Assembly: GCF_004684205.1 (NCBI RefSeq)
Contig: NZ_SRIO01000013.1
Span: 1-64,000 of the forward strand
Reading direction: 5' to 3'
DNA: 64,000 nucleotides
Source: Candidatus Macondimonas diazotrophica
GTDB lineage: Bacteria > Pseudomonadota > Gammaproteobacteria > UBA5335
Made by a program: the position numbers and the translations under genes. The notes beneath the pieces were generated by a model that saw nothing but the letters and a program-made list of their open reading frames with translations, searched no databases and was not told where the DNA came from. Of the stretch, positions 1-64,000 are shown piece by piece. The stretch's first letter is position 1. Each line of letters opens with the position of its first letter.

Positions 1-139
1 GATGGTGATGCCGGGCGACAACGTCAAGGTGACGGTGAAGCTGATTGCGCCGATTGCGATGGAAGAAGGTCTGCGCTTCGCGATTCGCGAAGGCGGCCGT
101 ACGGTCGGCGCCGGCGTCGTCTCCAAGGTGATCGCGTAA
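1..139 (+). CDS. tuf: Elongation factor Tu, C-terminal end (partial)
   Basis: Only the last 45 codons are present; the gene starts before the window and ends with TAA at 137-139. The visible residues, including [17 protein letters not shown] and the closing [14 protein letters not shown], are the conserved end of domain III of EF-Tu, the GTPase that delivers aminoacyl-tRNA to the ribosome. rpsJ follows after three bases, so the S10 genes are probably read from the upstream str/tuf transcript, a common gammaproteobacterial layout. Confidence 0.96.
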
Positions 140-142
140 GTC

Positions 143-457
143 ATGACTACCCAACAGCGTATTCGGATTCGTTTGAAAGGCTTCGATCACCGTCTGGTTG
201 ATCGCTCTGCGCGTGAAATTTTGGATACGGCGAAGCGTACGGGTGCTCAAGTCAAGGGCCCGATTCCGTTGCCGACGGACAAGGAACGCTTCACGGTTCT
301 TGTTTCGCCGCATGTGAATAAGGACGCGCGCGACCAGTACGAAATTCGTACGCATAAGCGTGTCATGGAGATCATTGATCCCAGCGAAAAGACGGTTGAC
401 GCCTTGATGAAGTTAGATCTTGCGGCGGGCGTGCACGTTCAGTTGAAGCTGTATTGA
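143..457 (+). CDS. rpsJ: 30S ribosomal protein S10 (NusE)
   Basis: A 104-residue protein, against 103 in E. coli. It opens with [19 protein letters not shown] and carries the S10 signature around GPIPLPT and RTHKR. S10 sits in the 30S head and, as NusE, pairs with NusB in antitermination. The gene begins three bases after tuf and is the first gene of the S10 cluster. The 98-base gap before rplC is the widest early in the cluster; it holds a 5-bp hairpin (arms 477-481 and 492-496) but no convincing promoter or terminator. Confidence 0.98.
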
Positions 458-555
458 GCTGCAAAGGGCGGTTCGTCGAGCGAGTTTATTTGCTCGGTTC
501 GGTCTCGACTCAAGCGGTTCAGTAGTGTCGGAACATTGTTTTTTAAGGTGAAAAG

Positions 556-1203
556 ATGGCGATCGGAGTGGTGGGGCGCAAGCTCGGCATGACAAGGATC
601 TTTACCCCGGAAGGGGTTTCGATCCCTGTTAGCGTTATCGAAGTGCAGCCGAATCGCGTGACGCAGATCCGTACAGCGGAAGTCGATGGCTACGCTGCGG
701 TGCAGATCACGACCGGTGAGCGCCGCCCGATTCGGGTCAAGAAGGCGCAGGCCGGGCATTTCGCCAAGGCGGGTGTGCCGGCCGGGCGGGGGCTGTGGGA
801 GTTCCGGCTAGGGCGCGCCGATGTGGCCAGCGACTATCAAGTCGGCTCGGAGATCAAGCTCGATCAGTTTTCGGAGGGGCAGGTTGTTCATGTGACCGGC
901 ACCAGTATCGGCAAGGGTTTCCAGGGCGCGATCAAGCGTCACCATTTTTCCACCCAGGATGCGACTCACGGTAACTCCCTCTCCCATCGGGCGCCGGGTT
1001 CCATCGGGCAGCGCCAGACCCCTGGTCGCGTATTTCCCGGGAAGAAAATGGCTGGGCACATGGGTAATGTGCGAACGACTGCGCGCAATCTGAGTGTCGT
1101 GAAAATTGATGCGGAGCGTGGGTTGTTGTTGATCAAGGGTGCCGTTCCGGGCGCCAAGGGCGGCGATGTGGTCGTCCGTCCAGCGACAGCGGCCGCAGAG
1201 TAA
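556..1203 (+). CDS. rplC: 50S ribosomal protein L3
   Basis: A 215-residue L3. The N-terminus [14 protein letters not shown] and the central [14 protein letters not shown] are the family's signatures. The second is the tip loop reaching toward the peptidyl-transferase centre; the Gln methylated by PrmB in E. coli (GNQ) is replaced here by Ser, so that modification may be absent. L3 binds 23S rRNA early in 50S assembly. The ATG at 556 is preceded by a purine-rich AAGGTGAAAAG ribosome site. rplD follows after 10 bases. Confidence 0.98.
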
Positions 1204-1213
1204 GGAATAGGCG

Positions 1214-1828
1214 ATGGAACTGAAATCAGTCGAGGGCCAGGCGCAAGTGGTGGTCTCGGATGCCGCATTTGGTGCGCCGTTCAACGAAGCGCTGGTGCAT
1301 CAGCTCGTCACTGCTTATTTGGCCGGAGGCCGCGCTGGAACGCGCGCTCAGAAAACACGGTCCGATGTCAGCGGCGGCGGAGCGAAGCCGTGGAAGCAAA
1401 AAGGCAGTGGTCGTGCCCGAGCGGGAACGATTCGCAGTCCGCTGTGGCGCCATGGTGGCGTGACGTTTGCGGCACGCCCTCAGGATTACGGGCAAAAGCT
1501 GAATCGTAAGATGTATCGCGCCGGAATGCGCTCGATCTTGAGTGAGCTTGCGCGCCAGGACCGTTTGCAAGTTGCGGACAGCATCGCGATTTCCGAGCCC
1601 CGCACCAAGGCATTGCTCACCCAGTTGAAGCAGTGGAGCATCGGTTCGGACGCTCGCGTACTCCTGGTGGTTGAATCGATCTCTGACGCGCTGCAGCTGG
1701 CTGCGCGCAACCTGTATCGTGTGCGGATTTGCGAGGCTGCTCGAGTCAATCCGGTGAGTTTGGTCGGCGCAGAACATGTTGTCGTGGAGCGGGGTGCGCT
1801 CGCCGTGCTCGAGGGGTGGTTGCAGTGA
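1214..1828 (+). CDS. rplD: 50S ribosomal protein L4
   Basis: A 204-residue L4, close to the E. coli length of 201. The loop containing [14 protein letters not shown], which lines the nascent-peptide tunnel, is intact. In E. coli L4 also represses the S10 operon through the rpsJ leader. Here rpsJ lies three bases after tuf, so no such leader is visible and that control may be absent or different. The stop codon overlaps the GTG start of rplW by four bases (GTGA), which suggests translational coupling. Confidence 0.98.
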
Positions 1829-2121
1829 AGCAGGAACGTCTTTTACAGATTCTCCTTGAGCCGGTGGTCACCGAGAAGTCCACTTATGTGGCTGAAGCAG
1901 GAAACCAGGCTGTGTTCAAGGTCTGCCGCGATGCCACCAAAAGTGAGATCAAGGCGGCTGTCGAATCGCTTTTCAGTGTTCGGGTTCTCGACGTCAATGT
2001 TGTGAATCTGAAAGGAAAGATGAAGCGTCATGGCCGCTTTTACGGGCGGCGCAATGGAAGTCGTAAGGCTTACGTTCGGTTGTCTGAAGACAGTCGCATC
2101 GAATTGTCCGTGAATCCCTGA
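1825..2121 (+). CDS. rplW: 50S ribosomal protein L23
   Basis: A 98-residue L23 read from GTG at 1825, which overlaps the rplD stop. This start gives [19 protein letters not shown], matching the family N-terminus; starting further upstream would only add residues encoded within rplD. L23 borders the tunnel exit and is the docking site for trigger factor and SRP. The conserved middle, VKAAVESLF-like ([10 protein letters not shown]) followed by [10 protein letters not shown], is present. Confidence 0.97.
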
Positions 2122-2159
2122 CCGGGCACGGCATCGCACAGTTAACAGTGAGATTGATC

Positions 2160-2987
2160 ATGGCACTGGTGAAGTCAAAGCCCACCTCCGCTGGAAGGCG
2201 GTTTGCAGTCCAGGTAAAAACGCCTGATTTGCACAAGGGCGGTCCCTATGAGCCGCTTGTGGAGCGTCAGTCGACTCGCGGCGGCCGGAACAACGTCGGG
2301 CGCGTGACCGTGCGCCACCAAGGGGGCGGTCACAAGCAACGCTACCGCGTAATCGACTTTCGTCGCGACAAGGACGGGATTCCGGCGGTTGTGGAGCGTT
2401 TGGAGTATGACCCGAATCGCAGTGCAAACATCGCCTTGCTGTGCTATGCGGATGGTGAGCGGCGCTACGTTCTGGCGCCCAAGGGCGTGCGGGCAGGTGC
2501 GGATCTCCAGTCAGGCGTGTCGGCGCCCATCAAGTCGGGTAACGCGTTACCCCTGCGAAACATCCCTCTCGGCACGAGCGTCCATGCGATTGAGCTGAAG
2601 CCGGGCAAAGGCGCGCAATTGGCGCGGAGCGCAGGTGCGTATGCTCAGATCGTGGCCCGCGATGGGGGGTTTGCGACCTTGCGTTTGCGGTCGGGCGAGA
2701 TGCGTCGTATTCACTTGGACTGCCGGGCTACCGTTGGTGAGGTCGGAAACGCTGAGCACAATCTTCGCTCGCTTGGGAAGGCGGGTGCCAAGCGTTGGCG
2801 CGGTATTCGTCCGACGGTCCGCGGGGTGGCGATGAATCCGGTTGACCATCCGCATGGCGGCGGCGAAGGCCGTACATCCGGGGGACGTCATCCAGTAACG
2901 CCTTGGGGTGTGCCCACCAAGGGTTACAAGACGCGCAGCAACAAGCGGACCGACAAGATGATTGTTCGTCGGCGCAGTTCCAAGTAA
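2160..2987 (+). CDS. rplB: 50S ribosomal protein L2
   Basis: A 275-residue L2 from ATG at 2160, giving [17 protein letters not shown] twelve bases upstream is in frame but gives no family-like residues. The signature [13 protein letters not shown] near the C-terminus is intact, including the His that is essential for peptidyl-transfer activity in other bacteria. L2 is needed for subunit joining. It lies in the usual order L23-L2-S19. Confidence 0.98.
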
Positions 2988-2998
2988 GAGAGTTTGAT

Positions 2999-3271
2999 AT
3001 GCCGCGTTCTATTCGAAAAGGACCTTTTGTCGACCAGTATCTGGTGAAGAAGGTCTTGGAAACCCAAGAATCCCGCACCAAGCGTCCCATCAAGACGTGG
3101 TCTCGTCGTTCGATGGTGATTCCCGAGATGGTCGGGCTAACAATTGCGGTTCATAACGGACGTCAGCATGTGCCCATTCTCATCTCTGAGAATATGGTTG
3201 GTCACAAGTTGGGCGAGTTTTCGCCAACCCGGACTTACAAAGGCCATGTTGCCGACCGGAAGGCGCGGTAA
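2999..3271 (+). CDS. rpsS: 30S ribosomal protein S19
   Basis: A 90-residue S19 starting at ATG 2999, twelve bases after rplB. It begins [14 protein letters not shown] and contains the family signature [12 protein letters not shown] at the C-terminus. S19 sits in the 30S head with S13 and touches the A-site finger. Length and sequence agree with a normal gene; a longer in-frame reading upstream is only rplB in another frame. Confidence 0.98.
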
Positions 3272-3285
3272 GGAAAGGATTGGCC

Positions 3286-3621
3286 ATGCAAGTGTCAGCA
3301 ACATTGAAATACATTCATATCTCGGCGCAAAAGGCGCGTCTGGTTGCAGATCAGATCAGAGGTCTGCCGGTTGATCGCGCGCTTCAGGTCCTGGCGTTCA
3401 GCTCGAAGCGAGCCTCCGCTCTTATGCGAAAGGTGCTGGAGTCGGCGATTGCTAATGCGGAGCACAATGAAGGCGCCGATGTCGACGAGCTCCGTGTTGC
3501 CGGCGTTTGGGTGGATGAGGGTCCGACCATGAAGCGATTCCATGCGCGCGCCCGAGGGCGTGGCACACGTATTCACAAGCGGACCAGCCACATTACCGTA
3601 CTGGTTGGCGATCGGAAATAA
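3286..3621 (+). CDS. rplV: 50S ribosomal protein L22
   Basis: A 111-residue L22 from ATG 3286. The upstream in-frame TTG at 3280 would add only two residues. The beta-hairpin motif [15 protein letters not shown], which reaches into the exit tunnel and is the site of macrolide-resistance changes elsewhere, is intact with no insertion or deletion visible. It sits 14 bases after rpsS. Confidence 0.98.
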
Positions 3622-3636
3622 GCGGGAGCGCAGGCT

Positions 3637-4311
3637 ATGGGTCAGAAGGTTAATCCGATCGGCATCCGCTTGGGTATCGTGCGCGATTGGGCATCAACAT
3701 GGTACGCCGAGAAAGGCGACTTTGCGGAATTTCTTAATCAGGATCTGCGGATTCGCGATTTTCTGCGTCGCCGCTTGGCCAACGCATCGGTCAGCCAGAT
3801 CCGCATTGCCCGTCCCGCACGCTCGGTTCAGGTGACGGTCTATACCGCCCGTCCGGGAATCGTGATTGGCAAACGCGGGGAAGATATCGAGCGGCTTCGG
3901 ACGGAACTGGGACAGATGGTCGGGGTTCCGTCGAGCATCAATGTGGAAGAGATCCGCAAGCCGGAACTCGATGCGCAGCTGGTGGCCGAAAGTGTGGCGC
4001 AGCAGCTGGAAAAGCGTATCATGTTCCGCCGCGCAATGAAGCGTGCGGTCGGAAACGCGATGCGCCTGGGTGCACAGGGTATCAAGATTCAGGTCTCAGG
4101 CCGACTGAACGGTGCCGAGATTGCCAGGACGGAATGGTACCGCGAGGGTCGGGTTCCGCTGCATACGTTGCGCGCCGACATTGATTATGCCCTTGCGGAG
4201 GCGCATACGACGTATGGCGTCATCGGCATCAAGGTTTGGATTTTCAAGGGCGAAGTTTTTCATGGTGATGGTTCGGCAGTCGAGCATCCCAGTGAAAAGG
4301 CCAAGGTTTAA
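3637..4311 (+). CDS. rpsC: 30S ribosomal protein S3
   Basis: A 224-residue S3. It opens with [14 protein letters not shown] type II KH domain covers roughly residues 40-110, with the GXXG loop in [14 protein letters not shown], and the C-terminal S3 domain follows with RMGAQGIK-like ([19 protein letters not shown]) residues. S3 lies at the mRNA entry tunnel and contributes to helicase activity. rplP follows after 12 bases. Confidence 0.98.
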
Positions 4312-4323
4312 AGGGGTAATCGC

Positions 4324-4737
4324 ATGCGTCAGCCGAAGCGAACCAAGTATCGGAAACAACAGAAGGGCCGCAATCAGGGCTTGGCCAAGGGTGGCGAGCG
4401 AGTCAGCTTTGGCGAGTTTGGCTTGAAAGCTGTCGAGCGAGGCCGTATTACAGCTCGTCAGATTGAGTCGGCGCGTCGTGCGATTACCCGTCACGTGAAG
4501 CGCGGCGGAAAAATTTGGATTCGTGTCTTCCCCGACGTCCCTGTGACGAAAAAGCCCATTGAAGTGCGCATGGGTAAAGGCAAAGGGAATGTGGAATATT
4601 GGGTGGCGAAGATCCAGCCGGGTTTCGTCATGTATGAAATGGAAGGCGTGAGCGAGGACATCGCCCGGGAGGCGTTCAAGCTCGCATCGGCAAAGCTGCC
4701 GATTAGAACCGCCTTTGTGTCGCGGACGGTGATGTGA
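4324..4737 (+). CDS. rplP: 50S ribosomal protein L16
   Basis: A 137-residue L16, one residue longer than in E. coli. [19 protein letters not shown] at the N-terminus and [14 protein letters not shown] in the middle are family signatures. The Arg in this second motif region is hydroxylated by YcfD in E. coli. L16 organises the A-site tRNA region of the 50S subunit. Its TGA overlaps the start of rpmC by one base. Confidence 0.98.
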
Positions 4738-4943
4738 TGAAGCCTGATGAACTGAAGGCCATGAGCCCCCAGCAACTGGAAGAGCAGCTGCTTAAGCTTC
4801 GACGAGAGCAGTTCGACTTGCGCATGCAGCGGAGTACCGGGCAGCTTGCGCAGTTTCATCACTTTCCAAGAGTGCGCAGAGAGATCGCTCGCGTAAAGAC
4901 AGCGATCAATGCGCAGCGCAAGCAGGAAACGGTCAATGACTGA
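4737..4943 (+). CDS. rpmC: 50S ribosomal protein L29
   Basis: A 68-residue L29 starting at ATG 4737 (TGATG overlap with rplP); GTG 4734 would add one Met. The sequence [20 protein letters not shown] and the later [11 protein letters not shown] form the expected helical hairpin. L29 lies beside the tunnel exit next to L23. The 3' end overlaps rpsQ by eight bases. Confidence 0.97.
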
Positions 4944-5199
4944 AGAAGCAAAGGCAAGTCGGACGTTGGTTGGGCGAGTCGTTAGCGACAAAATGGACAA
5001 GACCATCACCGTGGCAATCGAGCGTCGTGTGAAGCACCCGCTGTACGGTAAGTATGTAACGCGTACCAGTACACTGCATGCCCACGATGAAGAGAATTCC
5101 TGCCAGGAAGGTGATCTGGTCCGTGTGGTAGAATCGCGGCCGATTTCAAAAACCAAGTCGTGGCAACTGGTAGAAGTCGTGGAGCGCCGTCGGGACTGA
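4936..5199 (+). CDS. rpsQ: 30S ribosomal protein S17
   Basis: An 87-residue S17 from ATG 4936, which lies inside the last codons of rpmC. It has the OB-fold signature [20 protein letters not shown] followed by HPLYGKYV. S17 binds the 5' domain of 16S rRNA and is a primary assembly protein. The eight-base overlap with rpmC suggests coupled translation. rplN begins 37 bases downstream. Confidence 0.97.
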
Positions 5200-5236
5200 C
5201 TGACGGCGAGTTAAGTATTTCGAGGCGGATTAAACG

Positions 5237-5605
5237 ATGATCCAGATGCAGTCCGAGTTGGCGGTAGCCGACAACAGCGGCGCAAAGCGGGTGATGTGCA
5301 TCAAGGTGCTGGGCGGCTCAAAGCGTCGCTATGCCGGTATCGGTGATGTGATTAAGGTGTCCATCAAGGATGCGATCCCGCATGGGAAAGTCAAGAAAGG
5401 CGACGTGTATAACGCCGTCGTGGTGCGTACGCGAAAAGGTGTCCGTCGGCCTGATGGCTCTTTGATTCGCTTCGACGGTAATGCGGCTGTTTTGCTGAAT
5501 AACCAGTTGCAGCCAATTGGGACGCGCATTTTTGGGCCTGTGACTCGTGAGTTGCGTTCAGAGCGCTTCATGAAAATCATTTCATTGGCGCCGGAAGTTC
5601 TCTGA
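5237..5605 (+). CDS. rplN: 50S ribosomal protein L14
   Basis: A 122-residue L14, identical in length to most bacterial forms. It starts [19 protein letters not shown] and ends with [19 protein letters not shown], both conserved. L14 forms intersubunit bridge B8 and binds the silencing factor RsfS. This gene marks the start of the spc-type part of the cluster; no separate promoter is obvious in the 37-base gap upstream. Confidence 0.98.
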
Positions 5606-5627
5606 CCATCGGTCAAGGTAGATTGCG

Positions 5628-5945
5628 ATGAAACGAATCAAAACTGGTGACGAAGTCGTCGTCATTGCGGGCAAGGACAAGGGACGGGAAGGTCGCGTCC
5701 TTCGTGTTCTTGCGGACGATCGCGTGGTTGTCGAAAACGTCAATGTCGTCAAGCGCCATACTCGGGGCAACCCTGCCTCGGGCCAGGCCGGTGGCATTGT
5801 TGAGCAAGAGCGGTCGATTCACATTTCGAATGTGATGATCCGCAATCCGCAGAGTGGGAAGCCCGAGCGGATTGGATACAAGCTGTTGGCGGATGGACGC
5901 AAGGTGCGCTTCCTGAAGTCTAATGGCGAAGTTTTTGACGTCTAA
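5628..5945 (+). CDS. rplX: 50S ribosomal protein L24
   Basis: A 105-residue L24 containing the KOW motif near the N-terminus ([18 protein letters not shown]). L24 starts 50S assembly by binding the 5' end of 23S rRNA. The C-terminal half ([19 protein letters not shown]) is also typical. The gene is 22 bases after rplN and 12 bases before rplE. Confidence 0.98.
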
Positions 5946-5957
5946 GGCGATTGAATC

Positions 5958-6497
5958 ATGGCGAGACTGCAACAGACTTATCAGGAAAAAGTGGTGCCAG
6001 AACTCATGTCCCGGTTTGCATACCGGAATGTGATGGAGGTGCCGAGGATTGCCAAGATCTCCTTGAACATGGGGCTGGGTGAGGCCGTCGCCGACAAGAA
6101 GATTATCGATCACGCAGTGCGCGATATGACACAGATTGCTGGGCAGAAGCCCGTGGTCACGAAGGCACGCAAATCGATTGCCGGCTTCAAGATTCGTGAT
6201 GGCTGGCCCATTGGCTGTAAGGTGACGTTGCGTCGTGATCGGATGTATGAATTCCTTGATCGACTGATTTCCGTGGCGTTGCCGCGTGTCCGGGATTTTC
6301 GGGGCGTCAATGGTCGTGGTTTCGATGGTCGCGGCAATTTCAGCATGGGCATTTCCGAGCAGATCATCTTCCCGGAAATTGATTACGACAAGATCGATGC
6401 GCTGCGCGGCATGGATATCACCATCACGACCACAGCGATGACCAATGAAGAAGGTCGGGCTCTTCTCGAAGGGTTTGGCTTTCCATTCCGGAATTGA
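5958..6497 (+). CDS. rplE: 50S ribosomal protein L5
   Basis: A 179-residue L5, the same length as in E. coli. Family signatures are [37 protein letters not shown] and [18 protein letters not shown]5 binds 5S rRNA and contacts S13 in bridge B1b. The gene is co-directional and closely spaced with its neighbours. Confidence 0.98.
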
Positions 6498-6507
6498 GGA
6501 CAGATTA

Positions 6508-6813
6508 ATGGCCAAACGTAGCATGATTGAGCGAGAGAAGCGTCGCGCTAAGGCGGTCGCCCGCTATGCGGCTAAGCGCGAAGCGCTCAAGGCGACGATT
6601 CGTGACATGTCTCTTGATGATGAGACTCGGTTTGCTGCGGTTGACGCCTTGGCCAAATTGCCAAGGGATTCAAGTCCCGTTCGGCAACATAACCGGTGTC
6701 GTCGGACTGGCCGCACTCACGGCTATTACCGCAAGTTTGGGTTGGGCCGAAACAAACTGCGAGAAGCTGCCATGTTCGGGGAAATTCCTGGGCTGGTTAA
6801 GGCCAGCTGGTAA
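6508..6813 (+). CDS. rpsN: 30S ribosomal protein S14, zinc-independent form
   Basis: A 101-residue S14 from ATG 6508, ten bases after rpl[15 protein letters not shown] opens the protein and [20 protein letters not shown] is the conserved core. There are no paired CxxC motifs, so this is the long zinc-free C- type found in most gammaproteobacteria. An upstream in-frame reading would only translate the end of rplE and is rejected. Confidence 0.98.
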
Positions 6814-6842
6814 GCATTAATGTACGAGAGCGACTGAACCCT

Positions 6843-7238
6843 ATGAGCATGACAGATCCCATTGCGGACATGTTGACGCGCATCCGCAATGCACAGCGCG
6901 CCGGCAAGGCCGTCGTTAGCATGCCCCTTTCCCGCGGCAAGCAGGCGATCGCGAAATTGTTGGTTGATGAAGGCTACGTGGCCGGCATCCAGGTCGTCGA
7001 GGAAGAAGGCAAAGGAACACTGGTTCTGGAGCTGAAATACTTCGAAGGCCGGCCTGTGATTGAACATCTGGCGCGCGTGAGTCGTCCGGGTTTGCGTATT
7101 TATCGCAGTGCGAAAGACCTGCCTGTGGTCCTTGGCGGACTGGGTGTGGCAATTGTGTCTACTTCAAAGGGCTTGATGACTGACCGTGCGGCGCGTGCCA
7201 CAGGCATGGGCGGTGAAGTCGTCTGCACCGTTTATTGA
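6843..7238 (+). CDS. rpsH: 30S ribosomal protein S8
   Basis: A 131-residue S8. It opens [19 protein letters not shown] and ends with [18 protein letters not shown], both conserved. S8 binds helix 21 of 16S rRNA and in E. coli represses the spc operon by binding a similar structure near the rplX-rplE junction. I did not identify an equivalent structure by eye here. Confidence 0.98.
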
Positions 7239-7248
7239 GGATTTTGGG

Positions 7249-7776
7249 ATGTCTCGCGTAGCGAAAAGTCCGGTGACGATTCCCTCTGGCGTGAATGTGC
7301 TCTGCGAAGGGCGCCGTCTGTCGGCCAAAGGAAAGAATGGCGCATTGGATTTGGACATCCATCCGGATGTCACTGTGAGCCAGGCGGAAGGGCAGCTGAC
7401 TTTTGCGCCTATTCGGCCTGCCGCGGATAAGATGGCTGGGACAATGCGTGCTCTGTGTCAGAACATCATCAAGGGCGTGCATGAGGGGTTCGAGCGGCGA
7501 CTCCAGCTGATTGGTGTCGGTTACCGGGCACAAATGCAGGGATCAAACCTGAGTCTCACGCTGGGTTTTTCACATCCTGTCGTCTATGCCGTTCCGCAGG
7601 GAATCACGATTGAAACGCCGAGCCAGACGGAAGTCGTGATCAAAGGCGCTGACAAGCAGCGTGTTGGTCAAGTCGCCGCAGATATTCGCGCTTATCGACC
7701 GCCGGAACCGTACAAGGGCAAGGGCGTTCGCTATGTTGGCGAGCGAGTGGTCCTGAAAGAGACCAAGAAGAAGTAA
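7249..7776 (+). CDS. rplF: 50S ribosomal protein L6
   Basis: A 175-residue L6 from ATG 7249, ten bases after rpsH. It starts [16 protein letters not shown] and shows the two repeated L6 domains; the conserved [13 protein letters not shown] and [16 protein letters not shown] lie in the second. L6 stabilises the GTPase-associated region. A longer reading that begins upstream lies within rpsH and is rejected. Confidence 0.98.
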
Positions 7777-7789
7777 GTAGGTGGCCAAT

Positions 7790-8143
7790 ATGGATAAAAA
7801 AGCTGTACGCATGCGTCGCGCGCGCCGGGGTCGGGCGAAGATTCGTGACTTGGGAATGACGCGTCTGTGCATTCATCGTACGCCGCGCCACATCTACGCA
7901 CAGCTGATCGGCGCCGATGGATCGACAGTCTTGGCCTCTGCGTCTTCGGTATTGAAGGACGTACGAGAGCAGACTGGGTCGACGGGGAATGCTGAGACGG
8001 CGGCTGTTGTTGGGCGTCTGATTGCCGAGCGAGGTCGGGCGGCTGGTGTCAGTCGCGTGGCGTTTGACCGGTCTGGTTTCAAGTACCACGGTCGCGTCAA
8101 GGCCTTGGCCGATGCTGCTCGCGAAGGCGGGCTTGAGTTCTAA
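7790..8143 (+). CDS. rplR: 50S ribosomal protein L18
   Basis: A 117-residue L18 from ATG 7790 ([19 protein letters not shown]). A GTG nine bases upstream is in frame, but a TAGGTGG ribosome site is correctly spaced for the ATG. L18 binds 5S rRNA with L5. The C-terminus [20 protein letters not shown] is a strong family signature. Confidence 0.97.
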
Positions 8144-8155
8144 AGGATTTCGAAG

Positions 8156-8662
8156 ATGTCCAATACCGGGTTGCAAGCAAGTGGTGACGGTCTCTTGGAG
8201 AAGCTGGTCGCTGTCAACCGCGTTGCGAAGGTTGTAAAAGGAGGCCGTCAGTTCGGCTTCACGGCGTTGACTGTGGTTGGCGACGGCAATGGTCGCGTCG
8301 GGTTCGGCTACGGCAAGGCGCGGGAAGTTCCTCAGGCGATTCAGAAGGCGATGGACCGGGCGCGCAAGTCGATGCGACCGGTGCATGTGACTGAAGGAAC
8401 CTTGCAACATCCGGCGATTGCAGCGCACGGATCGACCCGGGTGATCATGAAGCCTGCGGCTCAAGGGACAGGGTTGATCGCGGGTAGCGCCATGCGTGCT
8501 GTCTTCGAAGTTGCCGGCGTTCATAACGTTCGCGCCAAGTGCTTGGGTTCGCGTAATCCGCTCAATGTGGTTCGGGCGACAATCAAAGGTCTTCACGATC
8601 TGCATGATCCGACGCTCGTGGCGGCGAAGCGCGGCAAGACCGTGGAAGAGATTGTGGGGTGA
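8156..8662 (+). CDS. rpsE: 30S ribosomal protein S5
   Basis: A 168-residue S5. It has the dsRBD-like N-terminal domain with [20 protein letters not shown] and the C-terminal domain with [19 protein letters not shown]5 acts in decoding fidelity and spectinomycin binding. The loop residues KVVKGGR look wild type. Its TGA lies just before the GTG of rpmD. Confidence 0.98.
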
Positions 8663-8667
8663 CCGAC

Positions 8668-8859
8668 GTGACTGAAACAACCAAGCAATATCGGCTGACC
8701 TTGGTCCGTAGCGTTGCGGGCCGGCTGAAGAACCACCAGGCGTGTGTCCGCGGGCTCGGCCTTCGTCGGATGAATCACTCGGTCATCGTCCCGGGAACAC
8801 CGGAAAATTGTGGAATGATCAACAAGGTTTCCTACTTGTTGTGTGTTGAGGAGCTTTGA
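8668..8859 (+). CDS. rpmD: 50S ribosomal protein L30
   Basis: A 63-residue L30 from GTG 8668. A second GTG at 8659 would overlap the rpsE stop and add three residues; the GGGG run at 8656-8659 is better placed as a ribosome site for 8668. The family core [17 protein letters not shown] followed by [11 protein letters not shown] is clear. L30 is a small peripheral 50S protein and sits in the standard S5-L30-L15 order. Confidence 0.95.
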
Positions 8860-8861
8860 CC

Positions 8862-9293
8862 ATGCATCTGAATACGCTGCGTCCCGCCGATGGAAGCCGT
8901 AAGGAGAAGCGTCGTCTGGGTCGCGGGATCGGTTCTGGCTTGGGCAAGACAAGCGGAAAAGGTCACAAAGGTCAGAAGGCACGTGCTGGCGGATTCCACA
9001 AGGTCGGTTTTGAAGGTGGCCAGATGCCCCTTCAGCGCCGGATTCCGAAGCGGGGGTTCCGCTCTCGTGTGGCGCGGAGCCATGCCGAAGTCCGACTGTC
9101 CGAGCTTAATGGACTTGAGAATCCGGTTACGCTGCTCAGCCTGATCGGTGCCGGGGTCGTGCCGCAAGGGACCGTCAAGGCGAAGGTGATCTTGTCCGGC
9201 GCGGTCGCCGGTGCGGTCACGCTGGAAGGAGTGTCTGCAACAGCAGGCGCGCGCGCGGCGATCGAGGCGGCCGGCGGGTCGATCAAGGACTGA
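8862..9293 (+). CDS. rplO: 50S ribosomal protein L15
   Basis: A 143-residue L15 starting at ATG 8862, two bases after rpmD, with a GAGGAG ribosome site inside rpmD. The N-terminal glycine- and basic-rich extension ([20 protein letters not shown]) and [18 protein letters not shown] are signatures. L15 binds 23S rRNA late in assembly. secY begins six bases downstream. Confidence 0.98.
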
Positions 9294-9299
9294 TGATTC

Positions 9300-10628
9300 G
9301 TGGCGACTAACCGACCCTTGCCAGATATGGGAAAGCTCACCGAGCTGCGCCAGCGGATTCTGTTTCTGTTGGGCGCCTTGGTCGTATTCCGGGTGGGTAC
9401 GTTCATTCCGGTGCCGGGGGTGGATCCTGTTGCGGTTGCACAGATGTTTGAGCGCACCAGCGGCACCATTCTGGACATGTTCAACATGTTTTCGGGCGGT
9501 GCATTGGAGCGCTTGAGTCTCTTTGCGCTCGGGGTTATGCCCTATATTTCAGCCTCCATCATTGTTCAGTTGATGACGTCGGTCATACCGGCATTCGAGG
9601 AACTGAAGAAGGAAGGCGAAAGCGGACGACGCAAGCTGACACAGTACACGCGCTATGGAACGGTGGTGCTCGCCTCATTTCAGGCGATCGGTGCGTCGGT
9701 GGCACTACAGAATCAAGGTGTGAACGCCGTTCAGGGGCCGTTGTTCGTCGTGATTGCCGCGACAAGCCTGGTGGCGGGTACGATGTTTTTGGTGTGGCTT
9801 GGCGAGCAGGTAACCGAGCGTGGCATCGGTAATGGCATCTCCATGATCATCTTTGCCGGCATTGTCGCCGGTCTTCCGTCGGCAGTTGGGGGGACCCTGC
9901 AGCTGGTGCGTAATGGTGAGATGAATCCGCTGTTTGCCGTGGTCATTCTGGCGCTAGCGTTCGCGGTCATCGCCGGCGTGGTATTCGTCGAGCGGGGGCA
10001 GCGTCGCATTCCCGTGCATTATGCGAAGCGTCAGCAGGGACGTCGCTTGTTTGCCGCACAAACCACGCATTTGCCGCTCAAACTGAACATGGCTGGGGTC
10101 ATTCCGCCAATTTTCGCCTCGAGTCTGATTTTGTTCCCGGTTACAATGGGCGGCTGGCTCGGCGGCGCGTTGGGTGATGGGTGGGCGGCGTCCGTGGTGC
10201 AGAGTGTCACCAGCGCACTCTCCCCTGGGCAGCCCATATACGTTCTGCTCTATGCGGCGCTGATCATCTTCTTTTGCTTTTTTTATACGGCGCTTGTTTT
10301 CAATGCGCGTGAGACTGCGGATAACTTGAAACGGTCCGGTGCGTTCATCCCGGGCATACGGCCAGGCCAGAATACAGCCAACTACATCGACGGCGTGCTG
10401 ACCAGGCTGACAGTGGTAGGTGCCATCTATATCACGGCCGTGTGTCTCATGCCGGAGTTCTTGATTTTGTCCTTCAACGTGCCTTTTCACTTTGGGGGGA
10501 CTTCGCTCCTCATCATTGTGGTGGTGGTGATGGATTTCATGGCGCAAGTTCAGGCGCACGTGATGTCGCATCAGTACGAAGGCTTGCTGAAGAAAAGTAA
10601 CCTGAAGGCCGTCGGTCGCGGTGAGTGA
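9300..10628 (+). CDS. secY: Protein translocase subunit SecY
   Basis: A 442-residue SecY from GTG 9300. Ten hydrophobic segments can be followed, beginning near residue 18 ([21 protein letters not shown]); the plug helix region and the cytosolic loop with [17 protein letters not shown], which contacts the ribosome and SecA, are present. SecY is the channel of the SecYEG translocon in the inner membrane. It holds its usual place between rplO and rpmJ. Confidence 0.98.
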
Positions 10629-10669
10629 CCTATAGGGTCCCGCGTCGGCATCGAGGAGTAGTTTGGATC

Positions 10670-10783
10670 ATGAAAGTGCGAGCTTCGGTCAAGCGGATTT
10701 GCCGTAATTGCAAAATCATTCGGCGGCATGGCCATATCCGTGTGATCTGCACGGATGGCCGGCACAAGCAGCGGCAGGGTTGA
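10670..10783 (+). CDS. rpmJ: 50S ribosomal protein L36, zinc-binding form
   Basis: A 37-residue protein from ATG 10670 to TGA 10781-10783, starting [20 protein letters not shown]. The four zinc ligands Cys11, Cys14, Cys27 and His32 are all present, so this is the C+ paralogue. It lies 41 bases after secY with a GAGGAG ribosome site, as in most bacteria. It is too short for a length-limited gene scan but unmistakable in sequence. Confidence 0.97.
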
Positions 10784-10794
10784 AGGCCACCGCA

Positions 10795-10823
10795 TTGCCA
10801 TAGGTAAAAGAAACGGCTATCAT
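10795..10823 (+). promoter_or_regulatory. Sigma70-like promoter before the alpha operon
   Basis: TTGCCA at 10795-10800 and TATCAT at 10818-10823 are separated by exactly 17 bases, upstream of rpsM (start 10879). Transcription would begin near 10830 and leave a leader of about 50 bases. It would let rpsM-rpsK-rpsD-rpoA-rplQ be transcribed apart from the spc genes. Confidence 0.55.
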
Positions 10824-10849
10824 AGCCGGCTCGCCATTTCTTGGCCGGC
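10814..10849 (+). promoter_or_regulatory. Palindrome at the -10 and leader hairpin before rpsM
   Basis: CGGCTA-TCA-TAGCCG (10814-10828) overlaps the -10 element. A second pair of arms, GCCGGC at 10825-10830 and GCCGGC at 10844-10849, can fold in the leader RNA. The position fits operator or S4-type autogenous control of the alpha operon; the function is inference. Confidence 0.4.
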
Positions 10850-10878
10850 GGGCGCTAGGCTCAGTAGGAGATTTTTGA

Positions 10879-11235
10879 ATGGCCCGTATTGCCGGTGTCA
10901 ATATTCCTGATCAAAAGCATGCAGTGATTGCATTGACTGCAATTTATGGCGTTGGGCGGAATCGTGCAAAACTGATCTGTGAGATGGCTGGCATCAGCCC
11001 TTCGGCGCCGATCAAGGATCTGACCGAGGGCGAACTTGAAACGTTGCGGCAAGCAATTGCGAAGTTCACTGTCGAAGGTGATCTGCGACGCGAAGTTTCG
11101 ATGAACATCAAGCGCCTTATGGATCTGGGCTGTTATCGCGGACTCCGTCATCGCCGCGGCCTGCCGGTTCGGGGGCAGCGCACTCGAACCAATGCGCGTA
11201 CACGCAAGGGCCCGCGTCGCGCGATCCGCAAATAA
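10879..11235 (+). CDS. rpsM: 30S ribosomal protein S13
   Basis: A 118-residue S13, the length seen in E. coli. [19 protein letters not shown] at the N-terminus and [20 protein letters not shown] at the C-terminus are diagnostic. S13 lies in the 30S head and contacts L5 and P-site tRNA. TAGGAG at 10865-10870 is the ribosome site. It is the first gene after a promoter-like element and a structured leader. Confidence 0.98.
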
Positions 11236-11285
11236 GGCAGGCATCCTGCTCAAGGTCGTATCAATCACGGAATTGGCGTATTTCA

Positions 11286-11669
11286 ATGGCAAAGACAGCA
11301 CCCCGTAAACGAGTCAGAAAGCATGTCACCGATGCTGTGGCTCACGTGCATGCATCCTTCAATAACACCATCATCACTATTACGGATCGTCAGGGTAATG
11401 CGCTCTGTTGGGCGACGTCTGGTGGATCGGGGTTCCGTGGTTCACGCAAGAGCACGCCATTTGCGGCGCAGGTCGCTGCGGAACGAGCCGGGAATGCTGC
11501 TCAGGAACATGGCGTCCGGAATCTTGATGTCTTGGTTAAAGGCCCGGGTCCTGGTCGTGAGGCGGCGGTTCGTGCACTCCATAATGTGGGCTTCAAGGTG
11601 TTGAGCATCACCGATGTGACCCCCATTCCTCATAATGGTTGCCGGCCACCCAAGCGGCGGCGGGTCTGA
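11286..11669 (+). CDS. rpsK: 30S ribosomal protein S11
   Basis: A 127-residue S11. [19 protein letters not shown] and the C-terminal [18 protein letters not shown] are strong signatures. S11 forms part of the 30S platform near the E-site mRNA. The gene is 50 bases after rpsM and 39 bases before rpsD, co-directional with both. Confidence 0.98.
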
Positions 11670-11708
11670 TCGACGCATTGGCGTGATGCGATCGTACGAG
11701 AGATAGGC

Positions 11709-12329
11709 ATGGCGAAGTATATTGGACCGAAATGCAAGCTTTCCCGTCGCGAAGGAACGGATCTGTTCCTTAAGGCAAGGGGGAGCTCCTATGAGAAGAA
11801 GTGCCGAAGTGAGTCGGCTCCCGGCCAGCATGGTCAGCGCCGCACACGCGTATCTGACTACGGTTTGCAGCTTCGCGAGAAGCAGAAGTTGCGCCGCATG
11901 TATGGCGTGCTCGAACATCAGTTCCATGGCTATTATGAAAAAGCGGCGCGGACTCGTGGGAATACCGGTGAGTTGATGCTGCAGATTCTTGAGAATCGCT
12001 TGGATAACGTGGTCTATCGCATGGGGTTTGCGTCGACTCGTGCTGAGGCACGTCAGTTGGTTGGACACAAGGCGTTTATGGTCAACGGGAACACCGCAAA
12101 TGTTCCATCGATGCAGGTTCGTCCAGGTGACGTGATCCGTGTGGCAGACCGTGCGCGTGGGCAGGACCGAATTCGTGGTGCGTTGACGGTTGCCTTGGAG
12201 GTCGGTCTTCCCGCTTGGGTCGAGGTGGATGAGAAGGAGCTTCAGGGGACCTATAAGATGGTTCCGGATCGGTCCGACTTGTCCCCGGATATCAACGAAA
12301 ACCTCGTTGTAGAGTTGTACTCCAAGTAA
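11709..12329 (+). CDS. rpsD: 30S ribosomal protein S4
   Basis: A 206-residue S4. [15 protein letters not shown] opens the protein and the S4 RNA-binding domain lies around residues 95-160 ([20 protein letters not shown]). The zinc-type CxxC cluster is incomplete, so this is the C- form. S4 initiates 30S assembly, affects decoding accuracy and in E. coli represses the alpha operon. Confidence 0.98.
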
Positions 12330-12342
12330 GAGGGAAGAGTGG

Positions 12343-13365
12343 ATGCAGGGCTTCGGTGCTGATTTTTTGAAACCCCGCTTGGTTGATGTCCAACGGCTGT
12401 CGTCGACGCATTTCAAGGTCGTACTCGAACCTCTGGAGCGTGGCTTTGGGCACACTTTGGGGAATGCGCTGCGGCGTGTCCTGCTCTCCTCAATGACCGG
12501 GGTGGCGGTGGTCGAGGCGGAGATTGATGGCGTTCTGCACGAATACAGCAGTATCGAAGGTGTTCAGGAAGATGTCATTGATATTCTCTTGAATCTCAAG
12601 GGTATCGCTTTGCGCATCACGGATCCTGCGGTGAGTGAAGTCAATCTCATGCTCATCAAGGAAACGCCAGGACCGGTCACCGCCGGTGACATTCAGTTGA
12701 CGCATCATGTCGAGATCGTCAATCCGGATCTGGTGATCGCCCATCTCAACGAAGGCGCGCGCCTCAAGGCGCGGCTGAAGGTTCGCAAGGGGCGCGGCTA
12801 TGAGCCGGCACAGGTGCGACTGGGCGTTCATATGGAGGATGATGCACGGCCGATCGGCGTGCTTCACCTGGATGCCTCTTACAGTCCTGTCCGCCGTGTG
12901 TCCTATACGGTGGAAAGTGCCCGCGTCGAGCAACGGACCAATTTGGATAAGCTGGTGATCGAACTCGAGACGAACGGTGTGCTCGATCCGGAGGAAGCGA
13001 TTCGTCATGCGGCGACGATTTTGAGTGACCAGTTGTCGTCTTTCGTCGATCTTCAGTCGGAGCAGCTCGAAGACAAGAGTCTGCGTAGCGGTGATCTCAA
13101 TCCGATCCTGTTACGGCCGATCGATGATCTGGAATTGACGGTCCGCTCTGCCAATTGCCTAAAAGCCGAGAATATTTTCTATATCGGTGATCTGATTCAG
13201 CGCAGTGAAGTCGAGTTGCTCAAGGCGCCCAACCTGGGCAAGAAGTCCTTGACAGAAATCAAACAGGCGTTGGCAGCTCACGATTTGTCATTGGGTATGC
13301 GCTTGGATAATTGGCCGCCGGCGGACTTGCAACAACGCTCGGCCGGAGTCGAGGCTGGCGCTTGA
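12343..13365 (+). CDS. rpoA: DNA-directed RNA polymerase subunit alpha
   Basis: A 340-residue alpha subunit, slightly longer than E. coli's 329. The N-terminal assembly domain includes [20 protein letters not shown], and the C-terminal domain, which binds UP elements and activators, includes [17 protein letters not shown]. The extra residues lie at the C-terminus ([18 protein letters not shown]). It starts 13 bases after rpsD in the conserved S4-alpha-L17 order. Confidence 0.98.
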
Positions 13366-13410
13366 TAGCTTTTCTCTCCCCTTACCGGGAGACTGTAACG
13401 GAATTTCACC

Positions 13411-13800
13411 ATGCGACATCGTAATAGCGGTCGACAGCTTAGTCGGAACAGTGCGCATCGAAAGGCGCTTCTGCGGAATATGACAGTCTCGTTGCTGAAG
13501 CATGAACTGATTCAGACGACGCTGCCAAAAGCCAAGGAACTGCGACGATTTGCGGAACCCATGATCACCTTGGGCAAGGAAGATGGCGTGTCGCGTCGCC
13601 GTCTGGCATTCGATCGGCTTCGCGATCGCGCGGTGGTAACCAAGTTGTTCAACGAGCTTGGTCCGCGCTATCGGGGACGTCCTGGCGGCTATCTGCGGAT
13701 CTTGAAGAACGGCTTCCGTGCCGGCGACAATGCGCCGATGGCGGTGGTCGAGCTGGTGGATCGCCCGCAACGGGGTGCCGAGGAATCGCCCGCGGAATAG
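13411..13800 (+). CDS. rplQ: 50S ribosomal protein L17
   Basis: A 129-residue L17. The start [19 protein letters not shown] and the core [19 protein letters not shown] are diagnostic. L17 borders the tunnel exit. It is the last gene of the ribosomal block: an intrinsic terminator follows 28 bases after the stop, and a decayed insertion element lies beyond. Confidence 0.98.
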
Positions 13801-13828
13801 GCTGTATTCCGACACTGAACTGAGCAAA

Positions 13829-13853
13829 AGGCCGGGAGAAATCCCGGCTTTTT
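13829..13853 (+). terminator. Intrinsic terminator of the alpha operon
   Basis: GCCGGGA (13831-13837), loop GAAA, TCCCGGC (13842-13848), then TTTTT. The stem is perfect and is followed directly by a T run, 28 bases after the rplQ stop. Confidence 0.9.
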
Positions 13854-13929
13854 GCGTCGTGGGTTTGATCACGATTGGAATGGCGGCTGTTGGACCGGAT
13901 CTGCCCCCCAGCCTTAAGACCGCAAGCGC

Positions 13930-14570
13930 CGGTTGTAGAGCGTCCAGGGTGACGCACTTAGTGTTCGGGTGCGGTCGAGGGAACCACCGTCATCGCGCGT
14001 CGAGCTGCGAACTCCGATGGCGTGAGCCGCCGAGCGAGCGCACCTCGTTGTCGTGGCGTCGCCACGTCGAGATCGCAGCCTGGGCAGGTTCGAGTGACAC
14101 GAACCCGTTCTCGTTGAGGCGTTCGACGTCGAGGTTCTATGTCGCCTTGCCCGGCTGGATCTGCATCCGCCTGATGCGTTTGGCAGCAAGCCCGCGATTC
14201 AGCTGGATGGTGGGTGAACGCCAGGTCGTGGTCCGTGCGGATGGTGCCGGATAGCCATACGCGTCACCGGCCCGCAATCTCGACCGTATTCTTGGCGCAG
14301 TTGACGGCCACATTCAGAGACGTGATCGGCCGGCCGTTGGTCAGCGCATCGAACACAAGTTCCTCGACGCGGTGTGGTGTGGTGTGGTGTGGGCTCGACG
14401 GCACGCGCAGCGCCTGCGCTTAACCGCGACGTGCTTGGGCACCGCAAACCCTGCTGGGCGGTACAGGGGATGCGCGCGCGTGTTGCTTGGCAACAAAGTC
14501 TTCGCGGTCGACGGGGAGATCAGGCGCCGGTAACCGACGCGCCGGCGCTCGCTGGCCAGATCCACTAGAT
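13930..14570 (-). pseudogene. IS3-family transposase OrfB (DDE integrase) remnant
   Basis: Minus-strand fragments in different frames follow the order of an IS3 OrfB. SERRRVGYRRL (14520-14550) matches the usual ERPRFGYRRL region. Near 14030-14160 come IQPGKAT, then residues resembling the ...ESFNGRFRDECL... stretch, then ISTWRRHDNEVR, like the WRRDYNEVRPH end of the catalytic core. Stops and frameshifts interrupt it, and a (GGTGT)4 repeat at 14371-14390 lies inside. It cannot encode a working transposase. Confidence 0.7.
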
Positions 14571-14699
14571 GCTGTTGACGCCGGTCATCCCGCCGCTACG
14601 CCGTGTAGTGCAGCGCGCTGAACGTAAGCTGCAACACGCGGCATGCGCGTCCCTCCGAGATCGGGACTTCGGCCCGCATAGCCGGTCACGACGGGGTTA

Positions 14700-14990
14700 C
14701 GCCGCAACTACGGATCTGGAATTCCCGGCGCAACGACCTTCAGCACGTCGATGTGCAGCATGGCTTCGATCAGCATCTTCTTGAGCTTGACGTTTTCGGC
14801 CTCCAGCGTCTTCGGGGGCTTCGCATCCGGCATCTCCATCCCGCCCAACTGCCGGCGCCACAGGGAAAATGATGCGTCGCATGAAGTCATGCTTGCAGCA
14901 CCGATCCTTCATCCGCGTCTTCGCCGCGTGTGTGCTTCAGGAAGCCGATGACCTGCTCGTCGGTGAACGGCTTCTTCTTTATGTCCGTCT
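14700..14990 (-). pseudogene. IS3-family transposase OrfA remnant
   Basis: On the minus strand the residues KKKPFTDEQVIGFLKH (near 14940-14980) and, after a frameshift around 14885-14900, LGGMEMPDAKPPKTLEAENV with KLKKMLIEAMLHIDVLK follow the normal OrfA order of helix-turn-helix then leucine-zipper. The expected start codon reads ATA just before KKK, so initiation also looks lost. In intact elements OrfA binds the IS ends and pairs with OrfB by frameshifting. Confidence 0.75.
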
Positions 14991-15055
14991 TCTCCTGGGC
15001 AACGGAGGCCACTGAGATCACGCGGGTCCGGAAAACCGGGGGCAGGTCAGGCCGA

Positions 15056-16183
15056 TCAAGGCCTGTGGGCCTGGGCGAGATAGGCTGCACTCCCCATCTC
15101 CTCCAAGCGGCTTGCCGTGCGTGCGAACTCGAAGGTCAGCCGGTTTCCCCGGTAAAGTTCGGCCGGATTAGCCTGCGCGGTGACGATGAGCTTCATGCGG
15201 TGATCATAGGCAACGTCGACCAAATGAATCAGCCGTCGCGCAGCATCTTCCTGCCATTGATCCAGAATCGGGATATTACTGATCAGCAACGCATCGAATT
15301 GGGTTGCGAGTTCGAGATAGTCTTGCTGACTCCGTCCCGGCCCGCAGATCACGTCGAAGTCGAGCCAGACGGCGCTTGTTCCGAGGGCGCGAGCGGGGAT
15401 GTCCCGTTCAAGGATGTTGACGGTCCGTGCGGCTTGTTGAGCATGAGGACACAGTCGGGCGAATTGCCGCGCCAGCATGGATTCTCCTGCTGCGTCCGGT
15501 GGGACATGATAGCTTTCTGCAGCCTGAAGCGTGCGCAGTCGGAAGTCTTCTCCATCCTCGATTCTGACCACGTCGGTATGCTGCTCTAGCAGTGCGATTG
15601 CAGGCAGAAACTTTTCCCGCTGCAGGCCGTTCCGATAAAGATCGTGCGGCGGCACATTGGACGTTGCAACCAGGGTTAATCGCTGCGCGAACAGGTGCTG
15701 AAACAGTGTGCCGAGCAGCATCGCATCGGTGATGTCGGAGACGAAAAATTCATCGAAACAAATCACACGGGCGCGGCGCGCCAGCGATTCTGCGATGGGT
15801 CGCAGCGGGTCGCGGACCCCGGCATGCCCGGCCAGCTCCTGGTGGACGCGGCTCATGAAGGCATGAAAATGGACACGCAGGATTTCCGGGAACGGCAGGG
15901 TGTCGTAGAAGCAGTCCATGAGGTAGGTCTTGCCGCGCCCAACCCCTCCCCACACGTAAAGTCCCCGCACCGAAGGCCAACGTGGCGGCCGCAAGTTTCT
16001 GAGGTAGCGGTGTGCGAGACGTGAGCGTGGATGGGTCGCAATCAGTTCCCGATGGAGGGCTTCAAGTCGGGTGAGGATCTGCTCCTGCGCTGGGTCTGGC
16101 AGGAATCCCCCTTCAGCCTGATCGGTTCGGTACCGGGACAGTGGTGTGGCGTTTGCAGCGTACTGAGGGTTGAGATCCAACAC
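15056..16183 (-). CDS. zapE: Cell division protein ZapE (AFG1-like ATPase)
   Basis: A 375-residue AFG1/ZapE-family P-loop ATPase. The Walker A motif is GGVGRGKTYLMDCF, the Walker B region is RVICFDEFFVSDITDA, and RRLIHLVDVAYDHRMKL lies near the C-terminus. In E. coli ZapE associates with the Z ring and is needed for division under low oxygen or heat. The stop lies only seven bases from the IS3 terminal repeat, so the insertion just missed the gene. A perfect minus-strand TATAAT lies at 16238-16243, about 55 bases before the start, without a clear -35. Confidence 0.93.
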   Translation of the reverse strand: MLDLNPQYAANATPLSRYRTDQAEGGFLPDPAQEQILTRLEALHRELIATHPRSRLAHRYLRNLRPPRWPSVRGLYVWGGVGRGKTYLMDCFYDTLPFPEILRVHFHAFMSRVHQELAGHAGVRDPLRPIAESLARRARVICFDEFFVSDITDAMLLGTLFQHLFAQRLTLVATSNVPPHDLYRNGLQREKFLPAIALLEQHTDVVRIEDGEDFRLRTLQAAESYHVPPDAAGESMLARQFARLCPHAQQAARTVNILERDIPARALGTSAVWLDFDVICGPGRSQQDYLELATQFDALLISNIPILDQWQEDAARRLIHLVDVAYDHRMKLIVTAQANPAELYRGNRLTFEFARTASRLEEMGSAAYLAQAHRP

Positions 16184-16291
16184 GGTTCCTCTCGATCACT
16201 TCAGAGTGTGGCAGGTATCCGAGGCAAAACCATTGCATTATAACGACGGGCGCGACGGCGGCAGACGACGTGCGAGTTGGAAGGAGGACAC

Positions 16292-18130
16292 ATGCAGAGC
16301 GAGTCGCTGACCATCCGTTCCTTGGTGCTGGGTGCGCTGCTGGCCACGCTGTTGGGGGCTGCCAACGCCTATCTGGGACTGTATGCGGGCCTGACCGTAT
16401 CTGCCTCGATTCCCGCGGCCGTGCTCGGTATGGGCCTATTGCGGATGCTGGGTGGCGCGCCGGCTCGGGAAGTCAATCTAGTGCAGACCGCTGCCTCATC
16501 TGGAGAAGCGTTGGCGGCAGGCGTGATCTTTACATTCCCCGCGTTGCTGATGATCCACTACTGGTCGCAGGTGGATCCATGGTCATTGACCGTGATTGCG
16601 TTGGGGGGCGGCTTGCTCGGCATTCTGGCCTCGATTCCACTGCGACGGCTGTTGGTCAACGATGCCGCCCTCCCGTTTCCGGAAGGGCGGGCGACGGCGG
16701 AGGTGGTGCGGCTCAGCGAGGCGCCGGAAACGGCATCGATGCGGCATCTGTTGGCCGGCGCGCTCGGCGCCGCGTTGTTCAAGGTGCTGCAAGGCGGTGT
16801 CGGGCTGTGGCCTGGCGCGTGGAAGGGCGCTGCATGGTGGGGCGGCTGGATGGGGGCTGGGGGTGTTGCGCTCTCGCCTGCCCTGTTAGGCGTTGGTCTG
16901 TTCGTTGGGATTCGCACGGCAGGGCTTATATTCGCCGGGGGTTTCCTGGGCTGGGGGATCGGGATTCCATTGCTGGCGCGGGGTGAGCTGCCCCCTATGG
17001 GGGATCCTTCGGGCCTTGCGATGGACTTATGGTCCACCCAAATTCGGTATATCGGGGTGGGCGCGATGCTCATCGGCGGCCTGTGGTCGTTGCTGGTACT
17101 CGTGAGGCCTTTGGCCGCATTGATGCTTTCATCATCGACGGATCGCAGCGACGGGTCCGATGGCGGGGATCTGCCGAGCCCAGTCCTCGGGATCATGGCG
17201 CTGATGGCGCTTGGGGGGCTCGCCCTGGCCAGCCTGGGCGTGGTCGGCAGCCCGACGCTCGCCATTCTGCTGACCGTGATTCTGGCCTTGGCTGGTTTTT
17301 TGTTTTCGGCGGTCGCGAGCTACATGGCCGGATTGCTTGGATCCTCTCACAACCCGGTGTCCGGAATGACCATCGCCACGATTCTGTTGTCGGCGTTGTT
17401 GTTGCGATTGCTGATGGGGGTCGACGCTGCAGGGGGCGCGGGGGCCGTGTTGCTCGTCGGCGCTGGCGTTTGTTGCGCGGCGGCACTCGCAGGCGACAAC
17501 ATTCAGGACCTGAAGGCGGGTGCGTTGCTCGGGGCGACGCCATGGCGTCAGCAGACCGCCCAGATTGTCGGCGTGATTTCTGGATCGCTGGTGATGGCGC
17601 CGGTGCTCATCTTGCTGGAGCAGGCCTATGGCTTCGGCCCGATCGATGCAGCCCATCCCCATGCCTTGCCGGCTCCTCAGGCTGGATTGATGGCGGCGTT
17701 GGCGACCGGCGTGTTCAACGGCGATCTGCCATGGGACATGATTCTAATGGGCATCGGCTGTGGCGCGGCGGTTATCGTCGTGGACCAGATTCTGGCGTGG
17801 CAGGGGAGAGGGTTCCGAGTACCGGTCCTTGCGGTGGCCGTCGGTATCTATCTGCCGATCGACTTATCCGCTGCCATTCTGCTTGGTGGGATATTGGGTG
17901 CCGTCATCGGCGCGGGCGCCAATCCACAGGGTCCGGGCTTGTTGCGTGCAGCCGGCTGGATTACGGGAGAGGCGCTGGCCGGGATCGCACTGGCCGCCTG
18001 GGTCGTCAGTGGTGGCACCAAGGCGCTCGATGCGCCACCGGGCGGAAATATCGCTTGGGTGTGGGGGGTGATCGCATTATTCGCGCTAACCTATCCCGTA
18101 TTGCGATCACGCCGCGCAGATTCCGCATGA
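16292..18130 (+). CDS. OPT-family oligopeptide or metal-chelate transporter
   Basis: A 612-residue, very hydrophobic inner-membrane protein with about fourteen membrane segments, beginning with LVLGALLATLLGAANAYLGL. That opening and the later SHNPVSGMTIATILLSALLL and GNLxxDLKAG-like stretch (GDNIQDLKAGALLGATPWRQ) identify the OPT superfamily. Bacterial OPT proteins move peptides or metal chelates by proton coupling; the substrate here is unknown. ATG 16292 follows GGAGGACAC; an upstream TTG is less likely. The last 40 bases overlap the convergent acyltransferase gene. Confidence 0.88.
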   Translation: MQSESLTIRSLVLGALLATLLGAANAYLGLYAGLTVSASIPAAVLGMGLLRMLGGAPAREVNLVQTAASSGEALAAGVIFTFPALLMIHYWSQVDPWSLTVIALGGGLLGILASIPLRRLLVNDAALPFPEGRATAEVVRLSEAPETASMRHLLAGALGAALFKVLQGGVGLWPGAWKGAAWWGGWMGAGGVALSPALLGVGLFVGIRTAGLIFAGGFLGWGIGIPLLARGELPPMGDPSGLAMDLWSTQIRYIGVGAMLIGGLWSLLVLVRPLAALMLSSSTDRSDGSDGGDLPSPVLGIMALMALGGLALASLGVVGSPTLAILLTVILALAGFLFSAVASYMAGLLGSSHNPVSGMTIATILLSALLLRLLMGVDAAGGAGAVLLVGAGVCCAAALAGDNIQDLKAGALLGATPWRQQTAQIVGVISGSLVMAPVLILLEQAYGFGPIDAAHPHALPAPQAGLMAALATGVFNGDLPWDMILMGIGCGAAVIVVDQILAWQGRGFRVPVLAVAVGIYLPIDLSAAILLGGILGAVIGAGANPQGPGLLRAAGWITGEALAGIALAAWVVSGGTKALDAPPGGNIAWVWGVIALFALTYPVLRSRRADSA

Positions 18131-18879
18131 TGCGGTGACGCTTCGGCTTCCAGACTACGCGCGATGCGCATGCGCGCTTGGTCTCGCAGCCACGCTAGGT
18201 CGGGGCGATTACGGCCCTTCGGATGGATCGGCGCGTGGATGCGCACCCGTATCGGATGATGGTAGACGCGCCAGCGATGGTCATCGGGCATGACCCGCTC
18301 CGTCCCTTCCAGGCTGATCGGGACCACCGGGCACTGTAATTCTGCGGCGGTCAAAAAAGCGCCCAGCCGGAACGGTCCCAAAGCGCCACCCCGGGGAATC
18401 GTTCCCTCCGGAAAAAACGCAAACGAGGTCCCCTGTTGCGCCCGGCGCAGGATCGAGCGGGCGTCACGCGCGCCTTGGGCCGGTTTCTCCCGATTGACGA
18501 AGGCGATACCCAGTCGACGCAACAACCAGCTCGCAAGGGGGACTTGCGACATCTCGTGCTTGGCCACGAATACATAGCCGGCCGGCAGCACGCCGGTGAG
18601 CAGCAGTCCATCCAGATAGCTAACGTGATTAGCGACCACGATCGCTGTTCCTGACGGCAGGTGTGCCAGGCCGGATACGGTGGGTCGCAGGCGGCACAGC
18701 GTCCAGGTGAAGCGCATGCCAAGCCGAGCGATGTGCTGGCGAAGACGCAATCCCGGTAAAATGAGGATCATCAGCCCGAACGTGGTTAAGACAAACAGGA
18801 ACCAGAGCCAGCACCACAGGTTGTACAGCGTGCTGAGTCGGGATTTGAGGGGAATGAGCATGGTGCGGGCCGGCAGCAT
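18091..18879 (-). CDS. plsC: 1-acyl-sn-glycerol-3-phosphate acyltransferase (PlsC family)
   Basis: A 262-residue membrane acyltransferase. One hydrophobic anchor lies at about residues 20-43. The catalytic HX4D motif is NHVSYLDG (His85, Asp90), and FPEGT is at 156-160. These motifs define the PlsC family that acylates lysophosphatidic acid at the inner membrane. A second start at 18861 (MLIPLK) is possible. The gene is convergent with, and overlaps by 40 bases, the OPT transporter gene, and is divergent from the GGDEF gene with a 52-base gap. Other lysophospholipid acyltransferases share these motifs. Confidence 0.85.
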   Translation of the reverse strand: MLPARTMLIPLKSRLSTLYNLWCWLWFLFVLTTFGLMILILPGLRLRQHIARLGMRFTWTLCRLRPTVSGLAHLPSGTAIVVANHVSYLDGLLLTGVLPAGYVFVAKHEMSQVPLASWLLRRLGIAFVNREKPAQGARDARSILRRAQQGTSFAFFPEGTIPRGGALGPFRLGAFLTAAELQCPVVPISLEGTERVMPDDHRWRVYHHPIRVRIHAPIHPKGRNRPDLAWLRDQARMRIARSLEAEASPHHAESARRDRNTG

Positions 18880-18931
18880 AAAGGATCCTTCTTATGCGCA
18901 TGAATCACATCGACGTCAAGAAGTTCATTGA

Positions 18932-20002
18932 ATGAACAGCCCGCTGCAAGGCCGCGGCGCCCGAGTCTTTCTGCCGATCCGGGAGTTGTCCTGGTCCGCT
19001 CAGCGGCGTCAGTTCTGGGTGCGATACTTTTTCCTCACGCTGCTGGTGCTGTATTTCCTGAGTCTCGAGACCGTCGCCCCGGTTCTGTGGGGACTCGACT
19101 GGGTTCTGATCATCGCTGCGGTTTATGCCGGGGTGGTCTTGCTCATGATGATCTGGGCGCGGCTGCAGCCGATTTCGCCATGGCGGGTCGCCGTCAGCCT
19201 ATGGTTGGACTATTTCATTCTGGGATTGATGGTGGCGCATGATCCCAATCCTGCGCTCCCCACCGCGCCGGTGTTGCTGACAGTGCTATTCGGCCACGGG
19301 CTCCGTTTCGGCCCCATGGCACTGGAGTCGGTATTGGGTGGAAGCCTGCTGGTTTTTCCAGCCATCATGACGCTCCGTGCGCTGTTCGGAGGCATCATGC
19401 CGGAAACAGCGACGTTCCTGACGCTTTTTCTTTATGCCGTGCTGGCGATGTATGGCGCTATGTTGATTTGGCGCAGCGAGCGGCTGCGACGACGCCTCGA
19501 GCGCCATAGTTCAAGTGACGAGTTAAGTGGGGTAAGAACCCGACGGGCGCTGGCCGAGCAGGCGGAGGTCATGTTTAACATGCATTCCCGGAGCGGCCGG
19601 CCGCTGACGCTGTTGTTGTTCGAGATCCCGCTTCCGGGCGTGCAATCCGACCGGCGCGAGCGTGGCAGCCTGTCGCGCCGGTTACTCCGGACGTGCGGTG
19701 AAGTCCTGCGATACGGCTTGCGCAGCTACGATCTGAGCGGCCGACAGGATGATGACCGTTTTGTGGTCCTGCTGCCGGACACTGACGCAGCAGATGGCGT
19801 GATCGTTGGCGAACGCTTGCGTCAGGGCCTGCAAAGGCGCCTGGGGCAGGTCTGGGGCGGCTCTGTGGACGTGCGGGTGGTGCAGGTCCAGGCACCTGGC
19901 GATGGTGGGGACTACGGCCGCCTGCTGACCGATGCTTTGGCCCGGATGAATGCCGGCAGGGCGAAAAGCGAGGCTGCGTCGACGGCTCCCGGTCTGTCAT
20001 GA
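18932..20002 (+). CDS. Membrane protein with degenerate GGDEF domain
   Basis: A 356-residue protein. Five or six membrane segments fill residues 25-170, then a GGDEF-like domain covers about 185-345, recognisable by SSSDELSGVRTRRAL and by FVVLLPDTDAADGVIVGERL. The signature GGDEF is replaced by DDDRF (RQDDDRFVVLL), and the usual metal-binding IDIDxFK stretch reads FEIPLPG. Both catalytic elements are lost, so diguanylate cyclase activity is unlikely; a c-di-GMP or GTP sensing or structural role is possible. The stop overlaps the xerD start (ATGA), suggesting co-translation. Confidence 0.82.
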   Translation: MNSPLQGRGARVFLPIRELSWSAQRRQFWVRYFFLTLLVLYFLSLETVAPVLWGLDWVLIIAAVYAGVVLLMMIWARLQPISPWRVAVSLWLDYFILGLMVAHDPNPALPTAPVLLTVLFGHGLRFGPMALESVLGGSLLVFPAIMTLRALFGGIMPETATFLTLFLYAVLAMYGAMLIWRSERLRRRLERHSSSDELSGVRTRRALAEQAEVMFNMHSRSGRPLTLLLFEIPLPGVQSDRRERGSLSRRLLRTCGEVLRYGLRSYDLSGRQDDDRFVVLLPDTDAADGVIVGERLRQGLQRRLGQVWGGSVDVRVVQVQAPGDGGDYGRLLTDALARMNAGRAKSEAASTAPGLS

Positions 20003-20886
20003 CCGATGCGGCGCGCATCGAAGCATTTCTCGCTCGTCTGTGGAGCGAGCGTGGCGTGTCCGTGCATACCGTTGCCGCCTATCGGCGCGATCTGATGATG
20101 CTTTCCGGATGGCTGGCGCGCTGTGGTCTGGATCTGGCTTCGGCAGGGCCTGCCGAGCTGCAGGATTATCTTGCGGATCGTTTGCGACAGCATGCCAGCA
20201 CCCGCTCGATCGCGCGCCAGATTTCAGCGTGGCGACAGTTCTATGGCGATGCGTCCCGACATGGGCAATGTGGCGATCCCACGACCGATCTCCAATCACC
20301 TCGCCTGCCACGCCGGCTGCCGCAGGTTTTGAGCGAAGCGGATGTCGATGCGCTGCTGAGGGCGCCAGCGCTCGATACCGCCATTGGATTGCGCGATCGC
20401 GCCATGCTGGAATTGCTCTATGCCACCGGCGTTCGGGTGTCCGAGCTGGTGGGTTTGGTGCTCGGACAAATCGATCTGCGCGTGGGGTGGATCCGCATTC
20501 AAGGAAAGGGCCGCAAGGAGCGTCTGGTCCCGATGGGCGAAGAAGCATTGCACTGGGTGGCCCGCTACCTCACCGAGGCACGCCCCGCTTTCCTACCCGT
20601 TCGAGGTGGTGATGCCTTGTTCCCCGGACGGAGGGGCAGGCCACTGACCCGGCAAGCCTGCTGGCATCGGTTGCGTGCGCTGGGGCAGGTGGCCGGTATT
20701 CGCAAACGCTTTTCACCGCATGACTTGCGCCATGCATTCGCGACCCATCTGCTTGATCATGGGGCTGATCTGCGCATGGTGCAGCTGCTGCTGGGCCACA
20801 GCGACCTATCGACCACGCAGATTTATACCCATGTCGCCCAAGCGCGGTTGAAAGCCCTCCACGCGGCGCATCATCCGCGTGGATGA
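19999..20886 (+). CDS. xerD: Tyrosine recombinase XerD
   Basis: A 295-residue tyrosine recombinase. All catalytic residues are present: Arg146 in TGVRVSELVGL, Lys170 in KGRKERLVPMG, His241 and Arg244 in HDLRHAFATH, His267 in LLGHSDLSTTQ and Tyr276 in IYTHV. LPQVLSEADVDALL and the general sequence are closer to XerD than XerC. XerCD resolves chromosome dimers at dif during division. It overlaps the upstream gene by four bases (ATGA) and converges on fdxA with an 11-base gap. Confidence 0.93.
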   Translation: MTDAARIEAFLARLWSERGVSVHTVAAYRRDLMMLSGWLARCGLDLASAGPAELQDYLADRLRQHASTRSIARQISAWRQFYGDASRHGQCGDPTTDLQSPRLPRRLPQVLSEADVDALLRAPALDTAIGLRDRAMLELLYATGVRVSELVGLVLGQIDLRVGWIRIQGKGRKERLVPMGEEALHWVARYLTEARPAFLPVRGGDALFPGRRGRPLTRQACWHRLRALGQVAGIRKRFSPHDLRHAFATHLLDHGADLRMVQLLLGHSDLSTTQIYTHVAQARLKALHAAHHPRG

Positions 20887-20897
20887 GCGGAGGTTTC

Positions 20898-21221
20898 TCA
20901 ACGCTCCAGCAGGTCTTTCTTGCCGGGTTTTCCGTCCCATTCCTCCGCATCGGGCGGTGGATCCTTCTTCTCGGTCAATACAGGCCATTCTTTCGACAGC
21001 TCGGCATTCAAGGCCAGGAACGGCGCCTGCTCGTTGCTGAGATCATCTTCCGAAAAGATCGCCTGGGCCGGGCATTCCGGTTCGCACAGCGTGCAATCGA
21101 TGCATTCCTCGGGGTCGATGACCAGCATGTTGGGGCCTTCGTGGAAGCAATCAACCGGACAGACTTCCACGCAATCGGTGTATTTGCATTTGATGCAGTT
21201 CTCGGTGACGACGTAAGTCAT
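20898..21221 (-). CDS. fdxA: 7Fe ferredoxin FdxA
   Basis: A 107-residue ferredoxin. Its cysteines match the Azotobacter-type [3Fe-4S][4Fe-4S] pattern: Cys9, Cys17 and Cys50 for the 3Fe cluster, Cys21, Cys40, Cys43 and Cys46 for the 4Fe cluster, within [20 protein letters not shown] and [14 protein letters not shown]. It is a small cytoplasmic electron carrier. A GGAGAGGG ribosome site precedes the ATG. It is probably monocistronic and lies downstream of the Nudix gene on the same strand. Confidence 0.95.
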
Positions 21222-21306
21222 GAGCCCTCTCCAAGAGTGGTTCTGTCTGTTGGGATCGCTGGGGGCCGAATTCTAGCGGTTCGGGGGGCAGCTGGCGAGT
21301 CCGGCG

Positions 21307-21846
21307 TTAACGGGCTCCGGGGTCGACATTCACATCGAGCGGCGGATAAGTGCCTTCACGTCGATCCTTGAAGTAGTCTTCGAGTGTCAGCTTCATGGTG
21401 CGAAAGGCTAGATCGTCCCAAGGTATTTGGGCTTCCGCGAACAGCCTGGTTTCGAGTGATTCGGCGCCTGGCGAGAAGTCGAGGTCCAACAGGCGCGCAC
21501 GGAAGAACACGTAGATCTGATGAATGTGCGGCAAGTCGAACAGGCGATAGAATGATTCGATCTCGACGCGCGCATTTGCCTCTTCCAGCGTTTCACGCGC
21601 CGCACCCTGACGGGTCGTTTCGCCGTTCTCGAGAAAGCCGGCCGGCAGCGTCCAGTAGCCACGTCGCGGATGAATGGCCCGGCGACACAGCAGTACCCGG
21701 TCCTCCCAAACGGGAACACAGCCGACGATCATGCGCGGATTGTCATAATGAACCAGATTGCAGGACTCGCACACAGAGCGAATCAGATGATCCCCTTCGG
21801 GAATCCTGCGAACGACCGGCTGGGCGCAACGGGGACAGAATTTCAT
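21307..21846 (-). CDS. Nudix hydrolase with N-terminal zinc ribbon
   Basis: A 179-residue protein. Cys4, Cys7, Cys26 and Cys29 form a zinc ribbon, and the Nudix box GFLENGETTRQGAARETLEE follows with all catalytic Glu residues. This arrangement is that of the NudC/YjaD-like and ribbon-bearing ADP-ribose-type Nudix enzymes, which cleave nucleoside diphosphates linked to another group; the substrate cannot be assigned. The protein is shorter than E. coli NudC (257). It is divergent from mutL with a 103-base gap. Confidence 0.88.
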   Translation of the reverse strand: MKFCPRCAQPVVRRIPEGDHLIRSVCESCNLVHYDNPRMIVGCVPVWEDRVLLCRRAIHPRRGYWTLPAGFLENGETTRQGAARETLEEANARVEIESFYRLFDLPHIHQIYVFFRARLLDLDFSPGAESLETRLFAEAQIPWDDLAFRTMKLTLEDYFKDRREGTYPPLDVNVDPGAR

Positions 21847-21949
21847 GGCTGGCTGGGTGCGAGGGGTGAAGGGTTCACTCCGTCATGGTCCCATCCCCGT
21901 CGGGTGCTGTCCATCCCCGAATGCAGGGGCTCTGGTAAAATCACTCGGA

Positions 21950-23761
21950 ATGTCGATTGTTCGCCTGCCTGATGCATTGATCAACCAGATCGCCGCCGGC
22001 GAGGTGGTGGCGCGCCCGGCTTCGGTCGTCAAGGAACTCGTCGAGAACAGCCTGGACGCCGGTGCGCGACGGATCCGCATCGAGGTGGAGCGTGGCGGAA
22101 TCGGGTTGATCCGCGTTACCGATGACGGCGCGGGAATGGCGCCCGAGGAACTGCCCTTGGCACTGGAGCGCCATGCCACCAGCAAGATCCGACACCTTGC
22201 CGACCTCGAACGCATCGCCACGCTTGGCTTTCGCGGCGAAGCTCTGCCGAGCATTGCGGCCGTCTCGCGTTTCAGTCTGACGTCCCGCATGGCCCACAGT
22301 CCGCATGCCTGGCGGGTGGAGTGCCACGATGGCGGGCTGAGCGAACCGATTCCGGCGCCTCATCCGCCGGGAACCCGGGTCAGCGTTCGTGATCTGTTTC
22401 ACAACACGCCGGCGCGACGCAAATTTCTGCGCAGCGAGCGGACCGAATTCGACCACCTGGCGCGCACCGTGTTGCAGCTGGCGCTGGCCGAGCCCGAAGC
22501 CGGACTGACGTTGATTCACAACGGGCGTACCCTTTGGCAGCTTCCACCGGCCACCGAGCCGGTGAGTGTGGAAAGCCGGCTTGCGATCCTGCTGGGTGAG
22601 GATTTCTTGCGTCATGCCCTGCATGTGCGTCATGAGCGTGCCGCCATCGCCCTCTCGGGCTGGATCGCCGCACCGGCGTTCTCGCGCGCCCAGGGCGATG
22701 TTCAGCATCTGTTTGTCAATGGCCGCTGGATCCGGGACAAGGGGCTAGCCCATGCGGTTCGCCATGCCTATCGCGATGTGCTTCATCATCAGCGGCATCC
22801 GGCCTATGTCCTGCATCTGACACTGGATCCGGCGTCGGTGGACGTGAATGTGCATCCGGCTAAGCATGAGATCCGCCTGCGGGATGCGCGCCAGACCCAC
22901 GATTTCCTGGCCCGCAGTCTGCAAGATGCGCTGGCTGCGGTGCGCCCGGGCGCTGAGGCAGGCCATGTCGTAACCGAGATTCCCATGCCAACCCCAGCGC
23001 TGGCGCCGAGGCAGGATCCCTTGCCCCTGAAGGTGGCGGAGTCGGCGCCTCGTTACGCATCGGCCATACCGAAGGGCGGCATGGCAGCGGCTGGCTGGGA
23101 TGTGGCGTCGCCCCTCGCGGCAGCGCCAGCACCCGCCAGCGACGGTTCGATGGCCGACCGGGCCGCCCGGCCCGATGAGCAACCGCTCGGGTTTGCCTTG
23201 GGGCAGCTCCATGGGATCTACCTGCTGGCACAGAATGCCGCCGGGCTGGTGGTGGTGGATATCCACGCGGCGCATGAACGCATTCTTTACGAGCGGCTCA
23301 AACGCGCCGCTGCTGATGGCGGGCCGGCATCCCAGTCCTTGCTCGTTCCGGTCGAAATCACCCTGAATATTACTGAAGCGGATTGGGTGGAGCGCTGGGC
23401 GCCAGAATGGACAGCCTTCGGGCTACTGGTCGATCGCACCGGCCCGGCGAACGTCACGCTGCGGGCCTTGCCCGCGGGCCTGCCGATGCAGGATCCGGTC
23501 GGGCTGTTCCGGGATCTGCTGGCTGATCTCATGCATCAGGGCCGAACCGATCGTGTAGAAGCGCAGCACCATGCACTCATGGCCTCCCTGGCGTGCCATG
23601 GTGCGGTGCGCGCAGGACGGGCGTTGACCGTGCCGGAGCTGGATGCACTGCTTCGCGACATGGAACGAACCGAGCGCTCGGGTCAATGCAATCATGGGCG
23701 TCCGACCTGGGTGCAGCTGGATCGCGCCGCGCTCGATCGTCTGTTTCTGCGTGGACGTTGA
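21950..23761 (+). CDS. mutL: DNA mismatch repair protein MutL with endonuclease motif
   Basis: A 603-residue MutL from ATG 21950. The GHKL ATPase has ELVENSLDAGA, DDGAGM and LGFRGEALPSI. In the C-terminal domain DIHAAHERILYE (from residue 437) fits the DQHAX2EX4E metal-binding endonuclease motif with Ile for Gln; ACHGAVRAGR and GQCNHGRPT complete the nuclease set. MutL links MutS to strand nicking. The motif predicts methyl-independent repair without MutH, unlike E. coli. miaA overlaps the 3' end. Confidence 0.96.
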   Translation: MSIVRLPDALINQIAAGEVVARPASVVKELVENSLDAGARRIRIEVERGGIGLIRVTDDGAGMAPEELPLALERHATSKIRHLADLERIATLGFRGEALPSIAAVSRFSLTSRMAHSPHAWRVECHDGGLSEPIPAPHPPGTRVSVRDLFHNTPARRKFLRSERTEFDHLARTVLQLALAEPEAGLTLIHNGRTLWQLPPATEPVSVESRLAILLGEDFLRHALHVRHERAAIALSGWIAAPAFSRAQGDVQHLFVNGRWIRDKGLAHAVRHAYRDVLHHQRHPAYVLHLTLDPASVDVNVHPAKHEIRLRDARQTHDFLARSLQDALAAVRPGAEAGHVVTEIPMPTPALAPRQDPLPLKVAESAPRYASAIPKGGMAAAGWDVASPLAAAPAPASDGSMADRAARPDEQPLGFALGQLHGIYLLAQNAAGLVVVDIHAAHERILYERLKRAAADGGPASQSLLVPVEITLNITEADWVERWAPEWTAFGLLVDRTGPANVTLRALPAGLPMQDPVGLFRDLLADLMHQGRTDRVEAQHHALMASLACHGAVRAGRALTVPELDALLRDMERTERSGQCNHGRPTWVQLDRAALDRLFLRGR

Positions 23762-24710
23762 GTTGGGGTCAAGCGCCGGCCGGTATGATGCCTTGGCGTT
23801 GCTTGGGCCAACCGCGAGTGGAAAGACCGATCTTGCACTGGCCTTGGCGGAGCAGGGTCCGGTCGATATCGTCAACATGGATTCGGCGCAGGTCTATCGC
23901 GGCATGGATATCGGTACGGCCAAGCCCGAGCTTGCTGTGCGGCAACGTATCCCGCATCACCTCTTTGACGTTGTGGATCCGGCTGAAGCCTATTCAGCGG
24001 GCCGTTTCGTTGAAGAGGCGCAGGCGGTCATTCGGGCCATCCGGCGAGCCGGTCGCATTCCGCTCTTGGTCGGCGGCACGTGGCTCTATTACCGGGCGCT
24101 GCGCGACGGCTTGGCGCCCTTGCCTCCTGCAGTGCCCGGAGTGCGGGATAAACTCGCTGAGCGCGCAGCGCATCTTGGATGGCCATCGCTGCATGCCGAG
24201 CTTGTGCGCATCGATCCGGCAGCAGGCCAGCGGATTCACCCTCATGATGCCCAGCGCATCCAGCGGGCCTTGGAGGTCTGGGAAGTGACCGGTATTCCGC
24301 TGAGCGTGCATTGGACGCGCGCGCGTCACCAGGGGCTCGCCCTGCGCACGCTGGTGCTGATACCGGATCATCGCGATTGGCTGCATCGGCGCATTGCCCA
24401 GCGATTGGAGGCGATGTTCGCTGCCGGATTCGTCGAGGAGGTGGCTGGCCTGCGCGCACGATCCGATCTGCATCCCGATCTTCCGGCCTTGCGCGCAGTC
24501 GGCTATCGGCAGGTCTGGACCTGCCTGGACGGACGATTGCCTCGCGAGCGGTTGTTTCAGGCTGTTCTGGAGGCGACGCGGCAGTTTGCCAAGCGGCAGA
24601 TCACCGCGATGCGTCCGCTGACGGCCGTGGATATGCTGGATCCCGCTGATGAGACAGCCAGAACCAGGGCGGTAGCGGATTTTCAGCGGCGTTTTGAATC
24701 ACTTGGATAA
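23751..24710 (+). CDS. miaA: tRNA dimethylallyltransferase MiaA
   Basis: About 319 residues from GTG 23751, which overlaps mutL by 11 bases; TTG 23763 is an alternative. Longer readings lie wholly inside mutL. The P-loop LLGPTASGKTDLALAL and the substrate loop NMDSAQVYRGMDIGTAKP are diagnostic. MiaA adds a dimethylallyl group to A37 of tRNAs reading UNN codons. The order mutL-miaA-hfq-hflX is conserved in gammaproteobacteria and suggests a common transcript. Confidence 0.95.
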   Translation: MDVELGSSAGRYDALALLGPTASGKTDLALALAEQGPVDIVNMDSAQVYRGMDIGTAKPELAVRQRIPHHLFDVVDPAEAYSAGRFVEEAQAVIRAIRRAGRIPLLVGGTWLYYRALRDGLAPLPPAVPGVRDKLAERAAHLGWPSLHAELVRIDPAAGQRIHPHDAQRIQRALEVWEVTGIPLSVHWTRARHQGLALRTLVLIPDHRDWLHRRIAQRLEAMFAAGFVEEVAGLRARSDLHPDLPALRAVGYRQVWTCLDGRLPRERLFQAVLEATRQFAKRQITAMRPLTAVDMLDPADETARTRAVADFQRRFESLG

Positions 24711-24712
24711 AC

Positions 24713-24738
24713 GCATGTAATGTCAAACATGCTATGAT
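24713..24738 (+). promoter_or_regulatory. Extended -10 promoter with overlapping inverted repeat, upstream of hfq
   Basis: TGCTATGAT at 24730-24738 is an extended -10 element (TGN plus TATGAT). No good -35 lies 17 bases upstream. A perfect inverted repeat, GCATGT (24713-24718) and ACATGC (24727-24732) with an 8-base spacer, abuts and partly overlaps it and could be an operator. Confidence 0.5.
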
Positions 24739-24831
24739 TTTCAGGCGCTCTGGACGGGAGCGGTAGGGCTGGGTCCCATAATCATTATTTTTAATCTACG
24801 CGGCGCCGCCCGGCCCGAGGCGGGCGACCAT

Positions 24832-24840
24832 AATAACAAT
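24832..24840 (+). promoter_or_regulatory. Candidate Hfq-binding (AAY)3 site in the hfq leader
   Basis: The leader reads AAT-AAC-AAT at 24832-24840, three AAY triplets as bound by the distal face of Hfq, 14 bases before the hfq start and next to the GGAG ribosome site. A GC-rich hairpin (CGCCCG 24807-24812, CGGGCG 24821-24826) sits just upstream. E. coli Hfq represses its own translation in the leader; the same use here is inference. Confidence 0.45.
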
Positions 24841-24854
24841 GTTGGAGTGATATC

Positions 24855-25112
24855 ATGGCGAAAGGACAGTCTTTGCAGGAGCCTTTCCTCAATGCGTTAC
24901 GCAAAGAGCGTATCCCCGTCTCGATTTACCTGGTCAACGGGATCAAGTTGCAGGGGCACATCGACTCGTTCGATCAATTCGTGGTTCTGCTGAAAAATAC
25001 GGTGAGCCAGATGGTCTATAAGCACGCCATTTCGACGATCGTTCCTTCGCGCAATGTCAAGTTGAGTGAGCCGGATGGTGCAGATGCCGGCGCCAGTGAT
25101 GGGAATTTTTGA
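24855..25112 (+). CDS. hfq: RNA chaperone Hfq
   Basis: An 85-residue Hfq. The Sm1 motif is in [20 protein letters not shown] with [17 protein letters not shown], and the Sm2 motif is [11 protein letters not shown] (KH of the proximal uridine pocket). The acidic tail is short. Hfq is a hexameric ring that pairs small RNAs with mRNAs. The gene has its own candidate promoter and a leader of about 115 bases with an AAY-rich site, while hflX follows 31 bases downstream. Confidence 0.97.
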
Positions 25113-25143
25113 TTCTGACTGAGTCTTCCTGAGCGGGGCGCCG

Positions 25144-26430
25144 ATGTTCGAACGCCCCGTTATCGATCCGCGGTGTGTGCTGGTCAGCCTCGATATCGGC
25201 ATACGAGATCCTGCTGTGCACCTTGAGTTCGAGGACCTCGCGTGTTCCGCCGGGGCCCAGATCGTCGCGCGTGTCGGCGGCCAGCGGGTCACGCCCGAAC
25301 CGAAGTACTTCGTCGGGACCGGCAAGGCCGAGGAAGTTCGGGCCAAGGTTCAGGAAACCGGTGCGGGTCTGGTTTTGGTCAACCATCCCCTGTCCCCCAG
25401 TCAGGAGCGCAATCTGGAGGCACTGATCCAGTGCCGGGTCCTGGATCGAACCGGCTTGATTCTGGATATCTTCGCCCAGCGTGCTCGTTCCTTTGAAGGC
25501 AAGTTGCAAGTCGAACTCGCGCAGTTGCGCCACCTGGCGACCCGGCTGGTGCGCGGATGGTCGCATCTGGAGCGCCAGAAGGGCGGGATCGGCTTACGGG
25601 GGCCGGGAGAAACCCAGCTCGAAAGTGATCGCCGTCTGTTGCGTGCCCGGGTGGCCCAGCTGGAGCGCCGCCTATTGCGCGTGGGCCGGCAGCGCAGCCA
25701 AGGCCGAGCACTGCGCCAACGCAGCGCTGTTCCCACGGTGGCGCTGGTCGGGTATACCAATGCGGGAAAATCGACGCTGTTCAATGCGATGACCGGCGCG
25801 CAAGGCTATGCGGCAGACCAGCTCTTTGCCACGCTCGATCCGACTGCGCGCCAGTTGGATCTGGGTACGCTGCGGGTGGTGGTGGTCGACACCGTCGGGT
25901 TCATTCGGGATCTGCCGCATGAGCTGGTGGCTGCATTTCGGGCTACGCTGGAAGAAACCCGTCAGGCCGACCTTCTGCTGCAGGTGATCGATGCGTCGGA
26001 TGACGAAGCGGATTCGCAGCAGATTGCAGTGAACGAGGTACTGGACCAGATCGGCGCGGGAGAAATTCCCAGATTGTGTGTCTTCAACAAGATCGACTTG
26101 GCGGGTTGGCCGAATGCGATGCGGGAAGATGCCGCAGGCCGGATCGTGCAGGTGGATGTATCCGCCCATACCAGCGCGGGGCTGGATGGGTTGCGGACCG
26201 CAATTCGCCGGCACTTCCAGGGCGTGAGTCACCGCCACTGGCTTCGGCTGGATCATGCCGAAGGCGGAACGCGGGCGCGTCTGTATGCGGCGGGCGCCGT
26301 ATGTGATGAGCGCGTCGATGAATCGGGATGGCTGCTGGAAGTGGATGCCCCTCCTGCTCGTCTGGCGGAGCTGGTGCAAAAGCCCGTGGACGACATGGGC
26401 CTGGTTGCCCCTGCGGCGGGTCATCCCTAG
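25144..26430 (+). CDS. hflX: GTPase HflX
   Basis: A 428-residue GTPase. The N-terminal HflX domain contains NHPLSPSQERNLE and RGPGETQLESDRRLL; the G domain has G1 GYTNAGKST, G3 DTVGFIRDLPHELV and G4 NKID. HflX splits stalled ribosomes under heat stress in E. coli. It sits in the conserved hfq-hflX-hflK-hflC order. The C-terminal extension after about residue 365 matches family length. Confidence 0.96.
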   Translation: MFERPVIDPRCVLVSLDIGIRDPAVHLEFEDLACSAGAQIVARVGGQRVTPEPKYFVGTGKAEEVRAKVQETGAGLVLVNHPLSPSQERNLEALIQCRVLDRTGLILDIFAQRARSFEGKLQVELAQLRHLATRLVRGWSHLERQKGGIGLRGPGETQLESDRRLLRARVAQLERRLLRVGRQRSQGRALRQRSAVPTVALVGYTNAGKSTLFNAMTGAQGYAADQLFATLDPTARQLDLGTLRVVVVDTVGFIRDLPHELVAAFRATLEETRQADLLLQVIDASDDEADSQQIAVNEVLDQIGAGEIPRLCVFNKIDLAGWPNAMREDAAGRIVQVDVSAHTSAGLDGLRTAIRRHFQGVSHRHWLRLDHAEGGTRARLYAAGAVCDERVDESGWLLEVDAPPARLAELVQKPVDDMGLVAPAAGHP

Positions 26431-26493
26431 AATGCCCCGGGCTGGCTCGCGGCGGGCAAGCAGCTTCTAAACCTACGGTGGGAGAGGGTTTTC

Positions 26494-27609
26494 ATGGCGT
26501 GGAATGAACCAGGTGGACGCGACCCCTGGGGCGGACAGAATCGCAACTCGGGTGGTCCGCCCGATTTGGATGAGCTCCTCAAGAAACTGCGCCAGCGCCT
26601 GCCGAGTTGGGGTTCCGGCGGAGGTGGCGGCAGCGCCGCCGGGCTCGGTCTGTTACTCGCAGGCGTCGCCGTGCTGTGGCTCCTGTCCGGGCTGTATATC
26701 ATCGACCCGGCCGAACGCGGGGTCGTGTTGCGGTTCGGCGAGTTCGAGCGCATCACCACCGAGGGTCCGCGGTGGCATTTGCCCTATCCCATCGAGCGTG
26801 TGCAGAAAGTCAATGTCGACAGCATTCGGACCAGCACACACAAAGGCCTGATGCTCACGCGAGACGAGAATATCGTCAATGTGGAAGTCGCCGTGCAGTA
26901 CCGGGTGGGGAATGCTCGCGATTTTCTGTTCAATGTCCGAGAGCCCGAGGGTACGCTGCGGGATGCCACGGTCAGCGCGGTGCGTGAAGTGGTGGGCACC
27001 AGCACGATGGATTTCGTGCTCGGCGAGGGACGCAGCGAAGTCGCGTCGCGGACGCAGAGTCTGTTGCAGACGACGCTGGACAGCTATGGTGCGGGTCTGG
27101 TCGTGACCTCGGTCAATCTTCAGGATGCGCAACCGCCCGAGCAGGTGCAGTCGGCGTTTGAGGATGCCATCAAGGCGCGTGAAGACAAGCAGCGCATCAT
27201 CAATGAAGCCTATGCCTATGCCAACGCGATCGTGCCCGAGGCGCGCGGTGCCGTGGCCCGGCAGATGGAGGAGGCGCAGGCCTATCGCGAGCGGAGGGTG
27301 GCTGAAGCGCAGGGGGAAAGCGATCGCTTCCTCGCATTGGCAAGCGAATACCGGAAGGCGCCGAATGTAATGCGTGAGCGTTTGTACCTCGAGACCATGG
27401 AAGAGGTGCTGCGGCTCAATCCGAAGATCATGGTGAACAACAACGGCGGCAGCAATGTGATGTACCTGCCCTTGGACAAGTGGCTGAAACAAGCTCCTGA
27501 GCTTGCGGCGCCGTCCTCAGCGGGAACAGCGCCCGCAGATCCGGCGCGAGGAACGCCGCGAGAAACGCCGTCGAGATATGAGCGCAGCAGTCGTGGGGTG
27601 GTGCGATGA
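26494..27609 (+). CDS. hflK: HflK, FtsH protease modulator
   Basis: A 371-residue SPFH/band-7 membrane protein. A Gly/Pro-rich N-terminus (WNEPGGRDPWGG) precedes one membrane helix at about 50-70 (LLLAGVAVLWLLSGLYIIDP). The band-7 domain and a long helix with EDKQRIINEAYAYAN follow. HflK and HflC form a cage around FtsH in the inner membrane and limit its proteolysis. The stop overlaps the hflC start by four bases. Confidence 0.96.
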   Translation: MAWNEPGGRDPWGGQNRNSGGPPDLDELLKKLRQRLPSWGSGGGGGSAAGLGLLLAGVAVLWLLSGLYIIDPAERGVVLRFGEFERITTEGPRWHLPYPIERVQKVNVDSIRTSTHKGLMLTRDENIVNVEVAVQYRVGNARDFLFNVREPEGTLRDATVSAVREVVGTSTMDFVLGEGRSEVASRTQSLLQTTLDSYGAGLVVTSVNLQDAQPPEQVQSAFEDAIKAREDKQRIINEAYAYANAIVPEARGAVARQMEEAQAYRERRVAEAQGESDRFLALASEYRKAPNVMRERLYLETMEEVLRLNPKIMVNNNGGSNVMYLPLDKWLKQAPELAAPSSAGTAPADPARGTPRETPSRYERSSRGVVR

Positions 27610-28496
27610 GAGGACTGGGCATGACGGCTGGCGCGATCGTGCTGCTGGCCTTGTTGATGGGATCAAGCGCCTTTTACATCGTGGATATCCGTGATCGGGC
27701 CATCCTGCTGCGTTTGGGCGAAATGGTCGAAACCAATGTCTCGCCGGGGCTGCATCTCAAGGTGCCGCTGATCGACAGCGCCCGTATTTTTGATGGCCGT
27801 CTGCAGACCCTCGATATTCCGCCGGAGCGGTTTCTGACGCAAGAAAAGAAAAACCTGATCGTGGATTTCTACGTCAAGTGGCGGATCGACGATGTCGCGC
27901 GCTATTACCGCGCGACCGGCGGCAATGAGTTCGTTGCTGCGCAGCGGCTGGAGCAGATCGTCAAGGATGGTCTGCGCAGCGAATTCGGTCGGCGCACGGT
28001 GCAAGAGGCGGTCTCCGGGGATCGGGCCAATCTGGTGGAAACCATGACCACGTTGGCGACACGCCAGAGCAGCGAACTGGGGATTGAAGTCAAGGAAGTG
28101 CGGATCAAGCGTATGGATTTGCCCAATGAGGTGAGCAGTTCCGTCTTCGCCCGAATGGAGGCCGAACGCGCGCGAACGGCGCGCGAGCTGCGCGCGGAAG
28201 GCGGCGAAGCGGCCGAGGCTGTTCGGGCCGAAGCAGATCGTCAGCGTGAAGTGATGCTGGCCGAAGCCTATCGCGACGCCGAACGTTTGCGTGGTGAAGG
28301 CGACCGGCTCGCCGCAGAGGTGTTTGCTGAGGCGCACCGCACCGCCCCCGAATTTTACGCATTCTACCGCAGCCTGCAGGCCTACCGTCAGGCTTTTGCG
28401 GAGGGCGATACGACGATGGTGCTCTCCACCGAGGAAGGGTTCTTCGATTATTTCAGATCGTTGTCCAAGGCACCGGCTTCACCTGCCGGGCGCTGA
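27606..28496 (+). CDS. hflC: HflC, FtsH protease modulator
   Basis: A 296-residue SPFH protein starting at ATG 27606 within an ATGA overlap with hflK. A single N-terminal membrane segment (AIVLLALLMGSSAFYIVD) is followed by RDRAILLRLGE and the band-7 domain. Near the C-terminus EFYAFYRSLQAYRQ is a family signature. It acts with HflK as the FtsH cage complex. Confidence 0.96.
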   Translation: MRGLGMTAGAIVLLALLMGSSAFYIVDIRDRAILLRLGEMVETNVSPGLHLKVPLIDSARIFDGRLQTLDIPPERFLTQEKKNLIVDFYVKWRIDDVARYYRATGGNEFVAAQRLEQIVKDGLRSEFGRRTVQEAVSGDRANLVETMTTLATRQSSELGIEVKEVRIKRMDLPNEVSSSVFARMEAERARTARELRAEGGEAAEAVRAEADRQREVMLAEAYRDAERLRGEGDRLAAEVFAEAHRTAPEFYAFYRSLQAYRQAFAEGDTTMVLSTEEGFFDYFRSLSKAPASPAGR

Positions 28497-28502
28497 ATCG
28501 AC

Positions 28503-28688
28503 ATGGCGCAGGAGTTGATTACGGCGCTCGGTCTGGTGCTGGTGCTGGAGGGGGTGCTGCCCGTCGCGGCGCCGCGTTTGTGGCAGCGCGGATTGGCACA
28601 GCTCAGCAATTTGCCGCCGGCCATGGCGCGGATTCTCGGTCTGGTCAGTCTGGTGGTCGGCTGGCTGATCGTGCGCGCCGAGCAGTGA
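28503..28688 (+). CDS. DUF2065 small membrane protein
   Basis: A 61-residue protein of two hydrophobic helices, LITALGLVLVLEGVLPVAAP and ILGLVSLVVGWLIVR, joined by a short basic loop. This is the DUF2065 (YjeT-like) family, which commonly follows hflC in gammaproteobacteria. No biochemical function is established. It starts six bases after hflC and ends 19 bases before hisZ, so it belongs to the same transcript. Confidence 0.88.
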   Translation: MAQELITALGLVLVLEGVLPVAAPRLWQRGLAQLSNLPPAMARILGLVSLVVGWLIVRAEQ

Positions 28689-28707
28689 GATCAGGAGCAT
28701 TGACTCG

Positions 28708-29904
28708 ATGAGCATCGAAAATCGCTGGCTCCTGCCCGAGGCGGTGGTGCAGGTTCTGCCGCCCCATGCCCGAGCAATCGACTTGCTGGGGCGTGCGATC
28801 ATGGACCTGTTGTGGTCGTGGGGTTATGACGCCATCGATCCACCGTTGATCGAGTATCTCGAATCGCTGTTGACGGGCACCGGCCGCCATCTCGATCTGG
28901 AAACCTTCAAGTTGACCGATCAATCGACGGGCCGCCTGATGGGCGTGCGTGCGGACATGACCTCGCAGGCTGCCCGGATCGATGCTCAGGTCTTGCGGGG
29001 AGAAGGTCCTCGCCGACTGTGCTATCTCGGGCCAGTCCTGCATACGCGCGCCGATGGCCTCAGCGGTTCGCGTTGTCCGCTGCAGGTCGGGGCCGAGTTG
29101 TTCGGCGACGCGAGCACCCACAGTGATCTCGAGATCATGTCACTTATGATCGAGACCTTGGGGTGCGCCGGTATCACCGATCTGCATCTGGATTTGGGTC
29201 ACGTTGGCATTTATCGCGCGCTGGTGCACGATGCGGGACTGGACGGGCAGGACGAACGCCGTCTGTTCGATCTGATTCAGCGCAAGACCATGCCGGAGCT
29301 GCGCGAGTTTCTGGACGCGCATTCCATGTCGCGGGACCTGGCGGGCTGGCTGTGGGCGTTGCCCGATCTCAATGGGCCACAGGACATCTTGCCACGAGCG
29401 CGTGCAACGCTGGCGGGCGCCGGTGAGGGCGTGGAGCGGGCATTGAAGGAGCTGGGGCACCTCGCCGCGTGTATCGCGACGCGTTATCCCGAGGTCACCG
29501 TTCACCTGGATCTGGCTGAGCTGCGCGGTTACGACTACCACACCGGTATGGTGTTTGCGGCGTTCCAGGCGGGTCGCGGCCAGGATTTGGCGCGAGGCGG
29601 TCGTTACGACCATGTGGGCGAGGTCTTTGGTCGTGCCCGCCCGGCGACCGGCTTCAGCGCCGACGTGCACGTCTTGTACGATGTCGGCCGGACGCATGCC
29701 GAGCGCTCAACGGCGGCGATATGGGCCCCGGCGGCCGGCCGGGACAGCGCATTGGAAACGGCGGTTGCGGCCTTGCGTCATCAGGGCGAGCGAGTTGTGC
29801 GCGCATTGGGAGAAGATCATACGACGCAGCCATGCGGGCTGCAGATCGATCGCCATCTCGTGCTGCGCGACGGGCAATGGCGTGTGGAAGCGTGGAATTC
29901 GTGA
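28708..29904 (+). CDS. hisZ: ATP phosphoribosyltransferase regulatory subunit HisZ
   Basis: A 398-residue HisRS-like protein. Class II synthetase motif 2-like residues occur (MTSQAARIDAQ, RLCYLGPVLHTR) and the motif 3-like region RGYDYHTGMVF is present, but the anticodon-binding domain of HisRS is missing. HisZ pairs with short-form HisG for the first step of histidine synthesis and feedback control. A ribosome site GATCAGGAG precedes the start. hisG is not in the window; purA follows. Confidence 0.94.
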   Translation: MSIENRWLLPEAVVQVLPPHARAIDLLGRAIMDLLWSWGYDAIDPPLIEYLESLLTGTGRHLDLETFKLTDQSTGRLMGVRADMTSQAARIDAQVLRGEGPRRLCYLGPVLHTRADGLSGSRCPLQVGAELFGDASTHSDLEIMSLMIETLGCAGITDLHLDLGHVGIYRALVHDAGLDGQDERRLFDLIQRKTMPELREFLDAHSMSRDLAGWLWALPDLNGPQDILPRARATLAGAGEGVERALKELGHLAACIATRYPEVTVHLDLAELRGYDYHTGMVFAAFQAGRGQDLARGGRYDHVGEVFGRARPATGFSADVHVLYDVGRTHAERSTAAIWAPAAGRDSALETAVAALRHQGERVVRALGEDHTTQPCGLQIDRHLVLRDGQWRVEAWNS

Positions 29905-29937
29905 ACCATCCACCGCGATGGGGCGGGGACTGCATAG

Positions 29938-31239
<1,302 letters not shown>

Positions 31240-31270
31240 GCGAGCGAGGGTCGTCGTGACCTCGCCCACG

Positions 31271-31300
31271 AAAAAAGGCTTTCCATTATGGAAAGCCTTT
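31271..31300. terminator. Bidirectional terminator between purA and tRNA-Leu
   Basis: AAAGGCTTTCC (31274-31284), loop ATTAT, GGAAAGCCTTT (31290-31300) form a perfect 11-bp stem. On the minus strand it is followed by a run of T (31271-31276 read as A on plus), an ideal stop for tRNA-Leu. On the plus strand the T run is short but it probably also ends purA. Confidence 0.85.
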
Positions 31301-31316
31301 CTCCTTGAAATTCAGG

Positions 31317-31403
31317 TGGTGCCGAGAAGAGGACTTGAACCTCCACGGGGTTTCCCCCACTAGTACCTGAAACTAGCGCGTCTACCAATTCCGCCATCTC
31401 GGC
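31317..31403 (-). tRNA. tRNA-Leu (anticodon CAG)
   Basis: An 87-base minus-strand tRNA including encoded CCA. The acceptor stem pairs GCCGAGA with TCTCGGC. The anticodon stem-loop is CTAGT-TTCAGGT-ACTAG with anticodon CAG, and a long variable arm (GGGG-AAA-CCCC) marks a class II tRNA. The T arm holds GGTTCAAGTCC. It sits between purA and rnr, as in pseudomonads and other gammaproteobacteria. Confidence 0.97.
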
Positions 31404-31444
31404 CCTGCGGTCCGGCGCGTACAACACCATCCCGTGGGCTGCGA

Positions 31445-31473
31445 ACTTTAAGACTCCCCAAAGCGGTTGTCAA
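31445..31473 (-). promoter_or_regulatory. Sigma70 promoter of tRNA-Leu
   Basis: On the minus strand TTGACA (plus 31468-31473) and TAAAGT (plus 31445-31450) are 17 bases apart. Transcription would begin near 31438, about 35 bases before the mature tRNA 5' end at 31403. Confidence 0.75.
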
Positions 31474-31523
31474 CGGGCACAATGCCCAACCTTGGATAAG
31501 AATTTTTCTGATGGACATCTTGA

Positions 31524-33860
31524 ATGGCTGAAGCTGACTGGCAATCCCGTGATCCCCACTACGAGCAGGAACGTCTGAAGTATCCCGAGCCCGCGCCCAG
31601 CCGGGAATACCTTCGTATGCTCCTGAGCGAGGCCGGAGAGCCGCTGAGTCGCGAAGCACTCATCGAACGCGGGGGGATCTCCGGCGCTGAGGCCCTGGAA
31701 GGTGTCGAGCGGCGGCTGATGGCCATGGTTCGCGACGGCGAGCTGGCGATCAATCGCAAAGGTGCCTATGGCCTGGTCGAACGCATGCACTTGGTGCGCG
31801 GTCGTGTCATCGCTCATCGCGACGGCTTCGGGTTCCTGGTTCCCGAGGATGGGGGCGACGACATCTTCCTCCCGGCTCGGCAAATGCGCGAGTTGTTTCA
31901 TGGCGATCGCGTCTTGGTGCGCATCCGCGGTGAGGATCGGCGAGGCCGCCGCGAAGGCGTCGTGGTCGAGGTTCTTGAGCGCCACACCCAGCAGGTGGTC
32001 GGGCGATTTTACCGGGAGCAGGGTGTCGGCATCGTCCTGCCGGAAAATCCCCGGTTGACACATCAGGTGGTCATTCCACCCGAATGGCAGGGCGAAGTCA
32101 GTGATGGTCAGATCGTCGTCGCCGATATCGTCGAGCCGCCGAGCAAACGTGGCCCGCCGCTGGGCCGAATTCGCGAAGTGCTGGGTGAACACATGGCGCC
32201 CGGCATGGAAATCGAAATCGCCATCCGCAGCTACGGCATTCCCGCGCGCTGGCCGGATGCGGTGGAAGCGGAATGCACGCGGTTCGGGACGCGGGTGAAT
32301 CCAGCCGACAAGGCTGGACGGGTGGATCTTCGCGGTATCCCACTGGTTACGGTCGATGGGCCGGATGCGCGCGACTTCGACGATGCGGTATTTTGCGAGC
32401 CGGGCCAGGACGGCGGGTGGCGCCTGCTGGTGGCCATTGCCGATGTCGGGCACTACGTGCGTCCCGGCGACCCGCTGGACACCGAGGCGGCCGAACGGGG
32501 GAACTCGGTGTATTTCCCCCAACAGGTCGTGCCCATGTTGCCCGAAGTGCTCTCCAACGGGTTGTGCTCCATCAATCCGCGGGTGGACCGGCTCTGCATG
32601 GTTTGTGCGCTGGAAATCGACTCGGCAGGCGAAATCAATCGGTTTCGTTTCTTTGAAGGCGTCATGCGTTCGGCACGGCGTTTGACCTACGACGAGTTCG
32701 CCCAGGCCGCCATCGAACGCGATGCGCAGACGCGTGAGCGGTTCAAGGCACTCACTGACCATCTGGATGACCTGAATAGCCTCTACCAGCTGTTGCGGCA
32801 AGCCCGCGAGCGACGCGGCGCGCTCGATTTCGGCAGCGCGGAAACGGTGGTCGAATTCGGTCCGGATCGCAAGATCTCGCGCATCGTTCCGTTCCTGCGC
32901 CATGATGCCCATCGCATGATCGAGGAGTGCATGATTGCCGCCAACGTGGCGGCGGCGCGTTTCCTTAGCGAGCACCGGATCCCCGCGCTGTACCGGGTGC
33001 ACGCACCGCCTTCGACGGAGCGGCTCGAAGAGCTACGCGCCTTCCTCGGTGGATTCGGCTTGTCGCTGGGAGGTGGCGATAAACCCACTCCGCAGGATTA
33101 CTCCAAGGTCCTTTCGGCGCTGGAAACGCGCGAGGATCGCCACCTGATCGAGCCGGTTCTCCTGCGTTCGCTCAGCCGCGCCGAATACACCGTATCCAAC
33201 GATGGACACTTCGGTCTGTCGCTGGCGGCCTATACCCATTTCACCTCACCGATCCGGCGCTATCCGGACCTGATCGTCCATCGCGGTATTCGGCACGTCC
33301 TGCAGGGCGGGACGGTGGACAACTATCCCTTGACCACGACAGAACTCGAACGAATCGCCGAACAATGCTCTCTGACCGAACGGCGCGCCGATGAGGCGAC
33401 CCGGGATGTTGCGGACTGGCTCAAGTGTGAATTCATGCTTGAGCGTGTCGGCGAAGTCTTCGAAGGCCGCATCAACGCGGTCACCGGGTTCGGGCTGTTC
33501 GTGCTGCTCGATGAGGTTTTCGTCGAGGGTCTGGTTCATGTGACCTCGCTGTCGAACGACTACTATCAACACGATCCGATCCATCATCGCCTGCGCGGCG
33601 AGCGTAGCGGGCACATCTACCGGCTCGGCGATCGGATCCGGGTGCGCCTGATCCAAGTGAATCTCGATGAACGCAAAATCGACTTTGAACTCGCCCCTCC
33701 GGAAAAGGGCCAAGAAGCCGGCGATGGCACCGAGGCCCGAGCCCAAAAGCGCAGAGTCTCCGCACGAACGGCATCCGAGTCCAGCGAAAACGGCGAAAAA
33801 GGGAAACGTCGCCGGCCCCGCAAGCGACGCAAGGTCAAAGGCAAGGAAAAGAAGGGCTGA
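31524..33860 (+). CDS. rnr: Ribonuclease R
   Basis: A 778-residue 3'-5' exoribonuclease. An N-terminal helix-turn-helix-like region (residues 1-85) is followed by cold-shock domains. The RNB catalytic domain has VDGPDARDFDDAVFCE, with the metal-binding Asp cluster, and HFTSPIRRYPDLIVHR. An S1 domain and a Lys/Arg-rich tail (KRRRPRKRRKVKGKEKKG) complete it. RNase R degrades structured RNA and works with trans-translation. The 3' part overlaps the candidate rlmB start. Confidence 0.96.
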   Translation: MAEADWQSRDPHYEQERLKYPEPAPSREYLRMLLSEAGEPLSREALIERGGISGAEALEGVERRLMAMVRDGELAINRKGAYGLVERMHLVRGRVIAHRDGFGFLVPEDGGDDIFLPARQMRELFHGDRVLVRIRGEDRRGRREGVVVEVLERHTQQVVGRFYREQGVGIVLPENPRLTHQVVIPPEWQGEVSDGQIVVADIVEPPSKRGPPLGRIREVLGEHMAPGMEIEIAIRSYGIPARWPDAVEAECTRFGTRVNPADKAGRVDLRGIPLVTVDGPDARDFDDAVFCEPGQDGGWRLLVAIADVGHYVRPGDPLDTEAAERGNSVYFPQQVVPMLPEVLSNGLCSINPRVDRLCMVCALEIDSAGEINRFRFFEGVMRSARRLTYDEFAQAAIERDAQTRERFKALTDHLDDLNSLYQLLRQARERRGALDFGSAETVVEFGPDRKISRIVPFLRHDAHRMIEECMIAANVAAARFLSEHRIPALYRVHAPPSTERLEELRAFLGGFGLSLGGGDKPTPQDYSKVLSALETREDRHLIEPVLLRSLSRAEYTVSNDGHFGLSLAAYTHFTSPIRRYPDLIVHRGIRHVLQGGTVDNYPLTTTELERIAEQCSLTERRADEATRDVADWLKCEFMLERVGEVFEGRINAVTGFGLFVLLDEVFVEGLVHVTSLSNDYYQHDPIHHRLRGERSGHIYRLGDRIRVRLIQVNLDERKIDFELAPPEKGQEAGDGTEARAQKRRVSARTASESSENGEKGKRRRPRKRRKVKGKEKKG

Positions 33861-34641
33861 CTCGTCCCAAGAAAGGGCTGCCGAGCGGACGCCCGCGGGT
33901 ACGCAGGGTGTGTTTGGGCTGCATGCCGTCCTCGCACTGATTGAAACCGAGGCCGATCGGGTGCGCGCGATCTGGGTCCAGGACAGCCGCCGGGAGGATC
34001 GGGTGGCGACGGTCCTGGCACAGGCGGCGAGCCGTGGGATCACGGTCGAGGTGATGCCGCGGCGGACGCTGGACGCGCGCCTGCCTGGCCTGCGTCACCA
34101 AGGGCTGGTGGCCTGGGCCATCCCGCCCGCCCGCCTGGGGGAAGCGGATCTGCAGGAACGCCTGTCGGCATGGGGTGAAGCGCCGTTGCTGTTGGCGCTG
34201 GACGGCGTTCAGGACCCGCACAATCTCGGCGCCTGTCTGCGCACGGCCTGGGCGGCGGGTGTTCAAGGGGTAATCGTCCCGGCCGATCGGGCCGTCGGGC
34301 TGACGCCGGTGGTGCGCAAGGTCGCCGTCGGCGCGGCCGAGCATGTGCCGCTATTCCAGGTCACGAATCTGGCGCGGACCTTGCGCATGCTCGGGGACGC
34401 CGGTTTCCGCATCCTCGGCGCCGATGCCCATGCCGAGGAAAGCCTGTATCAGGCTGATCTGTCCGGTCCGCTGGTGTGGGTGCTCGGCGCCGAAGGCAGC
34501 GGCTTGCGGCGTCTGACGCAGGAAGCCTGCGACCTGCGCGTCACCATCCCGCTGGATGCCGCGGCCGAGAGCCTGAACGTGTCGGTTGCCGCCGGCGTCG
34601 TGCTGTTCGAAACCCGCCGCCGGCGTTTGACAGCGGACTGA
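33724..34641 (+). CDS. rlmB: 23S rRNA (guanosine-2'-O-)-methyltransferase RlmB
   Basis: A SpoU/TrmH-family methyltransferase that modifies G2251 of 23S rRNA. GVFGLHAVLALIE opens the core; the SAM-binding trefoil-knot motifs are LALDGVQDPHNLGACLRTA, VLGAEGSGLRRL and IPLDAAAESLNVSVAAGV. The start is uncertain. ATG 33724 gives 305 residues with a basic N-terminal extension overlapping rnr by 137 bases; ATG 33667 gives 324; GTG 33910 gives 243, the usual RlmB length, but has no good ribosome site. No other standard start is in frame between 33724 and 33910. Confidence 0.9.
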   Translation: MAPRPEPKSAESPHERHPSPAKTAKKGNVAGPASDARSKARKRRADSSQERAAERTPAGTQGVFGLHAVLALIETEADRVRAIWVQDSRREDRVATVLAQAASRGITVEVMPRRTLDARLPGLRHQGLVAWAIPPARLGEADLQERLSAWGEAPLLLALDGVQDPHNLGACLRTAWAAGVQGVIVPADRAVGLTPVVRKVAVGAAEHVPLFQVTNLARTLRMLGDAGFRILGADAHAEESLYQADLSGPLVWVLGAEGSGLRRLTQEACDLRVTIPLDAAAESLNVSVAAGVVLFETRRRRLTAD

Positions 34642-34768
34642 GTGGTTCGCCAGGGGCTGGGGCGACGCCCCATCAGCGCTCAAGCTGTCTTGACCGACGC
34701 CGATTGAAGTTGCTGGGACGGCGTTGATCCGCCGGTTCAGCCGCTTCGATCGGGGAGACGCGAAGGTC

Positions 34769-35488
34769 ATGCACTGCGCAGGAAACGGCCTCGACATGCC
34801 GGACGCATTCCCGTGCGAGGCATTCACGCGGTACCGGGAAGCGGCGCGACGTGTGCTGGAAACGCCGTATGGCTCCGATGCTCAGAAGGAGTTCGGGGGC
34901 GCGTCCAACCTGATCGCCTGGCGTTTTCGCGCCTGTGACGAGGATTGGCGGGCCTATCAAAACTGGTTTGTGGTATCGGAAACGCAATCGTCCTACGAGG
35001 CGAATTTCCGCTGCGAGCGCGCCCTGTTCGGTATGTTCACCAGCGGTGTTTCGTGCATCGAGGCCATGACCTATTCGCTGGCCGCGCTGGCCAGTCATCC
35101 GAACATCCTGTCGCTGCCGTTCGATGCGCAGCGCCAGCGTGCGTGCAATCCGTCACGGCTTGCAGACTGGCTGCAGCCCCATGCCGCGGCCAGCAGGCTC
35201 GAACGCGCCTTGCGAGACTTGGTTGCTGCGGCTGAGTGGTCCTTCTGGGTTGAATTCCGCAACCGCATGACCCATCGCGGCAATCTGCCGCGCATCATTC
35301 CAGTCAACATGGGCGCCCCCACACCGCCCGCCCAGTCGCTCGACTTCGGCGGGACGTCGAGCACACCGGTCATCCGCATGGATACCGCCGACGTCGAACT
35401 GCGGCTTGGATGGCTCGCCCGGACCCTGTGCGTTCTGCTCGAGCAGGGCGCCGATCTGGTCGATGCACACGCCCCATCTCCCGCCTGA
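34769..35488 (+). CDS. Uncharacterised protein with HEPN-like RNxxxH motif
   Basis: About 239 residues from ATG 34769 (ribosome-site-like GGAGACGCGAAGG upstream; ATG 34796 is an alternative). I do not recognise the family by name. It is soluble and mostly helical. The stretch EWSFWVEFRNRMTHRG at about residues 157-172 contains RN-x3-H, the active-site pattern of HEPN ribonucleases, in the usual position at a helix end; FRCERALFGMFTSGVSCIEA looks like the partner helix. No nucleotidyltransferase (MNT) partner lies beside it. It sits between rlmB and the convergent cioB. RNase activity is inference. Confidence 0.6.
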   Translation: MHCAGNGLDMPDAFPCEAFTRYREAARRVLETPYGSDAQKEFGGASNLIAWRFRACDEDWRAYQNWFVVSETQSSYEANFRCERALFGMFTSGVSCIEAMTYSLAALASHPNILSLPFDAQRQRACNPSRLADWLQPHAAASRLERALRDLVAAAEWSFWVEFRNRMTHRGNLPRIIPVNMGAPTPPAQSLDFGGTSSTPVIRMDTADVELRLGWLARTLCVLLEQGADLVDAHAPSPA

Positions 35489-35515
35489 TGTAAGGCTCGC
35501 CACGAGAGCGGGCAA

Positions 35516-36526
35516 TCAGTGATAGCCGGCGCCGGGGCGGACCTTGCCGCGAAACACCCAGTAGTTGTAGGCGGTGTAGCCCAGGATCAACGGCAGCAGG
35601 GCGACCGCGCCGATGAGCAGAAAGCCCTGTGAAGCCGGCGGCGCGGCGGTTTCCCAGAGCGTGAATGCGCGTGGCACGGTATACGGCCACAGGCTCACGG
35701 CCAGACCGAATGCACCCAGCCCGAACAGGATGATGGTGAGGACGAACGGCGCGCGGGTGGCGTGGCGGCGCAAGGCCCGCCATAACATCCAGCCCACCGT
35801 TGCCGTCAGTAGCGGAATGGGCAACAGCCAGAACAGGTTGGGCAGACTGAACCAGCGCCGGGCGACTTCAGCCGACATGAGGGGCGTGGCGATACTGACC
35901 ATGGCGATCCAGGCCAGCACCACGAACATCAGAACCTGTCCGGCTTCGAACGCCCAGCGCTGCAGATCGCCTTCGGTCTTCAACGCCAGCCAGCAGGCCC
36001 CGAGCAGGGCATAGCCGCATACCAGCGCAAAGCCGGTCATCAGGCTGAAGGGGGTGAGCCAGTCCATGACATTGCCGGTAAACCGGTCGCCGGTCACCTC
36101 GATGCCTTGGATGAAGGCTCCGAGCACCGCACCCTGGAAGAACGCGGCCAGCACCGATCCCAGGTTGAAGGCCACATCCCAGACCCCCCGGCTGCGTTCG
36201 GCCTTGAATCGGAACTCGAAGGCGACGCCGCGGAAGACCAGCGCGAACAGCATGAACAGGATGGGGATGTACAGGGCCGTCATGAGCAAGCCGTAGGCCT
36301 TGGGAAAGGCCGCGAAGAGGCCGCCACCCGCGAGCACCAACCAGGTCTCGTTGCCGTCCCAGTGTGGCGCGATGCTGTTCATCATCAGATCCCGTTCCTG
36401 GTCGGTTCGCCCCCACGGAAACAGGATGCCGATGCCCAGGTCGAAGCCGTCCAGGATCACATAGAGCATCAGTCCCAGACACAGGACCCCGGCCCAGACC
36501 AGCGGAATCCACACCGTTGCATCCAT
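35516..36526 (-). CDS. cioB: Cytochrome bd-type quinol oxidase subunit II
   Basis: A 336-residue membrane protein from ATG 36526, preceded by AGGAGTGCTG. It has eight to nine hydrophobic segments, and the N-terminal WAGVLCLGLMLYVILDGFDLG is the CydB/CioB signature. With subunit I it oxidises quinol and reduces oxygen at the inner membrane. The gene follows cioA by 17 bases. There is no cydX-like gene downstream, as the HEPN-like gene converges 27 bases away. Confidence 0.92.
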   Translation of the reverse strand: MDATVWIPLVWAGVLCLGLMLYVILDGFDLGIGILFPWGRTDQERDLMMNSIAPHWDGNETWLVLAGGGLFAAFPKAYGLLMTALYIPILFMLFALVFRGVAFEFRFKAERSRGVWDVAFNLGSVLAAFFQGAVLGAFIQGIEVTGDRFTGNVMDWLTPFSLMTGFALVCGYALLGACWLALKTEGDLQRWAFEAGQVLMFVVLAWIAMVSIATPLMSAEVARRWFSLPNLFWLLPIPLLTATVGWMLWRALRRHATRAPFVLTIILFGLGAFGLAVSLWPYTVPRAFTLWETAAPPASQGFLLIGAVALLPLILGYTAYNYWVFRGKVRPGAGYH

Positions 36527-36543
36527 CGACAGCACTCCTTCAC

Positions 36544-37902
36544 TCACATCCAGGCCGTGCGGGGCGGCTCGGCGTATACGGGCGCGGCGTCGGGTGCCTG
36601 CGGGCCTTGTCGGATGAGTTTCGACAGGTAGTAGAGATAGGCCAGAAGCAGGGTTCCATAAACCGCGAAGAACAGGGACAGCGTGGTCAGGATGGCGCGT
36701 GCCGGGACGTCCGAGATGGACTCCGATGTGCGCATCAATCCTTCGACGATCCACGGCTGACGGCCGGTTTCGGTCACGATCCAGCCGGCCAGCGTGGCAA
36801 TGAAGCCGAGCGGGGCGCTGACCATGCAGAGCAGTGCGTAGCTCCGGCTGCTGTACAGCGTGCCGCGCCAGCGCAGCAGCAGTCCGAGCGCGCCGAGCAG
36901 GAGGAACCAGAAGCCCAGTCCAACCATGATGCGGAAACTGAAGAAAACAATCGGCACCAGAGGTCGATCGGTCGGCTCAACCTCCTTGAGACCCAGCACG
37001 GTCCCATCCGGATCATGCTGGAGAATCACGCTGGCCAGCTTCGGAATCGCGATTTCGAAGTGATTGCGTTCGGCGGCCATGTCCGGCCAGGCAAACAGCA
37101 GCAACGGCGCGCCGGCGGTGGTTTCCCACAGGCCCTCCATGGCGGCCACCTTCATGGGTTGATCCCGTTGCACCTGAAGACCGTGCAGGTCGCCCATGAC
37201 GATCTGCAACGGGGCCAGGATCGCCAGGGCCAGGGTGGCCACCGAAAACGCCGGTCGGGCCACGGTGGCGGTGCGAATGTCTTGCAGATGCCGGGCCGAT
37301 ACCCCGGCCACGACGAGCGCCGTGGTCAGGAAGGAGGCCAGCAGCATGTGGGGAAAGCGATAGAAGAAGGATGGATTGAAAATCACCGCCGGCCAGCTTT
37401 CGACATGAAAGATGCCGTCCACCAGGCGATAGCCCGCCGGGGTGTGCATCCAGGAACTGGCCGCGAGAATCCAGAACGCCGAGATCATGGTGCCCAGTGC
37501 CACGATGCAGGTCGCCAGGAAGTGCAGCCGTGGCGGTACGCGATTCATGCCGAACAGCATGACGCCGAGGAAGCTCGCTTCCAGAAAGAATGCGGTCAAC
37601 ACCTCGTAACCCAGCAACGGACCAAGGATGTTTCCCGTGACTTCCGAGAAGCGGGCGAAATTGGTTCCGAACTGATAGGACAGCACCACGCCCGACACCA
37701 CCCCCATGCCGAAGGAAAGCGCAAAGATCTTCACCCAAAAGCGATAAAGCGCCAGATAGGCCGCGCGTCCGGTGCGCAGCCACATGCCCTCGACGATGGC
37801 CAGGAACAGGGCCAGTCCAATGGTGAGGGTGGGGAAGAGGATGTGGAAGCCGATGGTCAGGGCAAACTGCAGCCGGGCCAGGATGACGGGATCGAAGGAC
37901 AT
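36544..37902 (-). CDS. cioA: Cytochrome bd-type quinol oxidase subunit I, short Q-loop (CIO type)
   Basis: A 452-residue CydA/CioA. Haem ligands are His20 (GFHILFPTLTIG), His185 (RFPHMLLASF) and Met326 (FSFRIMVGLG); Glu100 and Glu108 of the proton path lie in GYEVLTAFFLEASFLG. The periplasmic Q-loop between residues 245 and 320 lacks the long insertion of E. coli CydA (522 residues), which places it with the cyanide-insensitive CioA group. It is divergent from the SUF operon with a 204-base gap; a cydDC pair is not in the window. Confidence 0.93.
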   Translation of the reverse strand: MSFDPVILARLQFALTIGFHILFPTLTIGLALFLAIVEGMWLRTGRAAYLALYRFWVKIFALSFGMGVVSGVVLSYQFGTNFARFSEVTGNILGPLLGYEVLTAFFLEASFLGVMLFGMNRVPPRLHFLATCIVALGTMISAFWILAASSWMHTPAGYRLVDGIFHVESWPAVIFNPSFFYRFPHMLLASFLTTALVVAGVSARHLQDIRTATVARPAFSVATLALAILAPLQIVMGDLHGLQVQRDQPMKVAAMEGLWETTAGAPLLLFAWPDMAAERNHFEIAIPKLASVILQHDPDGTVLGLKEVEPTDRPLVPIVFFSFRIMVGLGFWFLLLGALGLLLRWRGTLYSSRSYALLCMVSAPLGFIATLAGWIVTETGRQPWIVEGLMRTSESISDVPARAILTTLSLFFAVYGTLLLAYLYYLSKLIRQGPQAPDAAPVYAEPPRTAWM

Positions 37903-38061
37903 GCGTATCTCCGCGCTCCGTTGGGATGTTCAGGGGATGGCGAGCGCCGTTTCCTCGGCAGGATTGAGGCTCTTCCTGAGCAGCACACGCTAGCATAACG
38001 CAGCGAGTGACGCGGAGGCGGTGATGCGACCTGATGCCGCATAGCAGTGGTGATTGGGTTG

Positions 38062-38087
38062 TGGCATAATAAGGACCAATTTAGTCC
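38062..38087 (+). promoter_or_regulatory. SUF operon promoter and Rrf2/IscR-type operator
   Basis: TGGCATAAT at 38062-38070 is an extended -10 element. Just downstream, GGAC-CAATTTA-GTCC (38073-38087) is an imperfect palindrome whose complement, GGACTAAATTGGTCC, resembles IscR/Rrf2 sites of the GACTAAATTAGTC kind. It would cover the transcription start, consistent with autorepression by the adjacent regulator. Confidence 0.6.
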
Positions 38088-38106
38088 CCATTCCACCGGA
38101 GGATCC

Positions 38107-38565
38107 ATGCTCCGGATCGGCAAAATGACCGATTATGGTGTTGTGGTCATGACGCATCTGGCTCGTCGTCCGGCGATCATCCAGACCGGGCCGGAGATTG
38201 CCGCGGCGTGCCGCATTGCCCTGCCGACCGTCAGCAAGCTACTCAAGTCGCTGACGCGCGCGGGTTTGCTGGTTTCGGTGCGTGGGGTCTGCGGCGGGTA
38301 TCATCTGGCGCGCGATCCACGACAAATCAGCGTACTGGATGTCATTGCTGCACTTGAGGGGCCGCTGGGCCTGACCGAATGCAGTCGGGTCCCTCAGAGC
38401 TGCCCGCAGGAGGGTGACTGCAGCCTGTCCGGGCATTGGGATCTCATCAGCCAAGCCGTGCGGTCTGCGTTGCGCGGTGTCAGCCTGGCCCAGATGGCGA
38501 GCCCCATGCAAACTGTGCAATGGCATCAGACGCAGGGCCTGCCGGTGGTGGCGTCCTCACCATGA
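38107..38565 (+). CDS. sufR: Rrf2-family Fe-S regulator of the SUF operon
   Basis: A 152-residue Rrf2/IscR-like regulator from ATG 38107 with a GGAGGATCC ribosome site. The winged helix (residues 8-70) contains ALPTVSKLLKSLTRAGLLVS and VCGGYHLAR. Cys92, Cys99 and Cys105 in TECSRVPQSCPQEGDC correspond to the three Fe-S ligands of IscR. It heads the suf genes and probably senses cluster supply, repressing when loaded. The name sufR is used as for the proteobacterial Rrf2-type SUF regulator, not the cyanobacterial protein. Confidence 0.92.
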   Translation: MLRIGKMTDYGVVVMTHLARRPAIIQTGPEIAAACRIALPTVSKLLKSLTRAGLLVSVRGVCGGYHLARDPRQISVLDVIAALEGPLGLTECSRVPQSCPQEGDCSLSGHWDLISQAVRSALRGVSLAQMASPMQTVQWHQTQGLPVVASSP

Positions 38566-38595
38566 CCCCCGTTTTTACCTGAAGGAGTTCCCGAC

Positions 38596-40044
38596 ATGGC
38601 ATCGAGCAAGGATGATCTGGAACGCCTGCTCACGCGCGATTATGTAGCGGGTTTTGTCACCGACATCGAATCGGATACGGTTGCGCCGGGTCTCAGCGAG
38701 GCGGTGATCAGGCTCATCTCCGCGAAAAAGGAGGAGCCGGCGTTTCTGCTTGAATGGCGGCTCGCGGCCTACCGGCACTGGCTGACCCTGCGTGAGCCAC
38801 GGTGGGCGAAAGTTGCGTATCCGCCCATCGACTATCAGGCCATTTCCTATTATTCGGCGCCGAAATCCCGCGCCGATGCGCCCAAGAGCCTGGACGAAGT
38901 GGACCCCAAGCTGCTGGAGACCTACGAGAAACTCGGGATTCCGCTGCACGAGCGTGCGCGCCTGGCCGGCGTGGCTGTAGATGCGGTGTTCGACAGCGTA
39001 TCAGTGGCGACCACCTTCAAGGAGAAGCTGGGCGAGGCCGGGGTCATCTTCTGCTCGTTCTCCGAGGCGGTGCGCGAACATCCCGATCTGGTGCAGCGCT
39101 ATCTCGGCACGGTGGTGCCGCATACCGACAACTTCTATGCGGCGCTGAACGCGGCGGTGTTTACTGACGGGTCATTCGTCTATATTCCGCCAGGCGTGCG
39201 CTGCCCGATGGAGTTGTCCACCTATTTCCGCATCAACGCCGCCAATACCGGCCAGTTCGAACGGACTCTGATCATTGCCGATGCCGGTGCTCACGTCAGT
39301 TACCTGGAGGGCTGCACGGCGCCCATGCGCGATGAGAACCAGTTGCATGCGGCGGTGGTGGAGCTGGTGGCGCTGGACGATGCGACCATCAAGTACTCCA
39401 CCGTGCAGAATTGGTATCCGGGCGATGAGCAGGGGCGCGGCGGAATCTACAATTTCGTGACCAAGCGAGGGGACTGCCGGGGCGATCGCTCGAAAATCAC
39501 CTGGACCCAGGTGGAAACGGGTTCGGCCATCACCTGGAAATATCCCAGCTGCATCCTGCGCGGCGCGGATTCGGTCGGCGAGTTCTACTCGGTCGCGACC
39601 ACGAACAATCACCAGCAGGCCGATACCGGCACCAAGATGATCCACATCGGCCCGAACACGCGCAGCACTATCGTGTCCAAGGGGATTTCGGCGCTGCACG
39701 GCCAGCAGACCTATCGCGGTCTGGTGAAGGTGTTGCCGAGCGCGGAGGGCGCGCGCAACCACACCCAGTGTGATTCATTGCTGATGGGGGATCGCTGCGG
39801 CGCCCATACGGTTCCCTATATCGAAGTCAAGAATCCCACTGCGCAGGTGGCGCATGAGGCGACCACCTCGCGTATCGGTGAAGATCAGCTGTTTTATTGT
39901 CGTCAGCGCGGCATTAGCGCCGAGGATGCCGTGAACATGATTGTCAACGGCTTCTGCAAGGAAGTGTTCCAGGTGCTACCCATGGAGTTCGCCGTCGAAG
40001 CCCAGAAGCTGCTCTCCGTTTCGCTCGAAGGCGCCGTGGGCTGA
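38596..40044 (+). CDS. sufB: Fe-S cluster assembly scaffold SufB
   Basis: A 482-residue SufB. The beta-helix core includes [20 protein letters not shown] and [19 protein letters not shown], and the C-terminus includes [20 protein letters not shown], with the Cys of the SufBD interface. SufB forms the SufBC2D scaffold on which clusters are built. It lies 30 bases after the regulator with AAGGAG as ribosome site. Confidence 0.97.
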
Positions 40045-40099
40045 AGCGCTTTTTTTCTCAACCAGATAGGCGCCTTGGCGCCTCGGGAACCGAAGATTC

Positions 40100-40852
40100 A
40101 TGCTACAGATCGACGATTTGCAGGTCAGCGTGGAGGATCGCCCCATCCTCAAGGGCTTAAGCCTCAAGGTCAACGCGGGCGAAGTCCACGCCATCATGGG
40201 TCCGAACGGCTCGGGCAAGAGCACGCTGGCCGCGATGCTTGCTGGCCGTGAGGGCTATGTTCACACCGGTGGGACGGTCCGCTACCGTGGCCAGGATCTC
40301 CTCGCCATGGCCCCCGAGGAGCGCGCCCGCGAAGGCGTCTTTCTGGGTTTCCAGTATCCCGTGGAAATCCCCGGGGTGAACAATGTCTATCTGCTCAAGG
40401 CCAGTCTGAATGCTCAGCGTCGGCACCGTGGCGAACCCGAGCTCGATGCCTTCGAGTTTCTGTCGCTGGTGCGTGAGCGGATGGCATTCATGGGCATTCC
40501 CGAGGAATTTCTCAGTCGTTCGGTCAACGAAGGGTTCTCCGGCGGCGAGAAAAAGCGCAACGAAATTCTGCAGATGCTGATTCTGGAGCCGCGTCTGGCG
40601 ATCTTGGACGAAATCGACTCGGGGCTCGACATCGACGCGCTGAAGGTGGTGTCGCAGGGGATCGAAGCCATGCGCTCGCCCGATCGGGCCATGATTCTGG
40701 TCACGCACTACCAGCGTCTTCTGGACTATGTCACGCCGGATTTCGTGCATGTCCTGGCCGGCGGGCGCGTCATCCGTTCGGGGGGTAAGGAGTTGGCGCA
40801 GGAACTGGAGGCCGAAGGGTATGCGTCCGTGCTGGCGGGAGCGGTTGGATGA
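40100..40852 (+). CDS. sufC: Fe-S assembly ATPase SufC
   Basis: A 250-residue ABC-type ATPase. Walker A is MGPNGSGKSTLA, the signature is GFSGGEKKRNE, and Walker B is LAILDEIDSGLDIDAL; the H-loop is LVTHYQRLLDY. SufC binds SufB and SufD and powers a conformational change in the scaffold. It lacks membrane domains. Its TGA overlaps sufD by four bases (ATGA). Confidence 0.97.
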   Translation: MLQIDDLQVSVEDRPILKGLSLKVNAGEVHAIMGPNGSGKSTLAAMLAGREGYVHTGGTVRYRGQDLLAMAPEERAREGVFLGFQYPVEIPGVNNVYLLKASLNAQRRHRGEPELDAFEFLSLVRERMAFMGIPEEFLSRSVNEGFSGGEKKRNEILQMLILEPRLAILDEIDSGLDIDALKVVSQGIEAMRSPDRAMILVTHYQRLLDYVTPDFVHVLAGGRVIRSGGKELAQELEAEGYASVLAGAVG

Positions 40853-42120
40853 GCGAGGCAGCCGGGGACGCGGTGCGAGCCTATCTCGACCAGTATGCCG
40901 CGGGTGCCTCGCCGATCCCTGAGCTGGCCGAGCGCGGTGCGGTGCATCTGGCGGCGGCGGGGTTACCGGGCACCAGCACCGAGCGATGGCGCTACAGTGA
41001 TCCGGAGCGCCTGTTAGCGTGTCGCTTTCCGCTCGCAGACGCGGCGCCAGCCGTGCCCGAGTCGTCGACGCTTCCACAACTGTCAGGCGCCATCCGTCGC
41101 GTGTGGATCGGCGGCTGCCCTGCGCCTGCCTTGGATGTGGGTACGGTGCCGGCCGGCGTGCAGCTGGAACAGCTCGAAACCGGCGGAGGCGACATCGGTG
41201 GGCAGCTTCCGCCGGAGCGCGATGGCTTTGCGGCGCTCAATGCGCTGGGCTTTCGTCATGGCGCATCACTCGCGCTCGACGCGGGGGTCGCGCTGGCTGA
41301 TCCGGTGCACTTGCTGTGGTGGTCGGCGGCCGATCATCCTGCCTTCACGGCACATCCGCGCGTGTCTATTCGCCTGGGTGAGCAGGCCTCGGCAACGGTC
41401 GTGCTGCATCATGCGGGCACACCGCAAGCCGGCGCTTTTTTGAACAGCGGGGCCGAGATCCGGCTCGATGCCGGCGCCCAGCTCAACCTGATTGTGATCG
41501 ATCAGTCGGGCAGCGGCACGTATGGCGTCGGCCAGATTGCCGCCCAAGGTGCCCGCGACAGTGGGTTGAGGGTGTGGCTGATCGATGCGGGGAGGGGCTG
41601 GGTTCGCCGGGAGCTGGAGGTGACGCTTGCCGAACCCGGCGCCACGGCAACGTTGCACGGGCTGGTGCAGGGGCGCGGCCCCTTGCAGGTGGACAACCAG
41701 ATCGCTATCCGGCACGACGCGCCGCATACCCATAGCACGCAGCAAACCCGCGCGGTGCTGCAGGATCGGTCGCGCGCGGTGTTCGGCGGAGGCGTCGAAG
41801 TGGCCAGCGGGGCCCAGGGCATCACCGGGCGCCAGTCCAATGCCACCTTGCTGCTGTCCCGGCGTGCGGAGGTGGTGACGCGACCGGCGCTGGAGATCCT
41901 GGCGGACGACGTGCAGTGCAGTCATGGGGCCAGCGTTGGTCAGCTGGATGAAACCGCCCTGTTTTATCTTCAGAGTCGTGGTCTGGATCGCGAGGCGGCC
42001 CGTGCCCTGCTCATCGAATCCTTCGCCCGCGCGGCGCTTCCCGGTATGCCGGTTCCATCGATTCTGGATTGGGTATTCGGTCGGACCGAGTCGAGCGTCT
42101 TGCCGGATGCAACGGCCTGA
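40849..42120 (+). CDS. sufD: Fe-S assembly protein SufD
   Basis: A 423-residue SufD. The N-terminal region has GLPGTSTERWRYSDPERLL and the shared SufB/SufD beta-helix domain follows, with RQSNATLLLSRRAEVVTRPA and QCSHGASVGQLDETALFYLQ; the His360-like residue of the SufB-SufD cluster site is in CSHGA. It completes the SufBC2D complex. The start overlaps sufC, indicating translational coupling. Confidence 0.95.
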   Translation: MSEAAGDAVRAYLDQYAAGASPIPELAERGAVHLAAAGLPGTSTERWRYSDPERLLACRFPLADAAPAVPESSTLPQLSGAIRRVWIGGCPAPALDVGTVPAGVQLEQLETGGGDIGGQLPPERDGFAALNALGFRHGASLALDAGVALADPVHLLWWSAADHPAFTAHPRVSIRLGEQASATVVLHHAGTPQAGAFLNSGAEIRLDAGAQLNLIVIDQSGSGTYGVGQIAAQGARDSGLRVWLIDAGRGWVRRELEVTLAEPGATATLHGLVQGRGPLQVDNQIAIRHDAPHTHSTQQTRAVLQDRSRAVFGGGVEVASGAQGITGRQSNATLLLSRRAEVVTRPALEILADDVQCSHGASVGQLDETALFYLQSRGLDREAARALLIESFARAALPGMPVPSILDWVFGRTESSVLPDATA

Positions 42121-42132
42121 GAGAGGTCTGTC

Positions 42133-43392
42133 ATGACAGCATTTCAATCAGCGAGTCTGCCCGATGCCTATGATGTGGCAGGGGTGCGGACGGATTTTCC
42201 CATTCTTGACCAGCTCATCCATGGTCAGCGGCTGGTGTATCTGGACAATGCGGCGACGGCGCAGAAGCCGCGCGCGGTACTCGAGGCCATGGATCGCTAC
42301 TATCGCGAGGCCAATGCCAACGTCCATCGGGGGGTGCATACGCTATCCGAGCGCGCCACGGCCTTGTATGAGGGCGCGCGTGACCGGACCCGGGGATTTC
42401 TCAATGCGCGGGAGCGCGAAGAGATCATCTTCGTGCGGGGGACGACCGAAGGCATCAACCTCGTTGCCCAGAGCTATGCCCGTCCGCGTCTGGGGCCGGG
42501 CGACGAGATCCTGATCACGCATTTGGAACACCATTCCAATACCGTGCCTTGGCAAATGGTGTGCGAGCAAACGGGCGCGACCCTCAAAGTGGTCCCCATC
42601 ACTGCGGATGGAGCGGTGGATTTGGCGGCGTTTGAGCAGCTGCTGGGGCCGAAAACCCGCATTTTCGCCGTGGCGCACGTATCCAACGCACTGGGCACGG
42701 TCAATCCGGTTGCGGAGATGACGGCGCGGGCGCGGACCGCCGGTGCGGTGGTGCTGATCGACGGCGCCCAGGGCGTTCCTCATCAGCTCGTCGATGTGCA
42801 GGCCCTGGATTGCGATTTCTACGCTTTTTCTGCGCACAAGCTCTATGGCCCAACCGGGATCGGCGTGCTCTACGGCCGCCGCGAGTTGCTCGAATCGATG
42901 CCCCCCTGGCAGGGCGGAGGCGACATGATCCGCACCGTGCGCTTCGCCGGCAGCACGTGGAACGACCTGCCCTACAAGTTCGAGGCGGGCACGCCTGCGA
43001 TCGCCGAAGCCGTGGGGATGGGCGCAGCGATGGATTATGTGGCCGCACTCGGGCTTGAACGCATTGCGGTGCATGAGGCCGACCTGCTGAGCTATGCCGT
43101 GGCTCAACTGGCCGAGATCGACGGCTTGCGCTTCATCGGTACCGCGCCGGTACGTGCCGGTGTAGTGTCGTTCGTGCTGGACGGCGTTCATCCCCATGAT
43201 CTGGGGACCATTCTCGATCATGCCGGAGTGGCGATTCGGGCAGGGCACCACTGCGCGATGCCGGTCATGGAGTTCTACGGCGTGCCGGCAACGGCACGTG
43301 CTTCTTTTGCCTGTTACAACACCCGTGCCGACGTCGATGCCCTGGTAAAGGCATTGCGTGGCGCGACGGAACTGTTCGGGGGGCGACGTTGA
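42133..43392 (+). CDS. sufS: Cysteine desulfurase SufS
   Basis: A 419-residue group II cysteine desulfurase. The PLP-binding Lys is in FYAFSAHKLYGPTGIGVLYG and the persulfide Cys is in RAGHHCAMPVMEFYGVPAT. LDNAATAQKPRAVLEAMDRY and HHSNTVPWQ are also typical. It releases sulfur from cysteine and passes it on, here most likely to SufU. The stop overlaps the sufU start by one base. Confidence 0.97.
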   Translation: MTAFQSASLPDAYDVAGVRTDFPILDQLIHGQRLVYLDNAATAQKPRAVLEAMDRYYREANANVHRGVHTLSERATALYEGARDRTRGFLNAREREEIIFVRGTTEGINLVAQSYARPRLGPGDEILITHLEHHSNTVPWQMVCEQTGATLKVVPITADGAVDLAAFEQLLGPKTRIFAVAHVSNALGTVNPVAEMTARARTAGAVVLIDGAQGVPHQLVDVQALDCDFYAFSAHKLYGPTGIGVLYGRRELLESMPPWQGGGDMIRTVRFAGSTWNDLPYKFEAGTPAIAEAVGMGAAMDYVAALGLERIAVHEADLLSYAVAQLAEIDGLRFIGTAPVRAGVVSFVLDGVHPHDLGTILDHAGVAIRAGHHCAMPVMEFYGVPATARASFACYNTRADVDALVKALRGATELFGGRR

Positions 43393-43835
43393 TGGATTTG
43401 CGCGAGCTGTATCAGGACGTCATCGTCGATCACAATCGCAATCCGCGCAATTTTCACCCGCTCGAAGGCGCGGTTCGGATCGCCGAGGGATACAACCCGT
43501 TGTGCGGCGATAAGTTGTCCGTATATGCCCGCATCGACGATGGGCGCATTACGGATGTCAGTTTCGTCGGCAGTGGTTGCGCCATTTCGACGGCATCGGC
43601 CAGCCTCATGACCGAGGCGGTCAAGGGCAAGACCGTAGCGGAAGCGGAAGCGTTGTTCGCGGATATGCATGAGTTGCTGACCGGCAAGACAGCGGCCGAT
43701 GCGGGCCGTCTGGGCAAGCTGGCGGCGCTGGCGGGCGTCAAGGACTATCCGGCTCGGGTCAAGTGCGCCACGCTGTCGTGGCATACGTTGCATGCGGCAT
43801 TGCAGGGTGACCTGACCCCTGTGCGGACGGAGTGA
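43392..43835 (+). CDS. sufU: SUF sulfur transfer protein SufU (NifU/IscU N-terminal family)
   Basis: A 147-residue U-type protein from ATG 43392. The three Cys are in NPLCGDK, GSGCAISTAS and RVKCATLSW. The roughly 20-residue insertion between the second and third (FADMHELLTGKTAADAGR region) and the lack of the IscU co-chaperone motif point to SufU rather than IscU. In Gram-positive bacteria SufU is a zinc-dependent sulfur acceptor for SufS; SufE, usual in E. coli, is not seen in this operon. Confidence 0.92.
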   Translation: MDLRELYQDVIVDHNRNPRNFHPLEGAVRIAEGYNPLCGDKLSVYARIDDGRITDVSFVGSGCAISTASASLMTEAVKGKTVAEAEALFADMHELLTGKTAADAGRLGKLAALAGVKDYPARVKCATLSWHTLHAALQGDLTPVRTE

Positions 43836-43842
43836 GGGCGCC

Positions 43843-44394
43843 ATGTACTCGCAACAAGCCGACTACGCTACGCTGTCCCGGGATTGTCTGGGCGTGCTGA
43901 TTCCAGCGGGGGATACGGTGGTGCTCCCGGAAGGCGCCGATGTCCGCATCACGCAGGCGCTGGGTGGCAGCTTTACCGTGTATTACGGCGGCAATCTGGT
44001 GCGAATCGCCGGCAAGGATGCCGATGCGCTGGGCCGCGAAGTACCAGCCGGTCCGGAGTTGCCGGAGGATGCCGATGATGCGGCCGTGGAATCCTGCATC
44101 GAGGATCAGCTCAAGACGTGTTTCGACCCCGAGATTCCGATCAACATCGTCGATCTGGGATTGATCTACGACCGGATGGTGGAGGTGCTCCCGGAAGGTG
44201 GGCGTGCCGTACATATCCGCATGACCCTGACGGCGCCCGGCTGCGGCATGGGCGACATTCTGGCTGATGAAGTGCGTGCCAAGGTGGCTGCCGTGCCGAC
44301 GGTGAAACGGGTGAGCGTGGAGCTCACCTTTGATCCGCCCTGGGATCAGAGCCGCATGTCCGAAGCGGCACGATTGCAGACCGGGATGTACTGA
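43843..44394 (+). CDS. sufT: SufT, MIP18/DUF59-type Fe-S maturation factor
   Basis: A 183-residue protein. A short N-terminal region is followed by a DUF59 domain at about 80-178, with CFDPEIPINIVDLGLIYD, TLTAPGCGMGDILADEV and VELTFDPPWDQSRMSEAAR. SufT helps deliver clusters to targets under high demand. It starts seven bases after sufU and completes the operon order B-C-D-S-U-T. Confidence 0.94.
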   Translation: MYSQQADYATLSRDCLGVLIPAGDTVVLPEGADVRITQALGGSFTVYYGGNLVRIAGKDADALGREVPAGPELPEDADDAAVESCIEDQLKTCFDPEIPINIVDLGLIYDRMVEVLPEGGRAVHIRMTLTAPGCGMGDILADEVRAKVAAVPTVKRVSVELTFDPPWDQSRMSEAARLQTGMY

Positions 44395-44398
44395 GCGG

Positions 44399-44656
44399 AT
44401 GCCGGCCACCCCCTGGCAATACGCGCGGCTGGTATGTGGGGACCGGTATGTGGAACTGCGATTGCAGCGGGACCTGTTCGGCTGGGTGGTCACCCGCACC
44501 GCCGGTGATCTCAAGCGCGGGTCTGGCGAATTCAAGACCATGCCCTGCGCAGACTATCCCGAGGCGATCCATCAGTGGAACCATGAGGTGCGCGCCCGCA
44601 AGCGGCGGGGGTACGTTCCGGCCGAGTCCGCAGCCGCCGTCGAGCCCCGCTCCTGA
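44399..44656 (+). CDS. Small WGR-like domain protein
   Basis: An 85-residue protein from ATG 44399, four bases after sufT. RYVELRLQRDLFGWVVTRTA at the N-terminus and an ending in NHEVRARKRRGYV resemble the WGR domain, which binds nucleic acids, although the W-G-R triplet itself is not preserved. A basic stretch precedes an unstructured tail. Its spacing suggests co-transcription with the SUF genes; a functional link is inference. It could also be a conserved orphan riding on the operon. Confidence 0.6.
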   Translation: MPATPWQYARLVCGDRYVELRLQRDLFGWVVTRTAGDLKRGSGEFKTMPCADYPEAIHQWNHEVRARKRRGYVPAESAAAVEPRS

Positions 44657-44778
44657 GCTGCGCCGGCCACCCGGACGGTGCGACAATCTGTCACATTCCG
44701 CTGATCGACGCTCGCCGATAGACTGATCCGCGACGCTTTCCGGTGTTCGCAGAAAAATCACAACGCGAGAGATTCTTC

Positions 44779-45864
44779 ATGTTCGAGTACTTGCCGCCTG
44801 TTTCCCGATCTTTCAATCGCCCCTTGTGCCTGCTCGGTTTGATGGCCGGCGCCGGCCTTGCCCAGGCGCATGACGACTGGCAGGGCGCCCGCGCCGACGC
44901 CCATGCACCCATTGGCGTCATGGGCGATCACGTTCACAAGGCGGGCGAATGGATGGTGGGCTACCGCTACATGCCCATGCATCAGGAAGGCCTGCTGGAT
45001 GGGTCGGATTCGGTCTCCAAGCAGGAGACCTACAGCAGCGAGGCCGCGGGTGGCTACGGCTATCACAACGCCCCGAAAGACATGGACATGGCCATGCACA
45101 TGGTCGAGGTGATGTACGCCCCGACCGATCGCTGGACGCTGATGGCCATGATCCCCTATGTCACGATGGACATGAGTTCCGAGCTGCACAGCCATGGCGA
45201 TCATCCGCCTGTGCCCTTCGATATGGAATCCGACGGAATCGGAGATGTGTCGCTCTCCGCGATGTTCCGCATCACGCCGGTGGCCAGCGCGCACCAGGCC
45301 ATCGCCAGTCTGGGGCTCAGTGTTCCGACCGGCAGCATCACCGAGAAGGACGACATGCCCCATGGCGAGCACGGCGCGCCAGTAGCCATGCGTCTGGAGT
45401 ATCCCATGCAGCTCGGCTCAGGGACCTACGATCTGAAGCCCGGCCTGACCTATGTCGGTCAGGGTGAGCGCTGGTCCTGGGGTGGGCAAGGCATCGCCAC
45501 CCTTCGCACCGGCGAGAACGATGAGGGTTATACCCTCGGAAACCGCACCGATCTCACGGGCTGGATCGCCTATGGCTGGACTCCTGCGGTGAGCACTTCC
45601 CTGCGCCTGGCCTTTGCCACCTGGGGCAATATCGATGGCCAGGACGAGCGGATTTCGCCCACCATGTCACCGGCTGCCGATCCGCGTGCCCAGGGCGGCG
45701 AGCGGGCCGATGTCGGTATCGGTGTCAATTTTTATGCCCCCGAAGGCCTCTTGCAGGGCCATCGGTTGGGGATTGAAGTCCTCTTGCCGGTCGCCCAGCG
45801 TCTGGACGGCCCGCAATTGGAGACGGACTGGTCAGCCGTTCTGGGCTGGCAGTACGCCTTTTGA
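44779..45864 (+). CDS. Met/His-rich outer-membrane beta-barrel, transporter-like
   Basis: A 361-residue exported protein. A signal peptide ends after LAQA (residue 30). The mature part alternates hydrophobic residues in beta-strand style and ends in QYAF, a beta-barrel end signal. It resembles the meta-pathway phenol-degradation-type transporters (pfam13557). It is strikingly rich in Met and His, as in PKDMDMAMHMVEVMY and SSELHSHGDHPP, suggesting a link with copper or another metal; that is inference. Closed by a strong terminator. Confidence 0.7.
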   Translation: MFEYLPPVSRSFNRPLCLLGLMAGAGLAQAHDDWQGARADAHAPIGVMGDHVHKAGEWMVGYRYMPMHQEGLLDGSDSVSKQETYSSEAAGGYGYHNAPKDMDMAMHMVEVMYAPTDRWTLMAMIPYVTMDMSSELHSHGDHPPVPFDMESDGIGDVSLSAMFRITPVASAHQAIASLGLSVPTGSITEKDDMPHGEHGAPVAMRLEYPMQLGSGTYDLKPGLTYVGQGERWSWGGQGIATLRTGENDEGYTLGNRTDLTGWIAYGWTPAVSTSLRLAFATWGNIDGQDERISPTMSPAADPRAQGGERADVGIGVNFYAPEGLLQGHRLGIEVLLPVAQRLDGPQLETDWSAVLGWQYAF

Positions 45865-45898
45865 TGTAACCCTCTCAGCCTCTTGTTGCCTGATGTTG

Positions 45899-45924
45899 CG
45901 CCGGGAGTTTCCCGGCGTTTTTTT
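45899..45924 (+). terminator. Intrinsic terminator after the outer-membrane protein gene
   Basis: CGCCGGGA (45899-45906), loop GTT, TCCCGGCG (45910-45917), then TTTTTTT. A perfect 8-bp stem with a seven-T tail, 35 bases after the stop. The next gene on the minus strand ends at its edge. Confidence 0.93.
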
Positions 45925-46891
45925 AGGTCTCGTTCCACAGCCCGAGCGCGGGTGGCGCCCAATCCCAATAGACTTGCTGGATCAGGTAGGGATGGGGATG
46001 TTGGCGCAGGTGATGGCGCATCAGCGTGATGGGTACGATGCGCGGTACGTGGCCGACGCGGTAGGCCTCGATCGCGTGGGTGAGCTCGGCCTTGTCCGGG
46101 GCGCCCAGTTGCTTTTTGAGATAGCCCATGGCGTGGTAGAGGACGTTCGCATGGCGCTTGCGCGTCGCGCGATAGTGCAATGTGTGCATGAATCCGGTGC
46201 CATAGTGATCCACCGTCTGCGCAAGGGGTGCTTCGGCGAGCTGGGCGATCAGGCGACCCAGAATGCGCAGATGCGCACTGCCGTGCGCCATGAGCTGGAG
46301 CTTGTGGCGGGTGTGAAACTGCACCAGGGCTTCTGCCGTTGCTCCGGCTGCAAGTAGATCCTGCCAGTCGCGATAGGCAACGACGCGCTCGATGAAGTTT
46401 TCCCGTAGGGCGGCATCTTTCAGTCGACCTTCTTCTTCCGCGGGAAGGAGCGGCAAGGCTTCGAGGAGGGCATCGGCGTACACGCCGCGCCCCATACGGG
46501 ACGCCTTCCCGTCCGGATCGTAGATCTTGACACGCTCCACACCGCAGCTCGGCGAGCGGGCCTTGAAAATATAGCCACTGAGATCGTGTGCGGTTGACGC
46601 GATCCGCTGTCCCATTGCGGACAACGCTGAGGTGACATCGAGCGTGGGGTCTCGCGCCCCCAGCACGCGCAGGGCTGCCCCCTCCTGCACCAGTCGCAGC
46701 GGCGGACGCGGAGTCCCCAGGCCGATCGCCATTTCCGGGCAGATGGGGCGAAAATCGAAATGGGGGGAGAGTTTCTCGAGAATGTAGCGGTCGCGCTTGT
46801 GGCCTCCATTGTAGCGGACGGGTTCGCCCAGCAGGCATGCGCTGATGCCTAGTGTGAGGCGGGGCGTGGGAGGGACCGGATCACATGTCAT
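45923..46891 (-). CDS. DUF523-DUF1722 protein (TudS-like Fe-S enzyme fused to YbgA domain)
   Basis: A 322-residue two-domain protein. The DUF523 part (1-160) has Cys19 (ISACLLGEPVRYNGG), Cys51 (RPICPEMAIGLGTPR) and Cys116 (ARSPSCGVERVKIYD), the three cysteines that hold the [4Fe-4S] cluster in TudS-type desulfidases. The DUF1722/YbgA part (about 190-320) includes FHTRHKLQLMAHG and HYGTGFMHTLHYRATRK. Substrate unknown. It is divergent from the DUF985 cupin gene with a candidate Rrf2-type box between. Confidence 0.85.
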   Translation of the reverse strand: MTCDPVPPTPRLTLGISACLLGEPVRYNGGHKRDRYILEKLSPHFDFRPICPEMAIGLGTPRPPLRLVQEGAALRVLGARDPTLDVTSALSAMGQRIASTAHDLSGYIFKARSPSCGVERVKIYDPDGKASRMGRGVYADALLEALPLLPAEEEGRLKDAALRENFIERVVAYRDWQDLLAAGATAEALVQFHTRHKLQLMAHGSAHLRILGRLIAQLAEAPLAQTVDHYGTGFMHTLHYRATRKRHANVLYHAMGYLKKQLGAPDKAELTHAIEAYRVGHVPRIVPITLMRHHLRQHPHPYLIQQVYWDWAPPALGLWNET

Positions 46892-46952
46892 GACGGATGC
46901 CCCACTGCTGTGCTTCTCCCGGGTGCGGGAGTCGTACGTGAAAGATCTGCGT

Positions 46953-46972
46953 TAAGATGGCCAATTTGGTCC
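46953..46972. promoter_or_regulatory. Candidate second SUF-type box
   Basis: CCAATTTGGTCC at 46961-46972 differs by one base from CCAATTTAGTCC in the suf operator (38076-38087), and a TAAGAT sequence lies three bases upstream. It sits between the divergent DUF523 protein and cupin genes. Regulatory use is inference. Confidence 0.35.
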
Positions 46973-47037
46973 GGTTGACGATCGGGGTCGCGGGGCCTGG
47001 GGCGTGCGCTGCCCGCTGGACGCATGGGGGAACCCGG

Positions 47038-47532
47038 ATGAACGCCGCACAATGGGTGAAAATGCTCGACCTCGCGCCGCATCCCGAGGGTGGATATTTT
47101 CGCCGAACCAGCACCAGTGGGCGGACATTTCGGCGCGACGACGGCGCGACGCGGCCCCTGATGACCGCGATCTACTATTTGCTCACGGCCGATCGGCCGT
47201 TGGGAAAACTGCATCGCAATCAGTCCGATATCATTCATTTTTTTCATAGCGGCGACCCGATTGTCTATTGGCTATTGTTTCCGGACGGGCGGCTCGAGCG
47301 TCATCTTCTGGGGCCGGATCCGTTGGTGGGACATCGATTGCAGTTGACGGTTCCCGGTGGTATCTGGAAGGCGAGCGTGCTGGAGGCGGGTGATCACGGG
47401 TTGATCAGCGAAGCTGTAGCGCCTGGATTCGATCCGGTGGACCGCGAAATGGCGGATGCAGGTCTGATCGAACGTCTGTTTCCCGCGCACTGGCCTCAGC
47501 TTTCTTATTTGGTTGGCCGGGGTGGATCATGA
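47038..47532 (+). CDS. DUF985 cupin-domain protein
   Basis: A 164-residue DUF985 (YML079W-like) cupin from ATG 47038. LAPHPEGGYFRRT is the family signature; TAIYYLLTADRPLGKLHRNQ and DIIHFFHSGDP carry the cupin His residues. Members bind small ligands but the physiological substrate is not known. It overlaps rsmG by four bases (ATGA), which suggests co-translation with the chromosome-replication and ATP synthase neighbourhood. Confidence 0.87.
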   Translation: MNAAQWVKMLDLAPHPEGGYFRRTSTSGRTFRRDDGATRPLMTAIYYLLTADRPLGKLHRNQSDIIHFFHSGDPIVYWLLFPDGRLERHLLGPDPLVGHRLQLTVPGGIWKASVLEAGDHGLISEAVAPGFDPVDREMADAGLIERLFPAHWPQLSYLVGRGGS

Positions 47533-48191
47533 GCCAGATGCAGCCAGAGGACGTGTTGGCGGCGGGCGTGGACGCGCTGGGGGTGCCGGTATCGCCCGGC
47601 GTTCAGGCAAGCCTGCTCGCGTTCCTGCGCATGCTGGTTGAGTGGAACGGGGCCTATAATCTGACCGCCGTCCGGGATCCTGTGGAGATGGTTAGCCGCC
47701 ATCTTCTGGATAGTCTGACGGTCTTGCCGCATCTGTGCGGCAACAGCGTCGCCGATGTGGGGAGTGGTGCCGGTCTGCCCGGGATTCCGCTGGCAATCGC
47801 TGATCCGAAACGCCGTGTCGTGTTACTGGAGAGCAACGGCAAGAAGGTGCGCTTCCTGCGCCATGTCGTCGGCCGGCTTGGTTTGTCGCAGGTGAGTGTG
47901 ATTCAGGCGCGTGCGGAGTCGACCCGTCTTTCGCCGCCGGTGGACACCGTCGTCGCGAGGGCGGTGGCCGATTTGGCGACGCTTTGTGACTACGCTCGGC
48001 GGCTGGGTGTTGCCGATGTCCGTATGGTCGCCATGAAAGGGCCGGATGTGACGGCGGAGCTGGCGACGCTGCCGGCTGATTTTGTCGTGCAGGCGGTCCT
48101 GCCGGTGGTGGTGCCGGGCTTGGAGGCGCAACGGCATTTGATCTGTTTGCAACGGACGAGCGAGCAGCGTATTGAAATCAGAGATCAATGA
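47529..48191 (+). CDS. rsmG: 16S rRNA (guanine527-N7)-methyltransferase RsmG
   Basis: A 220-residue methyltransferase (GidB). The SAM-binding site is ADVGSGAGLPGIPLAI with LLESNGKKVRFLRHVV; LVEWNGAYNLTAVRDP and HLLDSLTVLPHL precede it. It modifies G527 of 16S rRNA; loss gives low-level streptomycin resistance in other bacteria. The order rsmG-parA-parB-atp is conserved near the origin in many gammaproteobacteria, although mnmG is absent upstream here. Confidence 0.95.
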   Translation: MSQMQPEDVLAAGVDALGVPVSPGVQASLLAFLRMLVEWNGAYNLTAVRDPVEMVSRHLLDSLTVLPHLCGNSVADVGSGAGLPGIPLAIADPKRRVVLLESNGKKVRFLRHVVGRLGLSQVSVIQARAESTRLSPPVDTVVARAVADLATLCDYARRLGVADVRMVAMKGPDVTAELATLPADFVVQAVLPVVVPGLEAQRHLICLQRTSEQRIEIRDQ

Positions 48192-48201
48192 GGAACGGGG
48201 C

Positions 48202-49011
48202 GTGGGCCGCATAATCGCAATCGCCAATCAGAAGGGCGGCGTGGGGAAAACCACGACCACCGTCAATTTGGCGGCGGCCTTGGCCCTGGCGCGCCAGCGA
48301 GTGCTTCTGATCGACATGGATCCGCAGGGTAATGCGACGGTCGGTTGCGGTCTGTCTGCCGAGAATGGGCCGGCAACCGTGTGCGAGGTCCTGCTGGGTG
48401 AGTGTGCCTTGCGTGAGGCTTTGCAGCACGCCGATAAATCGGGGTTTCATGTGCTTGCCGCCTCGGGTGACCTGACTGCGGCGGAGGTGGGGCTGTTGGC
48501 CGAAAGCAGCCGCGAGCGCGCTTTGGCGCGTGCACTCGATGATGCCAGTGAGGCGTTCGACTACGTATTGATCGATTGTCCGCCGTCACTCAACTTACTG
48601 ACGGTCAATGCGCTGGTCGCCGCACAAGGCGTCTTGATTCCGATGCAATGTGAATATTACGCACTGGAAGGACTCAAGGCCTTGTTGGGTACCGTCGAAG
48701 GCGTACGCCGTGGCCTCAACCCCACGTTGGAGATCGAGGGCCTGCTGCGCACCATGTTCGATCCGCGCAACCGGCTTGCGCGCGATGTGTCCGAGCAGTT
48801 GCTGCGTCATTTCGGGGACCGGGTTTATCGCAGCATCGTGCCGCGCAACGTGCGGCTGGCCGAGGCGCCGAGCTATGGCATGCCCTGTGTGTTGCTCGAC
48901 CGCAGTGCGCAAGGAAGTGCGGCTTATCTGGCATTGGCCGGGGAAATGCTGCGCCGTCATGGCCGGAGTCGGTCGCAGCCGGTCAACGCGCTGGAGGGTC
49001 CATTGCTATGA
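48202..49011 (+). CDS. parA: Chromosome partitioning ATPase ParA (Soj)
   Basis: A 269-residue ParA from GTG 48202 (GRIIAIANQKGGVGKTTT), with GAGGAACGGGG as ribosome site. The deviant Walker A KGGVGKTT, LLIDMDPQGNAT and YVLIDCPPSLNLLT are complete. ParA binds DNA with ATP and pulls ParB-parS complexes apart. Its TGA overlaps parB by four bases. Confidence 0.95.
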   Translation: MGRIIAIANQKGGVGKTTTTVNLAAALALARQRVLLIDMDPQGNATVGCGLSAENGPATVCEVLLGECALREALQHADKSGFHVLAASGDLTAAEVGLLAESSRERALARALDDASEAFDYVLIDCPPSLNLLTVNALVAAQGVLIPMQCEYYALEGLKALLGTVEGVRRGLNPTLEIEGLLRTMFDPRNRLARDVSEQLLRHFGDRVYRSIVPRNVRLAEAPSYGMPCVLLDRSAQGSAAYLALAGEMLRRHGRSRSQPVNALEGPLL

Positions 49012-49874
49012 ATCGCAAACGAGGTCTGGGGCGGGGTTTGGATGCCCTGCTCGGTGGTGTCGCCATGGCCGGTCCGGCTGCGCCCGACGAATCCTTGGCG
49101 CATCTCCCGGTGGAGCGCCTGCAACGGGGACGCTATCAGCCACGGTTGCACATGGACGCCGAGGCGCTGAGCGAATTGGCCGAATCGATTCAAACCCAGG
49201 GCGTCGTGCAGCCGATCGTCGTGCGTCCGGTCGAAAACGGTTACGAAATCATCGCCGGAGAACGGCGCTGGCGTGCGGCCCAGATGGCGGGATTGCGTGA
49301 AGTACCTTGTGTCGTGCGGGAGGTCCCCGATCAGGCGGCGATGGCGATCGGACTGATCGAGAATATTCAGCGTGAAGATCTCAATCCCATGGAAGAAGCG
49401 GGGGCGCTGGCGCGGCTGCAGCACGAATTTTCGCTCACCCATGAACAGATCGCTGCTACCGTCGGACGATCCCGGGTTGCCGTCACCAATCTCCTGCGTC
49501 TGAACGAACTGGAGCCACCGGTTCGCAAACTTCTGGAAGACGGGAAGCTGGAAATGGGCCACGGGCGGGCCCTGCTGGGGCTCAAGGGTGGGGCACAGTG
49601 CGAGGCCGCAGCGCAGGTATTCAAACGCAAACTCACCGTGCGTCAGACCGAAGCGCTGGTGCGGCGCATGCTGCAGCCCCAGGCGGCTGAGAAGACCCCA
49701 GACCCCAATGTCATGCGGCTGGAGCGATCGTTATCCGAACGTCTGGGGACGGCCGTCACCGTCCAAGACCGTGGCGGCAAGGGCGTAATTCGCATCGATT
49801 ATCATTCTCTTGAGCAGCTAGATAGCCTGCTTGGGTTTCTGGGGCACGATCCGGAAGACCGTTTTCGGCATTGA
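49008..49874 (+). CDS. parB: Chromosome partitioning protein ParB
   Basis: A 288-residue ParB. It opens KRGLGRGLDALLGG; the N-terminal CTPase domain has ENGYEIIAGERRWRAAQMAG and LIENIQREDLNPMEEA, followed by the helix-turn-helix SLTHEQIAATVGRSRVAVTN and a C-terminal dimer domain. It loads on parS and clamps DNA. No full parS was found in this window. The atp promoter overlaps its stop codon. Confidence 0.95.
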   Translation: MNRKRGLGRGLDALLGGVAMAGPAAPDESLAHLPVERLQRGRYQPRLHMDAEALSELAESIQTQGVVQPIVVRPVENGYEIIAGERRWRAAQMAGLREVPCVVREVPDQAAMAIGLIENIQREDLNPMEEAGALARLQHEFSLTHEQIAATVGRSRVAVTNLLRLNELEPPVRKLLEDGKLEMGHGRALLGLKGGAQCEAAAQVFKRKLTVRQTEALVRRMLQPQAAEKTPDPNVMRLERSLSERLGTAVTVQDRGGKGVIRIDYHSLEQLDSLLGFLGHDPEDRFRH

Positions 49875-49899
49875 CCCATTCGGACGCGCTCTTTATACT
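49871..49899 (+). promoter_or_regulatory. Sigma70 promoter of the atp operon
   Basis: TTGACC at 49871-49876 and TATACT at 49894-49899 are exactly 17 bases apart. The -35 overlaps the parB stop codon (TGA at 49872-49874). Transcription would start near 49906, about 66 bases before atpI. Confidence 0.75.
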
Positions 49900-49971
49900 T
49901 GCCGCGCTTTTGAGGGTGGCCGGATGAACCTGTCCTGCTACGCTTAAGCGACGAGCGAGGCTCCCAAGTCT

Positions 49972-51445
<1,474 letters not shown>

Positions 51446-51501
51446 ATTGCCCAGCCTCGCCGACTGTTTTTGGTTAGAACACGAATCGCGGAGAATTTAT
51501 C

Positions 51502-51972
51502 GTGGGCATCAACGCCACTCTGATCGGCCAGATGATCACCTTCGGGTTGTTCGTGTGGTTCATGATGAAGTTCGTCTGGCCGCCCTTGACTCAAGCCATG
51601 CAGGAGCGTCAGCGGCGCATCGCCGAGGGGCTGGCTGCGGCTGAACAAGGCAATACACAGCTGGAGCGCTCCCGACAGGAGATCGAAAGCACGCTGCAGG
51701 CTGCACGCCAGCAGGCCGCCGAAATTCTGGCTCAGGCGAATCGCCGCGGTACCGAGATGGTTGAGCAGGCCAAGCTGGCTGCCAAGGAAGAAGGTGAGCG
51801 TCAAATCCGCTCTGCCGAAGCCTTGATTGCGCAGGAAGTTGCGCAGGCTCGTGAAGCGCTGCGCCGTGAGGTGGCTGATCTGGCCACGACGGGCGCTGGC
51901 CGGATTCTCAAGCGTGAAATCGATCCGGCCGCCCACCGTGATCTGGTGGACGACTTGGTCGGCCAGATCTGA
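51502..51972 (+). CDS. atpF: ATP synthase Fo subunit b
   Basis: A 156-residue protein from GTG 51502. One N-terminal membrane helix (IGQMITFGLFVWFMMKFVWP) is followed by a long charged coiled coil rich in Glu, Ala, Gln and Arg (EERxxIAEGLAAAEQGNTQL region). The dimer forms the peripheral stalk and holds F1 through delta. Confidence 0.95.
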   Translation: MGINATLIGQMITFGLFVWFMMKFVWPPLTQAMQERQRRIAEGLAAAEQGNTQLERSRQEIESTLQAARQQAAEILAQANRRGTEMVEQAKLAAKEEGERQIRSAEALIAQEVAQAREALRREVADLATTGAGRILKREIDPAAHRDLVDDLVGQI

Positions 51973-51983
51973 TTGGGGGTTCG

Positions 51984-52523
51984 ATGTCCGATGTAACCAC
52001 GATGGCGCGGCCGTATGCCAAAGCCGTGATCGATCTGGCGCGCGAAAGCGGCGAATCATTGGCGGACTGGCAGAATCGGTTGGATCTTCTGGCCGCTCTG
52101 GTTATCTATCCGCCGATTCGGCAGGCGCTTGAAAATCCGCGGCAAACCGCTGACCAACACCGGCAGCTGATCAGTGACGCGTTGGGTCCCGAGCTGGGTC
52201 CTCAAGGTATCAATCTGGTCAGTCTCTTGGTGGAGAATGGCCGGTTGCTGCTGGCGCCGCAGATTGCAGAAGTGTTCAGCGCTTTGCGTGCAGAGGCGGA
52301 AGGCTCGGTAGACGCAGAGATCATCACCGCCGTGGCCTTGGATCCCGAGCAGGAACGACGGATCGTGGATTCGTTGGCAAAGCGGCTTGGGCGCCGAATC
52401 AATCTCAAGACCCGGATCGACGACAGTCTGGTGGGTGGTGCGATCATCCGGGCTGGCGATTTGGTGATCGACGGGTCGGTCCGCAGCCAGTTGGAACGTC
52501 TGTCCCGCGCACTGGTTCATTGA
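51984..52523 (+). CDS. atpH: ATP synthase F1 subunit delta
   Basis: A 179-residue delta subunit. It opens MARPYAKAVIDLARESG-like (TMARPYAKAVIDLAR) and ends in DSLVGGAIIRAGDLVIDGSV, both family signatures. Delta caps F1 and binds subunit b. A GGGGG ribosome site lies upstream; atpA begins 13 bases downstream. Confidence 0.95.
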   Translation: MSDVTTMARPYAKAVIDLARESGESLADWQNRLDLLAALVIYPPIRQALENPRQTADQHRQLISDALGPELGPQGINLVSLLVENGRLLLAPQIAEVFSALRAEAEGSVDAEIITAVALDPEQERRIVDSLAKRLGRRINLKTRIDDSLVGGAIIRAGDLVIDGSVRSQLERLSRALVH

Positions 52524-52535
52524 CGAGGAAGCAAC

Positions 52536-54077
52536 ATGCAAGTCAATCCCGCCGAGATTAGCGAGCTGATCAAACAGCGCATTCAAAACTTCGAAGTCGT
52601 GGCTGAAGCCCGGGCCGAAGGGACGGTTATCAGTGTCGCGGATGGTATCTGTCGCATTCATGGCCTGACCGCTGCCATGCAGGGCGAAATGCTGGAGTTC
52701 CCGGGTGGAACCTTCGGTTTGGCGCTTAACCTAGAGCGCGATTCCGTCGGTGCCGTGGTCTTGGGCAGCTATGAGCACATCAAGGAAGGCGACCGTGTGC
52801 GCTGCACCGGCCGCATTCTCGAGGTTCCAGTGGGCGAGCCCGTGCTCGGCCGCGTGGTCAACGCCTTGGGTCAACCCATCGACGGCAAGGGCCCGATCAA
52901 CACTGATCTGACCTCACCCATCGAAAAGGTCGCGCCGGGCGTGATTGCCCGACAGTCGGTTTCCCAGCCGGTGCAGACCGGCCTGAAGGCGATCGATGCC
53001 ATGGTGCCGGTGGGTCGCGGCCAGCGCGAGTTGATCATCGGTGACCGGCAGACGGGCAAGACCGCCGTCGCTGTCGATGCCATCATCAACCAGAAAGGTA
53101 CCGGCGTTAAGTGTATCTATGTCGCGATCGGCCAGAAGGCATCGAGCATCGCCGCAGTGGTGCGCAAGCTGGAAGAACATGACGCCCTGGCGCACACGAT
53201 CATCGTAGCGGCCAGTGCTTCGGACTCGGCGGCGTTGCAGTACATTGCGCCCTACAGCGGCTGCGCAATGGGCGAATACTTCCGCGATCGGGGTGAAGAC
53301 GCTCTGATCGTTTACGACGATCTCACCAAGCAGGCGTGGGCGTACCGTCAGATCTCCCTCCTGTTGCGGCGTCCGCCCGGCCGTGAAGCCTACCCCGGCG
53401 ATGTGTTCTATCTGCATTCGCGTCTGCTGGAGCGCGCGGCGCGGGTCAACCCGGAATATGTCGAGAAGCTCACCAACGGTGAAGTGAAGGGTCAGACGGG
53501 TTCCCTGACGGCGCTGCCGATCATCGAGACCCAAGCCGGGGACGTGTCGGCCTTCGTTCCGACCAACGTGATCTCCATCACCGACGGCCAGATTTATCTG
53601 GAATCGGATCTGTTCAACGCCGGTATCCGGCCCGCCATCAATGCCGGCCTTTCGGTTTCCCGTGTGGGCGGGGCTGCGCAGACCAAGATCATCAAGAAGC
53701 TGGGTGGCGGCGTACGTCTGGCGCTGGCGCAGTATCGCGAGTTGGCGGCGTTTGCCCAGTTTGCTTCTGACCTTGATGAAGCGACCCGCAAGCAGCTCGA
53801 CCGGGGTCAGCGCGTCACCGAGCTCATGAAGCAGACGCAGTACGCGCCGTTGTCGGTTGCGCTGATGGCCTTGTCGCTTTTCGCGGCAAACGAGGGCTAC
53901 CTGGACAGCGTCGATGTGAAGAAGGTGGTCGAGTTCGAAGCAGCGCTACACGACTTCGCACGTTCGGCCCATTCAGACATTCTGGCGAGCATCGACGCGA
54001 AGGGCGATTACAACGATGAGATCGCGGCCGGACTGAAGAAGATCATCGAGGAATTCAAGGCTACTGGAACCTGGTAA
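52536..54077 (+). CDS. atpA: ATP synthase F1 subunit alpha
   Basis: A 513-residue alpha subunit, the same length as in E. coli. The nucleotide-binding P-loop is [17 protein letters not shown] near residue 169, and the family signature region ends [17 protein letters not shown]. Alpha carries the non-catalytic nucleotide sites of the F1 hexamer. A GAGGAAGC ribosome site lies before the ATG. Confidence 0.98.
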
Positions 54078-54100
54078 GCCGCGAACCCAATAGGTGAAAA

Positions 54101-56441
<2,341 letters not shown>

Positions 56442-56463
56442 GGCGCTGGGGGAGTAGGCCGAG

Positions 56464-56883
56464 ATGAGTCAAATCAATGTCGATATCGTCAGTGCCGAAG
56501 GCGAGATCTTTTCCGGAAGCGCGAGTATGGTGTTTGCGCCTGCTGTGGAAGGGGATGTCGGTATCGCACCGCGCCACGCGCCACTCTTGACCATGCTGCG
56601 GGCTGGCGAGGTCCGCGTGCGGGACGAGCAGGGCCAGGATGCGCACTACTTTGTCTCCGGCGGTATTCTTGAGATCCAGCCCTTCAAGGTTACCGTTCTC
56701 GCGGATACGGCGCTGCGCGCCAAGGATCTGGACGAGGCGGCAGCGCTCGAGGCCAAGCGTCGGGCCGAGGATGTGCTGGCGCAGCGCCAATCGGATATCG
56801 ATTATGCGCGCGCCCAGGCTGAACTGGCGGAAGCCATCGCGAAGCTGCAGATGTTGGAGCGTTTGCGCAAGATCCGCGGCTGA
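56464..56883 (+). CDS. atpC: ATP synthase F1 subunit epsilon
   Basis: A 139-residue epsilon subunit. An N-terminal beta sandwich (INVDIVSAEGEIFSGSASM; GDVGIAPRHAPLLT) is followed by a C-terminal helical hairpin (QAELAEAIAKLQMLERLRKI). Epsilon links gamma to the c-ring and can inhibit ATP hydrolysis. It is the last gene of the operon. Confidence 0.97.
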   Translation: MSQINVDIVSAEGEIFSGSASMVFAPAVEGDVGIAPRHAPLLTMLRAGEVRVRDEQGQDAHYFVSGGILEIQPFKVTVLADTALRAKDLDEAAALEAKRRAEDVLAQRQSDIDYARAQAELAEAIAKLQMLERLRKIRG

Positions 56884-56902
56884 GGTGATCTGGTCGATGA
56901 TG

Positions 56903-56930
56903 AAAAAAGCCCGCCGAAGCGGGCTTTTTT
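56903..56930. terminator. Terminator of the atp operon, usable on both strands
   Basis: AAAAAAGCCCGC (56903-56914), loop CGAA, GCGGGCTTTTTT (56919-56930). A perfect stem flanked by A and T runs, so it can end atp on plus and the small secreted protein gene on minus. Confidence 0.95.
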
Positions 56931-56971
56931 CGTCAGGTCAATGAGATCAGGGTAACGGATTAGCCGCCGGA

Positions 56972-57280
56972 TCAGGGTACGACGGGCGCGGTCCAGCTCA
57001 ACGAAAAGCCCCGATTGCGGTCCCATCCCAGGTCGGTCAGGGTAAAGCCGTATCCGAACACCATGCCTGAGGCATCGATATCCAGCAGGCTGCCTTTGGA
57101 GAACGACATGGTGTCGCTGGTTGTATCAAAGCTAAAGCTGCGTCCTTTGTCTCGGGCAATGCTCAGCGCTTGTCCGTGGACATCAGACAAAGCCGCATTC
57201 GACATGTCGTTCATTTCGGCCTGTGCCAGCAATGGCAGAGCAGCCAGCGCGCAACTCATCGATAACAGCTTGAGTTTCAT
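56972..57280 (-). CDS. Small exported protein with SxVxGQA motif (FilA/DUF6160-like)
   Basis: A 102-residue protein from ATG 57280 with GAGGAGAC as ribosome site. A signal peptide ends after LLAQA (residue 21). The mature N-terminus EMNDMSNAALSDVHGQALSI has the L-S-x-V-x-G-Q-A pattern seen at the start of FilA/DUF6160-type surface proteins. The rest is Ser/Thr/Asp-rich with short hydrophobic repeats, suggesting beta structure. No function can be given. It stands alone between the atp terminator and lipB, on the lipB strand but 141 bases beyond it. Confidence 0.6.
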   Translation of the reverse strand: MKLKLLSMSCALAALPLLAQAEMNDMSNAALSDVHGQALSIARDKGRSFSFDTTSDTMSFSKGSLLDIDASGMVFGYGFTLTDLGWDRNRGFSLSWTAPVVP

Positions 57281-57411
57281 AAGAGTCTCCTCGCAGATCC
57301 AAAACACACAACCGACGAATCCAATTCGCGGTAAAGCAACTATCGGCGATATTGGATGACGCTTGAGCGGGCGCAGTTAGCCTTGTTTCGGGGTGGATGC
57401 GAGATGCGCTG

Positions 57412-57428
57412 CGTCTGAGGCTCAGACG
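57412..57428. repeat. Palindrome overlapping the lipB stop
   Basis: CGTCTGAG-G-CTCAGACG: perfect 8-base arms around one base. It covers the lipB stop codon (57422-57424) and is not followed by a T run, so it is not a standard intrinsic terminator. Confidence 0.6.
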
Positions 57429-58051
57429 AGCGGAAGGCGAAGAGTTTGCCGGAGCTTGGACTCTAGGTCCAAACGGACCTGCACCATGGACAGATCGGGT
57501 CGAAATGCCTGAATCTGGGTGACGGCCAGGCCGCTGAAGCCGCAAGGATTGATTCCGGCGAACGGCGCAAGATCCATGGCGACATTGACCGCCAGACCGT
57601 GATAGCTGCACGAGCGCCGGATACGCAGTCCCAGTGCGGCGATCTTCGCATGGCCGACATAGACTCCGGGGGCTTCGCGTCGAGCGTGCGCTTCGATTGC
57701 ATAGTCGGCCAACATATCCACGACGGCCTGCTCAAGTGCGCTGACCAGGCTGCGGATCCCGAATCCCCGTCGGCGCAGGTCCAACAGGGGATAGACCACC
57801 CATTGGCCGGGACCATGATAGGTGACCTGGCCGCCCCGGTCGGTGTGGACAACGGGGATGGCGCCTGCGGCGAGGATATGCTCAGGGTGTGCATGCATGC
57901 CAAGTGTGTACACCGGCGGATGCTGAACGAACCAGAGCGCATCCGGCGTTTCTTCGTCGCGATGGTCGGTATACGCGCGCATCGCCTCCCAAACCTCGGC
58001 ATACGGCGCCAGGCCCCAATCGCGGATTTGTAACGGTGCTAGATCACCCAC
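57422..58051 (-). CDS. lipB: Octanoyl-[ACP]-protein N-octanoyltransferase LipB
   Basis: A 209-residue transferase. The catalytic pair is Lys136 in [12 protein letters not shown] and Cys170 in [33 protein letters not shown] is also diagnostic. LipB moves octanoate from ACP to lipoyl domains. The 5' end overlaps ybeD by 13 bases, and lipA, often adjacent, is not downstream here. Confidence 0.96.
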
Positions 58052-58302
58052 AGCAGCCGCTTGTCGGCGCTGAGGTCACGGTAGAGCGCATCGAGTTGGG
58101 CCTGGCTGCTCGCGCGCAGCGTCACTGTCACGGCGAGATACCGTCCTCCGCTGCTGGGACGGCTCTCGACGCCCACGATGTCCGCCTCCGGGACATGGGC
58201 ACTGATGAGCGTACACACCAGATGCTTCGGATCGTCCGCATGGCGAGCCACGGCCTTGACCGGATAGATACAGGGAAAAGAGAGGATCGTGTCCCGGGTC
58301 AT
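58039..58302 (-). CDS. ybeD: DUF493 (YbeD) family protein
   Basis: An 87-residue protein. [15 protein letters not shown] and [20 protein letters not shown] and a final [16 protein letters not shown] match the DUF493/YbeD family, an ACT-like fold of unknown function. It lies in the conserved dacA-dat-ybeD-lipB order and overlaps both neighbours by a few bases. Confidence 0.9.
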
Positions 58303-59177
58303 GCCATGATCGTGGCGCCGCTTCGCCAGCGCGCCAGCGCCTCTTCCCAGAGCGTCACCATGCGTCGATACATCGGCCCCGGCTGTCCATGTCCCACTGC
58401 GGCACCGTCAAGGCGGGTAATGGGGATCACGGCCCGGGTTGAACTGGTCATCCACAGCTCATCGGCACTGCGCAGTGTAGCTTCGGGGATATCGATCTCC
58501 CGCACGGGAAGATCCGCCTGGCGCGCCAGATGCAGCACCAGCTGGCGGGTGATTCCATGGAGAATTCGCTCATCAGCCGGCGTGGTCAGAACCTCGCCGT
58601 TGCGGATCACGAAAATATTGCTCGCCGCGCCTTCGGTGAGCACGCCATCCCGCAGATAGATCATTTCCACCGCGCCGGCAGTCTTCGCCTGTTGGCGCGA
58701 CAGGCTGTTGGGGAGCAGCGTGATGGCCTTGATATCGCAGCGTCCCCAGCGCGGATCGCGCTGTGTGAGGGTGCTGACGCCATTTTCCAGCCACTCGGCA
58801 GGGGGCGGCTTGAGCGGACTGGCCATGGCGAAAACCGTGGGATGGACTTCGCTCGGAAAGGCATGATCACGGTGATCATCGCAGCCGCGCGTCACTTGCA
58901 GATAAATCGACCAGTCGCCCGGCGGCTGTTGATCGATGAGCGATTCGATCATCTGGTGCCAGGCATCGCGATCCAGGGGATTGTGGAGCCAGATGGCAGC
59001 CAGACTTCGGTCGAGCCGGTCGAGGTGCTCGGCAAGCAGAAACGGCTTCTTGCCATAAACGGGGATGACTTCGTAGACGCCGTCGCCGAACAGGAATCCC
59101 CGATCGAGCACCGATACCCGGGCTTGGCTCAGCGACAGGAACTCACCATTGAGGTAGACCATGCCGGACATGCTCAT
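58299..59177 (-). CDS. dat: D-amino-acid aminotransferase (branched-chain/D-Ala fold type IV)
   Basis: A 292-residue PLP enzyme from ATG 59177 in an ATGA overlap with dacA; a start at 59162 (MVYLNGEFL) is possible. FLFGDGVYEVIPVYG, the PLP Lys in CDIKAITLLPNSLSRQQAK and LTEGAASNIFVIRNGEVLTT are fold-type IV signatures. It probably interconverts D-alanine and D-glutamate, supplying peptidoglycan next to the DD-carboxypeptidase gene. Branched-chain aminotransferase or ADC lyase activity cannot be excluded. Confidence 0.88.
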   Translation of the reverse strand: MSMSGMVYLNGEFLSLSQARVSVLDRGFLFGDGVYEVIPVYGKKPFLLAEHLDRLDRSLAAIWLHNPLDRDAWHQMIESLIDQQPPGDWSIYLQVTRGCDDHRDHAFPSEVHPTVFAMASPLKPPPAEWLENGVSTLTQRDPRWGRCDIKAITLLPNSLSRQQAKTAGAVEMIYLRDGVLTEGAASNIFVIRNGEVLTTPADERILHGITRQLVLHLARQADLPVREIDIPEATLRSADELWMTSSTRAVIPITRLDGAAVGHGQPGPMYRRMVTLWEEALARWRSGATIMA

Positions 59178-60325
59178 TGAAACCACATCAACAGCCAGTG
59201 CCACAGGCGCCTGAACCAGCTGCCCCGTTCCACCGCCTTTTGTGGATAGAGTGCGTCCTCGGTCAGGGGCTCGTCATTGAAGCGAACCACCAGCTTGCCG
59301 ATCGGTCCATCCTCGGGCAACGGGGCGACCAGCCTGTCCTGCACCTCGGCCTGAGTCTGCACGCCGTCATACTGTCCACGCGGAACCGTGATGAAGAGAT
59401 CCTTCTTCAGCACCAAGACGACCTTGTTCGCCTTGCCCATCCAGACCGGCGCTTCGGTCACGGCCTCACCCGCCGGGTAGAGCCGGTGCGTGCTGTAGAA
59501 GCGGAAGCCATAGTTGAGCAGTGCCTGGCTGTCGTTCATGCGCGCATTGTCACTGGGGGTGCCCATCACCACACTGATCAACCGCATCTGGTCCCGCTTC
59601 GCGGACGACACCAAACAATAGCCGGCCGAACTGGTATGCCCCGTCTTCAGGCCGTCGACGCTGGCATCCCGCCACAGCAGGCGGTTGCGGTTGGATTGCT
59701 CGATGCCGTTGAACAGGAAGGAACGGATCGAGTACCACGCGTACTGTTCGGGGAAGTCCCGAATCATCGCCTGGGCCAGGATCGCGATATCCCGCGCCGT
59801 GGTGTAATGATTCGGGTCGGGCAGTCCGGTCGCGTTCGTGAAATGGGTGTTGGTCATGCCCAGGCTCTGGGCGTACTGATTCATCAGGCCGGCGAACGAC
59901 TCCTCAGCCCCGGCAATGTGTTCGGCCAGGGCGATGCTGGCATCGTTTCCCGACTGCACGATCATGCCCTTGATCAGGGTTTCCACATCGATCTGCGTGC
60001 CGACCCGTAGGAACGTCCGCGATCCTTCCGCCCGCCAGGCCTTCTCGCTGATGGTGACTTGTTCATCGAGCTTCAGATCCCCGTCCTGCAGTTGCCGGAA
60101 CGCTGCATAGGCCGTCATGACTTTGGTGATGCTGGCCGGTTCGACTCGCAAGTCGGGATTGTTCGCGACCAGCAGACGGCCGCTGTCGAAGTCCATGAGC
60201 ACATAGCTGCTGGCGTTGATCTGGGGCGGCGCCGGCACCGGGATGGGCGCGGCAAGCGCAGCGGTGGTCCAGAGAAGCAGAAGGACGGAAATCAGGAGTG
60301 AGCGAGGAAACCGGATGGGCAACAT
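59174..60325 (-). CDS. dacA: D-alanyl-D-alanine carboxypeptidase (PBP5/6 type)
   Basis: A 383-residue class C low-molecular-weight penicillin-binding protein. A signal peptide ends near residue 26. Catalytic motifs are Ser65-x-x-Lys68 (EPASITKVMTAY), Ser125-Gly-Asn (IVQSGNDASIALAEH) and Lys227-Thr-Gly (DGLKTGHTSSAGYC). An amphipathic C-terminal helix (WFRRLWHWLLMWFQ) would anchor it to the outer face of the inner membrane. It trims peptidoglycan stem peptides and leads the dat-ybeD-lipB operon. Confidence 0.96.
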   Translation of the reverse strand: MLPIRFPRSLLISVLLLLWTTAALAAPIPVPAPPQINASSYVLMDFDSGRLLVANNPDLRVEPASITKVMTAYAAFRQLQDGDLKLDEQVTISEKAWRAEGSRTFLRVGTQIDVETLIKGMIVQSGNDASIALAEHIAGAEESFAGLMNQYAQSLGMTNTHFTNATGLPDPNHYTTARDIAILAQAMIRDFPEQYAWYSIRSFLFNGIEQSNRNRLLWRDASVDGLKTGHTSSAGYCLVSSAKRDQMRLISVVMGTPSDNARMNDSQALLNYGFRFYSTHRLYPAGEAVTEAPVWMGKANKVVLVLKKDLFITVPRGQYDGVQTQAEVQDRLVAPLPEDGPIGKLVVRFNDEPLTEDALYPQKAVERGSWFRRLWHWLLMWFQ

Positions 60326-60388
60326 GGGAAGTCAGAACCCCTGTCGGTGGCGTGCCAGATCGCAGGAAAGCGCCCTGCGAAAACGCTC

Positions 60389-60416
60389 ATTCTAGCCTGT
60401 GGCGCGGTTCACACAA
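60389..60416 (-). promoter_or_regulatory. Candidate promoter of dacA-dat-ybeD-lipB
   Basis: On the minus strand TTGTGT (plus 60411-60416) and TAGAAT (plus 60389-60394) are 16 bases apart, about 64 bases before the dacA start. Confidence 0.4.
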
Positions 60417-60854
60417 CCCCGGCGGCGGAGCAGCCGATCGACGCCGATCGAGCCGCAAGTGGCCGTGGGTACAGGCGGGATGACCGGAGGCGGATCACGT
60501 GTCAGGTTTTGCCCCGGCAAGAATGAAGGCGCCCGCGCGTATCGGCCCGTCGCACGGTCTGCCCGGCCCAGTCCGAGGCGGAGAATCCACTTCTGTCGGA
60601 ACACGGCGTTCACCGCGTCCGATGGCTGGCAAAAGCGGCCGTCTCGGGGCGGGTGGTCCTGTGGTGCGGTGCGATCACATGGAATCAGAGGCGCGCCATC
60701 GTCTTCGGGCCGTCGGCCTGCGAAACGGTTTTCGCGGGACCACCTCGAATCCATCGTCCGAATGCTTCGCTCAGGCCAGTTGCCGTTCCATGACACCCAT
60801 GAACATGAAATCGCCGGGTCACCGATCGTGCCGTTCCTACAGAGCCGTCGCGCC
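60417..60854. other. GC-rich intergenic stretch without a recognisable gene
   Basis: Several open frames cross this region on both strands, but none gives a family-like protein or a ribosome site. Two GCCGATCGA copies lie at 60433-60441 and 60443-60451. I see no terminator or IS motif. Confidence 0.5.
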
Positions 60855-61730
60855 TCATGCCGAGGCGGTCGCCGCGCCGTCAGATCGGTCCAGGTGATGG
60901 CGCTTCAGCCATTCGGTTGGAGACAGGCCGATCTGGGCCCGGAAGGCGCGCGCCAGGGCGCTGGCGCTGCCGTACCCGACGACATCGGAGACCAACTGGA
61001 CTGGCTTACCCTGTCGCAGCAACGACTGGGCGACCCCAACCCGCCACTCCGCCAGGTAACCGCCCGGCGTGGTGCCGACCGTTTCGCGGAATGTGGTCGC
61101 AAACCGCGCCCGCGACATACCGGCGGTCGCGGCCAACTCCTCAAGCGACCAATTGCGCGCCGGTTCGGCGTGCAGGGCGTTAAGCGCCTTCGCCAATCGA
61201 GGCTCGGCCAGCCCGGCGAGCAGACCGACCTGCAGGCGCTGTTGATCCATCAGATCACGCAGAACCTGAATGAACACCACCTCGATGAGCCGATCGAGTA
61301 TGGCCTGACGCCCGCAATGTCGCTCGGCGGCTTCACGAAACAGCAGTTGCAGGGTCATGTTCAGGGTGGGCAGCTCGCGCAAGCGAATCAGCACGACCTC
61401 GGGCAGGGCGCGCGCCAGCGGGTTGCGCAGCCCCGCCCCGAATTCAAGCGACGCGCAGACCATCGTGACGTCAGGCGCCTGTGGCAGCAGGCGGTGTACG
61501 GTGGGGTTCATGAAGAAGAACAGGCCCGGTTCATCGAGCAGAAGCGTCGGCTGGCCGGGCGAGTCGATCCGCAGGATGCCTTGCTGCAGCACATGGATAT
61601 GCCCGAGGCCATCGGCGGCGTCGAAATGCGCTGAATGGCACAGCGGGCCGGCCTGGAATACCCGAGCGCCAAGTTCGAAATGTCGGAGCAGTTCGACCAG
61701 CCGATCGTCCATTCGTGTTACTCGCATCAT
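60855..61730 (-). CDS. AraC-family transcriptional regulator (cupin_6 sensor)
   Basis: About 291 residues from ATG 61730 (61727 and 61712 are alternatives). The N-terminal cupin-type sensor has QQGILRIDSPGQPTLLLDEP and FFFMNPTVHRLLPQAP. The C-terminal pair of helix-turn-helix motifs contains SLEELAATAGMSRARFATTF and VVGYGSASALARAFRAQIGL with SPTEW, the AraC signature. Such regulators commonly control the divergent gene, here the AhpD-like protein, and themselves. A minus-strand promoter lies 60 bases upstream. Confidence 0.9.
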   Translation of the reverse strand: MMRVTRMDDRLVELLRHFELGARVFQAGPLCHSAHFDAADGLGHIHVLQQGILRIDSPGQPTLLLDEPGLFFFMNPTVHRLLPQAPDVTMVCASLEFGAGLRNPLARALPEVVLIRLRELPTLNMTLQLLFREAAERHCGRQAILDRLIEVVFIQVLRDLMDQQRLQVGLLAGLAEPRLAKALNALHAEPARNWSLEELAATAGMSRARFATTFRETVGTTPGGYLAEWRVGVAQSLLRQGKPVQLVSDVVGYGSASALARAFRAQIGLSPTEWLKRHHLDRSDGAATASA

Positions 61731-61789
61731 CGCCCTGTCCGGGCTCGGCCCGGGCGGCCCCGGACTCGGGGTGCCGAAAAGAGACGATG

Positions 61790-61828
61790 AGTATAAAAAT
61801 TGATACAAATAGGCGCAAATCGTATCGC
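61790..61828. promoter_or_regulatory. Overlapping divergent promoters between araC-type and ahpD-like genes
   Basis: Minus strand: TTGCGC (plus 61813-61818) and TATACT (plus 61790-61795), 17-base spacer. Plus strand: TTGATA 61800-61805 and TATCGC 61823-61828, 17-base spacer. The two occupy the same 39 bases, so only one can be used at a time. GATAC (61802-61806) and GTATC (61822-61826) form an inverted repeat across them, a likely regulator site. Confidence 0.55.
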
Positions 61829-61899
61829 GCCGTGGGCCAATATCTCCTTGCGTCAGATGACGCATGAACCTGAAAACCAAACCCATGGAGAACGATGTC

Positions 61900-62445
61900 A
61901 TGCCACGCATTCATCCTGTAACGCTGGCTCAGACCGATGCCAAGACCGCGGCCACCCTGAAGGCTGTTGGCGCCAAACTGGGCATGCTGCCCAACCTGTT
62001 CACCACGCTGGCCCAGGCCCCGGCCGCGCTGAACGGCTACCTGCAGTTTTCAGAGGCGCTGCGACCCGGCCGCTTGACCCCCCGCCAGCGCGAAATCATC
62101 GCGATCGCTGTCGCCCAGGAAAATGCCTGCGGTTACTGCCTGAGCGCACATGTCGCCATGGGCCGGGGTGCCGGCATGAGCAGCGAAGACATCGACCAGG
62201 CTCGTCACGGCCGGGCCCAGGATGCGCAGGAGGGCGCCGTCGCCGATCTCGCGCTGCGCATCGTTCAATCGCGGGCCGAGATCAGCGACACGGCTCTGGC
62301 TGCCGCGCGTCAGGCCGGCCTGGACGATGGCCTGATCATCGAAATCATCGCGCACGTCGCGCTGAACGTGCTGACCAACTATGTGAACCGGATCGCCGAT
62401 ACCGACGTGGATTTCCCCGTCATTGAGTTGTCTTCGGCGGCTTGA
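61900..62445 (+). CDS. AhpD/carboxymuconolactone-decarboxylase family protein
   Basis: A 181-residue protein from ATG 61900, eight bases after a GGAG site. The motif Glu74-x-x-Cys77-x-x-Cys80-x-x-x-His84 in QENACGYCLSAH is that of AhpD-like peroxidases; HPVTLAQTDAKTAATL and LPNLFTTLAQAPAALNGYL place it in the uncharacterised peroxidase-related group. It may detoxify peroxides with thiol chemistry. Its divergent AraC partner suggests regulated expression. Confidence 0.88.
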   Translation: MPRIHPVTLAQTDAKTAATLKAVGAKLGMLPNLFTTLAQAPAALNGYLQFSEALRPGRLTPRQREIIAIAVAQENACGYCLSAHVAMGRGAGMSSEDIDQARHGRAQDAQEGAVADLALRIVQSRAEISDTALAAARQAGLDDGLIIEIIAHVALNVLTNYVNRIADTDVDFPVIELSSAA

Positions 62446-62819
62446 GACACCACAGCGACCCTCTGTCCGTCCTTCAGCGCGCGGCAGGAGTGCCGTGAAA
62501 CCGGCGCTGGTGCGGTTCACCGGGGTCGCTGCGGGCCTCCGCAAGCGGGGTTTCATCGGCGCGCCGGTGACGCCCCGCGAACGGGATAATGAACCGGCCG
62601 GCTTTCTTATGGTATCGCTGGGAACGTTCACCCGGTTGCCGTCGCCGCCGATCGGCGGCGACGGGATTCCGGGACAGCTGCAGCGACCGGCAGTCGGTCA
62701 CACTGATACCGGAATGGTTAGCCTGGGGCATCGCGCGATGCCGCAGATTGCGTTCGCAGCCATTGCCACCGGAGCGCGCCCAGCGCTTGCCGCATGAACC
62801 TTGCCGAGACAAACCATCC
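62446..62819. other. Intergenic region with no recognisable gene
   Basis: 374 bases between the AhpD-like and GNAT genes. Open frames exist on both strands but lack family-like sequence and ribosome sites. The notable content is a 26-bp perfect palindrome at 62639-62664. Confidence 0.5.
62639..62664. repeat. Perfect 26-bp palindrome
   Basis: Half-site CCGTCGCCGCCGA repeated in inverse with no spacer, centred on GATC. GC-rich, 13-base arms. No T run follows, so it is not a standard terminator. Confidence 0.8.
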
Positions 62820-63305
62820 ATGGCGATTGCACCTGAATGCGATGTGACCTTCACCCGGCTGACCCAGGTGTCGCCCGATGAGATCATCGCGCATATGTCG
62901 GATCCGCGCGTTGCCGAGCACATGCCCCTGCTCACCTTGCACTGGGATCATGATGCCGTGGCCCGATTCGTCGACGCCAAGGAAGCCTGCTGGCATCGAG
63001 ATGGCCTGGGGCATTGGGCCATCCTGTATCGGGGTATCTATGTGGGCTGGGGCGGCTTTCAGCGAGAGGGCGAGGAATGGGATTACGGCTTGGTCCTCAG
63101 GCCGCAGAACTTCGGGCTCGGCTGGCGCATCACCAGAAAGGCGCTCGCGTTTGCCCAGGCCGATGCGCGCATCGCCGATGTCACCTTCCTGTTGCCGCCG
63201 TCGCGCAAGCACCTCGGGGCCTTCGCGAGGCTCGGCGCACGATTCGTCGGCGAAACCGAATACGACGGCCAACGATTCCTGAAGTATTGGTTGGCAACCG
63301 GATGA
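62820..63305 (+). CDS. GNAT-family N-acetyltransferase
   Basis: A 161-residue protein from ATG 62820 with a RimJ/RimL-like GNAT fold: VTFTRLTQVSPDEIIAHMSD at the start, HWAILYRGIYVGWGGFQRE and EWDYGLVLRPQNFGLGWRIT, where the last holds the acetyl-CoA pyrophosphate loop in diverged form, then SRKHLGAFARLGARFVGETE near the C-terminus. The acceptor is unknown. There is no strong ribosome site. It stands between two non-coding stretches and an IS remnant, suggesting a gained gene. Confidence 0.75.
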   Translation: MAIAPECDVTFTRLTQVSPDEIIAHMSDPRVAEHMPLLTLHWDHDAVARFVDAKEACWHRDGLGHWAILYRGIYVGWGGFQREGEEWDYGLVLRPQNFGLGWRITRKALAFAQADARIADVTFLLPPSRKHLGAFARLGARFVGETEYDGQRFLKYWLATG

Positions 63306-63439
63306 TCGCCTGCCGGCCGTGATTTACGGTAGCTGAGAATCGTGTTCTGGCGGTGTGAGAAGCCGGGGCAACACCTGATCGATGGAGCGCACACTGAGCG
63401 GCGTGATCGGCACGAACGTCATTGGGCATCTCGGGTCTC

Positions 63440-64000
63440 GAAGCCGGGTCAGTCGAGGGTCATATCGAGCTGATAGGGCAGGGCCAATTCGAAAGTGCCT
63501 GGCTCACTCCGCCGATTGAAATTCACCGCGAGCAGGTCCGTGCTTGGATGGGCGGATGTGGAGCGCGGTATTCGTTCCTTCCCAAATGGTGATGCGTGCT
63601 CCCGGAATGAGGCATTCAGGCGCCCGTCCACCTCGGTGCGCCGGTTGAGTTGGCGGCGCTGGCCGGGGCGCACGGCCACATGCTCGGCGACTTCGGCCCT
63701 GCAGTGCGTCCTGATGCTCCTGCCGGTATCGCCGGCATCGGCGTGGACATGCATCTCAGGGCCATGGAGCCGGCACGCAACCGGTGTCAGGTCCTGGACG
63801 TTCGCGGCCGTGCCCACCACCGAATGAACTAGCCCGGAATCCACGTCGACCCGATGTGCGCCTTCATCCCGACATGCCACTACTGGCCCTTGCGGGTCTG
63901 GCGCATCGCCGGATCCCGCTCGCGCCGCGGCCGTTCGCCCTGCTGCCCGGCATCTTCGAAGGTCGCCTGATGCATGCGCCGCTCCGTTATCCGTTGCCCC
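63440..64000 (-). pseudogene. IS5-family transposase remnant, running off the window
   Basis: On the minus strand RDPAMRQTRKGQ, then WHVGMKAHIG, DSGLVHSVVGTAANVQDLTP and MHVHADAGDTG follow the core of IS5-family transposases. They are split over two or three frames by stops and shifts. The C-terminal part (REHASPFGKERIPR) only loosely follows the usual AKVEHPFRVIKRQFG. The 5' end lies past 64000. It is inactive. Confidence 0.8.

Follow-up and report, generated by a model that had tools for sequence, protein, structure and literature searches.

Self-control of hfq translation has been described for Escherichia coli, in which two sites of the 5' UTR, A and B, take part (Morita & Aiba 2019, PMC6348989; Vecerek et al. 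2005, as cited there). According to the passages of PMC6348989 used here, Hfq represses the translation of its own mRNA mainly via its distal face, which binds site B (−20 to +4) with its (ARN)3 motif. Autoregulation is carried by this motif and by residue Y25, as the Y25D exchange has raised Hfq more than 2.5-fold with an intact leader and 1.6-fold with the ARN motif mutated, and deletion of the U stretch has had a marginal effect only (same passages of PMC6348989). Direct repression by Hfq is further cited, in parts of PMC6348989 and PMC9890229, for the mRNAs of IS10 transposase, cirA, mutS and P. aeruginosa amiE, where Hfq likewise sits near the ribosome site, via ARN repeats where these parts state it; these are, however, other targets, and in Pseudomonas the Crc protein joins.

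The hfq locus of Candidatus Macondimonas diazotrophica has been analysed within a stretch of 64,000 nucleotides, referred to as the window. Like E. coli hfq, it has an (ARN)3 repeat next to the ribosome site, a U tract farther upstream and the same distal-face stretch in the encoded protein. Unlike in E. coli, the repeat (−23 to −15) is placed slightly farther upstream, the U5 tract lies at −67 to −63 instead of −55 to −50, and the bases separating the two allow a G+C-rich hairpin to be drawn.

Gene order and elements of the leader

The window carries miaA (23643-24710), hfq and hflX (25144-26430) in this order, as assigned by NCBIfam matches, and the flanking ORFs are taken, from their sequence, for mutL, hflK and hflC. 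The Hfq match to NF001602 is at equivalog level. The best PDB match of the protein, chain 3qhs_A, which we take to be E. coli Hfq, aligns without gaps over residues 1-68, and a distal-face stretch of 13 residues including Y25 is identical in the two; the residues other than Y25 that line the distal face presumably lie within this matching stretch. The miaA-hfq gap of 144 bases holds, from 5' to 3', a −10 box, a stem-loop, U5, a GC-rich stem, AAT-AAC-AAT and GGAG (Table 1).

Table 1. Positions of hfq and of the elements of its leader in the window
Feature	Position	Strand	Remark
Extended −10 element TGCTATGAT	24730-24738	+	candidate hfq promoter, start inferred near 24744
5' stem-loop CGCUCU-GGACG-GGAGCG	24746-24762	+	at presumed transcript start; predicted −9.7 kcal/mol, z −0.80
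U5 tract	24788-24792	+	−67 to −63; may correspond to site A of E. coli
GC-rich hairpin	24807-24826	+	5' of the ARN repeat; predicted, not above shuffles
(ARN)3 repeat AAU-AAC-AAU	24832-24840	+	−23 to −15; proposed Hfq distal-face operator
Shine-Dalgarno core GGAG of hfq	24844-24847	+	from sequence
hfq	24855-25112	+	85 aa RNA chaperone Hfq; NCBIfam NF001602, 141.2 bits (cut-off 95)

The TGCTAT of the −10 element is present in five of six family members, L011 being the one without it; relative to the ATG it is found at −125 in L001, L003 and L004, at −122 in L002 and at −110 in L005. A consensus scan of 24400-25200 has returned no sigma-70 promoter. An inverted repeat of terminator-like form at 24713-24732 (GCATGT-8-ACATGC; one found, 0.6 expected) has been discarded, since L003 and L004 do not preserve the 5' arm and the 3' arm overlaps the −10 element. 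The stem-loop downstream of it persists as a hairpin in L003 (z −2.14), where the sequence differs, and could protect the 5' end of the transcript. Its loop (24752-24756) contains a GGA, as does the Shine-Dalgarno sequence, and binding of CsrA to both would make this protein the main translational regulator, which is very improbable: CsrA represses E. coli hfq and a csrA gene has been found in this genome, but L003 and L004 do not have this GGA in the loop, for which reason a CsrA site in the stem-loop has been rejected, and the AAN run would be left unexplained.

Conservation and enrichment of the repeat

As claimed in the earlier note, an exact AAT-AAC-AAT (AATAACAAT) stands beside the ribosome site, three bases 5' of GGAG and ahead of the ATG at 24855. 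The 9-mer alone is not specific to hfq, since (AAY)3 occurs four more times in the window (AACAACAAC), giving five occurrences on both strands versus 1.0 expected, a count reached in one of 100 shuffles. Together with its context, AAY3-N2-9-GGAG-N4-9-ATG, the repeat has hfq as its sole match in the assembly, which spans 2.8 Mb on 94 contigs and is 96% complete, with one forward and no reverse match, for a pattern that covers GGAG-holding Shine-Dalgarno sequences only; the reversed-pattern control has given no match in the genome. Among the four genomes of the genus analysed here, L001, L003 and L004 read AAT-AAC-AAT and L002 reads AAG-AAC-AAT. The AAY motif named in the earlier note has therefore been replaced by ARN, because L002 breaks the former and keeps the latter. 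At the level of the order, at least three AAN triplets are present in seven of eight loci, the exception being L011 of the same family. Such triplets could also arise by chance in a patch rich in adenine 5' of the Shine-Dalgarno sequence, as seen in the repeated occurrence of (AAY)3 in the window and in the approximately 21 of 193 leaders expected to hold (AAN)3, but this explanation is hardly credible given three ARN triplets in all four analysed genomes of the genus, the AAN run in seven of eight loci of the order and the uniqueness in the genome of the repeat in its GGAG-ATG context.

In a comparison of related leaders in 36 disjoint pairs, the A1/A2 adenines of the run have changed in 28 of 250 cells and adenines elsewhere in the leader in 101 of 397 (p 7e-6), and the N positions in 33 of 125 (p 3e-4 versus A1/A2). 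The idea that wobble at the third base proves reading in triplets has been abandoned: N positions holding A were changed in 10 of 46 cells versus 27 of 372 for A1/A2 in a first, overlapping set, which was suggestive, and this has not been repeated in the disjoint pairs, where two of 26 were changed, as rarely as A1/A2. On this sequence comparison, conservation is claimed for the adenines of the run as a whole and not for the triplet register itself.

For the wider comparison, hfq loci have been collected from relatives, where 46 of 56 genomes gave a match and 30 loci were used, from genomes of named species (the best 80 of 554), and also from a phylum draw (242 of 299 genomes matched) and a class draw (125 of 140 matched), out of which 80 short regions, about one per genus, and 120 regions of ~2.5 kb, partly with the same genes, have been chosen. 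L008 and L050 have been left out of the 110 loci L001-L110 for want of a readable start or leader, and misfit of the start pattern has removed eight of the 80 short loci (L161, L165, L166, L167, L169, L177, L179 and L183) and 17 of the 120 later ones. Eight of these 17 are genes that have also been read as short loci, and seven of the eight bear the run, so that their loss biases the count against the operator reading. Near-copies have been removed by identity thresholds (108 to 94, 171 to 139 and 211 to 194), and the final set comprises 193 leaders of at least 141 nt.

In-register runs of at least three AAN triplets have been found between −42 and −10 in 79 of the 193 hfq leaders versus a mean of 21.4 (maximum 35) in 100 dinucleotide shuffles of the same segments, whereas the next three segments of 33 bases in the 5' direction contain 5, 6 and 4 runs versus ~3 expected in each. 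The first set had given 43 of 94 versus 8.7 (maximum 15, 200 shuffles), and the median position of the run in hfq leaders is −23 to −13. No such run occurs in 179 leaders of control genes from the same loci (ORFs of at least 150 aa with ATG and Shine-Dalgarno sequence) or in 31 gene leaders of the window. Control leaders have a G+C of 0.56 versus 0.40 for hfq, and G+C-matched pools have also given zero. With the laxer rule of at least three ARN triplets, 47 of 94 hfq leaders, nine of 179 control genes and one of 31 window genes are counted. To see whether leaders with strong translation are all alike in this respect, groES and rpsB (24 and 29 of 30 loci with readable leaders) have been compared with hfq in a shared pool of 56 relatives, where the AAN run is present in one of 24 groES, none of 29 rpsB and 14 of 27 hfq leaders, at a leader G+C of 0.41 for groES, the same as for hfq, and of 0.57 for rpsB. 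Many of the rpsB leaders (L192-L221) carry GGAGG, a few bases and AACCC 5' of the Shine-Dalgarno sequence, which we take to be probably a known rpsB leader element.

These comparisons bear on whether the A-rich stretch is a translation enhancer only, which keeps the ribosome site open or binds S1, without Hfq. The stretch is A-rich and mostly unpaired by prediction (mean 0.67 for the repeat, 0.41 for the leader and 0.20 for the Shine-Dalgarno sequence), and the ARN mutation has itself lowered Hfq expression in E. coli according to passages of PMC6348989, so that an enhancer role may be mixed in, which counts against a pure operator. The shuffles preserve A-richness, however, and the run is enriched above them, and it is nearly absent from groES leaders of the same G+C, from rpsB and from neighbouring genes; an enhancer without Hfq is thus unlikely. 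On the other side, the run is missing from 114 of the 193 hfq leaders, including that of L011 in the same family and those of all 20 named loci of Pseudomonas, Halomonas and Acinetobacter type, which counts against an operator and implies that the run is not a necessary part of the hfq gene.

Leader folding and proposed mode of repression

The GC hairpin named in the earlier note has not stood up as a special element: its predicted energy varies with the stretch folded, from −14.0 to −15.9 kcal/mol, and the hairpin region has given z-scores of +0.37 and +0.94 versus dinucleotide shuffles. The whole leader (24738-24880; z +1.02) folds no better than shuffles, and the GC stem is foldable in L003 and L004 and, at that place, not in L002. 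It has been rejected as a specific or general element, and the 40 bases that precede the run, averaged over 60 hfq leaders, have a mean z of −0.52, compared with −0.38 for a sample of 100 control leaders and −0.53 for the 79 hfq leaders that lack the run. The U run is kept in L003 and L004 and absent from L002, and U5 is weakly enriched among hfq leaders, with 15 of 60 run-bearing ones versus 9.5 in shuffles and 22 of 79 without run versus 14.7.

In 12 hfq leaders assigned by eye to Enterobacterales, a hairpin of 5 bp has been placed 3' of a U-rich stretch and 5' of the A-rich run, with all five pairs in ten leaders, four in L126 and a misfit in L118. One pair varies as A-U, G-U and G-C and another as C-G and U-G, which are few independent changes. 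L100, L126-L128, L132, L139 and L150 are examples from this set. The order of U tract, hairpin, ARN and Shine-Dalgarno sequence is common to the window and these leaders and speaks against the simple one-site design that had been proposed, for which support is lacking as U5 lies upstream in the window like site A in E. coli.

Autogenous repression, with the distal face of Hfq on −23 to −15 and the ribosome sterically blocked, is on the E. coli analogy the likely function of the site. It is the best explanation because the runs are enriched and localised, their adenines have been conserved, and the distal-face stretch of E. coli, Y25 included, is present in the protein; the Shine-Dalgarno sequence is mostly paired in silico, which counts against an operator. 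When free Hfq hexamer exceeds the competing RNA ligands, the distal face would bind AAU-AAC-AAU of its own mRNA, and Hfq placed three bases 5' of GGAG would block 30S binding. Synthesis of Hfq would then halt until other ARN-containing RNAs draw the protein off, and the upstream U5 tract may have an auxiliary role, as judged from E. coli. Binding, ribosome exclusion and homeostasis are steps that we infer from E. coli, and the site is probably functional in the way known there.

An ARN site could also recruit Hfq mainly as matchmaker for sRNA pairing at the ribosome site, as ARN sites in mRNA leaders generally serve sRNA regulation, and the proximal-face exchange K56A has moderately raised Hfq in E. 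coli, suggesting some sRNA input (passages of PMC6348989). The distal-face effect is, however, stated there to be larger than the proximal one (PMC6348989), and Rfam at gathering thresholds has returned one tRNA and no sRNA family in the window, though an sRNA may lie elsewhere or be of a new kind; we consider such a main role quite improbable.

Distribution of the run and Hfq residue 25

The named loci have been grouped by hand and left unthinned, with near-copies among the leaders of Pseudomonas (four) and Aeromonas (three). Of the named loci, 14 of 14 from Enterobacterales, Aeromonas and Alteromonadales (9/9) and from Xanthomonadales (5/5, counting L044 and L105, which are MAGs of Lysobacterales) bear the run, versus none of 20 from Pseudomonas, Halomonas, Marinobacter, Acinetobacter, Marinomonas and similar. 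The sampled Pseudomonas leaders thus differ from the window leader, and two Marinobacter leaders have an ARN run of three. The contrast is weaker elsewhere, as eight further leaders taken for Enterobacterales divide into four with a run of at least three and four with two triplets. A tree of 93 loci requires 21 trait changes versus ~31 when labels are shuffled, a value as low as 21 being reached in 0 of 500 shuffles, and contains a clade of 13 rows uniformly without run, comprising Pseudomonas, Halomonas, Marinobacter, Oceanobacter and kin (support 89, not starred); this clade holds 13 loci of the type of the 20, with Acinetobacter, L056 and L098 placed elsewhere. On 187 rows, 47 changes have been counted, by which the trait turns over often, and the tree fits loss or gain alike.

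Beyond the class, ten leaders have been fetched, and the nine readable ones include five with an ARN run of at least three and three with an AAN run of at least three. L188, from another class, has eight in-register ARN triplets, seven of them AAN, the longest in its leader set. In Sinorhizobium meliloti, which belongs to another class as well, hfq reportedly controls its own expression, as Sobrero and Valverde are said to have found in 2011.

Of 194 loci, 135 encode Y and 57 encode F at residue 25 of Hfq, which is unread in the other two. The first set has shown the run in 36 of 61 loci with Y versus five of 31 with F (p 1e-4), with only four independent pairs on starred branches, and the non-redundant rows (192 of 194 readable at residue 25) in 63 of 135 versus 14 of 57 (p 0.006). 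Co-variation of operator and residue has nevertheless been rejected: on a tree built without Hfq, ten independent pairs have given on average 1.8 in the same and 2.7 in the other direction, so that the Y/F link looks like shared lineage and not co-evolution.

A possible reading, which we put forward tentatively, is that Gammaproteobacteria acquired the ARN operator early, that it turns over on the tree and that it has been lost altogether in the lineage of Pseudomonas, Halomonas, Marinobacter and their kin, where homeostasis would be reached by another route, perhaps tied to Hfq-Crc repression of A-rich targets. For Acinetobacter baumannii, the part of PMC11617691 considered here describes negative autoregulation by Hfq binding to its own mRNA, using an Hfq-LacZ fusion in E. 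coli. Should this fusion carry the Acinetobacter leader, the result in that part of PMC11617691 would speak against the lineage reading, as the two Acinetobacter leaders L093 and L096 have a run of one. No comparative survey of ARN runs in hfq leaders has been found among the matches listed from the open-licence literature.

The site is ordinary in kind, and its pattern across lineages is what merits further attention. The E. coli mechanism would be extended to this gammaproteobacterial lineage, and a run of ARN triplets in register upstream of the Shine-Dalgarno sequence of hfq would serve as a simple sequence rule for guessing where Hfq limits itself by this route. By this rule, Hfq of Pseudomonas and its kin would not be self-limiting in this way, and the evolution of Hfq homeostasis would become testable.
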